Source: Exiguobacterium sp. s124 (GTDB lineage Bacteria; Bacillota; Bacilli; Exiguobacteriales; Exiguobacteriaceae). From it: DNA of 64,000 nucleotides. A program made the position numbers and the translations under genes. The stretch lies in contig NZ_JACSKH010000001.1 in assembly GCF_018617485.1 (NCBI RefSeq), positions 1,364,001 through 1,428,000 on the forward strand. The letters run 5' to 3'. Positions 1 to 64,000 of this stretch are shown in pieces (position 1 is the stretch's first letter; every line of letters starts with the position of its first letter). The notes beneath the pieces were generated by a model, which made no database searches, was not told the origin of the DNA, and was given only the letters and a program-made list of their open reading frames with translations.

Positions 1-340
1 CCTCTTCGCGACGAATCATCGTCCGCTCCATCATTTGATCGAGTTTTGTTTCTTCATGGAGGGCTAGTGTCCCGACACGTTTGTAACCGGTCTCTGTCTC
101 TCCTTCTGTTTCTAACTCTTTCACGACCTGAGGATAATAATTCGCACCTCCTTTAGCCAGTGCGTACCATGCTTTGTTACGGCGCTGCGCGATCCACGGG
201 CATACGATGCCTGCCGCCGCATCTGTCGCACGACCTTCTTCTTTGCGGTCGATGACCGTCACGTCAGCTTTCCCAGCTAAATGATAGGCTGTCGAGATAC
301 CAACGATTCCCGACCCGATAATCACAATTTTCTTCATCAT
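1..340 (-). CDS. FAD-dependent oxidoreductase (DadA/glycine oxidase type), C-terminus cut by window edge
   Basis: The reading frame starts at a doubled ATG (positions 340 and 337) behind AAGGA and stays open to the window edge, so only about 112 N-terminal residues are visible. They begin MKKIVIIGSGIVGISTAYHL, a classic FAD-binding GxGxxG Rossmann fold with a following strand ending in VTVIDRK, where the acidic residue binds the ribose. The segment GRATDAAAGIVCPW resembles the second nucleotide contact of D-amino-acid oxidase/DadA proteins. Those enzymes oxidatively deaminate D-amino acids or glycine in the cytoplasm or at the membrane. The exact substrate cannot be judged from this part. Confidence 0.8.
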   Translation of the reverse strand, partial: MMKKIVIIGSGIVGISTAYHLAGKADVTVIDRKEEGRATDAAAGIVCPWIAQRRNKAWYALAKGGANYYPQVVKELETEGETETGYKRVGTLALHEETKLDQMMERTMIRREE

Positions 341-379
341 GAATCTGTCCTTACAGACAGATCAACACATCCTTTCGTG

Positions 380-410
380 AAAAAATCATCGACCCGATGG
401 ATCGATGATT
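380..410 (-). terminator. Rho-independent terminator after the BI-1 gene
   Basis: A perfect 9-bp stem (AATCATCGA and TCGATGATT) is followed on the minus strand by a T run. It lies just past the stop at 416 and ahead of the oxidoreductase start. Confidence 0.8.
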
Positions 411-415
411 GATCA

Positions 416-1150
416 TTATTCTCTCATCGCTAGACGATACAATAAGTCTAACAATTCAATATACAACCAGACGAGCGTGACGATTAATCCGAACGCCGCC
501 ACCCATTCCAATTGTTTTGGAGCCCGTTCCTCGACTTGACGAGCGATGAAATCAAAGTCTAAGACGAGTGCGAGCGAGGCGACGATGACAATGACAAATT
601 GTACACCAATCGCAAGCGGGCTAGAACCTGTCATAAATGCCAACCCTGAACCGAATAGGCTCATGACGAGTTGGACGAGATATAACAGCATGACTGTAAA
701 CATGGCAGCCATGACCCCGGCTCTGAACTTTTGCGTCACTTTGACAAGTCCTGTCGTATAAACAAACCACATCGCAAAGGCGACGACGAACGTCGTCATG
801 ACGGCACGACCGACGATACCAGGGACCATCGCTTCAAAGAAGTATGAAATCGAACCGACGAAGACCCCTTCGACGATCCCGTAAAGAGGAGCTACGATTG
901 GTGCCGTATTCGGCTTGAACGTGATGAGTAAAGCAAAGATGAAACCGAGGATGAGTGACCCGATCATGAGCGGGAATAAGAGCCCTTCCCCGATTGTAGG
1001 AACGACGAGCCACGTCGTTCCAGCTGCCGCTGTCACGAGAAGAAGCAAGGTGAACACTTTTGACCATGTTCCTGCTTTCGTCATCGGCTCGGCACTGTAT
1101 GCTGTAGACTGCATTGATTTACGAAGTAGTGGATTCGATTTTAAGTTCAA
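416..1150 (-). CDS. Bax inhibitor-1/YccA family membrane protein
   Basis: A 244-residue protein with an N-terminal cytoplasmic tail (NPLLRKSM) and about seven hydrophobic segments, the arrangement of the Bax inhibitor-1/YccA (UPF0005) family. Bacterial members such as YetJ are pH-sensitive calcium leak channels in the inner membrane. The start is TTG at 1150, nine bases after AAAGGAG; no ATG fits that ribosome site. It is followed by its own terminator and preceded in the same orientation by the DJ-1/PfpI gene only 26 bases away, so the two may be co-transcribed. The N-terminal NPLLR tail is typical of the longer YccA-like branch. Physiological role is not evident from the sequence. Confidence 0.8.
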   Translation of the reverse strand: MNLKSNPLLRKSMQSTAYSAEPMTKAGTWSKVFTLLLLVTAAAGTTWLVVPTIGEGLLFPLMIGSLILGFIFALLITFKPNTAPIVAPLYGIVEGVFVGSISYFFEAMVPGIVGRAVMTTFVVAFAMWFVYTTGLVKVTQKFRAGVMAAMFTVMLLYLVQLVMSLFGSGLAFMTGSSPLAIGVQFVIVIVASLALVLDFDFIARQVEERAPKQLEWVAAFGLIVTLVWLYIELLDLLYRLAMRE

Positions 1151-1176
1151 CGTTGTATAGCTCCTTTATGAGTCAA

Positions 1177-1701
1177 TTACTGTTTTGCGAATACGTCGAT
1201 AAACGCACGCATGTAGTCTGGTAAATCAGGTGGTCGACGACTTGAGACGATATGTCCATCAACGACAACAGGTTCGTCATGCCAGATTGCACCTGCGTTC
1301 TCCATGTCGTCTTTGATTCCTGGTGTACTCGTAACGTTCACACCATCCAAAATATTTGCTGAAATCAAGACCCATCCGGCGTGACAAATTTGACCGATCG
1401 GTCGCTTTTGTTCATCCATATAACGAACGAACCCTTTTACCGAATCAAAACGGCGCAACAAGTCAGGTGACCAGCCGCCCGGTACGAGAATTGCATCGAA
1501 TGATGTGATGTCCACATCATCAAATGATACGTCCGACTTCGCTGGCACACCATATTTACCGATATACGCATGATCAGCCTTCTCTCCGGCTAAAATGACA
1601 TGCGCCCCTTCTTCACGAAGACGGTGTACGGGATACCAAAGTTCTAAATCCTCGAAGTCATCACTGACAAGTTGAAGGACTTTCTTTCCTTGTAGTTTCA
1701 T
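1177..1701 (-). CDS. DJ-1/PfpI family protein (type 1 glutamine amidotransferase-like)
   Basis: A 174-residue protein from ATG at 1701, chosen because GAAGGAGGGG lies seven bases upstream; an upstream in-frame start would lack a site. It has the DJ-1/PfpI nucleophile elbow GQICHAGW with Cys106 followed by His107, and the conserved acidic residue in DDFEDLE near residue 17. Family members are cysteine proteases, chaperones, glyoxalase III or protein/nucleotide deglycases that answer carbonyl or oxidative stress. The length matches YraA/PfpI-type general stress proteins. Which activity applies here cannot be decided from the sequence. Confidence 0.87.
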   Translation of the reverse strand: MKLQGKKVLQLVSDDFEDLELWYPVHRLREEGAHVILAGEKADHAYIGKYGVPAKSDVSFDDVDITSFDAILVPGGWSPDLLRRFDSVKGFVRYMDEQKRPIGQICHAGWVLISANILDGVNVTSTPGIKDDMENAGAIWHDEPVVVDGHIVSSRRPPDLPDYMRAFIDVFAKQ

Positions 1702-1873
1702 CAAACCCCTCCTTCTATTCATTCCCCATTATACCCGAAACCGAGAGTGGCGAAAACGAAGAATCTCGATTGTTTTTTCAGGATATGGATATAATCCGCT
1801 CCTAGATACTATATCTTGTGTTATGTTATGATACCTTTAGTCATTGGAGATTGAGAAGGAGGTTCATCACCTT

Positions 1874-2668
1874 ATGAAGCAATATCACGATTTATGTCGA
1901 CATATCCTCGAAAACGGGGTAGTGAAAGAAGACCGTACCGGCACAGGGACGACAAGCGTTTTCGGCTATCAAATGCGATTTAATTTACAAGAGGGGTTCC
2001 CCCTCATCACGACGAAAAAGTTACATACTCGTTCGATCATTCACGAACTTCTTTGGTTTATCTCGGGAGAAACCAACATTCGTTATCTACAAGAGAACGG
2101 TGTCCGCATTTGGAACGAATGGGCAGATGAAGACGGGAACCTTGGGCCAGTATATGGTTCACAGTGGCGTTCTTTCCCGCGCCCGGATGGTACGTCCGTC
2201 GATCAGTTGGCGCAAGTGATTGAACAAATCAAGACAAACCCTGACTCGAGACGGTTGATTGTCTCGGCATGGAATCCTGGACAACTCGATGAGATGGCCC
2301 TACCGCCGTGTCATTTACTCTTCCAATTTTACGTCGCTGACGGGAAACTCTCTTGTCAGTTATACCAACGGAGTGCCGACACGTTTTTAGGCATTCCGTT
2401 CAATATTGCATCATATGCGCTGTTGACGCACATGGTCGCTCATGTGACAGGACTCGAAGTTGGTGATTTCGTGCATACACTCGGAGATGCTCATATCTAT
2501 CACAATCACCTCGAACAAGTGGAACTTCAACTGTCGCGTGACCCGCGTCCATTACCACAACTCAAAATTGTTCGAGACGTTCCTTCCATCGAATCATTCC
2601 GTTTTGAGGATTTTGAAATTCTCGGATATGACCCGCATCCACATATCAAAGGGGAAGTGAGCGTATGA
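1874..2668 (+). CDS. thyA: Thymidylate synthase ThyA
   Basis: A 264-residue thymidylate synthase that methylates dUMP to dTMP with methylenetetrahydrofolate, giving dihydrofolate. The catalytic cysteine lies in [10 protein letters not shown] at residue 146, exactly as in the 264-residue Escherichia coli enzyme, and the nucleotide-binding segment around [12 protein letters not shown] is intact. The start at 1874 is chosen over an upstream in-frame ATG at 1844 because AGAAGGAGGT lies between them. The stop overlaps the dfrA start by four bases (ATGA), so the two genes are translationally coupled and the dihydrofolate made here is reduced by the next product. Confidence 0.97.
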
Positions 2669-3153
2669 TTTCGCATGTCGTCGCATATGGACTCAATCGG
2701 GAGATTGGAAAAGACAATGATTTGTTATGGCGATTGCCGGATGATTTGAAGCACTTCAAGACCGTCACCTCTGGCGGAACGGTCGTGATGGGAAGAAAAA
2801 CGTTCGAATCAATCGGAAAGGCATTGCCGAACCGACGGAATATCGTCGTGACGTCTGATCCTTCGTTTGAAGCAGATCAAATCGAAGTATGGCATGATTT
2901 AGAACGTCTCGTCGAAGAAAGTCAAAACGAGGAGTGGTTTGTCATCGGCGGCGCCACGTTGTATGACCAAACGATGTCGGTGACGAGCCGAATCTATGCC
3001 ACTGAAGTCGAATCGACATTCGAGGGTGATACGTTTTATCCAGAACGAATCGGTTCATGGACGATCACGCATCAATCGAATCACCCGCAAGACGACAAGC
3101 ATGCCTATGCCTTTTCGTTCATACAATACGACAAAGCAGACATCGATGAATAG
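2665..3153 (+). CDS. dfrA: Dihydrofolate reductase
   Basis: A 162-residue dihydrofolate reductase that regenerates tetrahydrofolate with NADPH, closing the ThyA cycle. The active-site acid is in LPDDLKHFK near residue 27, followed by the NADPH-binding GRKTFESIG and the late [11 protein letters not shown] glycine pair. Length is standard for Bacilli. The ATG overlaps the thyA stop by four bases. A strong terminator starts inside the last codons, so thyA-dfrA is a closed two-gene operon. Confidence 0.96.
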
Positions 3154-3170
3154 TCGATGTCTGCTTTTTT
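3136..3170. terminator. Terminator between thyA-dfrA and the convergent diguanylate cyclase gene
   Basis: An 11-bp perfect stem (GCAGACATCGA and TCGATGTCTGC) is followed by six T on the plus strand. It overlaps the end of dfrA and touches the stop of the convergent gene at 3169; on the minus strand the T run is weaker. Confidence 0.88.
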
Positions 3171-4659
3171 AGTCAGGTAGTTTTTCTAACCATTGCTCAA
3201 TTTTTTTCGTAATGACCTCATCTTGATCATCGTCTGAATAGTCATCATAAATCGCTTCAAGCTCGGAGGCAGTTCGCTTCGACACCGCGAGGATGTGACT
3301 ATACTTACCACGCTGTTCTTTTACGGCAGAAAGTGTTCCTCTCGCTTCATGGGCACGGGTATCGTCTAAGATGAACATCTCGATGTTGTCATTACAAGAA
3401 TATGCTTCATAAGGACGGTACACGACTTCATACCGTCGATGTTCTTTTGGTAATCGGTTCGCGAGCGATGTGAATGTATTCTCGGACATGGTCACATAAG
3501 CAATCCGCTTTTCCTCGCGAACAGCTGATGAATAGCGGACGACACGATTTCGGCCATCACGTTTTGCTTTATATAACGCCTCATCTGCATATGCACACCA
3601 CTCACCAAGCGTATAACCGGTCTGACAAACTCGAGTGTATCCGATTGATACCGTGACGTGATGATCGTATGGGAATTCCATCTCTTCAATCCGTGCTCGG
3701 ACACGCTCTAACACTGATTCGACGATTGCTCGGTCTGATACGTTCAAGAGGATTAAAAATTCTTCTCCTCCATAACGGATGAGTTCATCACTCGAACGAA
3801 TCGCGTGTCGAATTTCTTCCGATACACGATGAAGAACGTCATCTCCGTAAGAATGACCGAACGTGTCGTTCAATTGTTTGAAGTGGTCGATATCGAGGAG
3901 AGCGACGGCAAAGCTCTCGCCTGAACGTTCTAATCTCGAGATGAAGCGAGAGAACGTTGCCTTTAAATATTTACGGTTGAACGCACCGGTCAGTTCATCA
4001 ACAAGCAATGCTTTTGAAACTAAACGAGACTTTTCGATATGTAGACCAAGTCGGACTAATCGCTCCTCCATCGGTACCCACGATTCCCAATAATCATCGA
4101 ATCCATAGGAATAGGCAGCGAGTCGATAATGCTCATTCGTTCCGATGACGATGAGCGGAACATATAATTTTCTCATCTTGCTCACAAACGATTGGATATC
4201 TCGCTCTTTAAACTGTGGCCATAGTTCGACGTCCATGATGATCGCCTTCGGAACGTCCTCATAGTCATACTCGACTGCTTCTTCGAGTGTTTGCAAGAAG
4301 ACAGGACGTGCCCCGAGCTTCTCTACGCGCGACTTATAGCGGCTGAATGTCGAAAAGCTTGCAGATAAAATGAGAACGAGGTCCTCTTCTTCTTGTTCGA
4401 TTCCTAGAACCGTGTGAATGTAACGTTTCACAGGAGAGATTAAAGTCATCGCCTCTGCTTGTGTGAGGACGTTAGGCAACTCCTTCGCATCAGACTCGAC
4501 ACGACTAAAGATTTCTAGAAGATGCATCAAACGTCGTTGTCGTACTTCCTTCTTCATCCAATCAAGTAGAAACTCGATATCTGTTTTAGGAATTTGCCTA
4601 GACTCTGATATTTTTTTCAAAATCATATGTATACGCTCAGTGAGTTGACCTTGCTCCAT
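3169..4659 (-). CDS. Diguanylate cyclase (GGEEF) flanked by receiver-like domains
   Basis: A 496-residue cytoplasmic protein with no membrane segment. A GGDEF domain spans about residues 215-380, with the active-site motif GGEEF at 297-301, a metal-binding Asp in LLDIDHFKQLND near 256, and an RxxD inhibitory site (RSSD, 288-291) five residues before GGEEF. It should therefore be an active, product-inhibited cyclic-di-GMP synthase. The preceding region (about 90-205) reads like a response-regulator receiver with a possible phospho-acceptor Asp143 (IIMDVELW), but the acidic pocket is poorly kept. Residues 385-490 resemble a second degenerate receiver. No histidine kinase lies nearby. GGGGGGACGG precedes the ATG. 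Confidence 0.88.
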   Translation of the reverse strand: MEQGQLTERIHMILKKISESRQIPKTDIEFLLDWMKKEVRQRRLMHLLEIFSRVESDAKELPNVLTQAEAMTLISPVKRYIHTVLGIEQEEEDLVLILSASFSTFSRYKSRVEKLGARPVFLQTLEEAVEYDYEDVPKAIIMDVELWPQFKERDIQSFVSKMRKLYVPLIVIGTNEHYRLAAYSYGFDDYWESWVPMEERLVRLGLHIEKSRLVSKALLVDELTGAFNRKYLKATFSRFISRLERSGESFAVALLDIDHFKQLNDTFGHSYGDDVLHRVSEEIRHAIRSSDELIRYGGEEFLILLNVSDRAIVESVLERVRARIEEMEFPYDHHVTVSIGYTRVCQTGYTLGEWCAYADEALYKAKRDGRNRVVRYSSAVREEKRIAYVTMSENTFTSLANRLPKEHRRYEVVYRPYEAYSCNDNIEMFILDDTRAHEARGTLSAVKEQRGKYSHILAVSKRTASELEAIYDDYSDDDQDEVITKKIEQWLEKLPD

Positions 4660-4705
4660 ATCCGTCCCCCCTATGTTCGTACTCCCCGAATTCTCTTATG
4701 TTTCG

Positions 4706-4734
4706 ATTATGCGACTTATTAAGTTAAAATACAA
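4706..4734 (-). promoter_or_regulatory. Candidate sigma-A promoter for the diguanylate cyclase gene
   Basis: On the minus strand TTGTAT and CATAAT are separated by 17 bases, placing a start site about 40 bases before the ATG. This is a consensus match only. Confidence 0.5.
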
Positions 4735-4799
4735 CTATTTCCTTATTTATTTTCTATTGTTTTACATATACATAGGTCTTATGCCCTAAAAAGACATAC

Positions 4800-4820
4800 A
4801 AAAAGCGGTCCTACGACCGC
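4800..4820 (-). terminator. fumC terminator
   Basis: A GCGGTC/GACCGC stem with a four-base loop is followed on the minus strand by five T, directly after the fumC stop. Confidence 0.82.
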
Positions 4821-4826
4821 CTTCTG

Positions 4827-6227
4827 TTATTTTTTCACTTTTAAGTTCGGTGACGTCATCTCTTCCGGGCGAATCCATTGATTGAATTGTTCTTCTGTCA
4901 ATAAACCGGTTTCCAACGCCGCTTCTTTTAGAGAAGTACCATTTTTGTGTGCCAATTTGGCAATTTTCGCTGCATTCTCATATCCAATATGCGGGTTGAG
5001 CGCAGTGACGAGCATGAGCGACTGCTCAACGTTACGAGAAATCACGTCTTGATTCGGCTCGATGCCGACCGCACAATGGTCGTTGAATGAATACAAGCTG
5101 TCAGTCAATAAACGACATGTTTGCAAGAAGTTATACATGATGACCGGTTTAAAGACATTCAACTCAAAGTTTCCTTGGCTCGCCCCGAAACCAATCGTCG
5201 CATCATTACCGAGTACTTGTGCGGCAACCATTGTGAGTGCCTCACTTTGTGTCGGATTGACTTTCCCTGGCATGATCGAACTTCCTGGCTCATTTTCAGG
5301 AATCGTGATTTCACCGATTCCCGCACGTGGACCCGATGCCAACCAACGCACGTCGTTCGCAATCTTCATTGCATCCATCGCTAACGCTTTTAAAGCACCA
5401 TGTGTAAAGACGAGTTGATCGTGACTTGTGAGAGCGTGGAACTTATTCACGGCCGTCACGAATGGCTTACCTGTTTCTTCAGAAATCTTCTTCGCCACGA
5501 CATCCCCGAAATCTGGATGGGCGTTGATTCCCGTTCCGACAGCTGTTCCACCGAGAGCAAGCTCAGTCAGTGGTTCAATTGTCCGTTCGATCATTTGTTT
5601 TGAGAGTTCAAGCATACGTACCCAACCACTGATCTCCTGTCCGAGCGTAACGGGTGTCGCATCTTGAAGGTGTGTCCGTCCAATCTTAACGATGTCCATA
5701 TATGCTTCTGCTTTTTGCGAAAGTGTTTGGTAAAGAGAATCGATTGCCGGCAATACGTCATCTTGTACCGAAAGGATGGCAGCAATGTGCATCGCTGTCG
5801 GATACGTATCATTTGAACTCTGCGATTTGTTGACGTCATCATTTGGATGAATCGTGATCGATTGATTGCGTACATTCAATTTTTCATTAGCGATATGCGC
5901 AATCACCTCGTTTACGTTCATGTTTGATTGAGTACCAGATCCCGTTTGCCAGACGACGAGTGGAAATTCGGCGTCATGCTTTCCTGCTAGAATCTCATCC
6001 GCTACTTCCGCGATGATTTCAGCTTTCTCTTCTTCGAGTACCCCGAGCTCAGCATTGGCAAGAGCAGCACCTTTTTTCAAAATGGCAAAGGCATATACAA
6101 TCTCAAGCGGCATCTTCTCTGCACCAATCTTAAAGTTTTCAAGACTACGCTGTGTTTGAGCTCCCCATTTCGCTGTAGCTGGAACTTTAATTTCCCCCAT
6201 TGTATCCCGTTCAATACGATAATCCAT
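4827..6227 (-). CDS. fumC: Class II fumarate hydratase FumC
   Basis: A 466-residue iron-independent fumarase that interconverts fumarate and L-malate in the TCA cycle. The superfamily signature [11 protein letters not shown] is at 315-325, with [10 protein letters not shown] at 95-104, the B-site HPND at 127-130, SSNDTYPTA at 137-145 and the catalytic-site segment [10 protein letters not shown] around 183. Length is normal (about 462). GAGGGGGAA lies upstream of the ATG. It is a single gene with its own terminator; the other neighbours are nucleases. Confidence 0.96.
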
Positions 6228-6301
6228 GCTAAATTCCCCCTCTATAGTTGACTACGCTTTCATTTTAGCGAAAAACCATCTAAAAAGAAATGAGTCAATC
6301 C

Positions 6302-6332
6302 AAAAAGCGACCAAGAATGATTTTAGTCGCTT
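6302..6332 (-). terminator. Terminator of the nuclease/GTPase operon
   Basis: AAGCGAC and GTCGCTT form a 7-bp stem around a 14-base loop, with TTT following on the minus strand. It overlaps the stop of the RNase H-like gene. Confidence 0.6.
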
Positions 6333-6723
6333 ACTTTGTTCCATTCAACGCCTCACGCGCAATCACATCCGCACGATTTTCCGCGCGCGGAATCCATTTC
6401 AAAAAGACGTTTGGTAAATCATCATACGCAATCAATGCTCTCAGAAAGAGCGGTTTCGCCGATGCATCTTTCATGAAACGTTGCTCCAATGCACGAACAA
6501 TCACTTCAGCATCAGAGTAGAGCATAAATGACGTCTCCCCTTGTATCTTATGCGCCTGTTCAAGCGCATAGGCACAAGCCGCTAGCTCCGCATGGACAGT
6601 CGATAGACCTTGCATTTGGTGCTTATACGTCGAGACCTTACCGTCTGATGACTTGATCCAGACACCAATCCCGTTCTCACCAGATGTCTGGTTTGTTGCT
6701 GCGTCAAAATAAATGTGAACCAA
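6331..6723 (-). CDS. RNase HI-like protein (YpdQ type)
   Basis: A 130-residue RNase H-fold protein. The start is TTG at 6723, reading MVHIYFDAATNQ, eight to ten bases after GGGAGG and overlapping the end of the exonuclease gene by 20 bases; ATG starts further upstream lie deep inside that gene. Four carboxylates in RNase HI order are visible: Asp in IYFDAATN, Glu in VHAELAAC, Asp in LYSDAEVI and Asp in ENRADVIA. It lacks the basic handle of E. coli RnhA. Bacillus subtilis YpdQ has the same size, and I recall no RNase H activity being found for it, so catalysis on RNA-DNA hybrids is not assured. Confidence 0.82.
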   Translation of the reverse strand: MVHIYFDAATNQTSGENGIGVWIKSSDGKVSTYKHQMQGLSTVHAELAACAYALEQAHKIQGETSFMLYSDAEVIVRALEQRFMKDASAKPLFLRALIAYDDLPNVFLKWIPRAENRADVIAREALNGTK

Positions 6724-7486
6724 ATCGATACGCCTCCCAGTCCGTATTAATCGGAGCATGGATATCAATCTGTGACAGACGTTTAGATAAGAGTGCAATC
6801 TCTTCATGTCCGTCCAATTTTTTTGCAAATTTCTGGTGTGGTGCCTCTAGCGTTTCATTCTGCACATGCAAGTACAGTGTTTCAACTGTATCGTAATGTT
6901 GAATCAGGATTGTCGCCGTCTTCGGACCGATGCCGCGGACGCCAGGGATATTATCCGAAGAATCACCTTGCAACGCTTTCACGTCGACAAACTGATACGG
7001 TTTCACGCCATACATCGACTCAAACAAACTTTCATTGACGAGTTGCTCCTCACCTTTTTTCGGCATGATTTGGAACACGTTCGGTGACAACAATTGCAAC
7101 AAGTCACGGTCAGAGGAATAGAGATACGATTCTCCAGGAAACGCCGTCGCAACGGCTCCCATCAAGTCGTCTGCCTCATACCCGGTCAACTCTGACTGTA
7201 AAATTCCTCGTTCGTCTAATGCTGCTCTTAATTTGACATAATCTTCAAAGAGCGGTTCCGGCAGTCCGTTGCGCGTCGCTTTATATTCAGGATATAACGC
7301 GTAACGATGAGTAGACTCTCTTGTCCCGTCCCAAAAGAAGGCGATATGTGAAAAGTCTGTCGTCCAGGCATCAACTTTTCGAAGTAATCCTTTCACCGTC
7401 ACGTCCGGGTCGAGTGCCCGTCGACGCTCAGTCGCAAAATAATAGCGTGATAATAAGTTAAATCCGTCAACTAGAATAAGTTTCAT
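6704..7486 (-). CDS. 5'-3' exonuclease (PolA N-terminal/FEN family, YpcP-like)
   Basis: A 260-residue stand-alone version of the DNA polymerase I 5' nuclease domain, expected to remove RNA primers or 5' flaps. Metal-binding clusters are visible: VDGFN near residue 6, YEADD at 103-107 and SSDRD at 124-128, then GDSSDNIPGVRGIGPKTA (174-191), the helix-3-turn-helix DNA grip. It overlaps the COG0523 gene by 20 bases upstream and the RNase H-like gene by 20 bases downstream, so translation is coupled. GAGGTGGAGCAGG precedes the ATG. Pairing of a 5' nuclease with an RNase H-like protein suggests Okazaki-fragment or R-loop processing (inference). Confidence 0.88.
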   Translation of the reverse strand: MKLILVDGFNLLSRYYFATERRRALDPDVTVKGLLRKVDAWTTDFSHIAFFWDGTRESTHRYALYPEYKATRNGLPEPLFEDYVKLRAALDERGILQSELTGYEADDLMGAVATAFPGESYLYSSDRDLLQLLSPNVFQIMPKKGEEQLVNESLFESMYGVKPYQFVDVKALQGDSSDNIPGVRGIGPKTATILIQHYDTVETLYLHVQNETLEAPHQKFAKKLDGHEEIALLSKRLSQIDIHAPINTDWEAYRFGSHLF

Positions 7487-8417
7487 CCTGCTCCACCTCG
7501 CATGCTTTTAATCCTCGTGCCAACGCTTCGGCATCTAATTCCTTCCCAATCCAGACGAATACCGAACGGTCTCCTTCATGTAACTCATTCGCAAACGTCG
7601 CGCCCATGAGTTGATTCGTTGCTTGAATGACGAATTTTCGATTCTCGTCTTTTAGTCGGACGATGGCTTTCATCCGATAAATCGAATCCTCATAATGCAT
7701 CAGTACCTCACGCACGTACCTTGTCACACGCTCACGCGAGAGCGGACGATCTGCATTCAAGGTGATGGCTCGAAGTGATGAGACGGATGCAGTCGCTTCT
7801 GTCAGTCGACTCAATTGTTCTTCATCGACTCGTGAAAGTTGGAATGTATTTTCAAGCAGTTCGTAGTCGCCTTTCGTTTGAATCGTTTCCACGATACGGA
7901 CGGTCGGATTGATTTGAGTAATTCGTTCACGGGCATCATGCAATTGTTCTACCGAGACCAAATCCGTCTTGTTCAATAAAATTAAATCTGCATAAGCAAT
8001 TTGATGGATTCCTTCCTTGAACAGTTCACGGTCCATTTGGCTGGCATCGACGACAGTCAAGATGGCATTCATCTTAAAATGTTGACGTAAGTACTCATCA
8101 TAATAGATTGTCTGGATGATCGGTGCCGGATCGGCAACACCAGTCGTTTCGATGATGATGCGATCGAAGGTTTCCTGTTTTGCAAGGAGTTGATAAAACG
8201 TCTTACTCAAATCATTTTGAATCGAACAACAAATGCATCCATTCGAAAGTTCGATTTGCTCTTGATCCATCTTTACAATCAACTGTTCATCAATATTGAC
8301 CGCCCCAAGTTCATTGACGATCAAACAAATCTTTTCATCCGTCGCAGCGAGTAGACGATTCATATACGTCGTCTTTCCTGCTCCTAAAAATCCGGTCACT
8401 AATTGTACGGGAATCAT
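7467..8417 (-). CDS. COG0523/CobW family GTPase (metal chaperone type)
   Basis: A 316-residue G3E-family GTPase. Walker A is GFLGAGKT (9-16), the metal-binding CxCC motif is GCICC (60-64), the guanine-specificity motif is NKTD (149-152), and a CobW C-terminal domain follows. Relatives deliver zinc or other metals to apo-proteins; ZagA in Bacillus supplies zinc to folate synthesis. It lacks a long histidine-rich stretch. It sits 15 bases after the YhaM-like gene and overlaps the exonuclease gene, so it is part of a four-gene operon whose other members are metal-dependent nucleases. No Zur-like operator was recognised. Confidence 0.9.
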   Translation of the reverse strand: MIPVQLVTGFLGAGKTTYMNRLLAATDEKICLIVNELGAVNIDEQLIVKMDQEQIELSNGCICCSIQNDLSKTFYQLLAKQETFDRIIIETTGVADPAPIIQTIYYDEYLRQHFKMNAILTVVDASQMDRELFKEGIHQIAYADLILLNKTDLVSVEQLHDARERITQINPTVRIVETIQTKGDYELLENTFQLSRVDEEQLSRLTEATASVSSLRAITLNADRPLSRERVTRYVREVLMHYEDSIYRMKAIVRLKDENRKFVIQATNQLMGATFANELHEGDRSVFVWIGKELDAEALARGLKACEVEQDETYSS

Positions 8418-8432
8418 AATACCACCCTTTTC

Positions 8433-9611
8433 TTACAAATCTTCGTGTGCGCGAGCCCATTTCTCATAGCGCGCGTCTAGTAAATCGATCAAATGAAGCA
8501 TCCACGCTTCTGTCGTCATCGGTAAAACACTCGAGCCCCATTCACGTTTCCCGTGATGCGATAAGATCATATGCCAAACACGATGATGCACATCAATCGG
8601 CAAGCGAACGGATGTACGGCGCAGCGTTCCCTCGAATAACAGGCCACCATACGGCATATGCCCAATCAATGTTCCGATCGGGTTGATGGAGATGCCAGTC
8701 GTCTCACTTGTCCCTTCGACAGGTGATAATTTCTCAAAACGGTTCGGGCTTGACAAGAGGTGGCTGTATTCATATATTTTTCCGATGTCATGGAAGAGGA
8801 TCCCTAGTGCAAGCTCATCCCAATTTAACGATTCTTTTCGTTCTGCTATTGCTTCACAGGCCGCATACAATGATTCGAACGTCCCTTTATAAGCTTGTTC
8901 GATTTTAACACCGTTCATCGTATTCCAAAGGTCAACTTTATGCAACTGCTCGGCTTCTTTAATCACACGGAATACCATCGCCAAATAGTCGTCCTGTTCC
9001 TGAATCCGATATCCGAGACGTAACATGCAAACGGTATGCTTCAGCAATCCTCCAGCGTAATTATGATGATGGTAAAGTGCAGCTGGTGATAATACGAAAT
9101 CATCCCAAACAAAATCAAAGAGGCCATAGGCGATTTGTTGATAGGTTGGTGACAACGTATCGACTAAGCTGAACAATTCATCTGCAAACTGTTCCATCGT
9201 TTCGTCTCCCGGTAATCCCGGAAGTAAAGAAATCGCCTCATCTTTTGAAATCGGATGAACTCGATCAATCGTGATTGATTTTGCACCGTCCGGTTTTGGA
9301 TAAATATCGATTTTCCCAGACAATTCAATGACGCCTGATTCATAGATCGGGAGTAGCTCACTTTCATTTCCACGGAGCCAATGCTTCGCACGCATCATTC
9401 CGTTCGCCGTCGTGACAGTCAATTGAAGCCACTTCGCTCCATTTTTCCCTTCTCTGACTTCGACCGTACTGACGAGTGCTTTCGTCTGGACGGGAGCTCC
9501 ATCTGGTAGCTGATCTAATCGCTCTTTCGATTTTTCGACTTTCGGTATTTGAAATCTTTCATGGTTCGTTGATGAACCGATGACCGGATCAATTTGTTGA
9601 TAATAGTTCAT
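8433..9611 (-). CDS. YhaM-like 3'-5' exoribonuclease (OB fold plus HD domain)
   Basis: A 392-residue protein from ATG at 9611 (AGGAGGG eight bases upstream; an ATG six bases earlier sits too near the site). Residues about 40-120 form an OB-type nucleic-acid-binding fold and residues about 170-385 an HD phosphohydrolase domain: HHHNYAGGLLKHT, the HD pair in LFHDIGK, and LSHHGKREWG. This arrangement is that of YhaM, a Mn-dependent 3'-5' exonuclease acting on RNA and single-stranded DNA. YhaM is about 314 residues; the extra length is an N-terminal extension and an insert. It is the first gene of the operon leading to the GTPase and two further nuclease-fold proteins. Confidence 0.82.
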   Translation of the reverse strand: MNYYQQIDPVIGSSTNHERFQIPKVEKSKERLDQLPDGAPVQTKALVSTVEVREGKNGAKWLQLTVTTANGMMRAKHWLRGNESELLPIYESGVIELSGKIDIYPKPDGAKSITIDRVHPISKDEAISLLPGLPGDETMEQFADELFSLVDTLSPTYQQIAYGLFDFVWDDFVLSPAALYHHHNYAGGLLKHTVCMLRLGYRIQEQDDYLAMVFRVIKEAEQLHKVDLWNTMNGVKIEQAYKGTFESLYAACEAIAERKESLNWDELALGILFHDIGKIYEYSHLLSSPNRFEKLSPVEGTSETTGISINPIGTLIGHMPYGGLLFEGTLRRTSVRLPIDVHHRVWHMILSHHGKREWGSSVLPMTTEAWMLHLIDLLDARYEKWARAHEDL

Positions 9612-9707
9612 GAACATTCCCTCCTCGCATCTCCTGACATTGTATCGTGTTTCCGTTCATTAGGCGAACATACTTTCTAGTAGGGTCCCGATTTCACACT
9701 CATTATA

Positions 9708-9736
9708 TTGAAAGCGCTTACGATTATTGGTACGAT
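9708..9736 (+). promoter_or_regulatory. Sigma-A promoter overlapped by a cre (CcpA) site
   Basis: TTGAAA (9708-9713) and TACGAT (9731-9736) are 17 bases apart. TGAAAGCGCTTACG at 9709-9722 matches the cre consensus TGWAARCGYTWNCW in 13 of 14 places and covers the -35 element, a position typical of CcpA repression. Confidence 0.6.
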
Positions 9737-9766
9737 AAAGGTAGTTCTACAAAGGGGGAAACGATA

Positions 9767-10279
9767 ATGATTTCATTAATCGACACGTATGAACGTTTCA
9801 TCGCCTCAGGGGAAGCGACACGTTATGCAAAAGAGCAACAATCCATCGAACATATTTTACAAGCATCTAGTTGTCCGGTAGAGATCAAGGACTTAGAACA
9901 GTCCCTCACTCATCTTTCCGGTAATCCATATGCAAAAGATGAGTCACTCGACAAAATCGTCGAGCACGAGATGAAAGGGGCAATGGCCGCACTCGAACTG
10001 TCCGGTTATCCGCTTCAGACTCCACTTGCGAAGGCAGTCATCCTATCCTCTTTCGCCCGTACGAATCGTCTTAACATTGATAAATTAAAAGAATTGAGCC
10101 ATGCTGACTTACTTGTCCGGATTCAATCGTCAGAGCGCGCATGGAAGCGAACATATACGCTGTTACACCGTTCGACGCCGACACAAATTTGTGGACAAAT
10201 GGATTCACTCCTCGGTGGGTGTGCCATCCAGCGCGTTTTAGAGGCAATCAAACAACCTGGAACGACAAAAACAGCATAA
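9767..10279 (+). CDS. Hypothetical helical protein under likely catabolite repression
   Basis: A 170-residue protein I do not recognise. The start at 9767 (MISLIDTYERF) is set by AAAGGGGG eight bases upstream; an in-frame ATG at 9647 lies upstream of the promoter. The sequence is mainly helical, without signal peptide, membrane segment or obvious catalytic motif. Two cysteines near residue 40 (SSCPVE) and residue 150 (QICGQM), plus a late GGC, could be structural. It is monocistronic: a cre-overlapped promoter precedes it and an 18-bp-stem terminator starts in its last codons. It is convergent with hfq. Confidence 0.7.
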   Translation: MISLIDTYERFIASGEATRYAKEQQSIEHILQASSCPVEIKDLEQSLTHLSGNPYAKDESLDKIVEHEMKGAMAALELSGYPLQTPLAKAVILSSFARTNRLNIDKLKELSHADLLVRIQSSERAWKRTYTLLHRSTPTQICGQMDSLLGGCAIQRVLEAIKQPGTTKTA

Positions 10280-10317
10280 GAAAAGGAGCGGTCCCCGTGC
10301 CGCTCCTTTTCTTATGC
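10274..10317. terminator. Bidirectional terminator between the hypothetical gene and hfq
   Basis: A perfect 18-bp inverted repeat (10274-10291 and 10300-10317) surrounds an eight-base loop, with A- and T-rich flanks in both directions. The stem begins inside the hypothetical gene's stop region and ends one base before the hfq stop. Confidence 0.9.
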
Positions 10318-10566
10318 TTATCCTTCTGTTACTTCGACTGCGTCTGGTTCATACAACGTCACGTTACGTGCCGGTGAAAATGTCGAAATCGCATGCTTAT
10401 AAATCAATTGTTGACGACCTTCCGATTCGACGATGACGGTAAAGTTATCAAACGATTTGATGACACCTCGAATTTGAAACCCGCTCACTAAAAAGACGGT
10501 CGTTGGTACCATTTCTTTTCGGAGTTGATTCAAAAAATGATCTTGAATGTTGTAACTTGCTTTCAT
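10318..10566 (-). CDS. hfq: RNA chaperone Hfq
   Basis: An 82-residue Hfq, a hexameric Sm-fold protein that binds small RNAs and A-rich mRNA. The Sm1 motif runs through about residues 8-48 ([30 protein letters not shown]) and Sm2 is YKHAIS near residue 57. The C-terminal tail is short and acidic, as in Bacilli, rather than the long tail of enterics. It is 27 bases downstream of miaA in the same orientation, the standard miaA-hfq pair. AGGGGGAA precedes the ATG. Confidence 0.97.
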
Positions 10567-10593
10567 GCTGGATTCCCCCTAGTCTTTATCTCT

Positions 10594-11529
10594 TTAAAAT
10601 AATCGGAATTTTCGAAAAAACCCCTCTACATCATCATAAATATTTTTATATGATAGTTCAAATGATTTTCGCCCCATATCGACCCAAATTCCATCAAATT
10701 GATGCCTGAACCACGTCAACTGTCTCTTTGCGAACTGTCTCGTATGTTGTTTCAGTAAGTCTGTCGCTCGCTCTTCCGAGATGTCGCCCTCTACATATGG
10801 AATGATTTCTTTATATCCAATGGCCCGCATCGCTTGCGTATCTCGATATCCTTCAGCAATCAAACGTTCTACTTCTTCGACAAGCCCAGCTTCCATCATC
10901 GCGTCGACTCGTTGATTGATGCGGTCATATAAAAGTTCACGGTCTGCATGTAGGACGAACAGTCGGTAATCATAATGTTCTGAAGGAGCACTGTCTGTCG
11001 TCTGCGTATCTCCTTGCATCGCTACTTCGAGCGCTCGGACAACGCGACGGACGTTATTTGGATGAATTGTCGCTGCACGTTCTGGATCGAGTTTTGCCAA
11101 TCTTTGATGAATCGCTTCACGTCCCTCCACTTCTGCCATTCGTTCAAGTTCAGCACGCAGCTCCTCATCAACAGGTCGTTCCACAAATTCATAATCATAT
11201 AAAATCGAACGAATGTATAAACCTGTCCCCCCGACAATAATCGGTAGCTTGCCACGGGCATAAATATCATCGATGGCAGCACGCGCCAACTGTTGAAATG
11301 CCGCAACACTCATTGCATCATCCGGGTCGCAAATATCAATCAAATGATGCGGGATTCCTTCGGCTTCCTCTTTTGTTACTTTTGCCGAACCAATGTCCAT
11401 GCCGCGGTACACTTGAACGGAATCACCCGAGACGATCTCGCCGTCGAACGCTTTTGCCAGTTCGATGCCCGTCTTCGTTTTTCCAACCGCGGTTGGTCCG
11501 ACGATGACGACGACAGGTGTTTTTTTCAT
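10594..11529 (-). CDS. miaA: tRNA dimethylallyltransferase MiaA
   Basis: A 311-residue enzyme that adds a dimethylallyl group to A37 of tRNAs reading UNN codons. The P-loop GPTAVGKT is at residues 11-18, followed by the DSVQVYRGMDIG dimethylallyl/tRNA site, GGTGLYIRSIL and the late TRQFAKRQLTWFR. The start is the ATG at 11529: GAGGAG lies nine bases upstream, while an in-frame GTG at 11538 would leave no spacing. It is followed by hfq and preceded by a small membrane peptide gene with its own terminator. Confidence 0.96.
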   Translation of the reverse strand: MKKTPVVVIVGPTAVGKTKTGIELAKAFDGEIVSGDSVQVYRGMDIGSAKVTKEEAEGIPHHLIDICDPDDAMSVAAFQQLARAAIDDIYARGKLPIIVGGTGLYIRSILYDYEFVERPVDEELRAELERMAEVEGREAIHQRLAKLDPERAATIHPNNVRRVVRALEVAMQGDTQTTDSAPSEHYDYRLFVLHADRELLYDRINQRVDAMMEAGLVEEVERLIAEGYRDTQAMRAIGYKEIIPYVEGDISEERATDLLKQHTRQFAKRQLTWFRHQFDGIWVDMGRKSFELSYKNIYDDVEGFFRKFRLF

Positions 11530-11547
11530 ACATCTCACTCCTCAATT

Positions 11548-11574
11548 AAAAACCCGTCTCCTTACGAGACGGGT
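11548..11574 (-). terminator. Terminator after the 31-residue peptide gene
   Basis: ACCCGTCTC/GAGACGGGT, a perfect 9-bp stem with a five-base loop, is followed by five T on the minus strand. It lies three bases past the small gene's stop and just before the miaA ribosome site. Confidence 0.85.
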
Positions 11575-11576
11575 CA

Positions 11577-11672
11577 TCAAATTCTTCTTTTTATTCTATC
11601 ATCAAATACGACGGCAAACAGCATGCAACCACATAAAAGTAATCCGAGTAATAACACAAGTCCATCACTCAT
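11577..11672 (-). CDS. 31-residue single-pass membrane peptide
   Basis: A small gene with a strong ribosome site, AAAGGAGG nine bases before ATG. The product begins MSDGLVLLLGLLLCGCMLFA, a single hydrophobic helix of about 19 residues, and ends in a charged tail (DDRIKRRI). It is immediately followed by a perfect terminator, which argues for a dedicated transcript. I recognise no family. The shape, one short helix with a basic tail, is shared by regulatory membrane peptides and by type I toxins, but no antisense RNA was identified. It lies between a SUKH gene and miaA. Confidence 0.65.
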   Translation of the reverse strand: MSDGLVLLLGLLLCGCMLFAVVFDDRIKRRI

Positions 11673-11736
11673 CTGCTTTCGCCTCCTTTAGCTTCCTCAT
11701 TCCCACTTTTCACATTTTAGACACAAAATAGATGCG

Positions 11737-11763
11737 AAAAAAGCACACTCATGAAGAGTGCGC
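11737..11763 (-). terminator. Terminator after the SUKH gene
   Basis: On the minus strand GCGCACTC and GAGTGTGC pair (one G-U) around a five-base loop and are followed by six T. It lies about 45 bases after the stop of the SUKH gene. Confidence 0.75.
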
Positions 11764-11807
11764 CAACTAAGAAAACATAATGTATAGAAGAAACTACTAA
11801 TCAGTCC

Positions 11808-12287
11808 TTACCTCCTGAACCAATCCCAAAAATGAGCACCTTGAGCGACAATCAAATAGTCGAGCCACCGTATATAATCCATAGGAAGTTTTTCCATGTC
11901 ATCTTCGTAAGTCAAAAATTCACCGACCCAAATGTAGTTTTCATGTTCGTTGACAATTTCGCACACAATCCATTCCCCATCCATACCGGTACCTATGGGA
12001 ATGAAACGATCAGGACACTCCCATACATCACGATATTCGATGATTTCATCTACAGAAAAGAGTTGAATTCCCCCGCCATATGCCGGGTGGACAAATAGTC
12101 GTGCGCCATTATGCATTTTCAAAAAGTGCATCATGTCCTCAGGTGTTCTTATTGGTAATCGTTTGATTTCAAATTCTGTCGCAGGCTGATTGAAGAAAAA
12201 TAATAAAGTCTCAATCTCCCCCTCTTCCCTCTGTACTTCTAATCGAATGTCTACAAGTCGACTTTTCAATGCTTGCAAGGCTTCCAA
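11808..12287 (-). CDS. SMI1/KNR4 (SUKH) family protein
   Basis: A 159-residue protein with SUKH-fold features: an early PATEFEIKRLPIRTPEDMMHF helix, the LFVHPAYGGGIQLFSVDEI core and FIPIGTGMDGEWI, the usual 'IGxxxxGD' type segment. SUKH proteins are commonly immunity partners of contact-dependent or polymorphic toxins, but many Firmicute copies are orphans. No toxin gene is adjacent. The start is TTG at 12287, six to seven bases after GAGGGG; an ATG in that stretch is in another frame. A terminator follows. A decayed second SUKH-like gene lies at 30.6 kb. Confidence 0.75.
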   Translation of the reverse strand: MEALQALKSRLVDIRLEVQREEGEIETLLFFFNQPATEFEIKRLPIRTPEDMMHFLKMHNGARLFVHPAYGGGIQLFSVDEIIEYRDVWECPDRFIPIGTGMDGEWIVCEIVNEHENYIWVGEFLTYEDDMEKLPMDYIRWLDYLIVAQGAHFWDWFRR

Positions 12288-12356
12288 TCCATACCCCTCT
12301 TTCTGCGCAAGATTTTCTCTTAAAAATAGTATATAACAAACTATTTCACGCTATAC

Positions 12357-12398
12357 AAAAAGGTCATCTGATGTGATAAAACTTCACCAGATGACCTT
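12357..12398 (-). terminator. Terminator after the AmiS/UreI gene
   Basis: AGGTCATCTG and CAGATGACCT pair around a loop of about 17 bases that can extend the stem; five T follow on the minus strand. Confidence 0.78.
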
Positions 12399-12417
12399 CT
12401 ATGATTTTTTTATAGTA

Positions 12418-13008
12418 TTAAGCCACTTCCACTGCCTGTTTCGTTCGTTTGACCGAAACGATGAAGTAGAGTATTGCTGTCCCACTCGCTGCCCACCAGA
12501 TGATGTCGTATAATCCGTTCATGAGTCCGGCCATACCAATCATCGCAGGAACGATCAGAGTCAACCACGACAATACGAGAGCGACACGTGCCGTGACGGC
12601 CTCGTTCGGTTTGCCAAGACCCATCCCGAAAAAGAAGAGTCCCCATAAAAGTGACCAGAAAAACCATGTCAACGCTCCCATTGGATCGGCTGCTGCAATC
12701 GCTATTACCCCATAAAATGCGGCTGCGATAGAAACGAATAATGAGAACCAGCCGACGCCACGTCCGTCTAAGTTCAAAATAAACGTCACACCAACGTATA
12801 AATAAGTGAACGCGAACAGATAGATGCTTGCAAGACCGAACTGTTCTTCAGGACTTGCCCCAATCAGTAACCATGTTGCGATAAACGTTTGCAAGATTCC
12901 AGTGAACAAACTGAAAACACCAGCACTCTTCATGTCAACCTTCCCGAGAAGGACGAGACTATTTAAAAATAGCGCGACGCCACCAAATAATAAACTTACG
13001 TTACCCAC
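12418..13008 (-). CDS. AmiS/UreI family urea/amide channel
   Basis: A 196-residue membrane protein with six hydrophobic segments, similar in pattern to AmiS/UreI: MGNVSLLFGG start, LLGKVDMKSAGVF after helix 1, YLFAFTYLYVGV, LDGRGVGWFSLFV and FFWSLLWGLFFFGMGLG. These proteins are hexameric channels for urea or short-chain amides. The start is taken as GTG at 13008, which gives the family's MGNV beginning and a proper distance from AAAGGGG; an ATG six bases upstream is the alternative. No urease or amidase gene is present nearby, so the substrate is open. Confidence 0.85.
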   Translation of the reverse strand: MGNVSLLFGGVALFLNSLVLLGKVDMKSAGVFSLFTGILQTFIATWLLIGASPEEQFGLASIYLFAFTYLYVGVTFILNLDGRGVGWFSLFVSIAAAFYGVIAIAAADPMGALTWFFWSLLWGLFFFGMGLGKPNEAVTARVALVLSWLTLIVPAMIGMAGLMNGLYDIIWWAASGTAILYFIVSVKRTKQAVEVA

Positions 13009-13119
13009 TCTCATTACCCCTTTTGTACAGATGTCTGACCTCTATTCTACTGTATCACTTTAGCTTGAATTCGCTTTCAGTGCAAGGGGATTTTTGATTG
13101 TTCACGAGAACGTCATCCG

Positions 13120-13980
13120 TTATTCATTTTCAAGCATCTGTATCGCCTCATCGATGCGTTCTTGCTCCTCTTCTGAAAACGTCGGATATTGTGGATCAAT
13201 TCGTTCGAGGACATCGATCATAACGGAAGAAATGATGTAACGACTGTACCACTCATCATCGGCCGGCAAGATATACCATGGAGAAACATCTGTTGATGTG
13301 TGCGTGATCATCTCTTCGAATATCTTTTGATAATCATCCCAATATTGACGCTCTTCCACATCGCTAAACGAAAATTCCCAATTTTTTTTCGGATCTTTCA
13401 ATCGTTCAAGCAAACGATCACGTTGTTTCTCTTTCGATACGTTGAAGAAGAACTTGATGACTTCGAATCCGTTCTCTTTCAAATACAATTCGTAGTCATT
13501 GATTTGGCGATATCGCATCTCCCACACTTTTTCTTGATCCACTTCATCGGGTAATACTTCTTCGCCTAATAAATCATGGATACGAGGAGCAATCACTTCC
13601 TCATAATGAGACCGATTCAAAATGCCAACCTGTCCCCTTTCAGGTAGCAAGTCATGCATTCGCCACAGATAATCGTGCTTCTTCTCCGTATCAGACGGTT
13701 TCTGAAACGCATTCGTCTTTAATCCTTGTGCATTCAGGTTTGAAAAAATATAGCTGATTGCCTCGTCTTTTCCCCCTGCATCAAGTGCTTGCAAGACGAC
13801 GACGATACCGGTCTTACTCTCGGCATATAGTCTCCAATGCAATTCTTTCAGCCGTTCCACACTATTCGGAATCAGTTCATTGGTCAATTCCGAATCATTA
13901 GGTCGATCGTCAACGCGGGTAGAATAATCCGTTAATTGTACTTGAGTGTTCGCTGCAACCATATATTTTTTTAGAATCAT
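13120..13980 (-). CDS. Polyphosphate kinase 2 family protein
   Basis: A 286-residue PPK2-family kinase, transferring phosphate between polyphosphate and nucleotides. Walker A is in LDAGGKDEA (residues 66-74), and the Walker B/lid region contains GILNRSHYEEVIAPR. It is a single-domain protein of the size of class I/III enzymes that phosphorylate ADP or AMP; the class cannot be assigned by eye. ATG at 13980 follows AAAGGAG by nine bases; upstream in-frame codons lack a site. It stands alone, downstream of the protease gene and its terminator. Confidence 0.88.
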   Translation of the reverse strand: MILKKYMVAANTQVQLTDYSTRVDDRPNDSELTNELIPNSVERLKELHWRLYAESKTGIVVVLQALDAGGKDEAISYIFSNLNAQGLKTNAFQKPSDTEKKHDYLWRMHDLLPERGQVGILNRSHYEEVIAPRIHDLLGEEVLPDEVDQEKVWEMRYRQINDYELYLKENGFEVIKFFFNVSKEKQRDRLLERLKDPKKNWEFSFSDVEERQYWDDYQKIFEEMITHTSTDVSPWYILPADDEWYSRYIISSVMIDVLERIDPQYPTFSEEEQERIDEAIQMLENE

Positions 13981-14033
13981 CTTGGTTCTCCTTTTCACTT
14001 TGCATTCCAATTTGGTTTACCCCAAATCGACAC

Positions 14034-14067
14034 AAAAAATCCTTCCCGAAGCATTTCGGAAAGGATT
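14034..14067 (-). terminator. Terminator of the M4 protease gene
   Basis: A 13-bp stem (14038-14050 with 14055-14067, one G-U on the minus strand) and a four-base loop are followed by six T on the minus strand, just after the protease stop. Confidence 0.88.
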
Positions 14068-14081
14068 TCTTAAATTGATTC

Positions 14082-15641
<1,560 letters not shown>

Positions 15642-15692
15642 TTACACAGTTTCCCACAAACAATGTATCCAACTTTTTAATTATTTTGACAA

Positions 15693-15727
15693 TTCTAAAT
15701 ATTGAGTATTTAGAACTAATTAGTTCT
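15693..15727 (-). promoter_or_regulatory. Compound palindrome upstream of the M4 protease gene
   Basis: Two overlapping perfect inverted repeats: a 9-bp arm pair with a five-base spacer (15693-15701 and 15707-15715) and a 16-bp palindrome AGAACTAATTAGTTCT at 15712-15727. On the minus strand they lie just upstream of a TTGTCA that may be the protease -35. This is a likely operator for an unknown regulator. Confidence 0.5.
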
Positions 15728-15749
15728 TATTCGTAATCATTTAGCCATT

Positions 15750-15778
15750 AAAAAAAGTGCCACCCAGGAGGGTAGCAC
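15750..15778 (-). terminator. Terminator of the ABC exporter operon
   Basis: GTGCCACCC/GGGTAGCAC, nine pairs with one G-U on the minus strand and a four-base loop, is followed by seven T on that strand. It directly follows the permease stop. Confidence 0.85.
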
Positions 15779-15786
15779 CATAAATA

Positions 15787-16770
15787 TTAATACACATCTT
15801 TTTGCGTGAAGTGATAAAACGCATACGCTAGAGCGGCAATTGACCAGATGAGAATGATGAGTAAAGAAAATGGTAACGTCATCCCCTCAATCGGAGGGGC
15901 TTGTCCCTCCAAATAGGTATGAAGGCCGAAGTTGACGTTCACCAGGTATTTCGAGCTATCCCAATTTGAGCCGAGTGATGTCAAAAGTGGTCCGGAAATG
16001 AGGACGGCCATCATGATGCCGATTCCAGTTGCCGTATTTTTCACCAGCACCGAGATCATGAGAGAAATTGTACCGACAGCAGCCACGACAAGCCACGATA
16101 GCCCCATCGACATGAGCAAGTACTCCCACATCGGCAACGTATGAACGAAATCGGTCGAGAATGTGCCGGTCGGTGACGCTTGGAATCCTGTCAAGATTGG
16201 AGCTGTCCACCCGTCCCAACCGAGAACAATCCCCGATATGGCATAACTGACGACGGCAGTCACAAATATTAAGATCGACGTGTATAAAAGCGTCGTCAGC
16301 CATTTGGCAAGCAAGATTTTATAACGCCGGACCGGTCGGGACAGCAGCGTCTTGATTGTCCCATCATTATGTTCCCCACTAATGATATCTGCCATCAATA
16401 CGATAATAAAGAGCGGCAGCACGAGCGTCGTACCTTGTGAAAAGAAGACGCGCATGAACGTAGGGGCACCCGGATAGTTCGGGTTGATGTCATTGTCTAA
16501 ATAGTATTGGTTCTGTTGGACTCGAAACTCAAGGATTTGTCGGAACTCGTCCTGCACATTCGCAGAAGCGAGTCGGTTCTGTGTATCGATAATTTCTTGC
16601 TGAAGATCGACACGCCAGTCGATCGTCCCTTGTTCTTCACGTTGCTTCTCGATTTGACGATAGTTCGCGTATGTGAACATCGAGACGAGAACAATCAAGA
16701 TGATGGAAACGACCATCAATCTGCGCTTCCGATGAATTTTAAGTACTTCGTTCCGAATGAGTCCGAGCAT
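15787..16770 (-). CDS. ABC-2 type transporter permease
   Basis: A 327-residue permease with a first membrane helix at about residues 20-40, a long extracellular polar loop (40-110) and five further helices, the pattern of ABC-2 permeases of the NatB/BcrB type. The motif DIISGEHNDGTIKTLLSRPVRR before the third helix is the coupling segment typical of the family. The start is placed at ATG 16770 (MLGLIRNEVLKIHRKRR), eight bases after the ATPase stop; a GTG at 16797 overlapping the ATPase is the alternative, and neither has a clear ribosome site. Substrate unknown. Confidence 0.85.
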   Translation of the reverse strand: MLGLIRNEVLKIHRKRRLMVVSIILIVLVSMFTYANYRQIEKQREEQGTIDWRVDLQQEIIDTQNRLASANVQDEFRQILEFRVQQNQYYLDNDINPNYPGAPTFMRVFFSQGTTLVLPLFIIVLMADIISGEHNDGTIKTLLSRPVRRYKILLAKWLTTLLYTSILIFVTAVVSYAISGIVLGWDGWTAPILTGFQASPTGTFSTDFVHTLPMWEYLLMSMGLSWLVVAAVGTISLMISVLVKNTATGIGIMMAVLISGPLLTSLGSNWDSSKYLVNVNFGLHTYLEGQAPPIEGMTLPFSLLIILIWSIAALAYAFYHFTQKDVY

Positions 16771-16777
16771 GGATGGA

Positions 16778-17698
16778 TTAGGCAATATGATCACCACCCG
16801 TCAATGTAATGAAGAGATCTTCTAGCGTCTGCACTCGGCGCTCGAGTCCGAAAACGTCAACATCACGTTCCATTAAGTAGCGATTCAACTTCGCTGTCTC
16901 CTCGACGTTCATCGAGATTCGAATCGTCCGTTCATCGATCACGTCCGCCTGATCAATGCCCTCGTAACCTTGAACGATTGGTAACACTTCAAAGCTGTTG
17001 GTGACATGCAAATCGACCGTCGAAGCAAGTTCCTCAATTAAGGCCTGAACTGTGCCTACTTTGACAATCTTCCCTCTCGACATGATGGCGACACGATCCG
17101 CCAACAATTCAATCTCCGCTAAGATGTGGCTCGAGACGAGAACACTGAGTCCAGTCTCTTCAACGAGTCGACGAATAAATAGTCGTAAATCCCGAATCCC
17201 CATCGGATCAAGACCATTCGTCGGCTCATCTAAAATAAGGACACGTGGATTGTTCAATAACGCCTGAGCAATCCCGAGCCGCTGACGCATCCCGAGCGAG
17301 TACGTCTTCACTTTGTCATCGATTCGAGCGGTCAAATCGACGAGGTCAATCACTTCTTGAATCCTTTTGTCATCCACACCAGGCAACATGCGCGCGAACG
17401 CTTCTAAATTCTCACGTCCGGATAAGAATTTATACAGTTCTGGATTCTCGACGATGGCTCCAATTTGATTCATCGCTTGAACGAATTGCTTGTCAACTCG
17501 ATAGCCACAAATGGAAACATTTCCTTTCGTCGGTTTAATCAAACCAACAATCATCCGAATCGTCGTCGTCTTCCCGGCCCCGTTCGGTCCTAAAAAACCG
17601 AATACTTCTCCTGGCTGGACTTCTAGCGAAATATTATCGATGATTGTCTTCTTTCCAATCACTTTTGTCAGTTGATGTAACTTTAACGTCGGTTCCAT
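16778..17698 (-). CDS. ABC transporter ATP-binding protein
   Basis: A 306-residue ATPase partner of the permease just downstream. Walker A is GPNGAGKTT (37-45), the signature is YSLGMRQRLGIAQAL near 138, Walker B is VLILDEPTNGLDP, and the H-loop is in VSSHILAEIE. The C-terminal 90 residues are the extension of BcrA/LanF-like exporters. Such pairs export peptides, antibiotics or lipids; no sensor kinase or regulator is adjacent to suggest which. AAGAGGTGAG precedes the ATG. It is the first gene of a two-gene operon divergent from the SGNH hydrolase gene. Confidence 0.9.
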   Translation of the reverse strand: MEPTLKLHQLTKVIGKKTIIDNISLEVQPGEVFGFLGPNGAGKTTTIRMIVGLIKPTKGNVSICGYRVDKQFVQAMNQIGAIVENPELYKFLSGRENLEAFARMLPGVDDKRIQEVIDLVDLTARIDDKVKTYSLGMRQRLGIAQALLNNPRVLILDEPTNGLDPMGIRDLRLFIRRLVEETGLSVLVSSHILAEIELLADRVAIMSRGKIVKVGTVQALIEELASTVDLHVTNSFEVLPIVQGYEGIDQADVIDERTIRISMNVEETAKLNRYLMERDVDVFGLERRVQTLEDLFITLTGGDHIA

Positions 17699-17816
17699 TG
17701 TCTCACCTCTTTTCTTATTCTATCGGACAAAATCGAATCTGTCCTATTCGAACATTCACATAGGGCACATCCATACATTTTTGATATGATGTTTGTATAG
17801 AAAGCGAGGTCAGCCC

Positions 17817-18566
17817 ATGAAACAGTCGAAATGGTATGCATTTTTAACTGGCGCCGTTCTCTTGACGGGAATCGCGTTATACGGTCTTTGGATTGGTTAT
17901 CAAGATATCGTCAATCCGCCAGAACGAACACTGTCCGTCTCTGAAGACGAGCGTCCTGAACCAGAAGGAGATATCTACGTCGCGCTTGGCGATTCGTTGA
18001 CTCGCGGAGTCGGGTCGACATCAGGCGCAGGATATGTACAACCTGTCAGCGAAGGTTTGGAAGATGAATCGCTCCGTACCCAAAACTTAGCCGTGTCTGG
18101 GGCACGAACTGAAGATTTACTTGCTCAACTTGAGCAACCTGAAGTGCGTCGTACGATTGAGAGCGCCCGATATATCACACTAACAATCGGCGGAAACGAT
18201 TTGTTCAACCGTGGGGAAAACGTCGATAATTTCGAGTCTGTCGATATTCAACAAGTCGTTACGGATGCGAAGACAAATCTCGAAACGATTTTTTCTGAAA
18301 TCCGTGCGCTCAACGACTCGGCGACCATCGTCTATATCGGTCTTTACAATCCGTTCCAAAATGATGAGAACGGGCAAGCATTCAATCAACTCATCCTCGA
18401 CTGGAACGCATCCGCGAAACAGTTGGCGAACGCGCAGAACATTGATGTAATCGATCCATTCGCTTATATCACTGACTTATCACGTGATCTCGCGACCGAT
18501 CAATTTCATCCGAGTGACCGTACGTATGAAAAATTCGCGAATGATGTACTCTTCGTTCTCGAATAA
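17817..18566 (+). CDS. SGNH/GDSL hydrolase, membrane-anchored (YpmR-like)
   Basis: A 249-residue lipase/esterase-type protein. One hydrophobic helix (residues 7-28) anchors or exports it. Block I is GDSLT with Ser60, block III is GGND (125-128), and block V is DQFHPS with Asp228 and His231, a full SGNH triad. The size and layout match Bacillus subtilis YpmR, an exported SGNH protein of unknown substrate. ATG at 17817 follows GCGAGGT; an upstream in-frame ATG has no site. It is monocistronic and ends in a shared terminator. Confidence 0.87.
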   Translation: MKQSKWYAFLTGAVLLTGIALYGLWIGYQDIVNPPERTLSVSEDERPEPEGDIYVALGDSLTRGVGSTSGAGYVQPVSEGLEDESLRTQNLAVSGARTEDLLAQLEQPEVRRTIESARYITLTIGGNDLFNRGENVDNFESVDIQQVVTDAKTNLETIFSEIRALNDSATIVYIGLYNPFQNDENGQAFNQLILDWNASAKQLANAQNIDVIDPFAYITDLSRDLATDQFHPSDRTYEKFANDVLFVLE

Positions 18567-18571
18567 TCAAA

Positions 18572-18605
18572 ATCCTCGTCAACATAAGCTGACGAGGATG
18601 TTTTT
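18572..18605. terminator. Terminator between SGNH hydrolase and GNAT genes
   Basis: ATCCTCGTCA/TGACGAGGAT, ten pairs with an eight-base loop, is followed by G and five T on the plus strand. It abuts the stop of the convergent GNAT gene. Confidence 0.87.
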
Positions 18606-19275
18606 ATTTTTCGTATCGAACGACCCACTGCTCTCCTTGTTTCATGAGACCAGTCCCTCGCCAACCTGTCTGTAGCAACTCAACTTGTTTCACCCGATCT
18701 TCCATCGGCACATCCATCGCTTCTGAAGTAGGTTGCCATGTGCGATGTAACTCCTTATAAAAAATATAACGAAGTTTTCCACCATACTTTTCTTTCAATG
18801 CCCCGATTCGGAGTCCGAGCGTGAACTTATCTTTCATGCTCGGAATATTGAACGGTGCGACGGTCGCGCAGACGACATCGAATCGGTCGTCGGTCTCGCA
18901 TTGTGCCATCAATAGTTTACCTAGGTGTGTCTGTAACCCGTATCCCCTGAAATCTGGATGGACGTTTGTCACTTCTTGATAGAGAACACGCTCAAGCGAA
19001 GCTTCAGGCCAACCGATATCTCGGCCTAAATGTTCGTCGTCAATTGGTGGGATGAGCATGGCTCTGAATGCAATGAGACGTCCTTCATATATTGCTCCAA
19101 CTAACGTTTGATCCGTCAACAGTTTCGTGAACTCTTCGATGGATAACGATTGATAGTGTTCTGGTTCAGCCAATGCCTGAATCACTGTTTCCTGAAGAGA
19201 CATTAGTTCAGGTAAATCTGACAAGCTCAGAACGTGCACGTGAAGCGAAAGATCTTTCACGTCACCTTGCCACAT
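18604..19275 (-). CDS. GNAT acyltransferase, candidate succinyl-CoA:amino acid N-succinyltransferase
   Basis: A 223-residue GNAT protein with the acyl-CoA-binding motif A in VHPDFRGYGLQTHLGKLL and a preceding LVGAIYEGRLIAFRAM strand pair. ATG at 19275 is chosen because GGAG lies nine bases upstream; a TTG at 19290 is in frame too. The gene overlaps the end of the racemase gene by 14 bases, so the two are coupled. In Geobacillus kaustophilus a GNAT beside an N-succinylamino acid racemase succinylates D-amino acids; the same role is inferred here from context, not from specificity residues. Confidence 0.78.
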   Translation of the reverse strand: MWQGDVKDLSLHVHVLSLSDLPELMSLQETVIQALAEPEHYQSLSIEEFTKLLTDQTLVGAIYEGRLIAFRAMLIPPIDDEHLGRDIGWPEASLERVLYQEVTNVHPDFRGYGLQTHLGKLLMAQCETDDRFDVVCATVAPFNIPSMKDKFTLGLRIGALKEKYGGKLRYIFYKELHRTWQPTSEAMDVPMEDRVKQVELLQTGWRGTGLMKQGEQWVVRYEK

Positions 19276-20392
19276 GCGACTCTTCTCCAATCACATATGA
19301 ATCAATCGTCAGTTCACGTAGCACGTCTTCATCGACGTCAATTCCGAGACCAGGTTGATCATTTAATGAGATAATCGGTAAATCATATGATAAGTTTCCG
19401 ACATCTTTCCCGAAACGGAGAGGCCCTGTCAGTTCGACCGTTTTTACGATGTGACTAGAGAAAGCGACATGGAAACCTGCACTTGATGCAATCGAAGATT
19501 CGACCATTGACCCGATCTGACATTCGATTCCCGACATTTCTGCCATATGCACCAACTTTTTCGCCGGATAAATGCCGCCACACTTCATCAATTTAATATT
19601 TGCTTTATGTGCCGCCTGCATCATCGTCAAGCGTCTCATATCGTGAATGTCTTTCAAACCTTCATCCATCATGAGCGGAACCGCAATTTTTTGCTTCACT
19701 TCTAGCATGCCTTCAAAGTCATCTGCTCGAACCGGTTGTTCCACCCAATCGATTCCATACGGCTCGAGCAGACGCATCGCCTGAACGGTGTTGGCCGCGT
19801 TGCCCCATCCTTGATTGACATCGACTCGAATCGGAACATCCGGTCCTACCGCTTCTCTTACGGCTTTGACACGTGCCACGTCCGTTTGCACATCGACCCC
19901 AACTTTCATCTTCACGGCCGTGTAGCCTTGAATGATTTGTTCGAGTGCCTCTTGTGCCATATGACTTGGTTCCCCGATACTTAAGACGTGTGTGACCGGG
20001 AAAGACTCATGGTACCGACCACCAATCCATTCATAGATCGGTTGATTTAATTTTTTCCCGATCAAGTCATGACAAGCGATATCGAGTGCCGCTTTTGCTG
20101 CCGGGACCCCGCGAATTGCACGATCCATCTCATCATGAATGCGCTCTAAGTGCAACGGATTTTTTCCGATTAATAGCGGTGCTAACAAATGACGGAGTAC
20201 ACTGATCGTACTCTCAGCCGACTCACCCGTCACATGCTCGTCCGCCACCGCTTCCCCATAACCGACAAGTCCACAAGTCGTGGTCATCTTGACAATGACA
20301 GACGGCATATCATCGTAACGGTGATAACTGACGATAAACGGAACTTTTAACGGGAAACGAACTGAGAAAATTTCAATCTTTTTTATATTCAT
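19262..20392 (-). CDS. Enolase-superfamily racemase/epimerase (MLE subgroup; N-succinylamino acid racemase candidate)
   Basis: A 376-residue muconate-lactonizing-subgroup enzyme. The general base pair is KMK (Lys161, Lys163), metal ligands are Asp191 (RVDVNQGW), Glu218 (DWVEQPV) and Asp243 (MMDEGLKD), and the opposite base is Lys267 in NIKLMKCGGI. Two lysines on opposite faces mean 1,1-proton transfer, that is racemisation or epimerisation. The choices are dipeptide epimerase (YkfB-like) or N-succinylamino acid racemase; the flanking GNAT and nearby M20 hydrolase favour the latter, and a divergent N-succinyl-Arg/Lys racemase is known in Bacillus cereus. DEGLKD replaces the DESV of typical Ala-Glu epimerases. 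ATG at 20392 follows AAAGGAGTGAGG. Confidence 0.85.
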   Translation of the reverse strand: MNIKKIEIFSVRFPLKVPFIVSYHRYDDMPSVIVKMTTTCGLVGYGEAVADEHVTGESAESTISVLRHLLAPLLIGKNPLHLERIHDEMDRAIRGVPAAKAALDIACHDLIGKKLNQPIYEWIGGRYHESFPVTHVLSIGEPSHMAQEALEQIIQGYTAVKMKVGVDVQTDVARVKAVREAVGPDVPIRVDVNQGWGNAANTVQAMRLLEPYGIDWVEQPVRADDFEGMLEVKQKIAVPLMMDEGLKDIHDMRRLTMMQAAHKANIKLMKCGGIYPAKKLVHMAEMSGIECQIGSMVESSIASSAGFHVAFSSHIVKTVELTGPLRFGKDVGNLSYDLPIISLNDQPGLGIDVDEDVLRELTIDSYVIGEESHVAR

Positions 20393-20425
20393 TTTCCTCA
20401 CTCCTTTACTTCGATTGCGCTTTCC

Positions 20426-20453
20426 TCTATATTGTCGTTATATAGTCGTTAAA
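20426..20453 (-). promoter_or_regulatory. Racemase promoter with tandem-repeat operator
   Basis: Minus-strand TTTAAC and TATAGA are 16 bases apart. The operator at 20431-20453 (ATTGTCGTTA, then TATAGTCGTTAAA) is two direct 11-bp copies of TWGTCGTTAWW covering the -35 and spacer. A near-identical element lies before nhaC. Confidence 0.6.
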
Positions 20454-20472
20454 TTGCAAGGGGGATTTTCAG

Positions 20473-21672
20473 ATGTCCATCCATATCGCTGTCGTCGGTT
20501 CGCCAGCTTTCATTCAACAAATAATTAAAGATTCTTCTTTACCCGATGTCCGGATTGAAGGGTTTCCTTATGATGACCCACGCGAGGCGGAAGACATCGC
20601 TGATCAACTCGTGTTTTTTGACGGAGCTTTCTTCTCCGGTTCATTTCCGTATACGTACGCGACCGAGAAGGCGAACATTCCATATGCTCATCACGTTGTT
20701 CAAGATGATGTCGTGTTATTGACTTCACTCTTATATATGACGTTAACACAACACGTGCAATTAGAAGACATCTCGATCGACCTCGTTGACATGTCCCGAT
20801 TGGAATCGATATTCGCATCATTTCCAAATCATGTACCCTCATCACAAGTGAAGCTACTCCACCCCCATATGAATCTTGAAGACTTGATAGCCTTTCATGA
20901 ACAGCTTCAAGAAAGCGGGACGACACGATTTGCTTTGACGAGTGTGGAGCAAGTCCACCGTCGATTGATCAGTAGCGGTTATGCTAGTCAACTCATGATT
21001 GAACCAAAGGAGAGAATTCTCCATCATTTCAATGATTTTCTACAACAGATTCGATTGAAAAAGTCAGACCAATCACAATTCGCTGTCCTCTTCTACTCGA
21101 ATGCGAATGAAGACACGCTTCAACATGTGACAAATCAACATTTGTTCGACGGCAAATTGATGGAATCTGACGAAAAAGGTATCGTCATTTTATCGAATAA
21201 AGGAAAAATCGAGTCCGCCATCTCCAGTGGAACCATCCTATTGGAAAATTCGTCTGCGTACGTTGGTATCGGATATGGATCAGATTATAAACGCGCACTC
21301 GAACATGCTCGTTTAGCCTTTCATGCAACGGGCGATGCCGCTATACGAATCGTCGACAATTCGAAGCAATTAACGTTCTCAAATCAACCGTCACCGATTC
21401 ATTTCCGCGTCACGCAAACACGTGTCTATAACATGATGAAACAAACCGGCATGAGTCCGACCAATATCGAAAAGATCATTCACTTCTCAGCTAATCAACT
21501 CGAATTCACAGCGAAAGAGTTGACCGATTATTTGCAGGTGACACGACGTACGACAGAGCGACTGATTAAAAAGTTAGTCGAAGCGAAACTCATCCATGCG
21601 ATTGGTGAAGAGATGAGCTACAGTCAGGGTCGACCTCGCAACGTCTATAAATTTCAATTCCCGGTCGAATGA
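20473..21672 (+). CDS. Transcriptional regulator with C-terminal winged helix, divergent from the racemase gene
   Basis: A 399-residue protein. Residues about 1-190 resemble a ligand-binding region without a known signature. Residues about 205-300 read like a degenerate GGDEF/PucR-type fold (YVGIGYGSDYKRALEHARLAF near the end). Residues about 345-395 form a winged helix-turn-helix (FTAKELTDYLQVTRRTTERL, then a wing with SQGRPRNVYKF). It has no membrane segment. It is transcribed away from the racemase-GNAT operon across 80 bases that contain the tandem-repeat operator, and the same operator recurs before nhaC, so it is the obvious candidate to bind both. Its ligand is unknown. AAGGGGGA precedes the ATG. 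Confidence 0.72.
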   Translation: MSIHIAVVGSPAFIQQIIKDSSLPDVRIEGFPYDDPREAEDIADQLVFFDGAFFSGSFPYTYATEKANIPYAHHVVQDDVVLLTSLLYMTLTQHVQLEDISIDLVDMSRLESIFASFPNHVPSSQVKLLHPHMNLEDLIAFHEQLQESGTTRFALTSVEQVHRRLISSGYASQLMIEPKERILHHFNDFLQQIRLKKSDQSQFAVLFYSNANEDTLQHVTNQHLFDGKLMESDEKGIVILSNKGKIESAISSGTILLENSSAYVGIGYGSDYKRALEHARLAFHATGDAAIRIVDNSKQLTFSNQPSPIHFRVTQTRVYNMMKQTGMSPTNIEKIIHFSANQLEFTAKELTDYLQVTRRTTERLIKKLVEAKLIHAIGEEMSYSQGRPRNVYKFQFPVE

Positions 21673-21690
21673 CGACCGGGAATTCTTGTT
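21656..21690. terminator. Terminator between regulator and nhaC genes
   Basis: AATTCCCGGTCG and CGACCGGGAATT form a perfect 12-bp stem around a five-base loop that includes the regulator stop; CTTGTTTT follows on the plus strand. Confidence 0.85.
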
Positions 21691-23118
21691 TTACTGTGCC
21701 ACCTGTTCAGCGACAGGTTCTTCTTGTTGAATGACCGCCATGCGTTCAATCGTATATCCAGTAAAGGCATACAGAATCGAAATAACCGGTACGATGAAGT
21801 TTAAGACGGCGTATGGCGCATATTCGAACGCCCCGACACCGAGCGTACCGAGAATGAATACCCCGCACGTGTTCCAAGGAATAAATACCGACGTCAATGT
21901 TCCACCGTCTTCGAGTGCACGGGATAGATTCTTCGATTGCAGCCCCATTTTCTCATAAGCCCCGGCAAACATGCGTGACGGGACAACAATTGAGATGTAC
22001 TGCTCCGAGCAAGTCGCATTTGTCGCAATCCCTGCTAAAATCGTTGAAGCAATCAACGAACCTGCTGTTTTCGCTAACTTCAGAATTTGATTCATGATTG
22101 ATTGAAGCATTCCTGAATATTCTAATATTCCTCCGAACGTCATCGCAACGATCGTCATCGATACCGTATACATCATCGCATCAAGACCGCCTCGGCTGAA
22201 GAGGTTATCAACCAATTCATTTCCCGTATCAATGACATAGCCACTTTGGAGAGCGCCTACGCTGTCCGCGAGCGTACCCCCTTGGATGAATACTTGAGCC
22301 AAGAAGCCAAGTGCGATTCCGACGACGAGTGCAGGAATCGCCGGCACCTTCTTCGCGACGAGTAAAATGACCGCGAGCGGTACGACGAGTAACCATGGAG
22401 AGATGACAAAGCTGTCTTCAAGAATACTGAGTGTCTGTGTGATTTCTGACGAGTCCGTCGTCGAATCCGCAAAGCGTCTACCGAGCCATGCGTATACACC
22501 TAACGCGATGATGAGACCCGGTATCGTCGTATACAACATGTGTCGGATATGTACGAATAGATTCGTATGTGTCAGTCCTGCTGCTAAGTTTGTCGTATCT
22601 GACAAAGGTGACATCTTATCCCCGAAATAAGCACCCGAGATGACGGCCCCCGCAACCATCGGTGCTGGTATCCCCATACTGAGCCCGATGCCCATCCCCG
22701 CTACACCGATTGTTCCCATTGTCGACCACGAGCTCCCAATCGAGAGTGCAACGACTGCACAGATGAGACAAATCGTTAACAGGAAGTATGCGGGCGAGAT
22801 AATCTTCAGTCCGAAATAGATCATCGTCGCGACAATACCTCCACCAATCCAAGCCCCGATTGTCAACCCGACGAGAATGATGATGACGACTGCCGGCAAG
22901 GCGAGCCGAATTCCTTTGTACATCATCTCTTCAATCTCTTTCCACTTAAACCCGTGACGCCATGCGACGATTGAAGCGACTGCCGTCCCAACGATGAGCG
23001 GGATGTGTGGACCTTGTCCAAGTTTGACGATTGAGATGAGCATGACGACGATCATCACGCTGAGTGGCAACAGTGCCCATCCTAGTTTCATGTCTTTTTT
23101 GTTCCCCGTTGTTTCCAT
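21691..23118 (-). CDS. NhaC family Na+/H+ antiporter
   Basis: A 475-residue secondary transporter with about 11 to 12 hydrophobic segments. NhaC-type motifs are visible: GSSWSTMGTIGVAGMGIG, GAYFGDKMSPLSDTTNLAAG and, late, ATNATCSEQYISIVVPSRMF and PWNTCGVF. The family exchanges sodium for protons; MleN and related members couple this to organic anions such as malate and lactate, so uptake of an amino acid derivative is conceivable here. AAGGGGAGG precedes the ATG. Its promoter region carries the same tandem operator as the racemase operon and a perfect cre site, which ties it to the cluster. Confidence 0.88.
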   Translation of the reverse strand: METTGNKKDMKLGWALLPLSVMIVVMLISIVKLGQGPHIPLIVGTAVASIVAWRHGFKWKEIEEMMYKGIRLALPAVVIIILVGLTIGAWIGGGIVATMIYFGLKIISPAYFLLTICLICAVVALSIGSSWSTMGTIGVAGMGIGLSMGIPAPMVAGAVISGAYFGDKMSPLSDTTNLAAGLTHTNLFVHIRHMLYTTIPGLIIALGVYAWLGRRFADSTTDSSEITQTLSILEDSFVISPWLLVVPLAVILLVAKKVPAIPALVVGIALGFLAQVFIQGGTLADSVGALQSGYVIDTGNELVDNLFSRGGLDAMMYTVSMTIVAMTFGGILEYSGMLQSIMNQILKLAKTAGSLIASTILAGIATNATCSEQYISIVVPSRMFAGAYEKMGLQSKNLSRALEDGGTLTSVFIPWNTCGVFILGTLGVGAFEYAPYAVLNFIVPVISILYAFTGYTIERMAVIQQEEPVAEQVAQ

Positions 23119-23150
23119 CTAGCTTCCTCCCCTTGTAGCGAAAATTCAGA

Positions 23151-23173
23151 ATTGTCGTTATATTGTCGCTAAT
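23151..23173 (-). promoter_or_regulatory. Tandem-repeat operator upstream of nhaC
   Basis: ATTGTCGTTA followed by TATTGTCGCTAAT matches the element at 20431-20453 in 20 of 23 positions, again as two direct copies 11 bp apart. It is 33 bases before the nhaC start and is probably a target of the regulator at 20473. Confidence 0.6.
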
Positions 23174-23180
23174 AACGTTA

Positions 23181-23194
23181 TGATAGCGCTTACA
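23181..23194 (-). promoter_or_regulatory. cre (CcpA) site upstream of nhaC
   Basis: Read on the minus strand, TGTAAGCGCTATCA fits the consensus TGWAARCGYTWNCW at all 14 positions. It lies just upstream of the tandem operator in the nhaC promoter region. Confidence 0.6.
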
Positions 23195-23209
23195 CTTATT
23201 TGATGCAAT

Positions 23210-23250
23210 AAAAAAATGAGTGGACAGACATCTGTCTATCCCACTCATCA
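23210..23250 (-). terminator. Terminator after the M20 hydrolase gene
   Basis: ATGAGTGG and CCACTCAT enclose a further partly paired GACAGA/TCTGTC core; six or more T follow on the minus strand. It separates the M20 transcript from the nhaC promoter. Confidence 0.8.
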
Positions 23251-23254
23251 TGAT

Positions 23255-24343
23255 TTATGTCGCTGCAATGCGGAGCGAATCCGCGAGCAAGAGTGCCCCG
23301 TCTTCCAAAGCATCACGGTCAAACGTCATATGCGGATGGTGGAGACCCGGACCTAAATCTGCCCCGATTCCAATCATCGTCGCATCAAGTGACGGTTTCT
23401 CGACGGTATAAAAATGAAAGTCATCGCTTCCTGACGTGACAATCCGTTCGACGAGAGCCGACTCACCAAATCGTTCCTCGATCGCTCGCTTGGCGATTTG
23501 GCTAGATTCTTCCCCGACGACGGCTCCCGGTGTGAAGTCTTGCCACTCCCATTCCAATTTCACGTGATGAAGTTGAGCGACATGGTGAAGCATATCCTCG
23601 ACACGATTTCGCAAAGCGAGCAATTCTTCGTTTTGTTGAGCACGAACGTCAATCGAGAACGTCGCATTCCCCGGAATGATGTTCATATTGTCACTCCCGG
23701 CATGGACTTTCGTCAACTTGACCGAATGCGGCTCAAACGGAGACAAGTAAATGCTTTTTAGCATGTGTTGAATCGTAAAGATGACGTCGAGTGCGTTCTG
23801 TCCTTGATGCGGTCTTGCACCGTGCGCATCATCACCGAGCACCTCTCCCTTTAAGAAAAAGGCAGCACCATGCTGAATCGCCGCGGCGTATTGGCCTTTC
23901 TTCAACTCTTCTTGTGGACGTAAATGAATGCCGAACAGTTGGGTGACGTCTTCTAACGCACCGCGTTCAATCATGGCGAGTGACCCGTTCCCTTGCTCTT
24001 CAGCAGGCTGGAAGATAAAGCGGATGCGTTTCTGTAGCGATTCGTCCTTCAGCTGTTCGAGGGCACCGAGCACCATGCTGATGTTCGCGTCGTGCCCACA
24101 CGAATGATTGGCACGGAACGTACCGTCCACTTGTTGCCATAACGCATCGATATCGGCTCGGACTGCAATCACGTCCTCCCCCGATCCAATCTCTGCAATC
24201 ACCCCGGTCACATCCTCAAACGTCCGATGTGGAATCGACCAGTCCGATAAGATGGATGCGATTGTTCGAGTCGTCTCGATTTCTTTCCAACTGATTTCCG
24301 GATGTGCATGAAAATGTTCAAACCACTTGAGTACGCTTGTCAT
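23255..24343 (-). CDS. M20 family metallo-amidohydrolase (N-acyl-L-amino acid hydrolase type)
   Basis: A 362-residue M20D-type hydrolase that would cleave N-acyl or N-succinyl amino acids. Metal-site motifs are CGHD (82-85), PAEE (113-116), the DDAHGARPHQG dimerisation-site histidines and HHPHMTFD near the C-terminus. ATG at 24343 follows GTGGAGG; upstream codons in frame lack a site. It lies 16 bases after a DoxX-like gene in the same orientation and upstream of nhaC. In the N-succinyl D-to-L pathway an M20 enzyme removes succinate from the L-isomer; that role is inferred from the neighbours. A hippurate/indole-acetyl-amino-acid hydrolase is the alternative. Confidence 0.85.
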   Translation of the reverse strand: MTSVLKWFEHFHAHPEISWKEIETTRTIASILSDWSIPHRTFEDVTGVIAEIGSGEDVIAVRADIDALWQQVDGTFRANHSCGHDANISMVLGALEQLKDESLQKRIRFIFQPAEEQGNGSLAMIERGALEDVTQLFGIHLRPQEELKKGQYAAAIQHGAAFFLKGEVLGDDAHGARPHQGQNALDVIFTIQHMLKSIYLSPFEPHSVKLTKVHAGSDNMNIIPGNATFSIDVRAQQNEELLALRNRVEDMLHHVAQLHHVKLEWEWQDFTPGAVVGEESSQIAKRAIEERFGESALVERIVTSGSDDFHFYTVEKPSLDATMIGIGADLGPGLHHPHMTFDRDALEDGALLLADSLRIAAT

Positions 24344-24359
24344 ATGTACCTCCACATCT

Positions 24360-24704
24360 TTATATTTTTTTGACACCTTTGATGAGGACCCACTGTAAAG
24401 GGAGTCGACTCCACGTGATCCATTTCGGGATGACTTTCCCGCCGATTCTAGATGGCTTCACGGCCATGTTGATATTTGCCGGGAAAACGGCGATAAAGAA
24501 TGCCGGCAACGTCCGTTTCACGAACGACGTTCCTTTGTTCAGTAAGAGCATCGCCCCGAAGACGACTTCTACGACTCCGCTCAGTTGCACCATCAACCGA
24601 CGAAACGGCCATGACTTCGGAATGATCGACATGAACGCCTTCTCTCTGACAAAATGTAATATTCCTGCCCCGAAGAGTAACACCCCATATAAATTACGTA
24701 CCAT
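24360..24704 (-). CDS. DoxX-like small membrane protein
   Basis: A 114-residue protein with about four hydrophobic segments and the DoxX-family arrangement (LYGVLLFGAGILHF near the start, VQLSGVVEVVFGAMLL in the middle). Members occur in respiratory or redox-stress complexes, but most have no known activity. AAAGGAGG precedes the ATG. It is directly downstream of the htrA terminator and 16 bases upstream of the M20 gene, with which it is probably co-transcribed. Confidence 0.7.
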   Translation of the reverse strand: MVRNLYGVLLFGAGILHFVREKAFMSIIPKSWPFRRLMVQLSGVVEVVFGAMLLLNKGTSFVKRTLPAFFIAVFPANINMAVKPSRIGGKVIPKWITWSRLPLQWVLIKGVKKI

Positions 24705-24733
24705 AACTCATCCTCCTTTTGTATAAGCATAGC

Positions 24734-24760
24734 AAAAAAGGCGGGCATATTGCCCACCTT
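24734..24760 (-). terminator. htrA terminator
   Basis: An eight-pair stem (GGCGGGCA/TGCCCACC, one G-U on the minus strand) with a three-base loop is followed by six T on the minus strand, directly past the htrA stop. Confidence 0.85.
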
Positions 24761-26026
24761 TTACAGTGCAGAACCGTTCGCGTTTTGAATCTCGACTTGA
24801 ACCGTCTCTGTTTTTCCGTCACGGACATATTCGATGTCGACCGTTCCATCTGTATCCCGGATCAATTCACTACGGAGATCGATGAACGAGCTGACTTCTT
24901 TGTCATTGATTTTCACGATGACGTCACGCGCTTCAAGACCCGCTTTCGCAGCTGAACTGTTTTGTTGGACTTCCACGATAATCGTTCCAGCCGTTACCGA
25001 TTCAGGCAGGTTGATTTGTTCCGTCAAGTAACCTGGAGGGAACTCTGACACATCACGTAGCGAGACGCCGAGCGAAGGATGGTTCACTTCTCCCGTTTGT
25101 TCGATTTGATTGATGAGTGGAAGGGCGATGTCGACTGGAATTGAGAATCCGACTCCCTCGACTTCTGCCGTTGCAATCTTCATCGAGTTGATTCCGATGA
25201 GTTGTCCTTCTTCATTGATTAATGCACCGCCCGAGTTACCTGGGTTGATGGCTGCATCCGTTTGAATGACCTCGGCGTTGAAGTCGGCTTGACCGTTCTC
25301 ATCCGTATCCACCGGTACGAGACGTGACGTCGATGAGACGACACCACGCGTCACCGAGTTCTCGAATTGTCCGAGCGGATTCCCGATCGCGATGACGGTT
25401 TGACCTGGTTTCAATTCGCTCGATTTTCCGATTGAGATGACAGCTGGTACTTTGTCAGCATCAACTTTTAAGACCGCCAAGTCATACGTTGCGTCACTTC
25501 CCATGAGCGTTGCTTCTGCTGTCGTTCCGTCATTAAACGTGACCGTCAGCTTGTCTGCCCCATTGACAACGTGATGGTTCGTTGCGATAAATGCCGAGTC
25601 ACCTTCTTTTTTGTAGATGACCCCTGAACCGACTCCAGCCTCGACCGCTTCACTCGAGAAGCCGGTTTGGGCGAAGTTGTTCACGGTCACGACGGCAGGT
25701 TGAGCAGTCGCGACGGCATTCGTGACTGAAGAATCGGACACGTTTGATGACGTTTGGACCGGAGTCCCTTGTGAGGTGACGTTCGTGTCACTCACACTCG
25801 TAGCGGGTTGGTCGATGAACGGGTAAGCGATTGCGCCCGTCAACAATGCCCCGATGACCCCACCGACAAGTCCTGGGAACATACGGCTAACGAATGAAGG
25901 TTTTGTCTGTGTTCGTACTTTTGCTTCTTCTCGGTTAGATGAACCGAGTTCTGTATCTAACCAATCTTTTTGTTGCTCTGATTCATGTAATTGATCGCGT
26001 TCATTTGATTGATCGTGACGATCCAT
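24761..26026 (-). CDS. htrA: HtrA/DegP-type membrane-anchored serine protease
   Basis: A 421-residue protease: a charged cytoplasmic tail (1-47), one membrane helix (49-70), a Ser/Thr-rich linker, a trypsin-like domain and one PDZ domain (about 315-415). The triad is His151 or 152 (ATNHHVV), Asp182 (YDLAVLKVD) and Ser265 (GNSGGAL). It degrades or refolds damaged exported proteins at the outer membrane face. Bacillus has three paralogues (HtrA, HtrB, YyxA), usually under CssRS; no CssR site was recognised. GAGGAGATG precedes the ATG. The symbol marks the family, not the paralogue. Confidence 0.92.
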   Translation of the reverse strand: MDRHDQSNERDQLHESEQQKDWLDTELGSSNREEAKVRTQTKPSFVSRMFPGLVGGVIGALLTGAIAYPFIDQPATSVSDTNVTSQGTPVQTSSNVSDSSVTNAVATAQPAVVTVNNFAQTGFSSEAVEAGVGSGVIYKKEGDSAFIATNHHVVNGADKLTVTFNDGTTAEATLMGSDATYDLAVLKVDADKVPAVISIGKSSELKPGQTVIAIGNPLGQFENSVTRGVVSSTSRLVPVDTDENGQADFNAEVIQTDAAINPGNSGGALINEEGQLIGINSMKIATAEVEGVGFSIPVDIALPLINQIEQTGEVNHPSLGVSLRDVSEFPPGYLTEQINLPESVTAGTIIVEVQQNSSAAKAGLEARDVIVKINDKEVSSFIDLRSELIRDTDGTVDIEYVRDGKTETVQVEIQNANGSAL

Positions 26027-26137
26027 AATGATTCATCTCCTCTGTGTTATCTTCTACCCTTACTATAACGAAGAGGAACACTCATTTATAAAATGATAAA
26101 TGAATTACAAGATTCTTCACATTTTGCGTCATTTCAT

Positions 26138-26956
26138 TCAGACAATCACATTTCTTAGCGTACCCAGTCCTTCAATCGTCACTTCGACGGTGTCTCCCGT
26201 TTGAAGATACGTCGGTGGCGTCATCCCGTGACCGACTCCAGCCGGCGTACCTGTCGCGATAATATCACCTGCTTCGAGCGTCATGCCTTTCGATAACGTA
26301 CGAATAAGCTCATCAATCGGGCGAATCATATCAGCCGTCGTCCCATCTTGGCGCGTCTCACCGTTCACATCCGTTCTGATTCGGAGTGGAAACTGTAGCT
26401 CGTCCGGTGTCACGATGAATGGTCCCATCGGACAGAACGTATCGAGCGACTTCCCGCGGAAAAATTGAACATGTTCTTTTTGCACGTCTCGTGCCGTCAC
26501 GTCATTTAGAATCGTGTATCCAAAAATGTGTTCCTCGACCGATTCGATGTCTCGTCCCGACTTACCGATGATGACGGCGAGTTCGCCTTCGTAGTCTAAT
26601 TTGTCCGTCAAATCCGGATGCCGCTCAATGACCGCTTCCGGACCGACCACCGAAGTCGGCGCTTTCGTGAAAATGACAAGTTTCCCAGCTCCTGCTGTAT
26701 CCATCTCTTTCACGTGTTCTTCGTAGTTCTTCCCGATACAAATCACGTTTTTCAAAGGACGATACGGGGCGAGCAATTTCACATCCGTCAATCGGTATGA
26801 CGGCGCCACGTCCAAATCAATATCTGGTTCGAACTCACGGGCGATCACTTCTAATAAATTTGTCGTATGTACTTGATTGCTAACATCGAAGACAAAATCG
26901 CCCTCGACAATCCCCACTCGTTGTTCTTCCTGCATGTAAAAACTACACCATTTCAT
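26138..26956 (-). CDS. Fumarylacetoacetate hydrolase (FAH) family protein
   Basis: A 272-residue FAH-fold enzyme. Motifs are VICIGKNYEEHVKE near residue 70, the metal-binding acids in LDYEGELAVIIGK near 128, and DIIATGTPAGVGHG late. Members include oxaloacetate decarboxylases/acylpyruvases, 2-hydroxyhepta-2,4-diene-1,7-dioate isomerases and ureidoglycolate lyases, which cannot be told apart by eye. ATG at 26956 follows AAAAGGGGGA. It lies alone between htrA and nrdG; no aromatic catabolic genes accompany it, so an acylpyruvase housekeeping role is the simpler guess. Confidence 0.85.
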   Translation of the reverse strand: MKWCSFYMQEEQRVGIVEGDFVFDVSNQVHTTNLLEVIAREFEPDIDLDVAPSYRLTDVKLLAPYRPLKNVICIGKNYEEHVKEMDTAGAGKLVIFTKAPTSVVGPEAVIERHPDLTDKLDYEGELAVIIGKSGRDIESVEEHIFGYTILNDVTARDVQKEHVQFFRGKSLDTFCPMGPFIVTPDELQFPLRIRTDVNGETRQDGTTADMIRPIDELIRTLSKGMTLEAGDIIATGTPAGVGHGMTPPTYLQTGDTVEVTIEGLGTLRNVIV

Positions 26957-26983
26957 CAAAAATCCCCCTTTTCATCATTATAC

Positions 26984-27011
26984 AAAAAATCGAGACATGT
27001 CTGCCTCGATT
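26984..27011 (-). terminator. nrdDG terminator
   Basis: AATCGAG/CTCGATT around a ten-base loop is followed by at least four T on the minus strand. The stem reaches the nrdG stop codon. Confidence 0.78.
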
Positions 27012-27468
27012 ACACTTTGTTTAAAAAGATGATTCGTTGATTGCTCGATCCCCGAAAGCGGAGTCCCGTGTCTCGTAGTGACTGCTCGTAACGTCCGTCA
27101 ACGAGGACGTCAGCGTGGTCTAACACAGTTTGAACCGATTCGTCGTGCATCGCTTCCAACTGTTCAATCGTATAACCGGTATACACCCACACGTTTTTAC
27201 CGAGCGATTTACATGCTGTGACGAGTTCCGCTACCGCTGACGATTGCAGGAACGGTTCGCCTCCGGAGACGGTCACCCCGTCCCAACCACTCATTTTTAT
27301 GCGATGGACAAGTTCATCCACTTCGATTTCATCGCCACCGGCCGGATTCCACGAGGAAGGATTGTGACACCCTTTACAGTGGTGGGGACAGCCGGCAGTA
27401 AAGATGACCGTCCGTATTCCTGGTCCATCGACGACCGATTCTTCAACGACGGATAGAATGCGCATCAT
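27010..27468 (-). CDS. nrdG: Anaerobic ribonucleotide reductase activating enzyme NrdG
   Basis: A 152-residue radical-SAM activase that generates the glycyl radical on NrdD. The [4Fe-4S] cysteines are C27, C31 and C34 in CPHHCKGC, and the SAM-binding GGEP motif is in VTVSGGEPFLQ near residue 68. It overlaps nrdD by 26 bases, so translation is coupled. Two adjacent ATGs (27468 and 27465) follow GAGGGTGAAAC, and either may be used. The size is standard. Confidence 0.94.
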   Translation of the reverse strand: MMRILSVVEESVVDGPGIRTVIFTAGCPHHCKGCHNPSSWNPAGGDEIEVDELVHRIKMSGWDGVTVSGGEPFLQSSAVAELVTACKSLGKNVWVYTGYTIEQLEAMHDESVQTVLDHADVLVDGRYEQSLRDTGLRFRGSSNQRIIFLNKV

Positions 27469-29293
27469 GTTTCACCCTCGCCCGTTCTTCTTCTCGTTTC
27501 GCCGTATTCCAACGGTCCATCGTCCCGACTAAATAGCCGGTGATGCGGCGGATTCGTTCGATGTTTGTATCCTCACCACAAGTCGGGCAGGCAACGTCAA
27601 TCAGTCCTTCTAACCCACAATTTCCACAACGGTCGACCGGATGATTGATCGAACCATATCCGATATCATGCTGACGCATCAAGCGTACAATCGATTCTAC
27701 TGCTTCTGCATTGTGGGCAAGGGAACCATCGACTTCGACGTAGGAGATGTGTCCCGCGTCGCATAACGCGTGATACGGTGCCTCAATTCGGATTTTTTCT
27801 CGGATGGAGACGGATTGATAAACCGGCACGTGGAATGAATTCGTGTAAAATGCCCGATTGGTAACCTCGTCGATCATCCCGAACTCTTCCTGGTCTCGGA
27901 TCACAAACTTACCTGATAGTCCCTCTGCAGGTGTTGCGAGCAACGAAAAGTTCAAGTCGTACGCTTCGGCTGCTTCGCGCATGCGATTGGACAAATGGGT
28001 GACGATGTCGAGACCGAGTCGCTCCGCTTCACGGGACTCAGCATGTGTACTACCCGTCAACACTTTCAGCGTTTCAGCGAGACCGATGAAACCGAGTGAA
28101 AGCGTTCCTTGATTCAATACGTCTCGGACTTCATCCTGTATATGTAACTGCTCACTGCCACGCCAGACCCCTTGTGTGTAAAGAAAACGAAATTCTTCAG
28201 CGCGACGAGTACATTGATACTCGAATCGCTCAACCAACTGTTCAATCCCGATGTCGATATATCGGTTGAGAATTCGATAGAAGTCTGAGAGTGACTCCGA
28301 GACGAGTGCCATCTTCACCAAGTTAAGTGTCGAGAAAGACAGGTTGCCACGTCCGATTGACGTCTCCTCCCCGTGCCGGTTTCCCATGACTCGCGTACGA
28401 CAACCCATGTATGCCACTTCTGATTCGTGTGTCCCATCGTAGTATGACGCATTGAACGGGGCATCGATAAAAGAGAAGTTCGGGAAGAGACGTTTGCCTG
28501 TGACGCGGCACGCCTCACGGAAGAGATCGACATTCGGGTCACCATCGTTGAAGTTGATACCTTCCTTCACTTTAAAGATTTGAATGGGAAAAATCGGTGT
28601 CTCTCCGTTCCCTAACCCACGTTCTGTGGCACGGAGTAACTCCCGAATGAGGATACGTCCCCACTTTGATGTGTCCGTCCCATAATTGATTGAAACGAAA
28701 GGTACTTGCCCGCCACCTCGTGAGTGCATCGAGTTCGCATTGTGAATGAACGCCTCACACGCCTGATACGTCGCCGAGATCGTCTCTTCTTCTGCGAGTG
28801 TCTCCAATTGCGCCTCGTCCCAGTCAACAGGTAACGATTGGAGTCGGCTCAGTTGACGCTCATATGTCTTCTCGACATACGGTGCTAAGTCGACGTCAAA
28901 CATCGGAAAAGCCTGCCCCCCATGTTGCATATTTTGATTCGCTTGTAGGATGATGGATGCGAGCGCCATTGCGGAGCGAATGTCTTTCGGGGACCGAATC
29001 GTCCCATGCCCTGTATGGAAACCGTCTTTCAACAATTGACCGAGTGGAATTTGACAACATGTCGTCGATCCTGTGATGTAATAGTCCGCGTCGTGCACGT
29101 ATAAAAAGTTATCAGTGACGGCTTGCTTTGACCGTTCCGACATTAAATATGTCTGCGACAATTCTTTCGATACTTCTGAAGAGAGTCGTGCTAATTTCCC
29201 GAGCGGGGACTTCCCGTCCACGTTCGCATTCTCTTGTACTAAGTCTTGGTCTGGTAAGACACAGACGTCCTCATACAACCGTAATAATTTCAA
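27443..29293 (-). CDS. nrdD: Anaerobic ribonucleoside-triphosphate reductase NrdD
   Basis: A 616-residue class III reductase that makes dNTPs without oxygen, using formate as reductant in characterised enzymes. The C-terminal zinc cysteines are in CGNCGLEGLIDVACPTC and the glycyl-radical loop is RITGYLVG with Gly586 the likely radical site. The N-terminal ATP-cone found in longer NrdD proteins is absent, since the sequence opens directly into the core (about 700 residues is usual with a cone). The start is TTG at 29293 after GAGGTGAGGGG. A pair of NrdR-like boxes lies upstream, and a formate/nitrite transporter gene is the next upstream gene. Confidence 0.93.
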   Translation of the reverse strand: MKLLRLYEDVCVLPDQDLVQENANVDGKSPLGKLARLSSEVSKELSQTYLMSERSKQAVTDNFLYVHDADYYITGSTTCCQIPLGQLLKDGFHTGHGTIRSPKDIRSAMALASIILQANQNMQHGGQAFPMFDVDLAPYVEKTYERQLSRLQSLPVDWDEAQLETLAEEETISATYQACEAFIHNANSMHSRGGGQVPFVSINYGTDTSKWGRILIRELLRATERGLGNGETPIFPIQIFKVKEGINFNDGDPNVDLFREACRVTGKRLFPNFSFIDAPFNASYYDGTHESEVAYMGCRTRVMGNRHGEETSIGRGNLSFSTLNLVKMALVSESLSDFYRILNRYIDIGIEQLVERFEYQCTRRAEEFRFLYTQGVWRGSEQLHIQDEVRDVLNQGTLSLGFIGLAETLKVLTGSTHAESREAERLGLDIVTHLSNRMREAAEAYDLNFSLLATPAEGLSGKFVIRDQEEFGMIDEVTNRAFYTNSFHVPVYQSVSIREKIRIEAPYHALCDAGHISYVEVDGSLAHNAEAVESIVRLMRQHDIGYGSINHPVDRCGNCGLEGLIDVACPTCGEDTNIERIRRITGYLVGTMDRWNTAKREEERARVKHDAHSIRR

Positions 29294-29304
29294 TACCCCT
29301 CACC

Positions 29305-29361
29305 TCACTATATATGGATTAAAAATAGTTTAAATCGTTTTTAAAATCCTATATATAGATT
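29305..29361 (-). promoter_or_regulatory. Pair of NrdR-like boxes upstream of nrdDG
   Basis: TCACTATATATGGATT (29305-29320) and ATCCTATATATAGATT (29346-29361) share the core CTATATATRG and are 41 bases apart, about four helical turns. NrdR boxes normally come in such phased pairs, though three turns is the common spacing. Confidence 0.6.
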
Positions 29362-29426
29362 ATGACACGTTTTTTTTTGGAAGGTCACGAGTCGATATTG
29401 TGACAGTTTACATATGCGCAAACGAC

Positions 29427-29461
29427 AAAAAAGAGCCTCGTCTTCGATGGGACAAGGCTCT
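29427..29461 (-). terminator. Terminator of the formate/nitrite transporter gene
   Basis: An 11-pair stem (29432-29442 with 29451-29461, one G-U on the minus strand) and an eight-base loop are followed by six T on the minus strand. Confidence 0.85.
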
Positions 29462-29484
29462 ACGTTATATGTGACAAACATCAT

Positions 29485-30324
29485 TTATTTAGCAGCTTTC
29501 ACGACTTTTAATTCGACTTCTTCCTCTAATTCTTGTGCCTCACGGAGACCTTTCGAGTTGAGCCATGTGTAGATGGCTCCCATAAAGAGCGCACCGCCGA
29601 TAATGTTACCGAACGTCGCAGGAATCAAGTTGTGGATCGCACCTGCCATGCTGATCGTCTCAGGGTGTGGGACGACAAGCGTCAAGGCGAACAAGACGAA
29701 GTTGGCGATGACGTGGTCAAATCCTGAAGCGAAGAAGACCGCGACAAGGAAAATCATCGAGAAGATTTGAGCGAATTCATTTTTCATTTGTTTCGGTAAG
29801 AAAATAGCGAGACAGACCATCCAGTTACAGAAGATGGCACGGAAGAAAATTTCAACCGTCGTGTGATGCATTTTTCCCTCAACGACTGAGAACAACCAGT
29901 TGTTCATGCCTAGTTCTTGGATGACGCCAGTCGGTGCGAGTAGTAAAGCGAATAGGATTCCCCCGAGTGCGTTCCCGACAAAACAGAGCAACCAGACGAG
30001 CATCGTATCGCTGAGCGTCGTATAACCGCGAAGCGTCGACGTCGTGAAATACATCGTATTCCCCGTGAACAACTCCGCTCCCCCATAAATGATCATGACG
30101 AGCGCAATCCCGAACGAGAAGCCCCCGATGAGTGTCGTAAACGGTGATTCCGCTAAATACATGCCGTTGACGACTTTCAACGTGAAAATCGAAGCAAAGC
30201 CGATAAAGATCCCGGCTAACATTGCCCGTAAAAAGTATTCCATTGGACGATAATGAATCATTTGCGAGGAAGCCTGCGCTTTTTTCCGTAATGATTCGAG
30301 TGCATGGATTTCCATTGATGCCAT
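29485..30324 (-). CDS. Formate/nitrite transporter (FNT) family protein
   Basis: A 279-residue channel with six hydrophobic segments and FNT signatures: GGAELFTGNTMYFT, the LLCFVGNALGG helix and NLIPATFGNIIGGALFMG. Such pentameric channels move formate, nitrite or hydrosulfide. ATG at 30324 follows AGAAGGG; the frame is open further upstream but without a site. Being next to nrdDG, formate supply for NrdD is a plausible role, although no pyruvate formate-lyase gene is present here. A Rex-like operator and a cre-like site lie in its upstream region. Confidence 0.88.
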   Translation of the reverse strand: MASMEIHALESLRKKAQASSQMIHYRPMEYFLRAMLAGIFIGFASIFTLKVVNGMYLAESPFTTLIGGFSFGIALVMIIYGGAELFTGNTMYFTTSTLRGYTTLSDTMLVWLLCFVGNALGGILFALLLAPTGVIQELGMNNWLFSVVEGKMHHTTVEIFFRAIFCNWMVCLAIFLPKQMKNEFAQIFSMIFLVAVFFASGFDHVIANFVLFALTLVVPHPETISMAGAIHNLIPATFGNIIGGALFMGAIYTWLNSKGLREAQELEEEVELKVVKAAK

Positions 30325-30375
30325 GTCACAAACCCTTCTTTCTGAATAATTAAATAGGAAAGTATCAGTTCTAAT

Positions 30376-30393
30376 ATGTGAAATCATTAACAA
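30376..30393 (-). promoter_or_regulatory. Rex-like operator upstream of the FNT gene
   Basis: Read on the minus strand, TTGTTAATGATTTCACAT matches the Rex consensus TTGTGAAnnnnTTCACAA at 12 of 14 fixed positions. It lies about 52 bases before the chosen start. Rex senses the NADH/NAD ratio and represses anaerobic genes in Bacilli. Confidence 0.45.
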
Positions 30394-30454
30394 TATAAAC
30401 TGTACAGTCTCTGTTGGCAATCACCTCTAGAAGGAATTGACAGAGTGTTCACAT

Positions 30455-30486
30455 CGTAATCGTTTACATATGGCAGATTTGTGACA
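30455..30486 (-). promoter_or_regulatory. cre-like site and repeated GTTTACATATG/TTGTGACA motif
   Basis: CGTAATCGTTTACA (30455-30468) is a cre-like match on the minus strand (12 of 14). Overlapping it, GTTTACATATG (30462-30472) and TTGTGACA (30479-30486) both recur near nrdD at 29406-29416 and 29398-29405, suggesting a shared anaerobic regulator. Confidence 0.4.
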
Positions 30487-30489
30487 AAC

Positions 30490-30516
30490 AAAAATTCTCT
30501 CGATTTTCGAGAGAAT
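30490..30516 (-). terminator. Terminator after the decayed SUKH-like gene
   Basis: ATTCTCTCG/CGAGAGAAT, a perfect 9-bp stem with a five-base loop, is followed by five T on the minus strand. It is the natural end of the pseudogene transcript. Confidence 0.75.
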
Positions 30517-30557
30517 AACAAGACAAATCTTTAGAAACCAATAGTTTGAATAAGTGA

Positions 30558-30869
30558 TTAATCTTTCTTCATGAGTTCATCAAATGTTACATTCAATCTT
30601 TCCTCTACATGAAATATTTCATGATTTACAATCAAAAGTTATCCACTCCTGAAGTCCACCCCTACAAAATCTCCTAGCATATCTTCATAGCCAACAACTG
30701 CAAAGCTCTGGTTTTTAAAATCTTCTAAATCTCCAAACTGACTTTCTAACTCATCGATTGATAGAATATAAAGGTATCTATTCAATTCTTCGATCTGATC
30801 CAGCAAAATTCCCTTTTCTTTAACAGGTGAAAGCGATTGTATAGATTTAAAAGGAAATACAGGTGCGTT
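30558..30869 (-). pseudogene. SUKH-like immunity gene remnant (N-terminus lost, in-frame stop)
   Basis: A single frame of 103 sense and stop codons reads as the C-terminal two-thirds of an SMI1/KNR4-like protein. It begins after a stop at 30870-30872 with no start codon or ribosome site, and is broken by TAA at 30639-30641. The part before the stop ends SFAVVGYEDMLGDFVGVDF and the part after reads LLIVNHEIFHVEERLNVTF, matching the usual SUKH ending in which a 'GD' strand is followed by a 'V-x-H-E' strand. A single-base change of an AAA lysine codon would explain the stop. A terminator follows. Codon use is more AT-rich than that of neighbouring housekeeping genes. Confidence 0.65.
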
Positions 30870-30940
30870 CTATGATTTAATACTCATCAACTAAATTATC
30901 ATCATGACGATAGAGAAATGATTATAAAGAGGTGATTACG

Positions 30941-31552
30941 GTGTCAGATACTGGCGGTTTTATTAATATAGGGATTGTGTTTTCGAAAGAACAATCATTT
31001 AACCAAAGCTTATATGCTGTGATTGATTCGTTTGTTAGTCAGGGCAGTAACCTTATCAAATTGAAATTTAGTGAAAATGAAGAGGGAACTCATTGGATTG
31101 AAAAACAAATAATCAACAATAAAGTTACTGTTGATCTGAGTGAAAATTATTATCCATTTATCACGCTCTCAGGCAATGCTCTTGGAATGAACAGTAATGA
31201 AATCAAGCTCTCGCCTGTTACTGAAAAGGATTTCCATGGATTTCTCATCGATATAAAATGGGATGACATGTTCCCTCTACCTCACAACAGCGATACAGTG
31301 GTCAGTCGGACGAATAAGTTGATTCGTTTTTTGATTGATAGCTATAAGCTGACCGCCTATAGCTATGCAATCGTAGGAAGTGAGTTGGATATTGAACTTT
31401 CTCCTGAAGACTTCATGGATAAAATAAGTAGTGAAAACTACTTCCCACTAGCTTTGGTGGGTGACAGCTCAAAGGTACAAATTCATAGAGGTTCACATCA
31501 TATTGATGGAATCACTCCCCAACGAAAAAGTATTGAAACAATCAACATATAA
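30941..31552 (+). CDS. Orphan accessory protein, possibly immunity-type
   Basis: A 203-residue protein in an AT-rich patch between two pseudogenes. The start is taken as GTG 30941 (MSDTGGFINIGIVF) behind AAGAGGTG; a GTG nine bases upstream sits in the ribosome site. It has no signal peptide or membrane helix and alternates short strands with acidic helices, a general look of small immunity proteins, but I recognise no family with confidence. Its intact frame, flanked by remnants, suggests it is either recently acquired or under selection. No toxin gene is nearby, and no terminator was seen after it. Confidence 0.6.
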   Translation: MSDTGGFINIGIVFSKEQSFNQSLYAVIDSFVSQGSNLIKLKFSENEEGTHWIEKQIINNKVTVDLSENYYPFITLSGNALGMNSNEIKLSPVTEKDFHGFLIDIKWDDMFPLPHNSDTVVSRTNKLIRFLIDSYKLTAYSYAIVGSELDIELSPEDFMDKISSENYFPLALVGDSSKVQIHRGSHHIDGITPQRKSIETINI

Positions 31553-31622
31553 CGCTTTTTTGTATAACTGAATCGCCCCCGTTCCCAATTCCCAAAGAAG
31601 TAGTTCTACCGTCAGGGTACAT

Positions 31623-32055
31623 TCAAGTATAGAGATTTAATAACCGTTCAAGTTCACTTTGTTCGAATGGCTCTAGTCCATTGATTTTTTTGGGGGATGA
31701 TAATCGCATCTGCCTCTTGAAAATACAAATATAAATGTTTTTCATCTTGTGATGCTTTATCTATCGATCCCCAAGGAATTTGAAGCATGCCCTTCGACTT
31801 CGGGTTATCCGAAGTTCATTCAATCCCAGAATCATCAAGTTTCACTGTTATAGTCCTTGGCCATCCACCTATTTTCTTCAACTGTACCACGCTTTTCCTT
31901 AAAGTAATGGGAGGATACATTTTACGTACTAATGGATATAGCAAGAGCATGACCAGGACACCACCTGCTATCGCCACTAACACAAATGACATATACGAGA
32001 TATTACGAGGAAAGAAATACACCACTGCAGTAAATCCATATGCAAAAGCCAGCAA
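31623..32055 (-). pseudogene. YcxB-like membrane protein remnant (in-frame stop plus frameshift)
   Basis: Three pieces join into the C-terminal two-thirds of a YcxB-like protein. Two adjacent membrane helices and a KMYPPITLRKSVVQLKK segment occupy 32055-31816. A TGA at 31816-31818 interrupts, after which the same frame continues with LQIPWGSIDKASQDEKHLYL to about 31690. At a CCCCCAAAAAA run the frame must shift by one base to reach PKKINGLEPFEQSELERLL and a TGA at 31623. The 'IPW..I' and 'YLYF...IIIPKK' strands are the hallmark of the family's C-terminal domain. The first 50 or so residues are missing. Confidence 0.65.
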
Positions 32056-32480
32056 CTCTTGTTATCTGGCCGTCAGGGAACTGCGGTGAAATGAGCCCGG
32101 ATCACCATTCCTTCTCTCATGTACCGTCATCAGAGACTCCCCAATCCTCGAAGTTATGCTTGATAAGCAAATGGACATGCATCACTTCGTAAAATGCGGA
32201 CAACGACGGAATTATTGGCGAATGGTTTCAACCATAAATTAAAACAAAGAATGTCATTTACGTTCATTTACGCTTTCGACTTACTTTATCAAGTCGAATT
32301 TTCTCGATCAACGCGTGAATGATCTGTTCATTTCTCCGCACAAAATCTTTGTTGAAAGAAATCTACTCTCCTTCTCACATGAAGTAATTGAGTAGGTTCG
32401 GTGCATGAGGAGCCCATGAGGAGCCGCTGAAGCTTTTTTCGTTCACGATCAGGTGTTTCACTTAACTATATAATTCATCG
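32056..32480. other. Gene-free decayed stretch with a small tandem repeat
   Basis: No supported gene. A short minus-strand frame around 32270-32360 (containing NEQIIHALIEKIRLDKVSRK) looks like a C-terminal scrap of something lost. CATGAGGAGCC occurs twice in perfect tandem at 32404-32414 and 32415-32425. No insertion-sequence ends were recognised. Confidence 0.5.
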
Positions 32481-32525
32481 AAAAAACAGAGGAGCAACGC
32501 CCAATCTCGGGACGTTGTTCCTCTG
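32481..32525 (-). terminator. ctc terminator
   Basis: A 13-position stem (32487-32499 with 32513-32525, one mismatch) and a 13-base loop are followed by six T on the minus strand, just after the ctc stop. Confidence 0.82.
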
Positions 32526-32540
32526 TTTCGATCGAATTGT

Positions 32541-33194
32541 TTATTCTTTATCCTCAGTCGATTCTTCTGTTTCTTCAGAAGATCCTTCAGAAGCTTCTTC
32601 TTCAGTAGAACCTTCCTCTGATTCAGTCGTTTCTTCCTCTTCTTCAGCAACCGGCTCATTCACAGATGCGATGTGCATGTCTGATTCCGAGACAATCGTG
32701 TACGATTTATCTTCTGGAAGATCTGCTACCGTCACCGAGTCACCGATTTCGAGGTCTGACACGTCAAGTTCGATGCGTTCAGGGATGTTGGCAGGTGTCG
32801 CAGCGACCGTCACTTTATAGAGCGACTGAGCGAGATATCCGCCTTCTTTGACGCCTTTCGCGTCGCCAACAAGGACGATATCCGTTTCGACTTCTGTCTC
32901 TTCATCCATCTTCACAGCCATGAATTCGACGTGTTGATAGAAGTTTGTGAACGGGTCTGTTTCCGAACCGTGCACGAGCGTATTGATTTTGTTTCCATCG
33001 AAATGGAGTTCAATCAAGGCATTGTCACCGTGGTCTCGAAGAATTTTACGAAGGTCCATCTCGTCAAATACGATTGGAGTGCTGTCTACTTTGTATCCGT
33101 AGACGACGCCTAACGCTTTGCCTTCCTTACGCAACTTCGTGCGCAGTGACCGTGGGCGTAATTCTCGTTTTGATACTTGAAGTTTGTTCGTCAT
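32541..33194 (-). CDS. ctc: 50S ribosomal protein L25, general stress protein Ctc
   Basis: A 217-residue two-domain L25/TL5 protein that binds 5S rRNA. The N-terminal L25 domain covers about residues 1-92 and the Ctc beta-domain about 95-180; a Glu/Ser/Thr-rich acidic tail of about 35 residues follows, longer than in many Bacilli. A GTTTAT-N14-GGGAAA sequence upstream fits a sigma-B promoter, in line with the stress induction of B. subtilis ctc. The 5' leader of about 100 bases contains an imperfect hairpin (33236-33270). TAGGAGGAAAAG precedes the ATG. Confidence 0.94.
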
Positions 33195-33300
33195 TTTCTT
33201 TTCCTCCTACATGGATATACATTTCATGTCGACATCTTGAGGGTGAGGCAGTGAAAAAGCCACCTCTCAACCTCGATGCGTTGAGTGACATGTGTATAGT

Positions 33301-33326
33301 TTTCCCATGAGGGCTATTGAATAAAC
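33301..33326 (-). promoter_or_regulatory. Candidate sigma-B promoter of ctc
   Basis: On the minus strand GTTTAT (33326-33321) and GGGAAA (33306-33301) are exactly 14 bases apart, against the consensus GTTTAA-N12-15-GGGTAT. The gene's known sigma-B control in Bacillus supports the call. Confidence 0.6.
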
Positions 33327-33359
33327 GTTACATCGTGTTAAAACAAGGTAACAAGACGA

Positions 33360-35177
33360 TTACATGACGCGTTTGAACAATTTCTCGAGTTCATACGTGC
33401 TCCACTTCACGAGAATCGGGCGACCGTGCGGACAAGTAAACGGAGATGTCGTTCGACTCAAATCATCAATCAATTGTCGCATCATTTCCATATTGAGTGG
33501 ATGATTGGCTTTGATCGATCGTTTACACGCCATGAGGATCGATGCCTCTTCACGATATTTCGCAAGATCAATCGAGCGCTGTTGAATGGCCATCTCCACC
33601 AAGTCACGAATCGTGCCTTCTAAGTCATGTTGCGGATACCATGTCGGAATCTCACGGACGAGGAACGTGTTACCCCCAAACGGCTCTAGAGTGATGCCTG
33701 CGTCCGCTAGGAGTGGTAGCACTTCTTCGATAGCGAGCGTCTCTTCTTGTGTGAACTCTAACGTTAACGGGATCAACAGAAGCTGATACTCTTTTTCCGG
33801 ACGTCCTAACTGCTCATAGAACAATTCATACTTGATTCGTTCCTGAGCGGCATGTTGGTCCATCACGTACATCCCGTCTTCCGCTCCACAGATGATATAA
33901 CTCGAGTGCAGTTGCCCGATGACGTCTAACGCCGGTAAACCCTCCGACTGACGTACAGGCTCCTCGACCTGCTCTGGTTCGATCATCTCTGCTTCCGGCT
34001 CATGAACGAGCGGAGCCGGATTCCACTGGGAAGGTGACGTGAGCGTCTCTTTCCGTTCCCGAGGAATCGGATAGTTCCACTCGACCGGATCTGCTTGTTT
34101 AGGTTGTGGCTCCATCGAAAAGTCGAGTTTCGACTGTTCAGACGGTGTCACACGTTTTGGCTTCGGCTCTTGTTTCACAGACGGAATGAGCCGTTGCTCA
34201 CGGAGTGTCAATTGAACGGTCTCTCGGATAAGCTGGCATAGTTCTTTTTCTTTCGACAAACGCACTTCACGTTTCGTCGGATGGACGTTCACGTCAATCA
34301 ACATTGGGTCCATCTTCACTTCAAGCACGGCAATCGGATAGCGACCGATCGGTAAGAGCGTATGGTAGCCTTCGAGCACGCTTTGCGTCAGCGCGAAGTT
34401 CTTGATGCTTCGCCCATTTAAGATGAGGGTCACATATTGTTTGTTCGAACGGGTCACCTCCGGACGTACGAGATGGGCGCTCAGCGTATAATCATTCGTC
34501 TTACTCGATGCCGTGACGATTTGTGCGGCGACTTGACGACCATAGATGGCGAGCATGACTTGTTTCAAGTCTCCATTCCCGTTCGTTCTCAGCAATTCTT
34601 TTTCTTCATGGAAGACTGTGAAGCGAATCTCCGGATGAGAGAGTGCCAATCGGTTCAACGTATCGGTAATGCTGGCGAGTTCTGTCGCCGATGTCTTCAA
34701 GTATTTCAGACGGGCCGGTGTGTTGAAGAAAAGCTGACTGACTGCGATTTCGGTCCCGACGTTCGTCGCTACCGGATTCGTCGACTTGACGACTCCACCT
34801 TCAAGCGTCATCTCAAAACCGTCCTCATCCGCACGCTTAGATTTCAATGAGACGTGACTGACCGAAGCAATCGAGGCGAGTGCCTCTCCTCGGAAACCGA
34901 GTGTCCGAATGCGGAACAAGTCGTGCTCATCCCGAATTTTACTCGTCGCATGTCGTAAAAAGGCTCGGGCGGCGTCTTCTTCATGGAACCCGTGCCCGTT
35001 GTCACGCACTTTGATGAGTCGGATACCCGCTTCTTGTAAGTCGACGTCTACTTTCGTCGCTCCCGCATCAATCGCATTCTCGACTAATTCTTTGACGACA
35101 GAAGCAGGTCGTTCAACGACTTCCCCGGCTGCGATTCGGTTCGCGAGTTGTTCAGGTAACTCTCGAATGATTCCCAT
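33360..35177 (-). CDS. mutL: DNA mismatch repair endonuclease MutL
   Basis: A 605-residue MutL. The GHKL ATPase motifs are ELVENAIDAGATK, RDNGHG and TLGFRGEAL within the first 100 residues. A proline- and glutamate-rich linker (about 335-425) leads to the C-terminal dimerisation domain with the endonuclease motif DQHAAQERIKYE, so this is a nicking MutL as expected in bacteria without MutH. ATG at 35177 is five bases after the mutS stop and follows AAAGGGTGAG; the frame upstream lies inside mutS. Confidence 0.97.
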   Translation of the reverse strand: MGIIRELPEQLANRIAAGEVVERPASVVKELVENAIDAGATKVDVDLQEAGIRLIKVRDNGHGFHEEDAARAFLRHATSKIRDEHDLFRIRTLGFRGEALASIASVSHVSLKSKRADEDGFEMTLEGGVVKSTNPVATNVGTEIAVSQLFFNTPARLKYLKTSATELASITDTLNRLALSHPEIRFTVFHEEKELLRTNGNGDLKQVMLAIYGRQVAAQIVTASSKTNDYTLSAHLVRPEVTRSNKQYVTLILNGRSIKNFALTQSVLEGYHTLLPIGRYPIAVLEVKMDPMLIDVNVHPTKREVRLSKEKELCQLIRETVQLTLREQRLIPSVKQEPKPKRVTPSEQSKLDFSMEPQPKQADPVEWNYPIPRERKETLTSPSQWNPAPLVHEPEAEMIEPEQVEEPVRQSEGLPALDVIGQLHSSYIICGAEDGMYVMDQHAAQERIKYELFYEQLGRPEKEYQLLLIPLTLEFTQEETLAIEEVLPLLADAGITLEPFGGNTFLVREIPTWYPQHDLEGTIRDLVEMAIQQRSIDLAKYREEASILMACKRSIKANHPLNMEMMRQLIDDLSRTTSPFTCPHGRPILVKWSTYELEKLFKRVM

Positions 35178-35181
35178 CGAC

Positions 35182-37710
35182 TCACCCTTTCTTTGCGGTT
35201 TGTTGCAGTTCATACAACGCCTGCATCGCTTCGATTGGATTCATTGCCAATAGATCGATTTTGAGCAGCTGTTCTCGAACAGCGTCATTCGACTCGAACA
35301 ACGACAATTGGCTGACTTCTTCCACTGGAGTTGGAACAGCCTGCTCGTTTAAAGCAGGTTTCGTCGCCTCTGACTCGAGTTCTGAGAGAATCGTCCGTGC
35401 CCGGTCGATCAACGAACCCGGGAGTTCGGCCAATTCCGCCACATGAATCCCATATGATTTATCGGCACGTCCTGGATGCACTTCATGCAAGAACACGACA
35501 CGCCCATCCCGCTCAATCGCCCGGACATGGACGTTCTCGAGCGTCGAAATCGAATCTTCGAGCACTGTCAATTCATGATAGTGCGTCGAGAAGAGTGTCT
35601 TCGCGCCGATTGACGAGGCGATATATTCGACGATCGCCTGTGCGAGCGCCATTCCGTCATACGTTGACGTCCCGCGACCGATTTCATCTAATAAAATCAA
35701 ACTATGTTCCGTCGCCTCAGTGACAGCTTGTCTCGTCTCGGTCATCTCGACCATGAACGTCGACTGCCCGCTCACCAAATCGTCCGCCGCACCGATTCGT
35801 GTAAAGATGCGGTCAAAGAGCGGGAGTTCCGCTGCTTCTGCCGGGACGAATGAACCGATTTGATGAAGGATTGCAATCAAGGCAAATTGACGCATGTATG
35901 TCGATTTACCGGACATGTTCGGACCCGTGATGAGCAACATTTGGCGTGTGTCGTCAAGCGTCAAATCATTGGCGACATATTCGCCTCGCGGCAAGACCGT
36001 CTCAATGACAGGGTGACGCCCACGTTCGATTTGGACGTGGGATGTCGTAACAGGGCGTACATATTCCCGCTTCTCCGCCACTACGGCAAGAGCGAGGAGA
36101 ACATCTAATTCACTGAGGGAACGAGCCAGCTGCTGAAGGGCCTTCGTATACGTCTTCACCTCTTCGCGAAGTGCGACAAATAGATCATATTCGAGCGTAC
36201 AGCTCTTCTCTTCCGCCCCTAATATGAGGGCTTCCTTTTCTTTCAGTTCTGGCGTGATGTAACGTTCCGCATTCGTCAACGTCTGTTTCCGCTCATAGCG
36301 ACCCTCTTCGAGTAGCTTCGCATTCGCTTTCGTCACTTCTAAGTAGTAACCGAAGACGCGATTATACCCGACCTTTAATGACTTGATGCCGGTCGCGATG
36401 CGTTCCTGTTGTTCGAGGTTGGCAATCCACGACTTCCCGTTCGCTTTTGCCTCTAGCAGTTCATCGAGTTCATCCGAATAACCGTGACGAATCATACCGC
36501 CCTCTTTCGTCGAAATCGGGGGTGAATCGACAAGGGCAGCTCGGAGCTGTTCACTTAACGATTCAAACGAATCAAGCTTTTGCTCGATTTGCTGCAAACG
36601 ATCCGCTTTCACTGTTTGTAAGAGTGACCGGACAGAAGGCATCCGCTCGAGCGTGTCGCGAAGTTGGACGAGATCTCGCGCATTCGCCGTCCCGTATCCA
36701 ACTTTCGCGACAAGGCGTTCGATGTCATAGACTCGCTTTAACTCTTCTTGTAGTTGATCGCGCAACATGAAGTCGTCCACTAAGTTCTCCACGGCGTCCT
36801 GTCGCTCTTTGATGCCTTGTTCAGTGTAAAGCGGCTGTTCGAGCCAGCGTTTTAACAGTCGTCCGCCCATCGCTGTCGTCGTCTCATCAAGGAGCGATAA
36901 GAGTGACCCTTTTCTCTCCCCAGAACGAGCAGATCGGAACAGTTCAAGGTTTCGGGCCGTGTTGGCGTCAAGTTGCATATGTTGTTCGAGCTCATAGGCG
37001 ACAGCCGGTTGCAAGTGGTCGAGTGAGCGTTTCTGTGTTTTCGTCAAATAGGCGAACAATAATTCAAATGCCGAACGCTGTGCCTCATCTTTCGCACCTT
37101 GCGCGAGCGGACTCTCCCGCTTGTCCACTTGAATTGAGAGAGGGATTCCCGTCTGTCGTAACAAATCAGCGAGTCGCTCGTCCTCGACGATGACCTCGTT
37201 TGGGAGTAACCCTTCGATTTCCCGTAAGACGGCCTCTTCCGACGAAAGCGTCGTCAACCATGATTCACCGGTTGTGACGTCACCGCGCGCAATCCCAAAA
37301 CGACCTGCGACGTCAGAGATGGCGACGAGATATCGGTTTTCTTTCTCGCTCAGTGATGCCATGTATGTACCTGGCGTAATCACTTGGATGACTTCGCGCT
37401 TCACGAGTCCTTTCGTCGCTTTCGGGTCTTCCGTCTGTTCACAGATGGCGACATTGAAGCCCTTTTCAATCAATTGTTCAATATAAATGGCCGCAGAATG
37501 GTGAGGTACGCCACACATTGGGATCGGGTGTTCGGCCTGCTTTCCATTTTTAGAAGTGAGCGTGAGCTCTAACTCCTTTGCGACAATTTGCGCATCTTCA
37601 AAAAACAACTCGTAAAAGTCGCCGAGTCGATAGAATAAAAAGGCGTCCGGATAGTCTGCCTTGATGGAGAAATATTGTTTCATCATTGGTGTCTGATGGA
37701 CTTCTTGCAT
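35182..37710 (-). CDS. mutS: DNA mismatch recognition ATPase MutS
   Basis: An 842-residue MutS, close to the usual 850-860. The mismatch-wedge motif lies in [15 protein letters not shown] near residue 27 (Phe-x-Glu type), Walker A is GPNMSGKST near residue 600, Walker B is [15 protein letters not shown] and the helix-turn-helix/dimer region is near 740-790. The C-terminus contains a clamp-type LSLFE motif near residue 805, likely the beta-clamp binding site. AGAGGTGAA precedes the ATG. It is followed by mutL after four intervening bases. Confidence 0.97.
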
Positions 37711-37763
37711 GTTAATTCACCTCTAGAAAGTACAACAGCTGACCATCGGCCAGCTGTGTCGTT

Positions 37764-38195
37764 TTAGTATCCGCAGCCGCCGCGTGCTTGTTCAGCCGCC
37801 ATGCCGCTCCCTGTCTTTCCTGCAAGGACGTCTCCGTCCGTCGATTCGATAATACGATCCGTCACGGAGTTCGCGAGCGTGACCGTCACGTATTGAAGCA
37901 AGTCGTTTACTTCGACTTGAGTTTCTTGGAACGCTTGAACGACCGGAATCGAATCGAGCTCTTCCATCGCTTTATCAATCTTTTGCTCAACTTTTGCAAG
38001 TGCTTCGGTCTTGCCATAATGCTTACAGTTGACCGCTTCTTTTTGTAAGAACTTGATTCGTTTAATCAACGTCTGTACGCGGTCGCTACCGTTCACTTTC
38101 GCTTCCGCTTCTTTGAAACGTGCCACTTCTGGTGTTTGTGCTAATACGTCTGCCAATTCTCTTGCTTTTGCAATTACTTGTTGATCGGTCACCAT
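37764..38195 (-). CDS. ricA: RicA (YmcA) family regulator
   Basis: A 143-residue member of the YlbF/YmcA family. RicA works with RicF and RicT as a complex that binds [4Fe-4S] clusters and directs RNase Y maturation of mRNAs, with effects on biofilm and competence. Helical throughout (about 10-105), with cysteines at VNCKHYGK near residue 57 and in the terminal GGCGY, the cluster-binding type positions. As in B. subtilis it lies just upstream of mutS. AAAGGGG precedes the ATG. A weak 7-bp hairpin (37735-37757) separates it from mutS. Confidence 0.9.
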   Translation of the reverse strand: MVTDQQVIAKARELADVLAQTPEVARFKEAEAKVNGSDRVQTLIKRIKFLQKEAVNCKHYGKTEALAKVEQKIDKAMEELDSIPVVQAFQETQVEVNDLLQYVTVTLANSVTDRIIESTDGDVLAGKTGSGMAAEQARGGCGY

Positions 38196-38253
38196 TGTAA
38201 ACCCCTTTATGTCTATAATGTTATCGTGCTCAATCGCACGTGAATGTTCTTTC

Positions 38254-38712
38254 TCATTCTAACATGAACGATTCGGAAACGGTACTAGCGGGATTTAAGG
38301 ATTCACGAAACATATCGACATGCGGAATCCCGTCTTCGTTGTAAATTTCACTAGTCCGTTTGAATCCGAACGATGCGTAGAATGGTTCCACATACGTCTG
38401 CGCTTGAAGATATAGCGTCTCATGTCCGAAGTCCTGGATTGCCTCTTTCATCAGCTGACGAGAATAGCCTTTTCCTCGATGAGCGGCTTTCGTGACGACA
38501 CGTCCGATGGCAATAGGAGACGCCTCCGTCAACACGCGAAGAGCAGAGACAATTTCTCCATCTTCTTCAATCCAATAATGGACGGCCTGTTCATCTTTCC
38601 CGTCGATTTCTTGATACGGACAATTCTGTTCGACGACAAAAATCTCAGTCCGTAGTGCCAGTAAGCGATACAATTCCATCGTTGTCAGTTCACCAAATGT
38701 TTTTTTCTTCAT
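38254..38712 (-). CDS. ElaA-like GNAT N-acetyltransferase
   Basis: A 152-residue GNAT of the ElaA branch, recognised by RTEIFVVEQNCPYQEIDGKD in the first 45 residues and the acetyl-CoA motif IGRVVTKAAHRGKGYSRQL. The VEPFYASFGFKRTS segment closes the fold. Substrate is unknown; ElaA-type proteins act on small amines. ATAGGGGG precedes the ATG. It lies 11 bases downstream of the flavoprotein gene, so they may share a transcript. Confidence 0.87.
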   Translation of the reverse strand: MKKKTFGELTTMELYRLLALRTEIFVVEQNCPYQEIDGKDEQAVHYWIEEDGEIVSALRVLTEASPIAIGRVVTKAAHRGKGYSRQLMKEAIQDFGHETLYLQAQTYVEPFYASFGFKRTSEIYNEDGIPHVDMFRESLNPASTVSESFMLE

Positions 38713-38723
38713 CCGTTTTCCCC

Positions 38724-40190
38724 CTATTCAATTGTCGCCCCGAGTGCCCGGGCGACATGTAACCCACTCGTCATCGCGCCAATCGTTCCCGCCCCCGGAA
38801 ATATCGTATCTCCACAGACGTAAAAATTCGGTAAGTCCGTACGATAGCTCGCGGCACGGAACAGCGCCTGGCTTGGGGTCTGAGCATAACCTCCGACTGC
38901 CCCATGTGGACGTTTCGTATATTTTACCCATGCACCTGGTCCACCGGGAAGGAGAAGTGACGACTCACGATTCCAAGCGGGGAACGCAGTCGCAACGACG
39001 TCGACGAGACGATCGGTCCAATCTTGTTCTAGTTTCTCATATGCTGCCCGGTCTTTCCAATGCTGCCATTCAGATAAATCGATATGTGTGGAGACCGTGA
39101 TGGTTCGTTCCGGTTTTTCTGTGCGCAACACGTCATCTGGTGCCGACATCGAGATGAACGCATGGCCACTCGGTAATCGATGGTGATATATTTGTTGGAA
39201 AAGTGGTTGTTGTTGGCATATGTCCTCAGGTAGGACGAGATACAGACTGAACGTACCCCATTGGGACTGCTTCAACTGTCTGCGATACTGTCGTTTGAAC
39301 CGTCGTTGTTCCTGTCCTTTGAGAAGTTCGCTCGTCCGCTCAATCGGTATGGCAGACACAACCGCGTCGACCAATTCAAGCCGACCTCTTCGATCGGTGA
39401 CGAGCCACCCATCCGACACACGTTCGATGGACTGCACATCTCTTCCTAATCTTGTAACACCACCAAACGTTCGGACGGCGCGCTCTAATGCATGAGCCAA
39501 TTGATACAGTCCACCTTCTACATAATATGCCCCTTCGTGATAGACCGACAGTGCGACTGCACCGAGCAAATGACTCGCTTCCTTCGCACCGGTCTGCAAA
39601 CTGTCGAGCAGTATGCCATCGATGAATCGTTCGAACATCGTATTGTTTAGTCCATGACGGGCTAACGTGTCACCAAGTGGCCGTCGGAGTTTCATGAGCG
39701 TCATGAGTTGGTTCGGACGTAAGCCTTTTAGTGCATACATCATATCCGAGACCGTGCGAAACGGAAGAGCGGGCAACTGCTGAAACAACGGACGAATCTT
39801 CTCAAAATCGCCCCACACTTCACGATAGAACGCATGAATTGCATGACGGTTCTCCGGAAACGCGCGACTCAGCTCTTCGAGGAGACGTTCGCGGTCGTGA
39901 TAATAGGAGATGGTAAGGTCCGGGAGATGAATATCCATTACTTCATCCAATAAAGTGACCTCGACCGTTTCTCCAAGCTTCTCGAGAACCCGCCGATGGA
40001 CCCCTCCCTGCTCAAATCCCATCCCGAGTGTCGCGCCAGCGGGAAACAAGTAGTCTCCACGTTGAAACTTACCGGCACACCCGCCCCATTCACGCGACGC
40101 TTCAAAGACAATCACATCATGACCTTCTTGTTGCGCGAGCGCAGCTGCCGTCAAGCCGGCGATGCCCCCACCAATGACCCCAATCTTCAT
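38724..40190 (-). CDS. CrtN/CrtI-like FAD-dependent oxidoreductase
   Basis: A 488-residue flavoprotein of the phytoene desaturase/carotenoid isomerase group. The FAD dinucleotide fold is MKIGVIGGGIAGLTAAALAQ with an acidic strand end (VIVFEAS), followed by GGCAGKFQRGDYLFPAGATL; the C-terminal FAD motif is NFYVCGDTIFPGAGTIGAMTSG. ATG at 40190 follows GGAGGG by six bases. No phytoene/squalene synthase gene is adjacent, so it could serve a carotenoid pathway encoded elsewhere (pigmented Exiguobacterium make carotenoids) or be an unrelated desaturase. Confidence 0.82.
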   Translation of the reverse strand: MKIGVIGGGIAGLTAAALAQQEGHDVIVFEASREWGGCAGKFQRGDYLFPAGATLGMGFEQGGVHRRVLEKLGETVEVTLLDEVMDIHLPDLTISYYHDRERLLEELSRAFPENRHAIHAFYREVWGDFEKIRPLFQQLPALPFRTVSDMMYALKGLRPNQLMTLMKLRRPLGDTLARHGLNNTMFERFIDGILLDSLQTGAKEASHLLGAVALSVYHEGAYYVEGGLYQLAHALERAVRTFGGVTRLGRDVQSIERVSDGWLVTDRRGRLELVDAVVSAIPIERTSELLKGQEQRRFKRQYRRQLKQSQWGTFSLYLVLPEDICQQQPLFQQIYHHRLPSGHAFISMSAPDDVLRTEKPERTITVSTHIDLSEWQHWKDRAAYEKLEQDWTDRLVDVVATAFPAWNRESSLLLPGGPGAWVKYTKRPHGAVGGYAQTPSQALFRAASYRTDLPNFYVCGDTIFPGAGTIGAMTSGLHVARALGATIE

Positions 40191-40327
40191 GAACATCCCT
40201 CCTAACTGTATGATACCCACTCCTTCAAAAAAATGGAGAAATGAATCGGTTTATAAGATTCCAGACTTCTTTTGAAGGGAACCGATTCTCTTATGCAGAA
40301 ATAGTTCACATCTGAAAAGGTAAGGTG

Positions 40328-40834
40328 ATGAAAATGCGCAGTCGTGTCATGGTCTATTTATTGATTCCAATCCTCATCTTTATTGGTATACTGATTACCC
40401 CACCTTCCGAGGAATCGCTCAAACTCGCGACGATGACCGTCGTCAGCATTCAAGAGATGATCCCTTACGAAAAAGAGTATACGGCACAGAAAGTGTTAGA
40501 AGAACGGACAATCGACGACAAGTCAGCCATTATCGAAGAATGGCGTCTCGAACAAGGGGCGAGAACGTCTTATAGTTATGTGCTCAGACTGAGAGGATTT
40601 GAACATGTGACTCAAATCGATGCAGGGGCTGCCAACACGAGATCGGACGGGTATTATGCGATGCAGGCGCATAGTCCCATCTTTGAGACGGATAAACCGG
40701 TATCGACAAACTATCCGATTGTCGTGTTTAGTTCGGAACAACGCCTCGTCATCGGTCAGATGGATTTCCGTGTCATTTATGAAGAGGATGGTCGATTAGA
40801 AAAATGGATCGTATTGGAGGATAAGCAAGAGTAA
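40328..40834 (+). CDS. Membrane-anchored hypothetical protein
   Basis: A 168-residue protein with an N-terminal helix (VMVYLLIPILIFIGILIT) that serves as signal anchor, and an extracellular domain of short beta strands. No lipobox follows the helix. I recognise no family. ATG at 40328 follows GGTAAGG. The downstream kinase gene starts at the base after its stop, so they are co-transcribed and probably coupled. An inverted repeat (GAATCGGTT, 40243-40251, and AACCGATTC, 40280-40288) lies upstream. Confidence 0.65.
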   Translation: MKMRSRVMVYLLIPILIFIGILITPPSEESLKLATMTVVSIQEMIPYEKEYTAQKVLEERTIDDKSAIIEEWRLEQGARTSYSYVLRLRGFEHVTQIDAGAANTRSDGYYAMQAHSPIFETDKPVSTNYPIVVFSSEQRLVIGQMDFRVIYEEDGRLEKWIVLEDKQE

Positions 40835-41377
40835 ATGAACAACTTACCACATGACAACAATGAAAAAATGAAACGAATCATGATTATTGGTTCCGGTGGT
40901 GCGGGCAAATCCACCCTCGCGCGCCAACTCGGGGAACAGTTGCAACTTGATGTCTATCATTTAGACGCCCTCATGTGGAGACCAGGATGGGTGATGGCGC
41001 CGAGAGAAGAACGAATCAACATTCAACAACAACTCGTGAAGAAAGACGAATGGATTATTGACGGAAACTTCGGGAACACGCTGGACTTGCGTCTACAGGA
41101 AGCTGACACTGTCATTTTGATTGATTTGCCACGTATCGTGTGCGTATATCGGGTTCTAAAAAGAGTGATACGTTACCGTGGTACGACACGGCCCGATATG
41201 GGCGCATCTTGTGAGGAAAAGCTTGATTTCGCATTCCTCAAATGGGTGTGGAACTTTCCTGATATTCAACGACCTGAGATGCTCAAACGAATCTCACAAT
41301 TTTCTCATGAGAAGCAGATCATCGTGTTAAAATCTCGGAAGGATGTTGAAAACTTTATTCATCAAACGAAAAGGTAG
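40835..41377 (+). CDS. Small P-loop kinase (FlaR/topology-modulation-like)
   Basis: A 180-residue adenylate-kinase-like protein. The P-loop GSGGAGKST lies at about residues 19-27, with DALMWRPGW, then WIIDGNFGNT, the usual lid and base-binding landmarks of the group annotated as 'DNA topology modulation protein FlaR'. Real substrates are not established. The ATG directly follows the previous stop; an ATG at codon 12 is closer to the family's usual start but has no better ribosome site. It heads a small run of plus-strand genes (kinase, VOC protein, kinase). Confidence 0.8.
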   Translation: MNNLPHDNNEKMKRIMIIGSGGAGKSTLARQLGEQLQLDVYHLDALMWRPGWVMAPREERINIQQQLVKKDEWIIDGNFGNTLDLRLQEADTVILIDLPRIVCVYRVLKRVIRYRGTTRPDMGASCEEKLDFAFLKWVWNFPDIQRPEMLKRISQFSHEKQIIVLKSRKDVENFIHQTKR

Positions 41378-41385
41378 GAACTTCT

Positions 41386-41736
41386 ATGAACCCTATTCTT
41401 CACCAAATCGGCACCATCTTTATTCCGGTGAGTGATATTCAAAAAGCGCGTGACTGGTATTGTAATTTATTCGATTTGTCAATAAAAGGAGAGATCTTAT
41501 TCGACCATTTATATGTCATACCATTAGAGGGCACCAACCTCGTTTTAGATAGTAAAATCTACTCAACAGATAACATCATCCAGACACCACTGTTTCACTT
41601 GAATACACGTGACATCCATCAAGCTTATTCTTATATGATTCAAAAAAATATTGATATCATCACACCAATTGAGCACGATCATTGGTTCAATTTCAAAGAT
41701 TTTGATGGAAATGTCATCATGATATGCAAATGCTAA
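41386..41736 (+). CDS. VOC/glyoxalase-fold protein
   Basis: A 116-residue single-domain vicinal-oxygen-chelate protein: IGTIFIPVSDIQKARDWYCNLFDL opens the fold and FNFKDFDGNVI closes it. The family includes antibiotic-resistance proteins, dioxygenases and glyoxalases; most short members are unassigned. AGGAACTTCT precedes the ATG, eight bases after the kinase stop. A possible metal ligand set (His6, the mid-protein Glu/His and the terminal Asp) is incomplete by eye. Confidence 0.75.
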   Translation: MNPILHQIGTIFIPVSDIQKARDWYCNLFDLSIKGEILFDHLYVIPLEGTNLVLDSKIYSTDNIIQTPLFHLNTRDIHQAYSYMIQKNIDIITPIEHDHWFNFKDFDGNVIMICKC

Positions 41737-41865
41737 AATCAGCCATATGAGGTTCTTCAGGTCGATTGTATCGAATGTCCACCTTGAAGAACTGAGGCAA
41801 TATAACAAGTAAATCAAGTTATATGAGTAATAAGATTTACTCCTATTTAGATGTGAGGTGATCAT

Positions 41866-42396
41866 CTGTTTTTTCTTCAAATGTCTGGAACACCTGGATC
41901 TGGAAAATCCACATTGGCTAAACGAATCATCCAACATGTACACGCGGTCGTCATCGATCATGATGTATCGAAAACTGCATTGCTTCGTACGCTTCCTATC
42001 GACAATTTCTCGGATGGAGAAATCGGGAAGATGGCTTATGATGTAGATTGGTCTCTCGTCGAGTATCACCTATCACTTGGACAAAACGTCATTCTCGACA
42101 GTCCTTGTCTCTATGACGAAATGCTCGATAAAGGGATAGCGATTTCCACAAAGTACGGAGCGACATATCGTTATATCGAGTGTCGTCATGAAGATTACGA
42201 AGAAATTAACGCACGACTTCGAAACCGTGTCAGACGACCGAGTCAAATTAATCAGGTTTCGTATGAGAATTGGTCTAAGATGAATGAACACTGCAAACGC
42301 CCTAAGAACCATACCTACTTACAAATCAATACGATGGACAATCGAGAGATTCCGATTGAGCGAATCGTTTCGTATCTTATGAGAACCTACGAATAA
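41866..42396 (+). CDS. AAA-type small kinase, likely CTG start
   Basis: A 176-residue P-loop protein (FFLQMSGTPGSGKSTLAKRI). Only CTG at 41866 is properly spaced from the ribosome site GAGGTGAT (41855-41862); the first ATG, at 41881, is 18 bases away and would remove the first beta strand ahead of the P-loop. Related proteins begin M-x-x-L-Q-MSG-x-PGSGKST, in agreement. DSPCLYDEMLDKG and YRYIECRHEDYEEINARLRNR are the Walker B/lid segments of nucleoside- or aminoglycoside-type kinases. The substrate is unknown. Confidence 0.75.
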   Translation: MFFLQMSGTPGSGKSTLAKRIIQHVHAVVIDHDVSKTALLRTLPIDNFSDGEIGKMAYDVDWSLVEYHLSLGQNVILDSPCLYDEMLDKGIAISTKYGATYRYIECRHEDYEEINARLRNRVRRPSQINQVSYENWSKMNEHCKRPKNHTYLQINTMDNREIPIERIVSYLMRTYE

Positions 42397-42428
42397 AACG
42401 CTTTCATCTCGAAAGTGTTTCTTTTTTT
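42396..42428 (+). terminator. Terminator after the small-kinase run
   Basis: AAACGCTTTC and GAAAGTGTTT pair (one G-U) around a five-base loop and are followed by C and seven T. Confidence 0.85.
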
Positions 42429-42513
42429 GATGTTTTTGTATTTTTATACTTTACAATTAATAATCATGCATATACACTTAGTCTCATCTACTACAGGGAG
42501 GCATTATACACAT

Positions 42514-43281
42514 ATGAAAAAATGGTTATTAGCAGGTACACTTATCATGAGCGCGGCTTTACTCGGTGCATGTAGTCAAGAAACAGAAGGTGAAGCGACA
42601 GAACAGAAAACACTCGTCATGGGGACGAGTGCCGATTACTTCCCATATGAATTCGTCGATACGGCAAATGGGGATGCGATTGTCGGATTCGATATTGAAA
42701 TCGCAGAAACGATCACAGAGCGACTCGGCTACGAATTGAAAATCGAAGATATGGACTTCGGTAGCTTACTCGGGGCCCTCAATAGTGGCCGTGTCGACTT
42801 CGTCATGGCAGGAATGACACCGACTGAAGAGCGTAAAGAGAACGCCGACTTTTCAGATATCTACTTGTCAGCGACAAACTTGATTATGACGAAAGACGAG
42901 TCACTTCAGGCGATTGAAGATTTGTCTGGGAAGAAAATCGGTGTCCAAACGGCTTCGATTCAAGAAAACATCGCTAAAGAACAGGCTCCTGACGCCGAAC
43001 TCGTATCATTGAACAAAATTCCTGAGATCGTTCAAGAGTTGAACACGGGTCGGATCGATGCGATGGTCATCGAAGATACGGTCGCTCAAAAGTATCTCGA
43101 TCAAGATGACAGCTTCTATACGTTCGCTTTGAAAGAGGATGGCGAAAAAGGATCAGCAGCGGCATTCAAATTAGATGATGAGTTACGCGACCAATTCAAC
43201 GAAGAGTTGAACAAGATGATGGAGTCTGGTGAAATTGATGAATTGGTGAAAAAATGGTTTTCAATGGAGCCGACTGAATGA
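42514..43281 (+). CDS. Amino acid ABC transporter substrate-binding lipoprotein
   Basis: A 255-residue solute-binding lipoprotein. Signal peptide and lipobox are MKKWLLAGTLIMSAALLGAC with the lipidated Cys20. The mature part is a family 3 binding protein: TSADYFPYEFVD near residue 40, GFDIEIAETI and GKKIGVQTASIQ. The start at 42514 is the lipoprotein start; the frame is open upstream into the terminator. No permease or ATPase gene adjoins, so it must use a transporter encoded elsewhere. Its stop overlaps the next gene's start by four bases (ATGA), coupling it to a HisC-like aminotransferase. Confidence 0.88.
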   Translation: MKKWLLAGTLIMSAALLGACSQETEGEATEQKTLVMGTSADYFPYEFVDTANGDAIVGFDIEIAETITERLGYELKIEDMDFGSLLGALNSGRVDFVMAGMTPTEERKENADFSDIYLSATNLIMTKDESLQAIEDLSGKKIGVQTASIQENIAKEQAPDAELVSLNKIPEIVQELNTGRIDAMVIEDTVAQKYLDQDDSFYTFALKEDGEKGSAAAFKLDDELRDQFNEELNKMMESGEIDELVKKWFSMEPTE

Positions 43282-44291
43282 GACAAGTCAAGCTACCGAT
43301 TTATCCCGTCGTCTATCCGACGGGACATCGGTTAAACCAAAATGAGAGCCAGTTCCCTTTACCTGTCCGAATCAAAAATCAACTGGATTCTATGACCTAT
43401 CATGACTTACATGAATATCCGGTCGAACCGATTAATGAGTTGTTTGAACGTTACGCCACGTATGTCGGTGTGACACCCGAGCAATTACTCGTCGGTTGTG
43501 GGAGTGATGAGATGATCCATGTCGTGACGCAAGCATTGCTCGCTCCAGATGACATCGTCCTGTCCCCGACCCCTGATTTTTCGATGTATCCCATTTTCAC
43601 GACAATCGCACACGGTCAACATGTTCAAGCCGCTGATTTATCGTATGAAGGCATCTTGAAGGCAATCGAGACGTATCATCCAAAACTTCTTCTTCTATCG
43701 AACCCGAACAATCCAACCGGAAAACTGTGGACCGTTGAAGAGTTGACGCACCTCGCCACACTCGTGCCGTACCTCGTGGTGGATGAGGCGTATATGGACT
43801 TCACACCTGATGCCAGCATGATCCCGTTTATCGCGAAGCATCCAAATCTCATCGTCCTCCGTACGATGTCGAAGGCGTTCGGATTAGCGAACGTCCGAAT
43901 CGGGTTCATGGTGACAAATAGCGAACTCGCACATTACTTCCGTCAATTCATTCCCCCGTTTAACATTAGCGGGGTAAGTGCAAAAATTTGCAACATCTTC
44001 TTAAAAGACGGGCATTATCTTCAGGAATCGATCGAATGGCATGAAGAGATGCGACAGAAATGGATGGTAGCTTTAGAAGCCATCGGTCAAGTCCTCCCTG
44101 CCTCGACGAACTTCTTGTATGTCGAGTTAGGGCAGCCTGAAGTCGTATGGTCACATTTGACTGCATTGAGTGTACACACGTCGAAACAATCGACGGGGAT
44201 TCGAGTGACCATCGGTGATGAGGCGGCACTCAAGCTTACACAACAAGCGATTCAGCAATACGTTGAATCGATGAATGTAAAAAACTCCTGA
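43278..44291 (+). CDS. HisC-like aminotransferase (second copy)
   Basis: A 337-residue class I/II PLP aminotransferase, closely similar in layout to the HisC of the his operon in this window (shared [37 protein letters not shown]). The PLP lysine is in [15 protein letters not shown]. Candidate activities are histidinol-phosphate, aromatic or other amino acid transamination. It is translationally coupled to an amino acid-binding lipoprotein rather than to his genes, which suggests use of an imported amino acid. A bidirectional terminator follows. Confidence 0.85.
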   Translation: MRQVKLPIYPVVYPTGHRLNQNESQFPLPVRIKNQLDSMTYHDLHEYPVEPINELFERYATYVGVTPEQLLVGCGSDEMIHVVTQALLAPDDIVLSPTPDFSMYPIFTTIAHGQHVQAADLSYEGILKAIETYHPKLLLLSNPNNPTGKLWTVEELTHLATLVPYLVVDEAYMDFTPDASMIPFIAKHPNLIVLRTMSKAFGLANVRIGFMVTNSELAHYFRQFIPPFNISGVSAKICNIFLKDGHYLQESIEWHEEMRQKWMVALEAIGQVLPASTNFLYVELGQPEVVWSHLTALSVHTSKQSTGIRVTIGDEAALKLTQQAIQQYVESMNVKNS

Positions 44292-44312
44292 ACCTCGTGT
44301 TCAGGAGTTTTT
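44281..44312. terminator. Terminator between the aminotransferase and O-acetyltransferase genes
   Basis: AAACTCCTGAAC/GTTCAGGAGTTT, a perfect 12-bp stem with a five-base loop, has T on the plus side and A-run-derived T on the minus side. Confidence 0.87.
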
Positions 44313-44313
44313 G

Positions 44314-44871
44314 TCAGTCAATCGTTTTTATCACGCGCGCCGGATTTCCTCCGACGACTGTACGAGGTGCAACGTCTTTTGTGACGACTGCGCCAGATGC
44401 GATGACGGCCTCATCACCAATCGTCACACCCGGATTGATGATGGCCCCTCCACCAATCCATACCCGGTCGCCGATGGTCACCGGCTTCCCGAACTCATAC
44501 CCAGAGATGCGCTCAATCGGATCGATCGGATGTGTCGCCGTATAGATATGTACACCCGGTGCGAGCATACAGTCATCCCCAAACGTGATGGGACAGATGT
44601 CTAGAAAGACACAGTCAAAATTCGCATAAAATCGTTCACCTAAGTGGATGTTATACCCATAATCACATTTGAAGTTTGGTTCGATGTAATACGACTCTTT
44701 CGTCGAACCGAGTAACGCACTAAGAATTTCTTTCCGCTCAGTCAAATCATCAATCCCGGAACGATTGAATCGCTCGATCAATCGCCGGGCATGCTTCCGA
44801 TCTTTAACGAGCGTCTCATCACCAGCTAAATATAATTCACCACGAATCATCTTCTCTTTTTCCGTCATCAT
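44314..44871 (-). CDS. Sugar O-acetyltransferase (Maa/LacA type)
   Basis: A 185-residue trimeric left-handed beta-helix acetyltransferase. The N-terminal helical cap is [21 protein letters not shown], hexapeptide repeats run from about residue 70, and the catalytic histidine is in TATHPIDP near 112. Such maltose/galactoside acetyltransferases use acetyl-CoA to acetylate non-metabolised sugars. Two neighbouring ATGs (44871 and 44868) follow AAGGAGG; the second has the better spacing. Confidence 0.9.
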
Positions 44872-44953
44872 GATCCCTCCTTAAAATCAGTATAGAGGAT
44901 TTTTGAAGGCTTTAGGGAATAGAGACAAGGATGAGCAGAAGGAGGAAGATGTG

Positions 44954-45877
44954 ATGAAACGAATTTTAGAATGTCGGGCAAGTGATTTTATAACATTTAA
45001 TCGTCAAGATTTAGTCGGGTCGATTCGAAAGGCAGAAGGACGAACCGTCATGGCCGAGGTCATCCCGACCGTGCAACCGCTGTACCCAGAAGTGACGAAC
45101 GCAGAGCTGGCGCGAGCGTTCGGTGCCGACTTGATTTTATTGAACATGTTGGATGTGTTCCATCCTTATATTAAAGGACTTGAAAGTCATGCGTTGTTCG
45201 GAGATCTACCAGGTGATGAGATGAGCGACCATCCGATTTTGGAACTAAAAAGACTGATTGGATTACCTGTCGGTGTCAACTTGGAACCCGTCGACTTTTC
45301 AGAGAAATCGTCTGAGATGAATGAAGTGAAACGAGGCAGACTCGCTTCAGTTGAAGCGTTCCAAAAAGCATCTGAACTCGGAATCGATTTCGTTTGTCTG
45401 ACGGGCAACCCGAATACGGGGGTCACGAATGAAGCAATCGAACAAGCCATTATCCGGGGGCGTCGTGAATTCGCCGGCGTCATCATTGCCGGAAAAATGC
45501 ATCAGGCCGGTGTCGGCAACGTATTGGACCGCGACGCATACATTCGCTTTGTCGAAGCTGGGGCAGATATCATTCTATTGCCGGCTCCAGGAACCGTACC
45601 AGGTGTCCGTGAAGACTCCTTCCACGAACTCGTACAAGAATTGCAAGCGCTCGGGGCCCTCACGTTAGCAGCGATTGGGACGTCTCAAGAAGGAGCTGAT
45701 GTGGCGACTGTTCGTGACATCGCACTCTCTTCGAAACGAGGCGGCGCGGATATCGTTCATATCGGCGATGCCGGATTATCTGGGATTGCCGTACCTGAAA
45801 ACATTCAGGCACTCTCGATTGCCATTCGCGGACGGCGTCATACATACATTCGCATGGCCGCTTCGGTCAATCGATAA
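44954..45877 (+). CDS. Unassigned conserved barrel-like protein
   Basis: A 307-residue cytoplasmic protein of alternating strands and helices, TIM-barrel-like in rhythm: VMAEVIPTVQP, ADLILLNMLDVF, GLPVGVNLEP, GIDFVCLTGNP, FAGVIIAGKM, ADIILLPAPGTVPG and GADIVHIGDAG read as successive strand ends. Acidic residues at several strand ends suggest a metal site, as in PEP-mutase- or aldolase-like enzymes, but I cannot name a reaction. ATG at 44954 follows AAGGAGGAAG. It is monocistronic and ends in the terminator shared with the his operon. Confidence 0.7.
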   Translation: MKRILECRASDFITFNRQDLVGSIRKAEGRTVMAEVIPTVQPLYPEVTNAELARAFGADLILLNMLDVFHPYIKGLESHALFGDLPGDEMSDHPILELKRLIGLPVGVNLEPVDFSEKSSEMNEVKRGRLASVEAFQKASELGIDFVCLTGNPNTGVTNEAIEQAIIRGRREFAGVIIAGKMHQAGVGNVLDRDAYIRFVEAGADIILLPAPGTVPGVREDSFHELVQELQALGALTLAAIGTSQEGADVATVRDIALSSKRGGADIVHIGDAGLSGIAVPENIQALSIAIRGRRHTYIRMAASVNR

Positions 45878-45880
45878 CAC

Positions 45881-45914
45881 AAAAAAGGGAAGGAGCATGT
45901 CTCCTTCCCTTTTC
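45881..45914. terminator. Bidirectional terminator between the barrel protein and his operon
   Basis: AAAAGGGAAGGAG/CTCCTTCCCTTTT, 13 perfect pairs with a five-base loop, with A and T flanks on both sides; it ends the his operon on the minus strand. Confidence 0.9.
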
Positions 45915-45916
45915 GT

Positions 45917-46225
45917 TTACCATTCCGTGACGTCTCGACGCGGCTTCGCCGGTGTCGTCGTTCCGTGACGCTTGGCAAGTAACGCCTCCACATCCTCTAA
46001 ACGAACACCTTTGGCTGCTAACAAGACGAGTAAGTGATACAGAAGATCTGCTGACTCTTCGACCAAGTCTTCATCCGTCATGGCAGCAATGACAACCTCG
46101 AACGATTCTTCACCAAACTTCTTGGCGATTTTTTCAACACCCTGTTCCAACAAGTACGTCGTATAAGAACCTTCTTTCGGTTCTGCTTTTCTAGATTGAA
46201 TCAATTGCTCCAATTCATGAATCAT
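45917..46225 (-). CDS. hisE: Phosphoribosyl-ATP pyrophosphatase HisE
   Basis: A 102-residue MazG-fold HisE that hydrolyses phosphoribosyl-ATP to phosphoribosyl-AMP, step 2 of histidine synthesis. The metal-binding acids are in [14 protein letters not shown] and [17 protein letters not shown] at 46225 follows GGAGGTGAG and overlaps the hisI stop by four bases. In B. subtilis HisI and HisE are one fused protein; here they are separate, adjacent and coupled. It is the last gene of the operon. Confidence 0.95.
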
Positions 46226-46554
46226 ACGCTCACCTCCGTAAAGAAACAGCTTCGATTCCCGGTATGACACGTCGGACCGTTCGCATGGACACGAACGAGA
46301 AGCGCATCCTGGTCACAGTCGACGTGAATGCTGACGACGTCAAGTGTATTCCCGCTCGTCTCCCCCTTCATCCACAGCCGACCTTTCGATCGGGACCAAA
46401 ACGTGACGACTCGTTCACGAAGTGTCTGTCGGATTGCCTCATCGTTCATATATCCTAACATGAGGACCGCCCCATCCTCTTCTGAAACGATGATGGCGGG
46501 GATTAGTTCATTTTCGTCGAAACGAACCGCATCGGCAAGTTGTGACTCGTGCAT
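46222..46554 (-). CDS. hisI: Phosphoribosyl-AMP cyclohydrolase HisI
   Basis: A 110-residue enzyme opening the adenine ring of phosphoribosyl-AMP, step 3 of the pathway. Zinc/magnesium ligands are visible in [11 protein letters not shown] and in the C-terminal [26 protein letters not shown] precedes the ATG. It overlaps the end of hisF by 52 bases, an unusually long overlap, and hisE by four. Confidence 0.95.
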
Positions 46555-47270
46555 ACGTGTTTCACCTCTTCTACTGTCGTTTTTCGGTCATGTAAGATGG
46601 AGGCAAGTAATGCGGCATCGACTTTCTCAAGCGCCTCGACTACGTGCTCGGCATTCCCTGCACCACCGGAAGCGATAATCGGAATATCGACGACTTCGCG
46701 GAGTTGTTCTAAAATCGTCAGGTCATATCCGTTCTGCTTCCCGTCTTGGTTCATGGACGTGACAAGAAGTTCACCCGCTCCAAGTGCGGCCACTTGTTTC
46801 GCCCATTCGACTGCCAACAGCTCGGTTTTCTGTTTACCGCCATATGTGTAGACGTAGTACGCCCCGTCTTCAAACTTCACATCGATCGCCACGACGATAC
46901 ATTGTGATCCGAAACGATCCGCGGCTTCACGAATGAGACTCGGAGATTCGACAGCGAGCGTATTCAATGATACTTTGTCCGCTCCTGCTTTTAACAGTGA
47001 AGAGATATCCTCAAGCGAACGAATCCCTCCACCGACCGTCAACGGAATGAACACTTTTCGTGCAACCGCACTGACGACATCGAGCATCGTCTGTCGGCGT
47101 TCCGTACTTGCCGTGATATCGAGAAAGACGAGTTCATCTGCTCCCGACTCATCGTAATATTTCGCAATTTCGACCGGGTCACCAATGTCTCGTAATTGAA
47201 CGAATTCAATCCCTTTGACGACACGACCTTCTTTCACATCGAGACATGGAATAATTCTGCGTTTAAGCAT
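46503..47270 (-). CDS. hisF: Imidazole glycerol phosphate synthase cyclase subunit HisF
   Basis: A 255-residue TIM barrel that, with HisH, makes imidazole glycerol phosphate and AICAR. Catalytic aspartates are in [15 protein letters not shown] (Asp11 type) and [13 protein letters not shown] (Asp130 type); phosphate loops are VGGGIRS and [10 protein letters not shown] at 47270 follows GGGAGG and overlaps the hisA stop by eight bases; a start 18 bases upstream lies before that site. Confidence 0.96.
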
Positions 47271-47976
47271 AACGCGCCTCCCATTCAATCAGTTCATCGA
47301 TACTTACTTTACCGGAGAGGAGGGCTTTGCCGACGACCGCCTCATCAATCTTGGCCATCTTCAGTTCTTTCACGTCCTCTTCCGTCGTCACACCGCCTGA
47401 AGCGATCAGGGTGACGTTGACGATTTGCCGTAACGCCTTCATGCGGGAGACGTTCGGTCCGTTTAGTTTCCCGTCAGAACCGATGTCCGTATACAAAATC
47501 GTCTCGATTCCTCGTTGGACGAGGTCTTGGGCGACAGAGATATCATCGAGTTTCGTCGCTTCCTGCCAGCCGTTGATAGCGACTTTCCCATCATACGCAT
47601 CGAGTGCCACGGCGACTCGATTGCCGTACTTCTCGATAGCCCGATCCAAAAAGTCAGGGTCCATGAACGCCTTCGTCCCTAAAAGGACGCGGTCCGCACC
47701 AGTTTCCATGACCGCATCGAGTGAAGCTTCTGAACGAATCCCGCCCCCTGTTTGAACGAGGAATCCAAGAGACTTTGCATAGTGGACGACGTCTAAGTGA
47801 CGTGGCTCACCTGCTTTGGCCCCTTCTAAATCAATCAAGTGAATCATCGGAACTTTTCCTTGCCATTCTTTCAGTAGCTCATACGGGTCACCATATTGTT
47901 CTTCTGTCGAAAAATCACCTTCCGTCAAACGGACAATCTTTCCTCCGATTAAATCAATGGCGGGTAGTAATCTCAC
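47263..47976 (-). CDS. hisA: ProFAR isomerase HisA
   Basis: A 237-residue TIM barrel that isomerises ProFAR to PRFAR. Catalytic aspartates are in [15 protein letters not shown] and [12 protein letters not shown]; phosphate loops are TGGGIRS and ASGGV. The start is GTG at 47976, behind AAGGAGG and aligned with the family's N-terminus; it overlaps hisH by 23 bases. Upstream in-frame codons would lie inside hisH. Confidence 0.95.
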
Positions 47977-48541
47977 GTTCGACCGCCTCCTTCCATTCTT
48001 GAAGTAAACTGAGACCGAACGTCCCACTTTTTTCTGGGTGGAACTGCATGCCCGTCACGAGCCCTTTTTGAACAATCGCCGGAACTTTCTCACCCATGTA
48101 TTCAGCCGCTGCCACGATGTATTCGTCATCCGTCACCGCATGGTAAGAGTGGACAAAATAGACATCCTCATCCCGAAGGATCGAGTTCCATCCAACGTGT
48201 GGGAGCCGCTTCGCACGCATACGTTCCACTGTCCCCGGAATCAAACCGAGACCTTTCGTCGGCATCCCTTCCGTGCTTGAGTCAAACAAGAGCTGCATCC
48301 CGAGACAAATGCCTAAAAACGGCTTTTCTGTCGCCATTCGTTGCAAGAACGGGATAAGACCTGTCTGTTCGAGTGATTGCATCGCTTGTGGGAAAGCACC
48401 GACACCAGGGAGTAAAATGGCGTCCGCTTCTTCAATTTGCCTCGCATCATTCGTGATCACGACATAACAGCCGATAGCTTGTAACGCACGTTCGACGTTG
48501 AACACGTTTCCCATGCCATAATCGATGACAGCTACTTTCAT
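47954..48541 (-). CDS. hisH: Imidazole glycerol phosphate synthase glutaminase subunit HisH
   Basis: A 195-residue class I glutamine amidotransferase that feeds ammonia to HisF. The nucleophile cysteine is in [11 protein letters not shown] near residue 78, and the His-Glu pair is in MQFHPEKS near 176. Its ATG overlaps the hisB stop by four bases. Confidence 0.96.
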
Positions 48542-49125
48542 CCTTCAATCCATCCTTTCGTAGAAGGGAGTCGGTTCGTCCCATCGCTCGAGACAGCCTC
48601 GGCGAGTGCCCGACCGAACGCCTTAAACAACCCTTCAATCATGTGGTGTGAATTCGACCCGTAAAGGACGGCGAGGTGAAGCGTGAGTCGACCGTTCATG
48701 GCGACGGCACGGAAGAACTCCTCTGCGAGTTCTGTGTCAAAATCGCCGAGCTTCGGATTGCGAATCTCCGCCTGATAGACAAGGTAAGGGCGCCCTGACA
48801 CATCGACGACCGCTCGCGCGAGCGTCTCATCCATCGGCATGTAGCTTGAGCCATAACGACGAATCCCGACTTTGTTCCCGAGAGACTTCGCAATGAGTTG
48901 CCCGAGCGCGATCCCGACATCCTCGACCGTATGATGGGCATCGACCCATGTGTCACCTTCTACTTTCACGTGTAAGTCCATCTGACTGTGAAAGGCGAGC
49001 AACGTCAACATGTGGTCAAAAAACCCGACCCCCGTCTGAATGGAGCTCTCCCCTGTTCCGTCTAGATTTAATTGAATGTCTATTTTCGTCTCTTTCGTCT
49101 CACGTTTTAGTTCAGCTGTTCTCAA
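48538..49125 (-). CDS. hisB: Imidazoleglycerol-phosphate dehydratase HisB
   Basis: A 195-residue monofunctional dehydratase with the two Mn-site repeats: [13 protein letters not shown] and [14 protein letters not shown], then [16 protein letters not shown] at the end. The histidinol phosphatase domain of enteric HisB is absent; HisJ supplies that step. The start is TTG at 49125 after GAGGTGAA, overlapping hisC by 14 bases. Confidence 0.96.
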
Positions 49126-50128
49126 CAGAATTCACCTCTTCAATCGTTTGTCGGATATAGGCATACGCCTCGTCTGTTCCCGCACTGACACGTAGTCCAT
49201 CAGGAAACGCGCGTACATGGACCCCATTCTCAAGGAAGCGAGATGCCCATCCTTCACTATCATCCGTTTTGACATAAATGAAGTTGGCACGGCTCGGTAA
49301 AATCTCACCGATTGGTCGTAACAACTCCGTTAATTTCTCACGTTGCGCCGTATGGAACTGAATCGACTCCTGAATGTATGATGCATCTCGTAAGACGACG
49401 TTCGCGACAGCGGCACTGAGTCCACTGACGTTGAATGGCGAGCGGAATCGGTCGATTTGTTCGATGATCTCCTCTGAGGTAATCATAAAACCAATCCGAA
49501 GGTTCGCTAAACCGAACGCCTTCGATAACGTCCGTAGGATGATGACGTTCGGGTGCTCGTTCAAGCGAGACACAAATGAGTCGTCCATCGTGAAATCGAT
49601 ATACGCTTCATCCACGACGAGATAAGGGACGCGTGCCGCAATGTCCGAAAGTTGTTCAAGCGTCCACATCTTGCCTGTCGGGTTGTTTGGGTTCGAAATC
49701 AGAACGAGCTTCGGTTTGATTGATTGAATGAGCTCGACGAGTGTCTCATAGTTCAATCCGTTTGCATCAGGTTGGATGAATTGGCCTCTCGCGATTTGAG
49801 TATAAATGCCATACATCGAAAAGTCAGGTGCCGGAGCGAGGACACGGTCCTCTGTATCTAAGATCGCCTGACTTAAAATTGCCAACAGTTCATCGCTTCC
49901 GCTTCCGACCATGAGTTGTGTCGACTCGACTCCTGCATAGGTCGCATAACTCGCTTTTAAAGCAATCAACTCGTCGACCGGATAACGGCTTAGTGCCTCG
50001 AGTGATACGTCACGAATCGCTTGTTCCAATCGTTCTGGTAACGGATATTGGCTCTCGTTTTGATTGAGCGCGAACCCAGTCACGGCATGCGGCACATAGC
50101 GCGGGATGTTCTGATAATTCCGTCTCAT
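49112..50128 (-). CDS. hisC: Histidinol-phosphate aminotransferase HisC
   Basis: A 338-residue PLP enzyme transaminating imidazole-acetol phosphate with glutamate. The PLP lysine lies in [15 protein letters not shown] and the cofactor pocket in [11 protein letters not shown] and VVDEAYIDF. Being inside the his operon it is the dedicated HisC; a close relative sits at 43278. Its ATG overlaps the hisD stop by four bases. Confidence 0.95.
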
Positions 50129-51342
50129 ACGTCCTCCATCCGAACAGCCATTGCACGGGCATGTCCTTCTAGTTGTTCTTGTTTGGCGATTCGAATCGCC
50201 GCCTTCGTAATCGTCTCATCGAGTTCTGTCATCTCAAGGAACGTCTGACGGCGATAAAAGTCGTCGACGGACAATCCACTCGAGAATCGCGCTGTCCCAC
50301 TCGTCGGTAAGACGTGATTCGGTCCAGCGATATAATCTCCGAACGCCTCAGCTGCCTCGTGACCGAGGAAGAACGACCCACCGTGACGAATCGACTTCAT
50401 CAATTGCTCCGGGTCTTTAACGGCTAACTGGACGTGCTCGGCAGCCATTGTGTTCGCATACTCGATGGCTTCCTCTAGCGATCGATACAAGACACCGCCA
50501 CGCTTCAACGCTTCTCTTGCGATGTCCTGTCGTGGTAAGAGCGCGAGCTGTCGTTCAAGTTCTCGCTCCACTTCATCACGAAGCGTCTCTGTCGTGACGA
50601 GTGCGATTGCTGTCGCTTCTACGTCATGTTCTGCTTGTGCGAGAAGGTCAGCCGCGACCCACTTCGGATTCGCCGTCTCATCGGCAACAATTAATACTTC
50701 AGACGGTCCGGCAACGGAGTCGATGCCGACGATGTGCGACACGAGTGCCTTCGCTGTCGCGACATACGCATTTCCCGGTCCTACAATCTTATCAACCGGG
50801 CGGATCGTTTCTGTCCCATATGCGAGTGCAGCAACGGCTTGTGCGCCTCCTACTAGAAAACATTCATCAGCTCCTGCGATTTTTGCTGCAATCAAGAGCG
50901 AAATGTCGATTCCATCTGCTTTTGGAGGAGTGACCATGACCACTCGTTTGACACCGGCGACTTTCGCAGGAATGATGTTCATCAGGACGCTCGACGGATA
51001 GACAGCTGTCCCGCCTGGCACATAGACACCGACCGAATCGAGTGGCATATAACGTCGACCGAGTCGGAACATCGTATCTTCGAACACATCATCTTGCCGT
51101 ACTTGATGCGAATGGAACGCACGAATCCGTTCTGCTGCCAATGTCAGCGCTTCAGTTAATTCAGCAAATGCTGCCGGTGGGGTGAAGCGAGACAAATCGA
51201 CTGATTCGATTTTGTCGACGCCATCGAATTGACGCGTCCATTCAAGTAGCGCTTCGTCTCCACGGGTTTCAATCGATTCTACGATGGGTTTCACGGCCTC
51301 GGCCCATGCTTCGCGCCGTGATCGATTCGTATCAGTGCTCAT
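50125..51342 (-). CDS. hisD: Histidinol dehydrogenase HisD
   Basis: A 405-residue zinc enzyme oxidising histidinol to histidine in two NAD-dependent steps. Motifs are PGGTAVYPSSVLMN, VDKIVGPGNAYVATAK, SEVLIVADE, the zinc site QAEHD and the catalytic AAEHVQL and PTSGTARFSSGLS. It is about 20 to 25 residues shorter at the N-terminus than the usual 427-430; ATG at 51342 (GGGAGACGC upstream, ATGA overlap with hisG) leaves no room for more. Confidence 0.95.
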   Translation of the reverse strand: MSTDTNRSRREAWAEAVKPIVESIETRGDEALLEWTRQFDGVDKIESVDLSRFTPPAAFAELTEALTLAAERIRAFHSHQVRQDDVFEDTMFRLGRRYMPLDSVGVYVPGGTAVYPSSVLMNIIPAKVAGVKRVVMVTPPKADGIDISLLIAAKIAGADECFLVGGAQAVAALAYGTETIRPVDKIVGPGNAYVATAKALVSHIVGIDSVAGPSEVLIVADETANPKWVAADLLAQAEHDVEATAIALVTTETLRDEVERELERQLALLPRQDIAREALKRGGVLYRSLEEAIEYANTMAAEHVQLAVKDPEQLMKSIRHGGSFFLGHEAAEAFGDYIAGPNHVLPTSGTARFSSGLSVDDFYRRQTFLEMTELDETITKAAIRIAKQEQLEGHARAMAVRMEDV

Positions 51343-51947
51343 GCGTCTCCCTCCTGACTCAGCTTACGGATCCATTCCTTCAATTCGTCAGGCTGTTCCG
51401 CCAAAGCCGTTTCACTCGTAATGAACTTTGCATTGATTGAAAAGATTGTTTCATATTCCTCTAAGTCGTTCGCTGCCAACGTCGCACCCGTCTCGACGAT
51501 ATCGACGATGCAATCAGCGAGTCCGGTTAGCGGAGCAAGTTCGACCGACCCATTCAATGCGATGATTTCAACGTTCTGTCGTTTCGAAGCAAAGTGTGAG
51601 ATGGCGATGTTTGGATATTTACTGGCCACTTTTAATTTCTTTGTGCCATTACGTCGAACTTTAGGGCCACATACGGCCATCCGACAACGTCCGAACGGTA
51701 AATCGACGACTTCGAGCACGCCAGGTGTTTTTTCTCGTAGAATATCTCCCCCGACGATTCCGACATCTGCGGCACCGTGCATCACATATTTATAGACATC
51801 GTCCCCTTTGACGAAAATAAACTCATGATCCCCTGCCTTTACCGTCAGCTCACGTCCACGCTTTTCCGGCCATACCGGCAAATCTTTTTCTACAAAAAAT
51901 TGACGGGCTGCTTTTTCAATTCGTCCTTTTGCGACCGCTACCTTCAT
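51339..51947 (-). CDS. hisG: ATP phosphoribosyltransferase HisG, short form
   Basis: A 202-residue short-form catalytic subunit for the first step of histidine synthesis, joining ATP and PRPP. The PRPP loop is in DCIVDIVETGATLAAN. The C-terminal regulatory domain of long HisG is absent, so it depends on HisZ, encoded just upstream with a four-base overlap. Confidence 0.95.
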   Translation of the reverse strand: MKVAVAKGRIEKAARQFFVEKDLPVWPEKRGRELTVKAGDHEFIFVKGDDVYKYVMHGAADVGIVGGDILREKTPGVLEVVDLPFGRCRMAVCGPKVRRNGTKKLKVASKYPNIAISHFASKRQNVEIIALNGSVELAPLTGLADCIVDIVETGATLAANDLEEYETIFSINAKFITSETALAEQPDELKEWIRKLSQEGDA

Positions 51948-52867
51948 TTCATCACCTCATCTAACTGTTCTAAATCGAGTGACATGCCGAACGCTCGTCT
52001 CGAGTGTCCAAAATGTCCATATAGGGAATCGTATCGTCCACCTGAAAGGACTCGCTTGCCTTCAACGCTACCCGTCACCGTCAAACCAGAATAGTAATCA
52101 AAGTCTCCCGTTTGACCGAAGTCATATGACACCTCTAGTCCGATTGAGCGCAAGTGTTGTACGGCATCATCGACTTCATCAATGGCATCTTTTAAAGAAT
52201 CCGGTGCCTCGGCACGTAATTCTTCAAGTGCAGCGTTCCCAATTAAAAAAGGGAGCTTCGCAATCAATGGATACCGATACGTCTCAGCTAGTTCGCGTAA
52301 TGACTCTAAATTTCGAAGCGCCAAGATTTTTCGGAATGTGCGTTCCTGTATGCCCGTCTCTTTCGCGATTAACGAGATGACAGCCGCTGATCCGATTTTT
52401 AATGTCAAGCGATCTTTTGGAAGGACTCCTTCAGTCATATCGAGAAAAGATTCAATGAGATGACTATCTTTCTCTTCACCGTCGACCCACTCGAGTCCAA
52501 GCTGTTGGCGTTCATGCGGTTGACCTGAATGCTTGACCGTCCGACGATAGACAGCCCCGGCGTAGGCGACACGCATCGGTTCATGACCGTCTGCTAGCTT
52601 TCTAGCAATTTGAAGTGTATAGTCAGGGCGCATGACGAGGAGTTCCCCGTCATTCCCGAATAAACGATAGTAGGCCGACTCGTCAAAGAGCGCCAAATTT
52701 TGATAATGCGAATAGTATTCGAGTAGCGGTGGGTCGATGACGGCATAACCGCTCGCCTCTGCCTTCTCTAAAAATGACAGCATCCAACGCTTTGGTCGAA
52801 TGACATCTCCTGATTGAAGTTCATACCATCCTTCTGGAATCGAACCTTTTGAATTTGACCAAATCAT
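51944..52867 (-). CDS. hisZ: ATP phosphoribosyltransferase regulatory subunit HisZ
   Basis: A 307-residue paralogue of histidyl-tRNA synthetase that lacks the anticodon-binding domain and forms the hetero-octameric HisGZ complex, providing histidine feedback control. Class II synthetase-like motifs are MRPDYTLQIARKLAD (motif 2 region, with AYAGAVYRR) and SGGRYDSLYGHFG (motif 3-like). ATG at 52867 follows AAAGGGTGG. It is the first gene of the operon. Confidence 0.93.
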   Translation of the reverse strand: MIWSNSKGSIPEGWYELQSGDVIRPKRWMLSFLEKAEASGYAVIDPPLLEYYSHYQNLALFDESAYYRLFGNDGELLVMRPDYTLQIARKLADGHEPMRVAYAGAVYRRTVKHSGQPHERQQLGLEWVDGEEKDSHLIESFLDMTEGVLPKDRLTLKIGSAAVISLIAKETGIQERTFRKILALRNLESLRELAETYRYPLIAKLPFLIGNAALEELRAEAPDSLKDAIDEVDDAVQHLRSIGLEVSYDFGQTGDFDYYSGLTVTGSVEGKRVLSGGRYDSLYGHFGHSRRAFGMSLDLEQLDEVMK

Positions 52868-52894
52868 GAAAACCACCCTTTATCTTATTATCAC

Positions 52895-52923
52895 TTTACC
52901 AAACTAAAGCAGTGTGTTAAATT
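52895..52923 (+). promoter_or_regulatory. Candidate hisJ promoter overlapping the his operon promoter
   Basis: TTTACC (52895-52900) and TAAATT (52918-52923) are 17 bases apart. Its -10 shares the TAAATTTA palindrome with the hisZ promoter. CTTTA-N6-TAAAG at 52894-52909 is a possible operator. Confidence 0.45.
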
Positions 52924-52948
52924 TATCAAACAGAGCAACACCTGTCAA
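52920..52948 (-). promoter_or_regulatory. Sigma-A promoter of the his operon
   Basis: TTGACA (52948-52943) and TAAATT (52925-52920) are 17 bases apart on the minus strand, placing the start about 45 bases before hisZ. The leader is too short for a T-box. Confidence 0.7.
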
Positions 52949-52977
52949 CCAATTGAACTGAAAAGGACGTGTAACGG

Positions 52978-53796
52978 ATGTTTAACTTTACCCATGATGG
53001 TCATGTGCATACCCCATTTTGTCCACACGGCACAAAAGACCCGATTGAACTATATATTCAAGCCGGAATCGAAAAAAGCCTGCAATCGATGACGTTCACA
53101 GAACACGCGCCGTTCCCACGATCGTTTATCGACCCGGTCCCGAACCAAGACTCAGCAATGTCCATCGATTTACTTCCTGAATATCTCGATACATTACAGC
53201 GGATGAAACAACACTTTAAAGATGTCATCGATATAAAAGTCGGGCTAGAAGTCGACTTGTTGCCACACCTTGAGGAAGAAACAATCGCTTTGTTAGAACC
53301 TTTTGCACCATTGCTTGATGAAGTCATTTTGTCACAGCACTTCTTATATGTAGATGGCACATATATGCCGATTGATTATTCTGCTGAGACGTTTGATGAG
53401 CTAGTCACAGCGCTCGGCTCATTCGAAAATGTGATGAAAGCTTATTATGAGTCAATCGAACGCGGCCTTGGATTCCCATGGGAAAACATTAACGTCGCTC
53501 GGATTGGACACATTGATTTACCGATCAAATATCAAAAAAATTATGAATGGGACCGTTCACATGTAAAAGAGGAAGAGGAACGTCTCTTACTAGCGATTGC
53601 TGATCGGGGTTTCGGACTCGATTTCAACACGGCGGGATTAAGAAAGCCTGACTGTGGCGAGCCGTACGTCGCAGGACTTGCAAAGAGCGCCAACCGACTG
53701 AACATCCCTTTCACGTTAGGATCAGACGCTCACCTCGCTAACGATGTAGCAGCCGGATTCGACCTCATTGCACAAAAAAAAGCCACGTTCCTATGA
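52978..53796 (+). CDS. hisJ: Histidinol-phosphatase HisJ (PHP family)
   Basis: A 272-residue PHP-family phosphatase that converts histidinol phosphate to histidinol, filling the step between HisC and HisD. Metal-binding motifs are HDGHVHTPFC near residue 6, FTEHAPFP near 40, the VGLEVDLLP Glu, and GSDAHLANDV near the end. AAAAGGACG precedes the ATG. It is divergent from the his operon, and its stop lies within a terminator. Confidence 0.93.
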   Translation: MFNFTHDGHVHTPFCPHGTKDPIELYIQAGIEKSLQSMTFTEHAPFPRSFIDPVPNQDSAMSIDLLPEYLDTLQRMKQHFKDVIDIKVGLEVDLLPHLEEETIALLEPFAPLLDEVILSQHFLYVDGTYMPIDYSAETFDELVTALGSFENVMKAYYESIERGLGFPWENINVARIGHIDLPIKYQKNYEWDRSHVKEEEERLLLAIADRGFGLDFNTAGLRKPDCGEPYVAGLAKSANRLNIPFTLGSDAHLANDVAAGFDLIAQKKATFL

Positions 53797-53808
53797 ACGT
53801 GGCTTTTT
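53777..53808. terminator. Bidirectional terminator after hisJ
   Basis: AAAAAGCCACGTTC/GAACGTGGCTTTTT, 14 perfect pairs with a four-base loop overlapping the hisJ stop; on the minus strand the stem is followed by a run of T and would end a transcript from the right. Confidence 0.9.
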
Positions 53809-53886
53809 GACAGCGATCTAGCTATCTAGATCCCCATGCTTATGGTTGACAACGATATGGCATTCCATTTCTTCATCTGTAAACAT
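53777..53886 (-). ncRNA. Candidate small RNA or 22-residue ORF between hisJ and a hypothetical gene
   Basis: On the minus strand TTGCAT-N16-TATGAT (about 53909-53882) could start a transcript of about 100 bases that carries a perfect hairpin GATCTAG-N4-CTAGATC (53815-53832) and ends in the strong T-rich terminator at 53777-53808. An ATG at 53886 opens 22 codons (MFTDEEMECHIVVNHKHG...) ending at 53818, but without a ribosome site and inside the -10. A regulatory RNA is the better reading. Confidence 0.35.
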
Positions 53887-53913
53887 CATACCATAACAAA
53901 AAATAGATGCAAT

Positions 53914-53945
53914 AAAAAATTGGGTGAAATAGTTCACCCAATTTA
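53914..53945 (-). terminator. Terminator after the 116-residue hypothetical gene
   Basis: AATTGGGTGAA/TTCACCCAATT, 11 pairs with a four-base loop, is followed on the minus strand by about six T. Confidence 0.85.
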
Positions 53946-53947
53946 AA

Positions 53948-54298
53948 TCACATCGCTGCGTATAGAGTTTTCAAGTCATTCGTCGCCGCTTCATCCATTT
54001 GAAGTGCCACGAGTTCAACGTATTGAAGCGCTGGATCTTGATCTTTCGACAAAGCGACGATTTCTGCGGCTGCCTTGTCTAATGCCAACAAGATTCCCGA
54101 GACGCCAAGTGTCGGATAATATCGAAGGAGTGCACGAACGTGTTTGATTTCTGATACTTCATTTCCGTTAATGGTTAACGATTTGACTGCCAATTCCTGA
54201 TGCATGCCAATCGCAAATTTATCTTCCCACACTTCTTCAAGTGTGATTAACGCTTCCACTTCATATGCACCATCTGTAAAGCGAACGAGTTTTTCCAT
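53948..54298 (-). CDS. Hypothetical 116-residue protein
   Basis: A small cytoplasmic protein I do not recognise. It begins MEKLVRFTDGAYEVEALITL, suggesting a beta-sheet N-terminal half, and continues into a helical, alanine-rich C-terminal half. No catalytic motif, cysteine or membrane helix is evident. ATG at 54298 lies about 11 bases after GAGAGGGG; the frame is open 33 bases further upstream. It is monocistronic with a good TATAAT sequence about 45 bases before the start and a terminator after the stop. Confidence 0.6.
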   Translation of the reverse strand: MEKLVRFTDGAYEVEALITLEEVWEDKFAIGMHQELAVKSLTINGNEVSEIKHVRALLRYYPTLGVSGILLALDKAAAEIVALSKDQDPALQYVELVALQMDEAATNDLKTLYAAM

Positions 54299-54407
54299 AA
54301 TCAAATTCCCCTCTCCTGAATCTACTTTCATTATATAAGAGATTTCAAAGAGTATATTGTGAAATATTGAACATTATGTGTAAAGTTTGTCTCACTTCAT
54401 TTTGAAC

Positions 54408-54433
54408 AAAAAAAGGCCCCTCCGAGGAGGGGC
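54408..54433 (-). terminator. comEB terminator
   Basis: GCCCCTCC/GGAGGGGC with a two-base loop is followed on the minus strand by seven T, about 63 bases after the comEB stop. Confidence 0.83.
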
Positions 54434-54496
54434 GAATAATGGAAGAGTAAAACACCATTGGCAGTACATTAATAATATATCATCTAATGAAAACGT

Positions 54497-55072
54497 TTAC
54501 AATGTATTTTTGTACATTTTTTCAAGTGGCATATGTAACACTTCAATCCCACTTTCACGCATCAACTCTAAACCGTCACCATGCTCATAACCGACCGCAT
54601 AAACGACGCGTGCAACGCGTGCTGCAATCAGCGCAAGGGAGCAGGCATGACAAGGTGAATGGGTAACATATGCCGTCGCACCGAACGCATTCGTCGAGTC
54701 AGCAGCCAATTTTCCAATCGCATTGATTTCTGCATGAATCTCATGTTGCTTCGACCAGTGATGATGGTCATATGGGTCCGTACATTTGATGTAAGTCACA
54801 CCATTACGGATGAGCCGAGCTGGTTCGTTGAGCATATCGAGGTCCATCGACGCAACATAGTCGGTATGTTTATAAAACCCATCTTCTTGCTTGATATAGA
54901 TCTCATTACAATTTGTATGACCAGAAGGTGTACCGTTTAGACCAATTGAAATCGGCTTTTCATCTTTTACGATGACACAGGCAACACTCTTAGATGCACA
55001 CTTCGAGTGCCGCTCAGCCATCATATCGGCAAACAATAACCACGTCTCGTCCCACAATCGTTGTTTCTCCAT
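54497..55072 (-). CDS. comEB: dCMP deaminase (ComEB family)
   Basis: A 191-residue zinc deaminase converting dCMP to dUMP, a precursor for ThyA. The zinc site is HAE in HEIHAEINAI plus the cysteine pair in SPCHAC. An extra region (residues 25-90) between the first helix and the HAE motif carries cysteines and histidines (SKCASKSVACV, GHTNC), typical of the family's second zinc site. Length matches B. subtilis ComEB (189). It is not next to comEA/comEC here. CGAGGAGGGG precedes the ATG. Confidence 0.9.
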   Translation of the reverse strand: MEKQRLWDETWLLFADMMAERHSKCASKSVACVIVKDEKPISIGLNGTPSGHTNCNEIYIKQEDGFYKHTDYVASMDLDMLNEPARLIRNGVTYIKCTDPYDHHHWSKQHEIHAEINAIGKLAADSTNAFGATAYVTHSPCHACSLALIAARVARVVYAVGYEHGDGLELMRESGIEVLHMPLEKMYKNTL

Positions 55073-55089
55073 GTAAGCCCCTCCTCGTA

Positions 55090-55123
55090 GAAAAGGAAAG
55101 TCTGATTGCTCAGACTTCCCTTC
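55090..55123 (-). terminator. Terminator of the xpaC-telA operon
   Basis: A 13-pair stem (55094-55106 with 55111-55123, one G-U) and a four-base loop are followed by T-rich sequence on the minus strand, directly after the telA stop. Confidence 0.85.
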
Positions 55124-56353
55124 TTAATATCCAGTATCTTTTGGTAGTTCTTTATTTTTAGAAGCGATCTCGATGACTTTCTCTTTGAGCTCATGTTCCA
55201 TCCGATCAAGTTCACGCTCAGCGTCACGACGCTTTTGTTTCCCTTCTTGTTGAATGCGTAACGTTTCATCCAACGTCGAGAGTAAATTCTCGTGGGCTAC
55301 TTTAAGTGACTCCACCGAGACAATCCCTTTTTCATTCTCTTGAGCAATTTCAATTGAAGAGTCTTTCAACATCTTCGAGTTCTGCTCAAGCAACTGGTTG
55401 GTCGTCTTCGTCACATCCTGTTGCATGCGAAGTGCCGTCTTCTGACGGGTTAAGCTGAGTGCAAGGACGACTTGGTTTTTCCAAAGAGGAATCGTGTTGA
55501 CGACCGCTGATTCGATTTTCTCCGCAAGGATTTGGTTATTCTGCTGGATAACTCGAATTTGAGGTGCCATTTGAAGACTGATCGTACGACTCAATTTCAA
55601 GTCATGTAACTTCTTCTCGAAACGGTCAGCCAATTGAATCATATCGTTCAATTGTTGAAGCTTAGACTGATCTTTTGAAATTTCCACTTCTTGACGAAGT
55701 GGCGCAATCTCATGTTCACGTACATGATCAAGCTTCGTCTCACCCGCAGCGATATAGACGTTCAACTCTTCGAAATATCGCTTATTCTTGTCGTACATTT
55801 GATCGAGCATCGTGATGTCTTTCATGAGCCCGAATTTGGCACGATCGAGGTTATGAATGACTTCTTCCAAATAGACGTTCATTTTTTCGAATTGAAGCTT
55901 GTAGTTTTCAGCCTTCTTCTTTGCGCGACCGATGAGCGGGATGTTGTCCATGAAACTTTTCTTTTCCGGCTGAAGCATGTCTGGATCCATCTTTCGGACG
56001 TTTTGCATCAAGTCAGACAATAATTTCCCAGCATCCCCGCCGTCTTTCATACGCACTTCCGTCAAAATCTGGTCAGAGAATTGTGAGAGTTCACGTTGGA
56101 CATTCGAGCCGAACAGCATGACTGAATCCGTCTTTTTAATATCGATGGACTCCGCCAATCGCGTAATTCGCTCACGATGCTCTTGAGGTACGTCTGGCTT
56201 GGCTTGAATGGCAGGTACTTCATGAGGTTGTGAAACAGATGACCACTCCACAGAAGGGTCACTAAATCCCTCTGTTTCGGTCTTTGTTTTCGTATCAGAT
56301 GTCAGCTCTTCTTCCGGCCATGACTGCCAGTTCGTTTCATTCGATGAAGTCAT
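55124..56353 (-). CDS. TelA/YaaN family toxic anion resistance protein
   Basis: A 409-residue cytoplasmic, largely coiled-coil protein of the TelA family. After a low-complexity acidic N-terminus (1-60), long helices run to the end, including FMDNIPLIGRAKKKAENYKL, the family's 'P-L-G' turn, and LDQMYDKNKRYFEELNVYI. TelA proteins are linked to tellurite and to cell-envelope antimicrobial tolerance; the mechanism is unsettled. It overlaps the xpaC gene by 17 bases, the same pair as xpaC-yaaN in B. subtilis. Confidence 0.9.
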   Translation of the reverse strand: MTSSNETNWQSWPEEELTSDTKTKTETEGFSDPSVEWSSVSQPHEVPAIQAKPDVPQEHRERITRLAESIDIKKTDSVMLFGSNVQRELSQFSDQILTEVRMKDGGDAGKLLSDLMQNVRKMDPDMLQPEKKSFMDNIPLIGRAKKKAENYKLQFEKMNVYLEEVIHNLDRAKFGLMKDITMLDQMYDKNKRYFEELNVYIAAGETKLDHVREHEIAPLRQEVEISKDQSKLQQLNDMIQLADRFEKKLHDLKLSRTISLQMAPQIRVIQQNNQILAEKIESAVVNTIPLWKNQVVLALSLTRQKTALRMQQDVTKTTNQLLEQNSKMLKDSSIEIAQENEKGIVSVESLKVAHENLLSTLDETLRIQQEGKQKRRDAERELDRMEHELKEKVIEIASKNKELPKDTGY

Positions 56354-57059
56354 GTTTCTTTCTCCCTTCCGGCTGATCAGATAAGACTCGCTCCATCATG
56401 ATCAGTTCACGTTCAAAGTCTACGGCGTCATCTTCAAGAAGACGTCCGCGCTGTTCTTTAAATTTATCGACAATTAGTCGCATATTCGTGATTAATTGCT
56501 CTCGAGTCTCTTCTTGAATAACGACTCGTTTTCCTTCAAGTTCTTTAAATTTCAAGACGACCGAGACGAGGGAATCTAAGTAGAATGTGAACAAGTCTCG
56601 AACATGTTTCGCATCTTGCGGGTTTTCGAAAAGTTCTTCGAACAATTCATGTGCTTCTTTTGAGACAGCTTTCATTTCGCGCCGTACTTCCACATCTTTA
56701 ATTTCAGGAAGGACACGGTCAATCTGTTGCAACTTCTCATAACCTTGTTCAATCGTCCGTTGCAAAAATTGAAGCTCTAAATCGTCTGTCGCCTCGAATT
56801 GACGTGCTGGGACAGGCTCTTCAATCGGTTTAAGGATTCTTGAACCCGTGAATGGTTCGTCCTCATCAAGCAACAGTTTTTTCTTGGCACGTTTCGCAAC
56901 CGTTGTCGGTGTGCGTTGACGGTTTTTGCGCTTGTTCGTCGACCAGACTTCATTCAAGACGAGCGCCCCTACGATAATGAATAACCAGGAGAAATCGAAT
57001 ACGTTGATGGCAAAGTATATGACCGCCCCTGTCAGGGCCCATTTCATCCATGTTTTCAT
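56337..57059 (-). CDS. xpaC: XpaC family membrane protein
   Basis: A 240-residue protein with an N-terminal membrane region (two close helices, residues 6-40), a basic linker (KRKNRQR, KRAKKK) and a helical cytoplasmic domain (about 80-235). It matches XpaC, originally named for hydrolysis of 5-bromo-4-chloroindolyl phosphate; a true phosphatase site is not visible. It is paired with the TelA homologue and probably forms a membrane-bound complex with it. ATG at 57059 follows GATGAGGTG. Confidence 0.82.
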   Translation of the reverse strand: MKTWMKWALTGAVIYFAINVFDFSWLFIIVGALVLNEVWSTNKRKNRQRTPTTVAKRAKKKLLLDEDEPFTGSRILKPIEEPVPARQFEATDDLELQFLQRTIEQGYEKLQQIDRVLPEIKDVEVRREMKAVSKEAHELFEELFENPQDAKHVRDLFTFYLDSLVSVVLKFKELEGKRVVIQEETREQLITNMRLIVDKFKEQRGRLLEDDAVDFERELIMMERVLSDQPEGRKKHDFIE

Positions 57060-57219
57060 TCTTTTCACCTCATCTCATGTTACTTCTATTGTACATTACG
57101 AAACCTATCAAAAAAAGTTTCGTCATCTCTATCATTTTAGCATAATAAAAATCGCTAAATCCTCCGTCCAAAGGTGTAGAAACAACTACCTATAACGACT
57201 TCTTTCCCGTTGTGCGACG

Positions 57220-57252
57220 AAAAAAACCGTAGACTCTGAGAGCCTACGGTTT
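57220..57252 (-). terminator. Terminator of the NSS symporter gene
   Basis: AAACCGTAG/CTACGGTTT with an inner CTC/GAG pairing is followed by six or more T on the minus strand, just after the stop. Confidence 0.85.
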
Positions 57253-57255
57253 CGG

Positions 57256-58620
57256 TTATTGTGCTGTAAGTGTCGTAACCCACGTTGATACCATGACAAT
57301 TGCTACCGTTACGGGAATCACGTAACGAATGAGCGCATGCCAGATTGGATAAAGTTTCTTACCTGGTTCTGACGTTTGGATCTCATCTTTCAATATACGT
57401 TGATCGACGACGTATCCGACAAAAATCGATGTCAAGAGCGCCCCGACCGGCATCAAGATATAGCTAACAAGGTAATCCATCGTATCGAAGAACGTTAGCC
57501 CATTAAACAATTGTACATCACTCAATAATCCGAACGACAATGCGGATGGAACTCCTACAACGAAGACGAGAATAGCGGCCGTTACCGTCACTTGTTTCTT
57601 CGTCCAACTCGATTTCTTTTCATTCAATCGATCCGTCACACCTGCAACGACGACTTCTAACATGGCAATTGATGACGTGATCGATGCGAAAGCGAATAAT
57701 AGGAAGAACAAGACCATGAAGAATCCACCAAGTGGTACTTGGTTGAAGACTGCCGGTAACACGACGAACAGTAGCGCCGGACCTTCAGCCGGGTCAAGTC
57801 CCGATGCAAAGACTGCCGGGAAGATGGCAAGCCCAGCTAAGAGTGATACTGCAATGTTCAATAGAACAATCATGTTCGCCGAACGATTCAACGTCCCTTT
57901 CGTCTTAATGTAAGACGCATACGTCAACATCGCCGCTACTCCTAACGATAAGGAGAAGAAGGCTTGACCTAAAGCAAACAACACTGATTCACCCGTTAAT
58001 GCTGAGAAGTCCGGTTGTAAGAAGAAGCGAACCCCTTCCATCGCTCCGTCAAGTGTCAATGAACGGACGACGAGAACTAAGAAGCTGACGAACAAGAGTG
58101 GCATTAAAATTTTACTCATTCGTTCGATTCCTGCTTCAACTCCACGTAATACAATCAAGAGCGTGATCAAAAGAAATAAAAATTGTCCGAGTACAGCAAT
58201 TCCTGGTGTTGAAACGACATTTCCGAAAACATCCCCGAATTCGTCAGCCGAGCGCCCGCTTAATGTTCCACTTAAACCGAGCCCGATATAAATGAGAACC
58301 CATCCTCCAATAACACTATAGAAGGAAAGCAACAAGAAACATGCGATGACACCTAAATAACCGATGATGGTCCAACGACCGTGCCCTAATTTTTTGAAGG
58401 CGAGAAGTGCCGTCTTTTGCGTAGAACGTCCAACGATGAATTCACCAATTAATAATGGCAGACCGAGTAATAATGTGAACGCCAAAAACATGAGTAAAAA
58501 GGCACCGCCCCCGCTAGTTCCAGTGACGTATGGAAACTTCCATATCGCACCTAAACCGATTGCCGACCCTGCGGCAGCTAGAATGAATCCAATTTTTGAG
58601 GCGAATGAGTTTTGCGCCAT
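57256..58620 (-). CDS. NSS family sodium:amino acid symporter
   Basis: A 454-residue transporter with 11 to 12 membrane helices, similar to TnaT/MhsT/LeuT. The unwound first helix motif is GFILAAAGSAIGLGAIWKFPY, followed by GGGAFLLMFLAF; the sixth-helix region is GQAFFSLSLGVAAMLTYASY. Bacterial NSS proteins import hydrophobic or aromatic amino acids with sodium. AGTAGGGG precedes the ATG. It is monocistronic. Confidence 0.93.
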   Translation of the reverse strand: MAQNSFASKIGFILAAAGSAIGLGAIWKFPYVTGTSGGGAFLLMFLAFTLLLGLPLLIGEFIVGRSTQKTALLAFKKLGHGRWTIIGYLGVIACFLLLSFYSVIGGWVLIYIGLGLSGTLSGRSADEFGDVFGNVVSTPGIAVLGQFLFLLITLLIVLRGVEAGIERMSKILMPLLFVSFLVLVVRSLTLDGAMEGVRFFLQPDFSALTGESVLFALGQAFFSLSLGVAAMLTYASYIKTKGTLNRSANMIVLLNIAVSLLAGLAIFPAVFASGLDPAEGPALLFVVLPAVFNQVPLGGFFMVLFFLLFAFASITSSIAMLEVVVAGVTDRLNEKKSSWTKKQVTVTAAILVFVVGVPSALSFGLLSDVQLFNGLTFFDTMDYLVSYILMPVGALLTSIFVGYVVDQRILKDEIQTSEPGKKLYPIWHALIRYVIPVTVAIVMVSTWVTTLTAQ

Positions 58621-58699
58621 GATTACCCCTACTTCCTGTTTTTCATTTCATTTTCATAATAATAGTGAAATACTAACACGGTTCAAGGGTCAGGACAAC

Positions 58700-58735
58700 A
58701 AAAAACAGAGAAAAGTCTGAATACTTTTCTCTGTT
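58700..58735 (-). terminator. Terminator of the importer/lipid kinase operon
   Basis: A perfect 13-bp stem (58704-58716 with 58723-58735) and a six-base loop are followed by T on the minus strand. Confidence 0.88.
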
Positions 58736-58741
58736 GATGCT

Positions 58742-59614
58742 TTATGGCGTTAAAAACATGAGAGCCTGCTCTCGAATTCGTATCGTTAAGTGATCGGTTT
58801 CGAAATGCTCACCGTCTACATCGATGATTTGAGGTTCATTTAACTCGACTTCGACATGAGGAGCCTGAAAGTGATTCCATTCCGTCGATTTTTGATCAAG
58901 ACCGAGTTGCTGGGCCAACAATTGTCGAATCATCGGAAATCCGATTGACGAACTGTGAACGACTTCTAACAATCCGTCTGAAAACGATTGTGTCTCAAGC
59001 TTCGTCGGTACAGTCCCGAGATAACTCCCATTCCCTACATATAGAAAACTGACATCACCTTCGTAAAGGAGTTCATCTCCTCGTCGTAACCGAATCTCAA
59101 ACGGGTCAGCTTCACGAAACTGGCGGATAGTCGCTAAAAAGTAACCGATTGAACCTAATGCTTCCTTTTCATCCGGATCGATTTGACGTGACGTGTCTGC
59201 AATCAATCCGACTCCTACGAAATTGAGAGCATACATCTCATCAACTTGAATGACGTCCACATGCTGTTCATGATTCGACTTAATGACACTTGCCGCTTGT
59301 GTCGGTTGAATGGGGAGTTCAAGCGCTCGCGCAAAATCATTACATGTCCCGGCAGGAATGATCCCTACCGTTGGACGATCCTCACGCTCTAACGTCATTA
59401 ATCCATTCACCACTTCGTTTAAGGTCCCGTCTCCCCCTATCACAATCATATGGTCGAACGTTCCACTTTCTTTCGCGAATCGGAGCGCGTCCCCGATTTC
59501 TTGAGTTTTTTTGATAATTAATTCTTCGTAGAGCGATTCAATCGTTCCGATGACTTCTCCGAGCATCGTTTCGCTCGTACCGGACTTCGGATTCGAAATA
59601 ATCAAAGCTCTCAT
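58742..59614 (-). CDS. Diacylglycerol kinase family lipid kinase (YegS/BmrU-like)
   Basis: A 290-residue DAGK-catalytic-domain enzyme. The nucleotide site is VIGGDGTLNEVVNGL near residue 58 and GIIPAGTCNDFARAL near 85; the C-terminal beta-domain ends with DVDGEHFET, another family mark. Members phosphorylate diacylglycerol or related lipids. It is coupled by a four-base overlap (ATGA) to the permease-binding protein fusion upstream, an odd partnership because lipid kinases are not part of known importers. Confidence 0.88.
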   Translation of the reverse strand: MRALIISNPKSGTSETMLGEVIGTIESLYEELIIKKTQEIGDALRFAKESGTFDHMIVIGGDGTLNEVVNGLMTLEREDRPTVGIIPAGTCNDFARALELPIQPTQAASVIKSNHEQHVDVIQVDEMYALNFVGVGLIADTSRQIDPDEKEALGSIGYFLATIRQFREADPFEIRLRRGDELLYEGDVSFLYVGNGSYLGTVPTKLETQSFSDGLLEVVHSSSIGFPMIRQLLAQQLGLDQKSTEWNHFQAPHVEVELNEPQIIDVDGEHFETDHLTIRIREQALMFLTP

Positions 59615-61116
59615 AATAACCCTTCCTGTTCTAAGAAGTCTTTCGCTACATCGTAAGCACGTTCATTTCCGTAGGCAACACGTCGGTTCAGTTCAGACAT
59701 CTGTTCGTCTGTAATTTTGCCGGCGAGTTGGTTGAGCGCATCCTCAATCTCCGGATACTCTTCAAGCGTCTCCTCTTTCATGAGTGGTGCACCTTGATAA
59801 GGTGGGAAGAATTGTCGGTCGTCTTCTAGTACGACGAGATCGTTCTCGGCGATATCAGGATCTGTCGCATAAGCGTCGACTAGATTGACATCCCCTCGTG
59901 CGATGGCGCGATAACGTAATTTCTGCTCCATCGAGACGACAGATGGGAAATCAAACCCATACTCGTTTTGTAAGCCAGGATACCCGTCTTCACGGTCGGT
60001 GAACTCGAGTGTGAAACCGGCTTTAATATCGGACTCGACATTCCGTAAATCTGAAATAGCCGTAATGTCTTCGGCCTCGGCATAGTCACGTGGAATCGCG
60101 AGCGCATACGTATTGTTAAACTTCATCGGTTCGAGCATCACGTACCCATCTTCGGCCAGTGCCTCTCTCGCCTGTTCATACACCTCACCTGCATCGTTTG
60201 ACTCAGGTGTCTCTTTGACGAGACTCGCGAGTGCCGTACCTGTAAACTCCGGATAAATGTCGACGTCACCTGATTGGAGTGCGCCCCAGACGAACGTCGT
60301 CTCTCCGAAGTTCGGTTTCACGGATACAGTCAAATCTGTTTCTTCCTCAATCAATAGCTTATACATATTCATCAGAATTTCTGGCTCTGGACCGAGTTTA
60401 CCTGCAACGACAAGGTCTGTCTCTTGAGAGCGACCAAATGCGAGCGGCGTGATGATGACCAGTGCGAGTACGGTAGAAACAGCAATCAATTTCGTCTTAT
60501 TGCGAGTCGCTGTCGCACCTTCCATCTGACGCAACAAGAAGTCAAACAGGAGTGCCAAAATAGCGGCTGGGATTGCACCCAGTAAGATTAAGTAATTATC
60601 GTTTCGGTTAATCCCAAGTAAGATGAGTGTACCAAGTCCACCTGCTCCGACAAGGGCAGCGAGTGTTGCCGTACCGACGATTAAGACCATCGCTGTACGG
60701 ATACCAGCCATGATGACTGGCAATGCAAGGGGAAGTTCGACTTTCATCAAACTTTGATTCGGCTTCATCCCACAAGCTCGAGCTGCTTCAAGTAACGATT
60801 TGTCCACTTCATTCAATCCAGTAAACGTGTTACGTAAAATTGGTAGGAGCGCATATAACACAAGCGCGATGATGGCAGGCAATGCTCCGATTCCTACGAG
60901 TGGAATCATTAACCCGAGTAGGGCAAGCGAAGGGATTGTTTGAATAATTGCTGTAACACCAATGGCGGTCTCGGCAATTTTCTTACGACGTGTCAGCCAA
61001 ATCCCTAATGGTACGGCAATCAAAACGGCAATCAAAAGCGATACGACAGAGAGCTGCAAGTGCTCAATCAGTGCCTCGACAAGCTGACCTTGTCTATTTT
61101 GGAACGTCTCAAGCAT
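59611..61116 (-). CDS. ABC permease fused to substrate-binding domain (EgtU/OpuC-like)
   Basis: A 501-residue natural fusion. Residues about 1-205 are a binding-protein-dependent permease with the EAA-type loop LLEAARACGMKPNQSLMKVELPLALP; a further helix near 215 anchors a glycine betaine-type (OpuAC) binding domain (about 233-501) beginning VAGKLGPEPEILMNMY. Such fusions import quaternary amines; the streptococcal EgtU of about 506 residues binds ergothioneine instead. The residues of the ligand cage cannot be assigned by eye. It overlaps the ATPase gene by eight bases. Confidence 0.88.
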   Translation of the reverse strand: MLETFQNRQGQLVEALIEHLQLSVVSLLIAVLIAVPLGIWLTRRKKIAETAIGVTAIIQTIPSLALLGLMIPLVGIGALPAIIALVLYALLPILRNTFTGLNEVDKSLLEAARACGMKPNQSLMKVELPLALPVIMAGIRTAMVLIVGTATLAALVGAGGLGTLILLGINRNDNYLILLGAIPAAILALLFDFLLRQMEGATATRNKTKLIAVSTVLALVIITPLAFGRSQETDLVVAGKLGPEPEILMNMYKLLIEEETDLTVSVKPNFGETTFVWGALQSGDVDIYPEFTGTALASLVKETPESNDAGEVYEQAREALAEDGYVMLEPMKFNNTYALAIPRDYAEAEDITAISDLRNVESDIKAGFTLEFTDREDGYPGLQNEYGFDFPSVVSMEQKLRYRAIARGDVNLVDAYATDPDIAENDLVVLEDDRQFFPPYQGAPLMKEETLEEYPEIEDALNQLAGKITDEQMSELNRRVAYGNERAYDVAKDFLEQEGLL

Positions 61117-61843
61117 CTAGCTCACCTCTTCCGCGTTGTGTGAATTCTAAGACGAACGGATCTTCACTCGCCAATATTTCGTCTGGTGTACCGACCAACA
61201 TGAGTTCGCCGTCGCGCATCAATGCGATGCGGTCACCGAGCTTCATCGCTTCTTGCATATCGTGTGTGACAAATAGAATCGTCTTACCGAGTTCATCATT
61301 TAGTCGCTTGATGTCATCTTGCAATTGACCACGGCTAATCGGGTCAAGCGCAGAGAACGGTTCGTCCATCAGGATGACGTCCGGGTCTGCGGCTAGTGCG
61401 CGCAATACCCCGACCCGTTGTTGCTGACCACCAGATAGTTCCGAGGGCTTCTTCGAACGTAATTTCGGGTCGAGACCGGCAATTTTCATCAATTCCGTCA
61501 CACGGTCTTTCGTTCGTTCTTTTTTCCATTTCAATAGTTCCGGTACGACAGAGATGTTTTCTTCAACTGTTAGATGGGGGAATAAGGCAATTTGTTGAAG
61601 CACATAACCGATGTTACGGCGTAACTCAAAAATATCGAATTGATAGATTTCTTTTCCATCGATTAAAATCTTACCGTCCGTATGATCGATGAGGCGATTG
61701 ACCATCTTCATCGTTGTGGTCTTCCCACAACCGGAAGGTCCAATCAATACAAAGATTTCTCCTTTTTCTACTGTTAAACTTAACTCTTTGACGGCTAACG
61801 TCCCGTCTTCATAACGTTTTGACACATCACGAAACTCAATCAA
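61109..61843 (-). CDS. ABC transporter ATPase of the EgtV/OpuCA type, no CBS domains
   Basis: A 244-residue ATPase partner of the fusion protein. Walker A is GPSGCGKTT (about 31-39), the signature is ELSGGQQQRVGVLRAL, Walker B is VILMDEPFSALDP, and the H-loop is VTHDMQEA. It stops after the core and lacks the paired CBS domains that give OpuCA/OpuAA osmotic control, as EgtV does. The start is TTG at 61843, six bases after GGAGGG; upstream in-frame codons lie before that site. It is the first gene of a three-gene operon. Confidence 0.9.
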   Translation of the reverse strand: MIEFRDVSKRYEDGTLAVKELSLTVEKGEIFVLIGPSGCGKTTTMKMVNRLIDHTDGKILIDGKEIYQFDIFELRRNIGYVLQQIALFPHLTVEENISVVPELLKWKKERTKDRVTELMKIAGLDPKLRSKKPSELSGGQQQRVGVLRALAADPDVILMDEPFSALDPISRGQLQDDIKRLNDELGKTILFVTHDMQEAMKLGDRIALMRDGELMLVGTPDEILASEDPFVLEFTQRGRGELDA

Positions 61844-61916
61844 CCTGATCCCTCCTCGACTATTTCCAAAATGGAAATTCAAATAGTATTTTGCCCGTTT
61901 CTCTACTTTGTTAAAC

Positions 61917-61943
61917 AAAAAAAGGCTCTCCTATTGGAGAACC
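61917..61943 (-). terminator. Terminator of the 3D-domain gene
   Basis: GGCTCTCC/GGAGAACC (one G-U on the minus strand) with a four-base loop is followed on the minus strand by seven T. Confidence 0.83.
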
Positions 61944-61949
61944 TGACCA

Positions 61950-62681
61950 TTAGTAAAGCGTTACTTTGATGTGACGACGCCCCCATTGAATCGCGTCCTG
62001 TTTAGAATCGACGAGTAAATCGACGATATGTCCTTTGATTCTTCCACCTGTATCAAGGGCAATCGCATCACCGACACCTTGGATATGGACTTTAGAACCT
62101 AATGGAATGACGGCAGGGTCAACAGCGATGATTCGCATCCCGTTATAATAAATCGAATCAGTCACGTCATGACCAGTTGCTGTTAAGACACGACCACCAT
62201 ATGCCTTGTTATCAGCGATATCATTTGAATATGCAGTCGATTCGACTGTAATGACTTTTTTACCCGCTGACGTAGACACCGGTGTCGCCGTAGTCTTTTT
62301 ATTCGAAGAAGCCGCTGCCTTTTTTGCTGCCGCACGTTCTGCTTCTTTACGCGCTTCTTCAGCTTTTCGTTCTGCTTCAAGTTTAGCAAGTCTTTCCTTT
62401 TCTGCTTTCTCTTTCTCTGCAGCAATACGTTCTGCTTCGAGACGCTTCTCTTCAGCGATGCGTTTCTCTTCAGCGATGCGTTTTTCTTCGGCAATTTTCT
62501 TTTGACGGGCGATTTCTTTCTGTCGTTCTTCTTCAATCGCTTGTCGTTCTAATTCAATTGGATTTTGTACAATTTTCTGTTCTGTCCCGATTCCGATCTG
62601 TGCAGCATCTGCTTGACCAACGAATGTGAACATCCCAATCATTGCGGTTCCAAATAACATCATATATTTAATCAATTTCAT
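61950..62681 (-). CDS. Secreted 3D-domain cell-wall protein with charged coiled coil
   Basis: A 243-residue exported protein. The signal peptide ends near QADAA (residue 27). Residues about 40-125 are an uninterrupted Glu/Lys/Arg/Ala coiled coil containing three near-identical EEKRIA-type repeats. The C-terminal 3D domain (about 143-243) has STAYS and the conserved ALDTGGRIKGHIVDLLVD, the Asp triad of MltA-like lytic enzymes, as in YocH, YuiC and Rpf-like proteins. It should cleave or bind peptidoglycan. Two perfect WalR-type boxes lie upstream. Unlike YocH it has no LysM repeats; the coiled coil takes their place. Confidence 0.87.
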   Translation of the reverse strand: MKLIKYMMLFGTAMIGMFTFVGQADAAQIGIGTEQKIVQNPIELERQAIEEERQKEIARQKKIAEEKRIAEEKRIAEEKRLEAERIAAEKEKAEKERLAKLEAERKAEEARKEAERAAAKKAAASSNKKTTATPVSTSAGKKVITVESTAYSNDIADNKAYGGRVLTATGHDVTDSIYYNGMRIIAVDPAVIPLGSKVHIQGVGDAIALDTGGRIKGHIVDLLVDSKQDAIQWGRRHIKVTLY

Positions 62682-62857
62682 CGTAGTAAGGTCATCACCT
62701 TTCTCGTTATGTAACGAACAGATGTTAATTTACCACGACACCTTACATTGGAGTAGCCGTTTCAACGAAGTGAAATATTCCTGACATATGACGTAAAAAG
62801 TGGTTACAGATTGTAACAATTGCGAAAAACGTTGCTATTACTAGGTTTCACAAAAAA

Positions 62858-62899
62858 ATTACAGAATCGTTACAATAAATCATGTAACAAACCTGTAAT
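62858..62899 (-). promoter_or_regulatory. Two WalR boxes upstream of the 3D-domain gene
   Basis: TGTAACGATTCTGTAAT (minus strand, 62874-62858) and TGTAACAAACCTGTAAT (plus strand, 62883-62899) both match the WalR consensus TGTWAH-N5-TGTWAH. A third copy with a four-base spacer lies at 62803-62818. Confidence 0.65.
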
Positions 62900-62919
62900 C
62901 TTCCTGTCATGTGTTTTAT

Positions 62920-63372
62920 TTATTCAATTGGCTTTAAATCATGCAATCTGAGCATCCCCCACGGTGCAACATCGACTTGGACCGTGAAAGATTTTTCCCC
63001 TTCCACCCTGTCTACTTCATCTTGAGGGACACGATACGACCCCATTTCTTCTATATAAAGATTGCGGTCATAGTAGTTCGCCCGTACTCCTCCGAAAAAC
63101 GGTTTTGACTCGACTCGGTCGATGACGGCAAATCCATCTTCTCCTTGCTCGAACGAAACGTAAACCGTCCCCGTCTCAACATTTTGACGTCCTTCGAATT
63201 CGTCATATTCCAGATAGATAGAGTCTCCAAAATACGGGTCATACGGTTCATACGAAGTACCTTTGAACGTGTATGTCTCCCCTACCCACGAGATGGCAAA
63301 GACAAGAATGACAAACAGGACGGCAATCATGACTTGGACGGCCGGAATGACCCACGTGGACAATCGTTTCAT
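62920..63372 (-). CDS. GDYXXLXY domain membrane-anchored protein
   Basis: A 150-residue protein with one N-terminal helix (residues 9-31) and an exported beta-rich domain opening with PYDPYFGDSIYLEYD, the GDYxxLxY motif of this family. A late WGMLRLHDLKP closes it. Members are found beside DUF2157/DUF4401 membrane proteins, as here, where the upstream gene overlaps by four bases. Function is unknown. Confidence 0.8.
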   Translation of the reverse strand: MKRLSTWVIPAVQVMIAVLFVILVFAISWVGETYTFKGTSYEPYDPYFGDSIYLEYDEFEGRQNVETGTVYVSFEQGEDGFAVIDRVESKPFFGGVRANYYDRNLYIEEMGSYRVPQDEVDRVEGEKSFTVQVDVAPWGMLRLHDLKPIE

Positions 63373-64000
63373 GTCGTCACATCCCTTCTCGTACGATTAC
63401 GCCACCATAGTCCGAGTGACAATGCGAAGACGATGAGCGCACCGATCAAGAAGAAGAGAGAGATATCCAGACGGTCCCATACATAAATGAAATAAATCGT
63501 CATCTGGACAACTAGGAAATAGATAAAGGCGAAGATGGTTGGTTGTCTCATCATGTCTTGACGGACGAGGTATGCCAATGCAATCACTTCAATCAATACC
63601 GCCAGAAGTACACCTGAATCCTCGAATAATGCAAATGGAATGACTGCGAGCAAACTCACCCACAATAGATCGTTTCGGCGATGAATCAAATAGACGGCGA
63701 CGAGTGCGATGGATAGGAGGGTCGCTTCTAGTATCGAAGGTGGTCTTTGCGAGAGCCAGCTTTCCGTGACATTCACTAAATAGCCAATGGAAAGCACGGC
63801 TGCGACAAATAAATAGGCAGCTTGCCAAGCAGCCCGCTTACGATAAATCAGAAGTAACGCATGTAAAATGACGAGTGACCAAAGTGGCCATAGTCTTCCT
63901 TCATAGTCCACATATTGACCAAAGATATTGAGAATACCGTAAAAGGTGAGCCATGCGAACGTCCGATCCAATGATTCCTCCACAAAATGGAACCATACCC
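63369..64000 (-). CDS. DUF2157/DUF4401-like multi-pass membrane protein, N-terminus cut by window edge
   Basis: At least 210 residues are visible, with about eight hydrophobic segments of 15 to 20 residues joined by short loops. The frame is open to the window edge (a GTG at 63983 is only an internal codon), so the true start lies outside. Pairing with a GDYXXLXY protein points to the DUF2157/DUF4401 group of unknown function. Confidence 0.65.
   Translation of the reverse strand, partial: VWFHFVEESLDRTFAWLTFYGILNIFGQYVDYEGRLWPLWSLVILHALLLIYRKRAAWQAAYLFVAAVLSIGYLVNVTESWLSQRPPSILEATLLSIALVAVYLIHRRNDLLWVSLLAVIPFALFEDSGVLLAVLIEVIALAYLVRQDMMRQPTIFAFIYFLVVQMTIYFIYVWDRLDISLFFLIGALIVFALSLGLWWRNRTRRDVTT

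Follow-up and report, generated by a model that had tools for sequence, protein, structure and literature searches.

Genes for an acyltransferase-like protein, a racemase and an M20 hydrolase lie beside those of an NhaC-type carrier and a divergently transcribed regulator in a 64,000-nucleotide stretch of the genome of Exiguobacterium sp. s124 (contig NZ_JACSKH010000001.1, positions 1,364,001 to 1,428,000; hereafter the window), which raises the question of whether they act together, on which amino acids and under what control. A preliminary description, made from the sequence alone, proposed that they convert D- to L-amino acids through N-succinyl intermediates. We found that four of the five genes form a module kept in many Bacillales genera, with M20 as a looser fifth member, and we favor, with moderate confidence, the reading that it salvages cationic D-amino acids and is controlled by a repressor of its own. 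All five frames are open at the places first given, and the M20 start codon at 24343 coincides with the end of the region described earlier. The features, in window coordinates, are:

18604..19290, minus strand: GNAT-like N-acyltransferase gene, open frame; proposed succinyl-CoA:D-amino acid N-succinyltransferase
19262..20392 (ATG; a longer GTG frame runs to 20401), minus strand: MLE-subgroup racemase gene; proposed N-succinyl-Arg/Lys racemase
20405..20433, plus strand: predicted regulator promoter TTTACT-17-TATATT (promoter scan)
20434..20451, plus strand: operator copy 1, GTCGTTATATAGTCGTTA, two GTCGTTA 11 bp apart, 34.3 bits
20473..21672, plus strand: divergent regulator gene, 399 aa, C-terminal winged helix at about residues 326-394
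21656..21684, no strand assigned: hairpin resembling a terminator, where the regulator gene ends (hairpin prediction)
21691..23118, minus strand: NhaC-family carrier gene (TIGR00931); proposed importer of cationic D-amino acids
23154..23171, plus strand: operator copy 2, GTCGTTATATTGTCGCTA, before nhaC, 28.9 bits
23180..23208, minus strand: predicted nhaC promoter TTGCAT-17-TATCAT, missing from the list of the general promoter scan
23181..23194, minus strand: cre-like box for CcpA, TGTAAGCGCTATCA, overlapping the nhaC -10 box, a consensus match seen in relatives too
23222..23241, minus strand: terminator-like hairpin after M20 and before the nhaC promoter, z -4.2
23255..24376 (ATG at 24343), minus strand: M20 amidohydrolase gene (TIGR01891); proposed N-succinyl-L-amino acid desuccinylase

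As described earlier, the GNAT-like gene (18604-19290) overlaps that of the racemase (19262-20401), both on the minus strand, by 29 bp, or by 14 bp with an inner ATG start, and the winged-helix regulator is encoded divergently from them. Co-occurrence of the GNAT, racemase, M20 and NhaC genes was found beyond this locus. Among 80 loci selected by their regulator, a set that includes related and hence not independent genomes, the racemase is present in 77, the GNAT-like gene in 76, in each of which it adjoins the racemase, and NhaC in 68. M20 is the least constant member, found in 46 and missing near the other 34. The gene set is also kept in all 18 other genomes of the genus, NhaC being missing in E. 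qingdaonense (L027/L112) together with its operator. Since synteny within the genus extends to the flanking genes, this conservation was not counted for the module. In the sister genus (19 genomes), we detected neither the regulator nor, at E 1e-90, the racemase.

The racemase matches PF02746 and PF13378 and possesses all catalytic residues of the MLE subgroup (KxK, D-E-D, K). The residues named in the preliminary description (Lys161/Lys163, Asp191-Glu218-Asp243 and Lys267, numbered from the ATG at 20392) align with those of PDB entries 1jpm and 2p88, the catalytic lysine being the first Lys of IKLMK and the alignment column labelled K265 the second. The best PDB match is 2p88 (E 1e-158; 227 of 363 residues identical, 63%), which we take to be the N-succinyl-Arg/Lys racemase of B. 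cereus. Entries 2p88, 2p8b and 2p8c presumably all represent the racemase of locus BC0371 of B. cereus ATCC 14579 (Song et al., 2007). In a tree of racemases from 40 loci (38 genomes), hand-chosen from 73 genomes outside the genus Exiguobacterium, the window racemase and 2p88 share a clade (support 100/99) with 39 GNAT-linked racemases and one GNAT-less racemase. In turn, OSBS-type N-acylamino acid racemases match the window protein at about E 1e-26 or weaker in the PDB search. We propose from these sequence comparisons that it is an N-succinyl-Arg/Lys racemase of the 2p88 family, and lysine or arginine seems a reasonably probable substrate of the module.

The GNAT-like protein gave no Pfam, NCBIfam or PDB match at the limits used. 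PF00583 reaches it at E 0.14 and 12.9 bits, below the cut-off of 20.7, and is weakly matched by six of 19 relatives (best E 0.0014). The order of helices and strands in its AlphaFold2 model (mean pLDDT 93.0) is compatible with a GNAT fold; the earlier label is weaker here than for the other genes. We propose that the protein may be a succinyl-CoA:D-amino acid N-succinyltransferase. The M20 enzyme, whose family call was confirmed by PF01546 and TIGR01891 (269 bits, cut-off 153.75), scores far under the cut-offs of the DapE and ArgE models, and is proposed to act as an N-succinyl-L-amino acid desuccinylase. In the window, it is split from nhaC by a terminator-like hairpin and does not lie behind the operator.

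The carrier likewise belongs where it was first placed, among the NhaC antiporters (TIGR00931, 447 bits, cut-off 370), although its score with the ArcD model NF052307 (370 bits) is below the cut-off of 650, and no PDB match was obtained. In one respect we depart from the preliminary description, which had the antiporter import an anionic substrate: because the racemase is close to 2p88, a cationic cargo (Lys, Arg or Orn) appears more likely than an anion.

Between the racemase and regulator genes we identified a tandem repeat that is almost invariant, GTCGYTA-N4-GTCGYTA, with a second copy before nhaC; other scored near-matches in the genome are far weaker. The repeat is present in 98 of 107 racemase-regulator spacers, and in 83 of 92 distinct spacers versus 0.1 expected. 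Of the distinct nhaC 5' stretches, 79 of 87 contain it with scores above every shuffle, and three of the eight misses (L026, L111, L138) do carry the site, the tested stretch having been set by an over-long ORF. In a set of 38 genomes, it was detected in 17 of the 21 with a regulator orthologue and in none of the 17 without; 24 of its 27 occurrences there adjoin genes of the module. By count, however, a reversed control pattern is about as frequent, with 21 matches in 18 of the 38 genomes versus 27 in 17 for the real one. The operator is also found before M20 where this gene is unlinked (L217) and before a peptide ABC operon that replaces nhaC (L183, L134). For the comparison of sites across 19 lineages, one locus was chosen from each, and Neobacillus, with a site deviating from the pattern, was left out; selection by the pattern in itself raises site identity. 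A link between regulator and operator is, in our judgment, very likely. In genome G131, operator sites occur additionally at two places unrelated to the module.

The operator lies directly after the -10 boxes of the predicted regulator and nhaC promoters, and the placing of the regulator promoter is kept in 86 of 90 distinct spacers. This geometry fits a repressor, and we consider it likely that the regulator is one. No clear racemase promoter emerged from the promoter scan. The nhaC promoter is overlapped by a cre box, presumably a CcpA site by the cre consensus, and cre-like boxes are present in relatives too.

The regulator itself ends in a winged helix, and its PDB matches are weak and mostly to winged-helix proteins. 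In profile searches its front part matched no family above cut-off. We aligned 25 regulators, including seven of the 19 of the genus Exiguobacterium; the regulator whose frame is interrupted by a stop (L020/L038) was omitted, as was the L089 regulator, whose first profile match covered its end only. Weak matches to PrpR_N (8 of 25) and GGDEF_GdpP (4 of 25) reach E values up to 1, all below cut-offs, and one of the four PrpR_N matches with positions falls in the C-terminal end. One genome encodes 11 members of the regulator family, and regulator paralogues adjoin peptide transporters. Our literature search, mostly of papers available without subscription, returned no published account of the module, the regulator or the operator. 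We tentatively suggest, at a little under an even chance, an undescribed family of ligand-gated repressors of which the regulator would be the founding member. With a front sensor and a C-terminal winged helix, these proteins would read tandem GTCGYTA repeats, respond to a D-amino acid or to its N-succinyl derivative, and control the salvage of D-amino acids and peptides throughout the Bacillales.

The gene set, its synteny, the racemase clade, the operator, the promoter geometry and the cre box are computational results. The scheme that we infer, with its substrates, direction, succinyl donor, ligand and DNA binding, would run as follows. The NhaC-type carrier would import D-Lys, D-Arg or a relative, which the GNAT-like enzyme would N-succinylate; the racemase would turn the N-succinyl-D form into the L form and back, and release of the L-amino acid by M20 would make the flow one-way. 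The D-to-L direction is rather more probable than its opposite. The regulator, probably as a tandem pair, would occupy GTCGYTA-N4-GTCGYTA, whose halves are 11 bp, or one helical turn, apart, and would thereby cover the starts of both its own promoter and that of nhaC; the operator also sits in the short spacer that must drive the racemase-GNAT pair. A ligand on the front part of the regulator would lift repression, and CcpA may add carbon catabolite repression on nhaC.

The same enzymes could serve another cargo, with the racemase and M20 acting on an imported N-acylated or otherwise anionic amino acid, or on small peptides. The peptide ABC operon with an operator in place of nhaC points this way, as does a TRAP fused permease beside GNAT, racemase and M20 genes in three regulator-less loci (L075, L081, L085), since TRAP carriers usually carry anions; furthermore, the NhaC family is known mostly for Na+/H+ antiporters. 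Yet the constant GNAT partner makes sense if the cell adds the acyl group itself, and eight other racemase loci contain a YfcC-type carrier annotated as a basic amino acid antiporter, albeit below the profile cut-off in both of those scanned. We therefore no longer place an anion first and regard this reading as unlikely. Flow from L to D, in which succinylated L-Lys or L-Arg would yield a D-amino acid to be exported or used in signalling or wall editing, would suit a racemase that works both ways, an M20 enzyme whose stereochoice may lie either way and a carrier of a kind that, like ArcD, can export; it is improbable given that the repressor geometry and the cre box at the carrier gene look like catabolic control.

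The tree and the alignments also bear on a third alternative, in which the racemase would epimerize dipeptides during wall-peptide recycling. Behind 2p88, its next PDB matches are the dipeptide epimerases 3jva and 1jpm, and the regulator paralogues lie beside peptide transporters, but both epimerases fall outside the fully supported branch. The DxD motif, which in dipeptide epimerases holds the dipeptide amino group (DFD in 1jpm, DLD in 3jva), is replaced by ELT in the window racemase and is missing in 2p88 and in all 39 GNAT-linked racemases compared. The sequence thus speaks against a racemase confined to dipeptides, and we give an epimerase very little credence. It is just as hard to believe that a different regulator owns the tandem repeat, which would then lie in the module by chance: the pairing is predicted and G131 has its two unrelated sites, but none of the 17 genomes without the orthologue carries the repeat, and the sites track either the gene of the regulator or those of the carrier and M20.

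For the favored salvage of cationic D-amino acids, the nearest known pathway is that of G. kaustophilus, in which a GNAT succinyltransferase, an N-succinylamino acid racemase and an M20 desuccinylase convert D- to L-amino acids irreversibly. The same three kinds of enzyme are encoded together in the window, and to this extent the N-succinyl pathway first proposed stands. However, judged from the PDB matches, the window racemase is not of the OSBS/NSAR type but belongs to another MLE-subgroup family, its cargo is more likely cationic, and the module has its own regulator and carrier, unlike the G. kaustophilus-type pathway. A review describes two families with this racemization reaction (PMC4215206).

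Among transporters, the window protein ranks with NhaC antiporters and stays under the threshold for the ArcD arginine-ornithine antiporter. LysW lysine carriers, according to another report, belong to the same superfamily and are linked to a lysine riboswitch (PMC5584792). A close kinship was rejected: 11 of 72 lysine-riboswitch loci hold an NhaC relative, scoring only 22-44 bits with the NhaC profile of the cluster. Riboswitch control was rejected too, as no Rfam match at gathering score was detected in window positions 17000-27000. The regulator differs from PrpR_N and degenerate GGDEF regulators, to which its matches are weak and sub-cut-off, by its C-terminal winged helix and direct-repeat site, and the module supplies a sharp DNA site for this unannotated protein. 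If our reading is true, cationic D-amino acids could serve many Bacillales as food, and work on D- and L-amino acids would gain a sensor and a set of enzymes.

To our knowledge, the 2p88 racemase family owes its name to tests of substrates, with no pathway attached; the module sets it in a gene neighborhood and adds a carrier and a switch. The B. cereus and window racemases are 63% identical, agree in their catalytic residues, have ELT where epimerases have DxD, and fall into a supported common clade. This likeness is at the protein level, and the window racemase is accompanied by a GNAT-like gene, a carrier, a regulator and an operator.

All five genes that the preliminary description had claimed at 18604..24343 are open, at the positions claimed, in a host genome of 2.82 Mb.

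Genes and putative control sites of the module (window positions)
18604-19290, minus strand, GNAT gene
19262-20392, minus strand, racemase gene
20434-20451, operator copy 1 (34.3 bits)
20473-21672, plus strand, regulator gene
21691-23118, minus strand, nhaC
23154-23171, operator copy 2 (28.9 bits)
23181-23194, cre box TGTAAGCGCTATCA, over the nhaC -10
23255-24376, minus strand, M20 gene

In profile searches the racemase scored above both MLE-subgroup Pfam models, and NhaC and M20 passed curated models; the GNAT label of the putative acyltransferase rests on weak profile matches in relatives and a confident model (mean pLDDT 93.0). A two-way terminator-like hairpin (18572-18599) lies between a GDSL lipase gene and GNAT, and a genus-conserved 114-aa membrane-protein-like ORF (24360-24704), with no match in Pfam or NCBIfam, overlaps the M20 start.

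We found that among 80 named loci, the best 80 of 184 regulator relatives (from genera including Psychrobacillus, Chryseomicrobium, Sporosarcina, Rossellomorea, Neobacillus, Cytobacillus, Siminovitchia and Heyndrickxia), the regulator is neighbored by the racemase in 77, GNAT in 76, NhaC in 68 and M20 in 46, and in all 77 loci with the racemase its gene diverges from that of the regulator. All five genes occur together in 40 of the 80 loci, 28 of them outside Exiguobacterium; thus, the neighborhood comparison suggested in the preliminary description places the GNAT-racemase-M20-NhaC co-occurrence beyond the window. When 40 loci were selected by the racemase instead, the first 20 (L069-L088) included GNAT in 19, NhaC in 14, the regulator in 12 and M20 in 11, while the more distant 20 (L089-L108) retained the regulator in seven and M20 in 12, with GNAT and NhaC in 0/20. 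Neighbor clustering of 107 loci outside Exiguobacterium, some present in both sets, reached the racemase in 104, the regulator in 86, GNAT in 82, NhaC in 70 and M20 in 55, the sixth-ranked family being found in only 21; this and the other counts span related genomes and are not independent. In Heyndrickxia coagulans 36D1 a transposase-like ORF (by eye; L183:6313-7608) separates racemase and GNAT. Three Lysinibacillus loci (L135, L174, L177) keep the regulator, two of them also NhaC; their neighbors, named by eye, include an editing protein of AlaX type and a CoA transferase resembling CaiB, but no racemase or GNAT.

The racemase-regulator spacer, 33 to 284 bp long, contains a tandem repeat of consensus TGTCGTTAAATAGTCGTTAAA, the putative operator. 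A relaxed pattern matched in 98 of 107 spacers; of the remaining nine, seven are one letter off, L035 has one half-site left and L087 has the site before the carrier gene. The operator is present in 83 of 92 distinct spacers vs. 0.1 expected in dinucleotide shuffles, and the matrix built from 83 sites holds 33 bits. Across 18 lineages, mean identity is 85% in the operator (a value biased upwards for the site) vs. 68% in the preceding 40 bases, which contain the regulator promoter, and 56% in the following 20. A second copy precedes nhaC, where 79 of 87 distinct 5' stretches with the regulator in the locus outscore all 900 shuffles; it is absent in at least four loci (L078, L080, L084, L180), and in E. 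qingdaonense (L027 / L112) nhaC was lost together with its operator, the other four genes being kept. In genome G181 a perfect operator lies 18 bp upstream of an M20 gene (L217:3573-4724) that is away from the cluster. The rest of the host genome holds 12 places within two mismatches of the consensus pattern, including a single place with at most one mismatch (reversed control, 16), and the six fetched reach 5.2 bits at most.

Does the operator follow the regulator? We scanned 38 genomes, 21 with a regulator orthologue (>400 bits), six with weaker paralogues only (266 bits or less) and 11 without any. Of the 21 genomes with the orthologue, 17 contain the strict pattern, vs. 0 of the 17 without it (Fisher 2e-7); the reversed control matches in nine genomes of each group. 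By bare count the operator (27 matches in 17 genomes) is not above the control (21 in 18); it is distinguished by placing, as 24 of the 27 matches adjoin regulator, racemase, carrier or M20 genes (by reading of the loci), the exceptions being two in G131 and an ambiguous one in G392. Four orthologue genomes lack the strict pattern (G393, G235, G304, G344), the first three having variant sites in their loci.

In 86 of 90 distinct spacers the top-scoring regulator promoter has a -10 that ends 0-1 nt short of the operator; for nhaC the gap is 5-8 nt in 70 of 77. This geometry would set the operator over the transcription start, the position expected of a repressor. A general promoter scan, at chance level (10 found vs. 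9.7 expected), listed the regulator promoter and not that of nhaC. Scoring of the spacers gave no clear racemase promoter; a weak candidate in the window, TTGCAA-17-GACAAT, straddles the operator. Matches to the cre consensus, the CcpA site, lie near nhaC in 28 of 78 distinct stretches when exact (0.02 expected in shuffles) and in 50 of 78 with up to one mismatch (0.84 expected). In the window a terminator closes the M20 transcript ahead of the nhaC promoter, and M20 is therefore probably not under this operator.

As for the regulator itself, it is 79% identical to that of Exiguobacterium aestuarii, the closest named relative found. Profile searches recognized only the C-terminal winged helix, with no family above cut-off in the front three quarters; 12 of 25 invariant residues fall in the last 74 residues, which form this helix domain. 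Relatives gave weak matches to PrpR_N (8 of 25) and GGDEF_GdpP (4 of 25), with E up to 1. In ten members scanned, PrpR_N was placed three times at the N-terminus and once at the C-terminal end, so that this kinship remains a lead. One genome encodes 11 paralogues. At paralogue loci L220-L226 the neighbors, named by eye, are peptide ABC transporters, peptidases, a serine-hydrolase-like protein and more distant racemases, and similar GTCGTTA repeats are present. The paralogues represent a broader family with a possible role in the salvage of peptides or D-amino acids.

The top solved relative of the racemase is the PDB structure 2p88 (E 1e-158; 227 of 363 aligned positions identical), reportedly the N-succinyl-Arg/Lys racemase that Song et al. 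2007 described from B. cereus. In a review citing Song (PMC4372640), an MLE-family enzyme of B. cereus ATCC 14579 appears as a predicted N-succinyl arginine racemase. Our 64-row tree, including 21 GNAT-less racemases, unites (support 100/99) the window racemase, 2p88, 39 racemases with GNAT in the locus and the GNAT-less L087; the other 20 GNAT-less racemases fall outside.

The substrates, direction and ligand proposed for the module rest on this clade and on carrier names; a cationic cargo is favored, but TRAP carriers in three regulator-less loci, the peptide ABC operons, the low ArcD score of NhaC and its missing kinship with LysW (see below) weigh against it. A YfcC-type carrier is found in eight other racemase loci, five with the regulator; its model is named 'putative basic amino acid antiporter', and the two scanned scored 361 and 370 bits, under the cut-off of 500. 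In L183 and L134 the place of nhaC is taken by a peptide ABC operon of five genes (by eye), with an operator directly upstream, and one ATPase passes a dipeptide ABC model. L075, L081 and L085 have a TRAP fused permease beside GNAT-racemase-M20, with neither regulator nor operator, possibly the same pathway with a different carrier. Freed L-Arg could be used, since arginase-family genes occur at two places in the host genome, although this is not specific evidence.

Among known carriers, LysW is described in PMC5584792 as a lysine carrier of the NhaC superfamily; kinship of the window NhaC with it, expected beforehand, was not found. The window NhaC scores below the cut-off of the ArcD model. 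Finally, while dipeptide epimerases have the DxD motif, the window racemase, 2p88 and the other 40 members of their clade have ELT in its stead.
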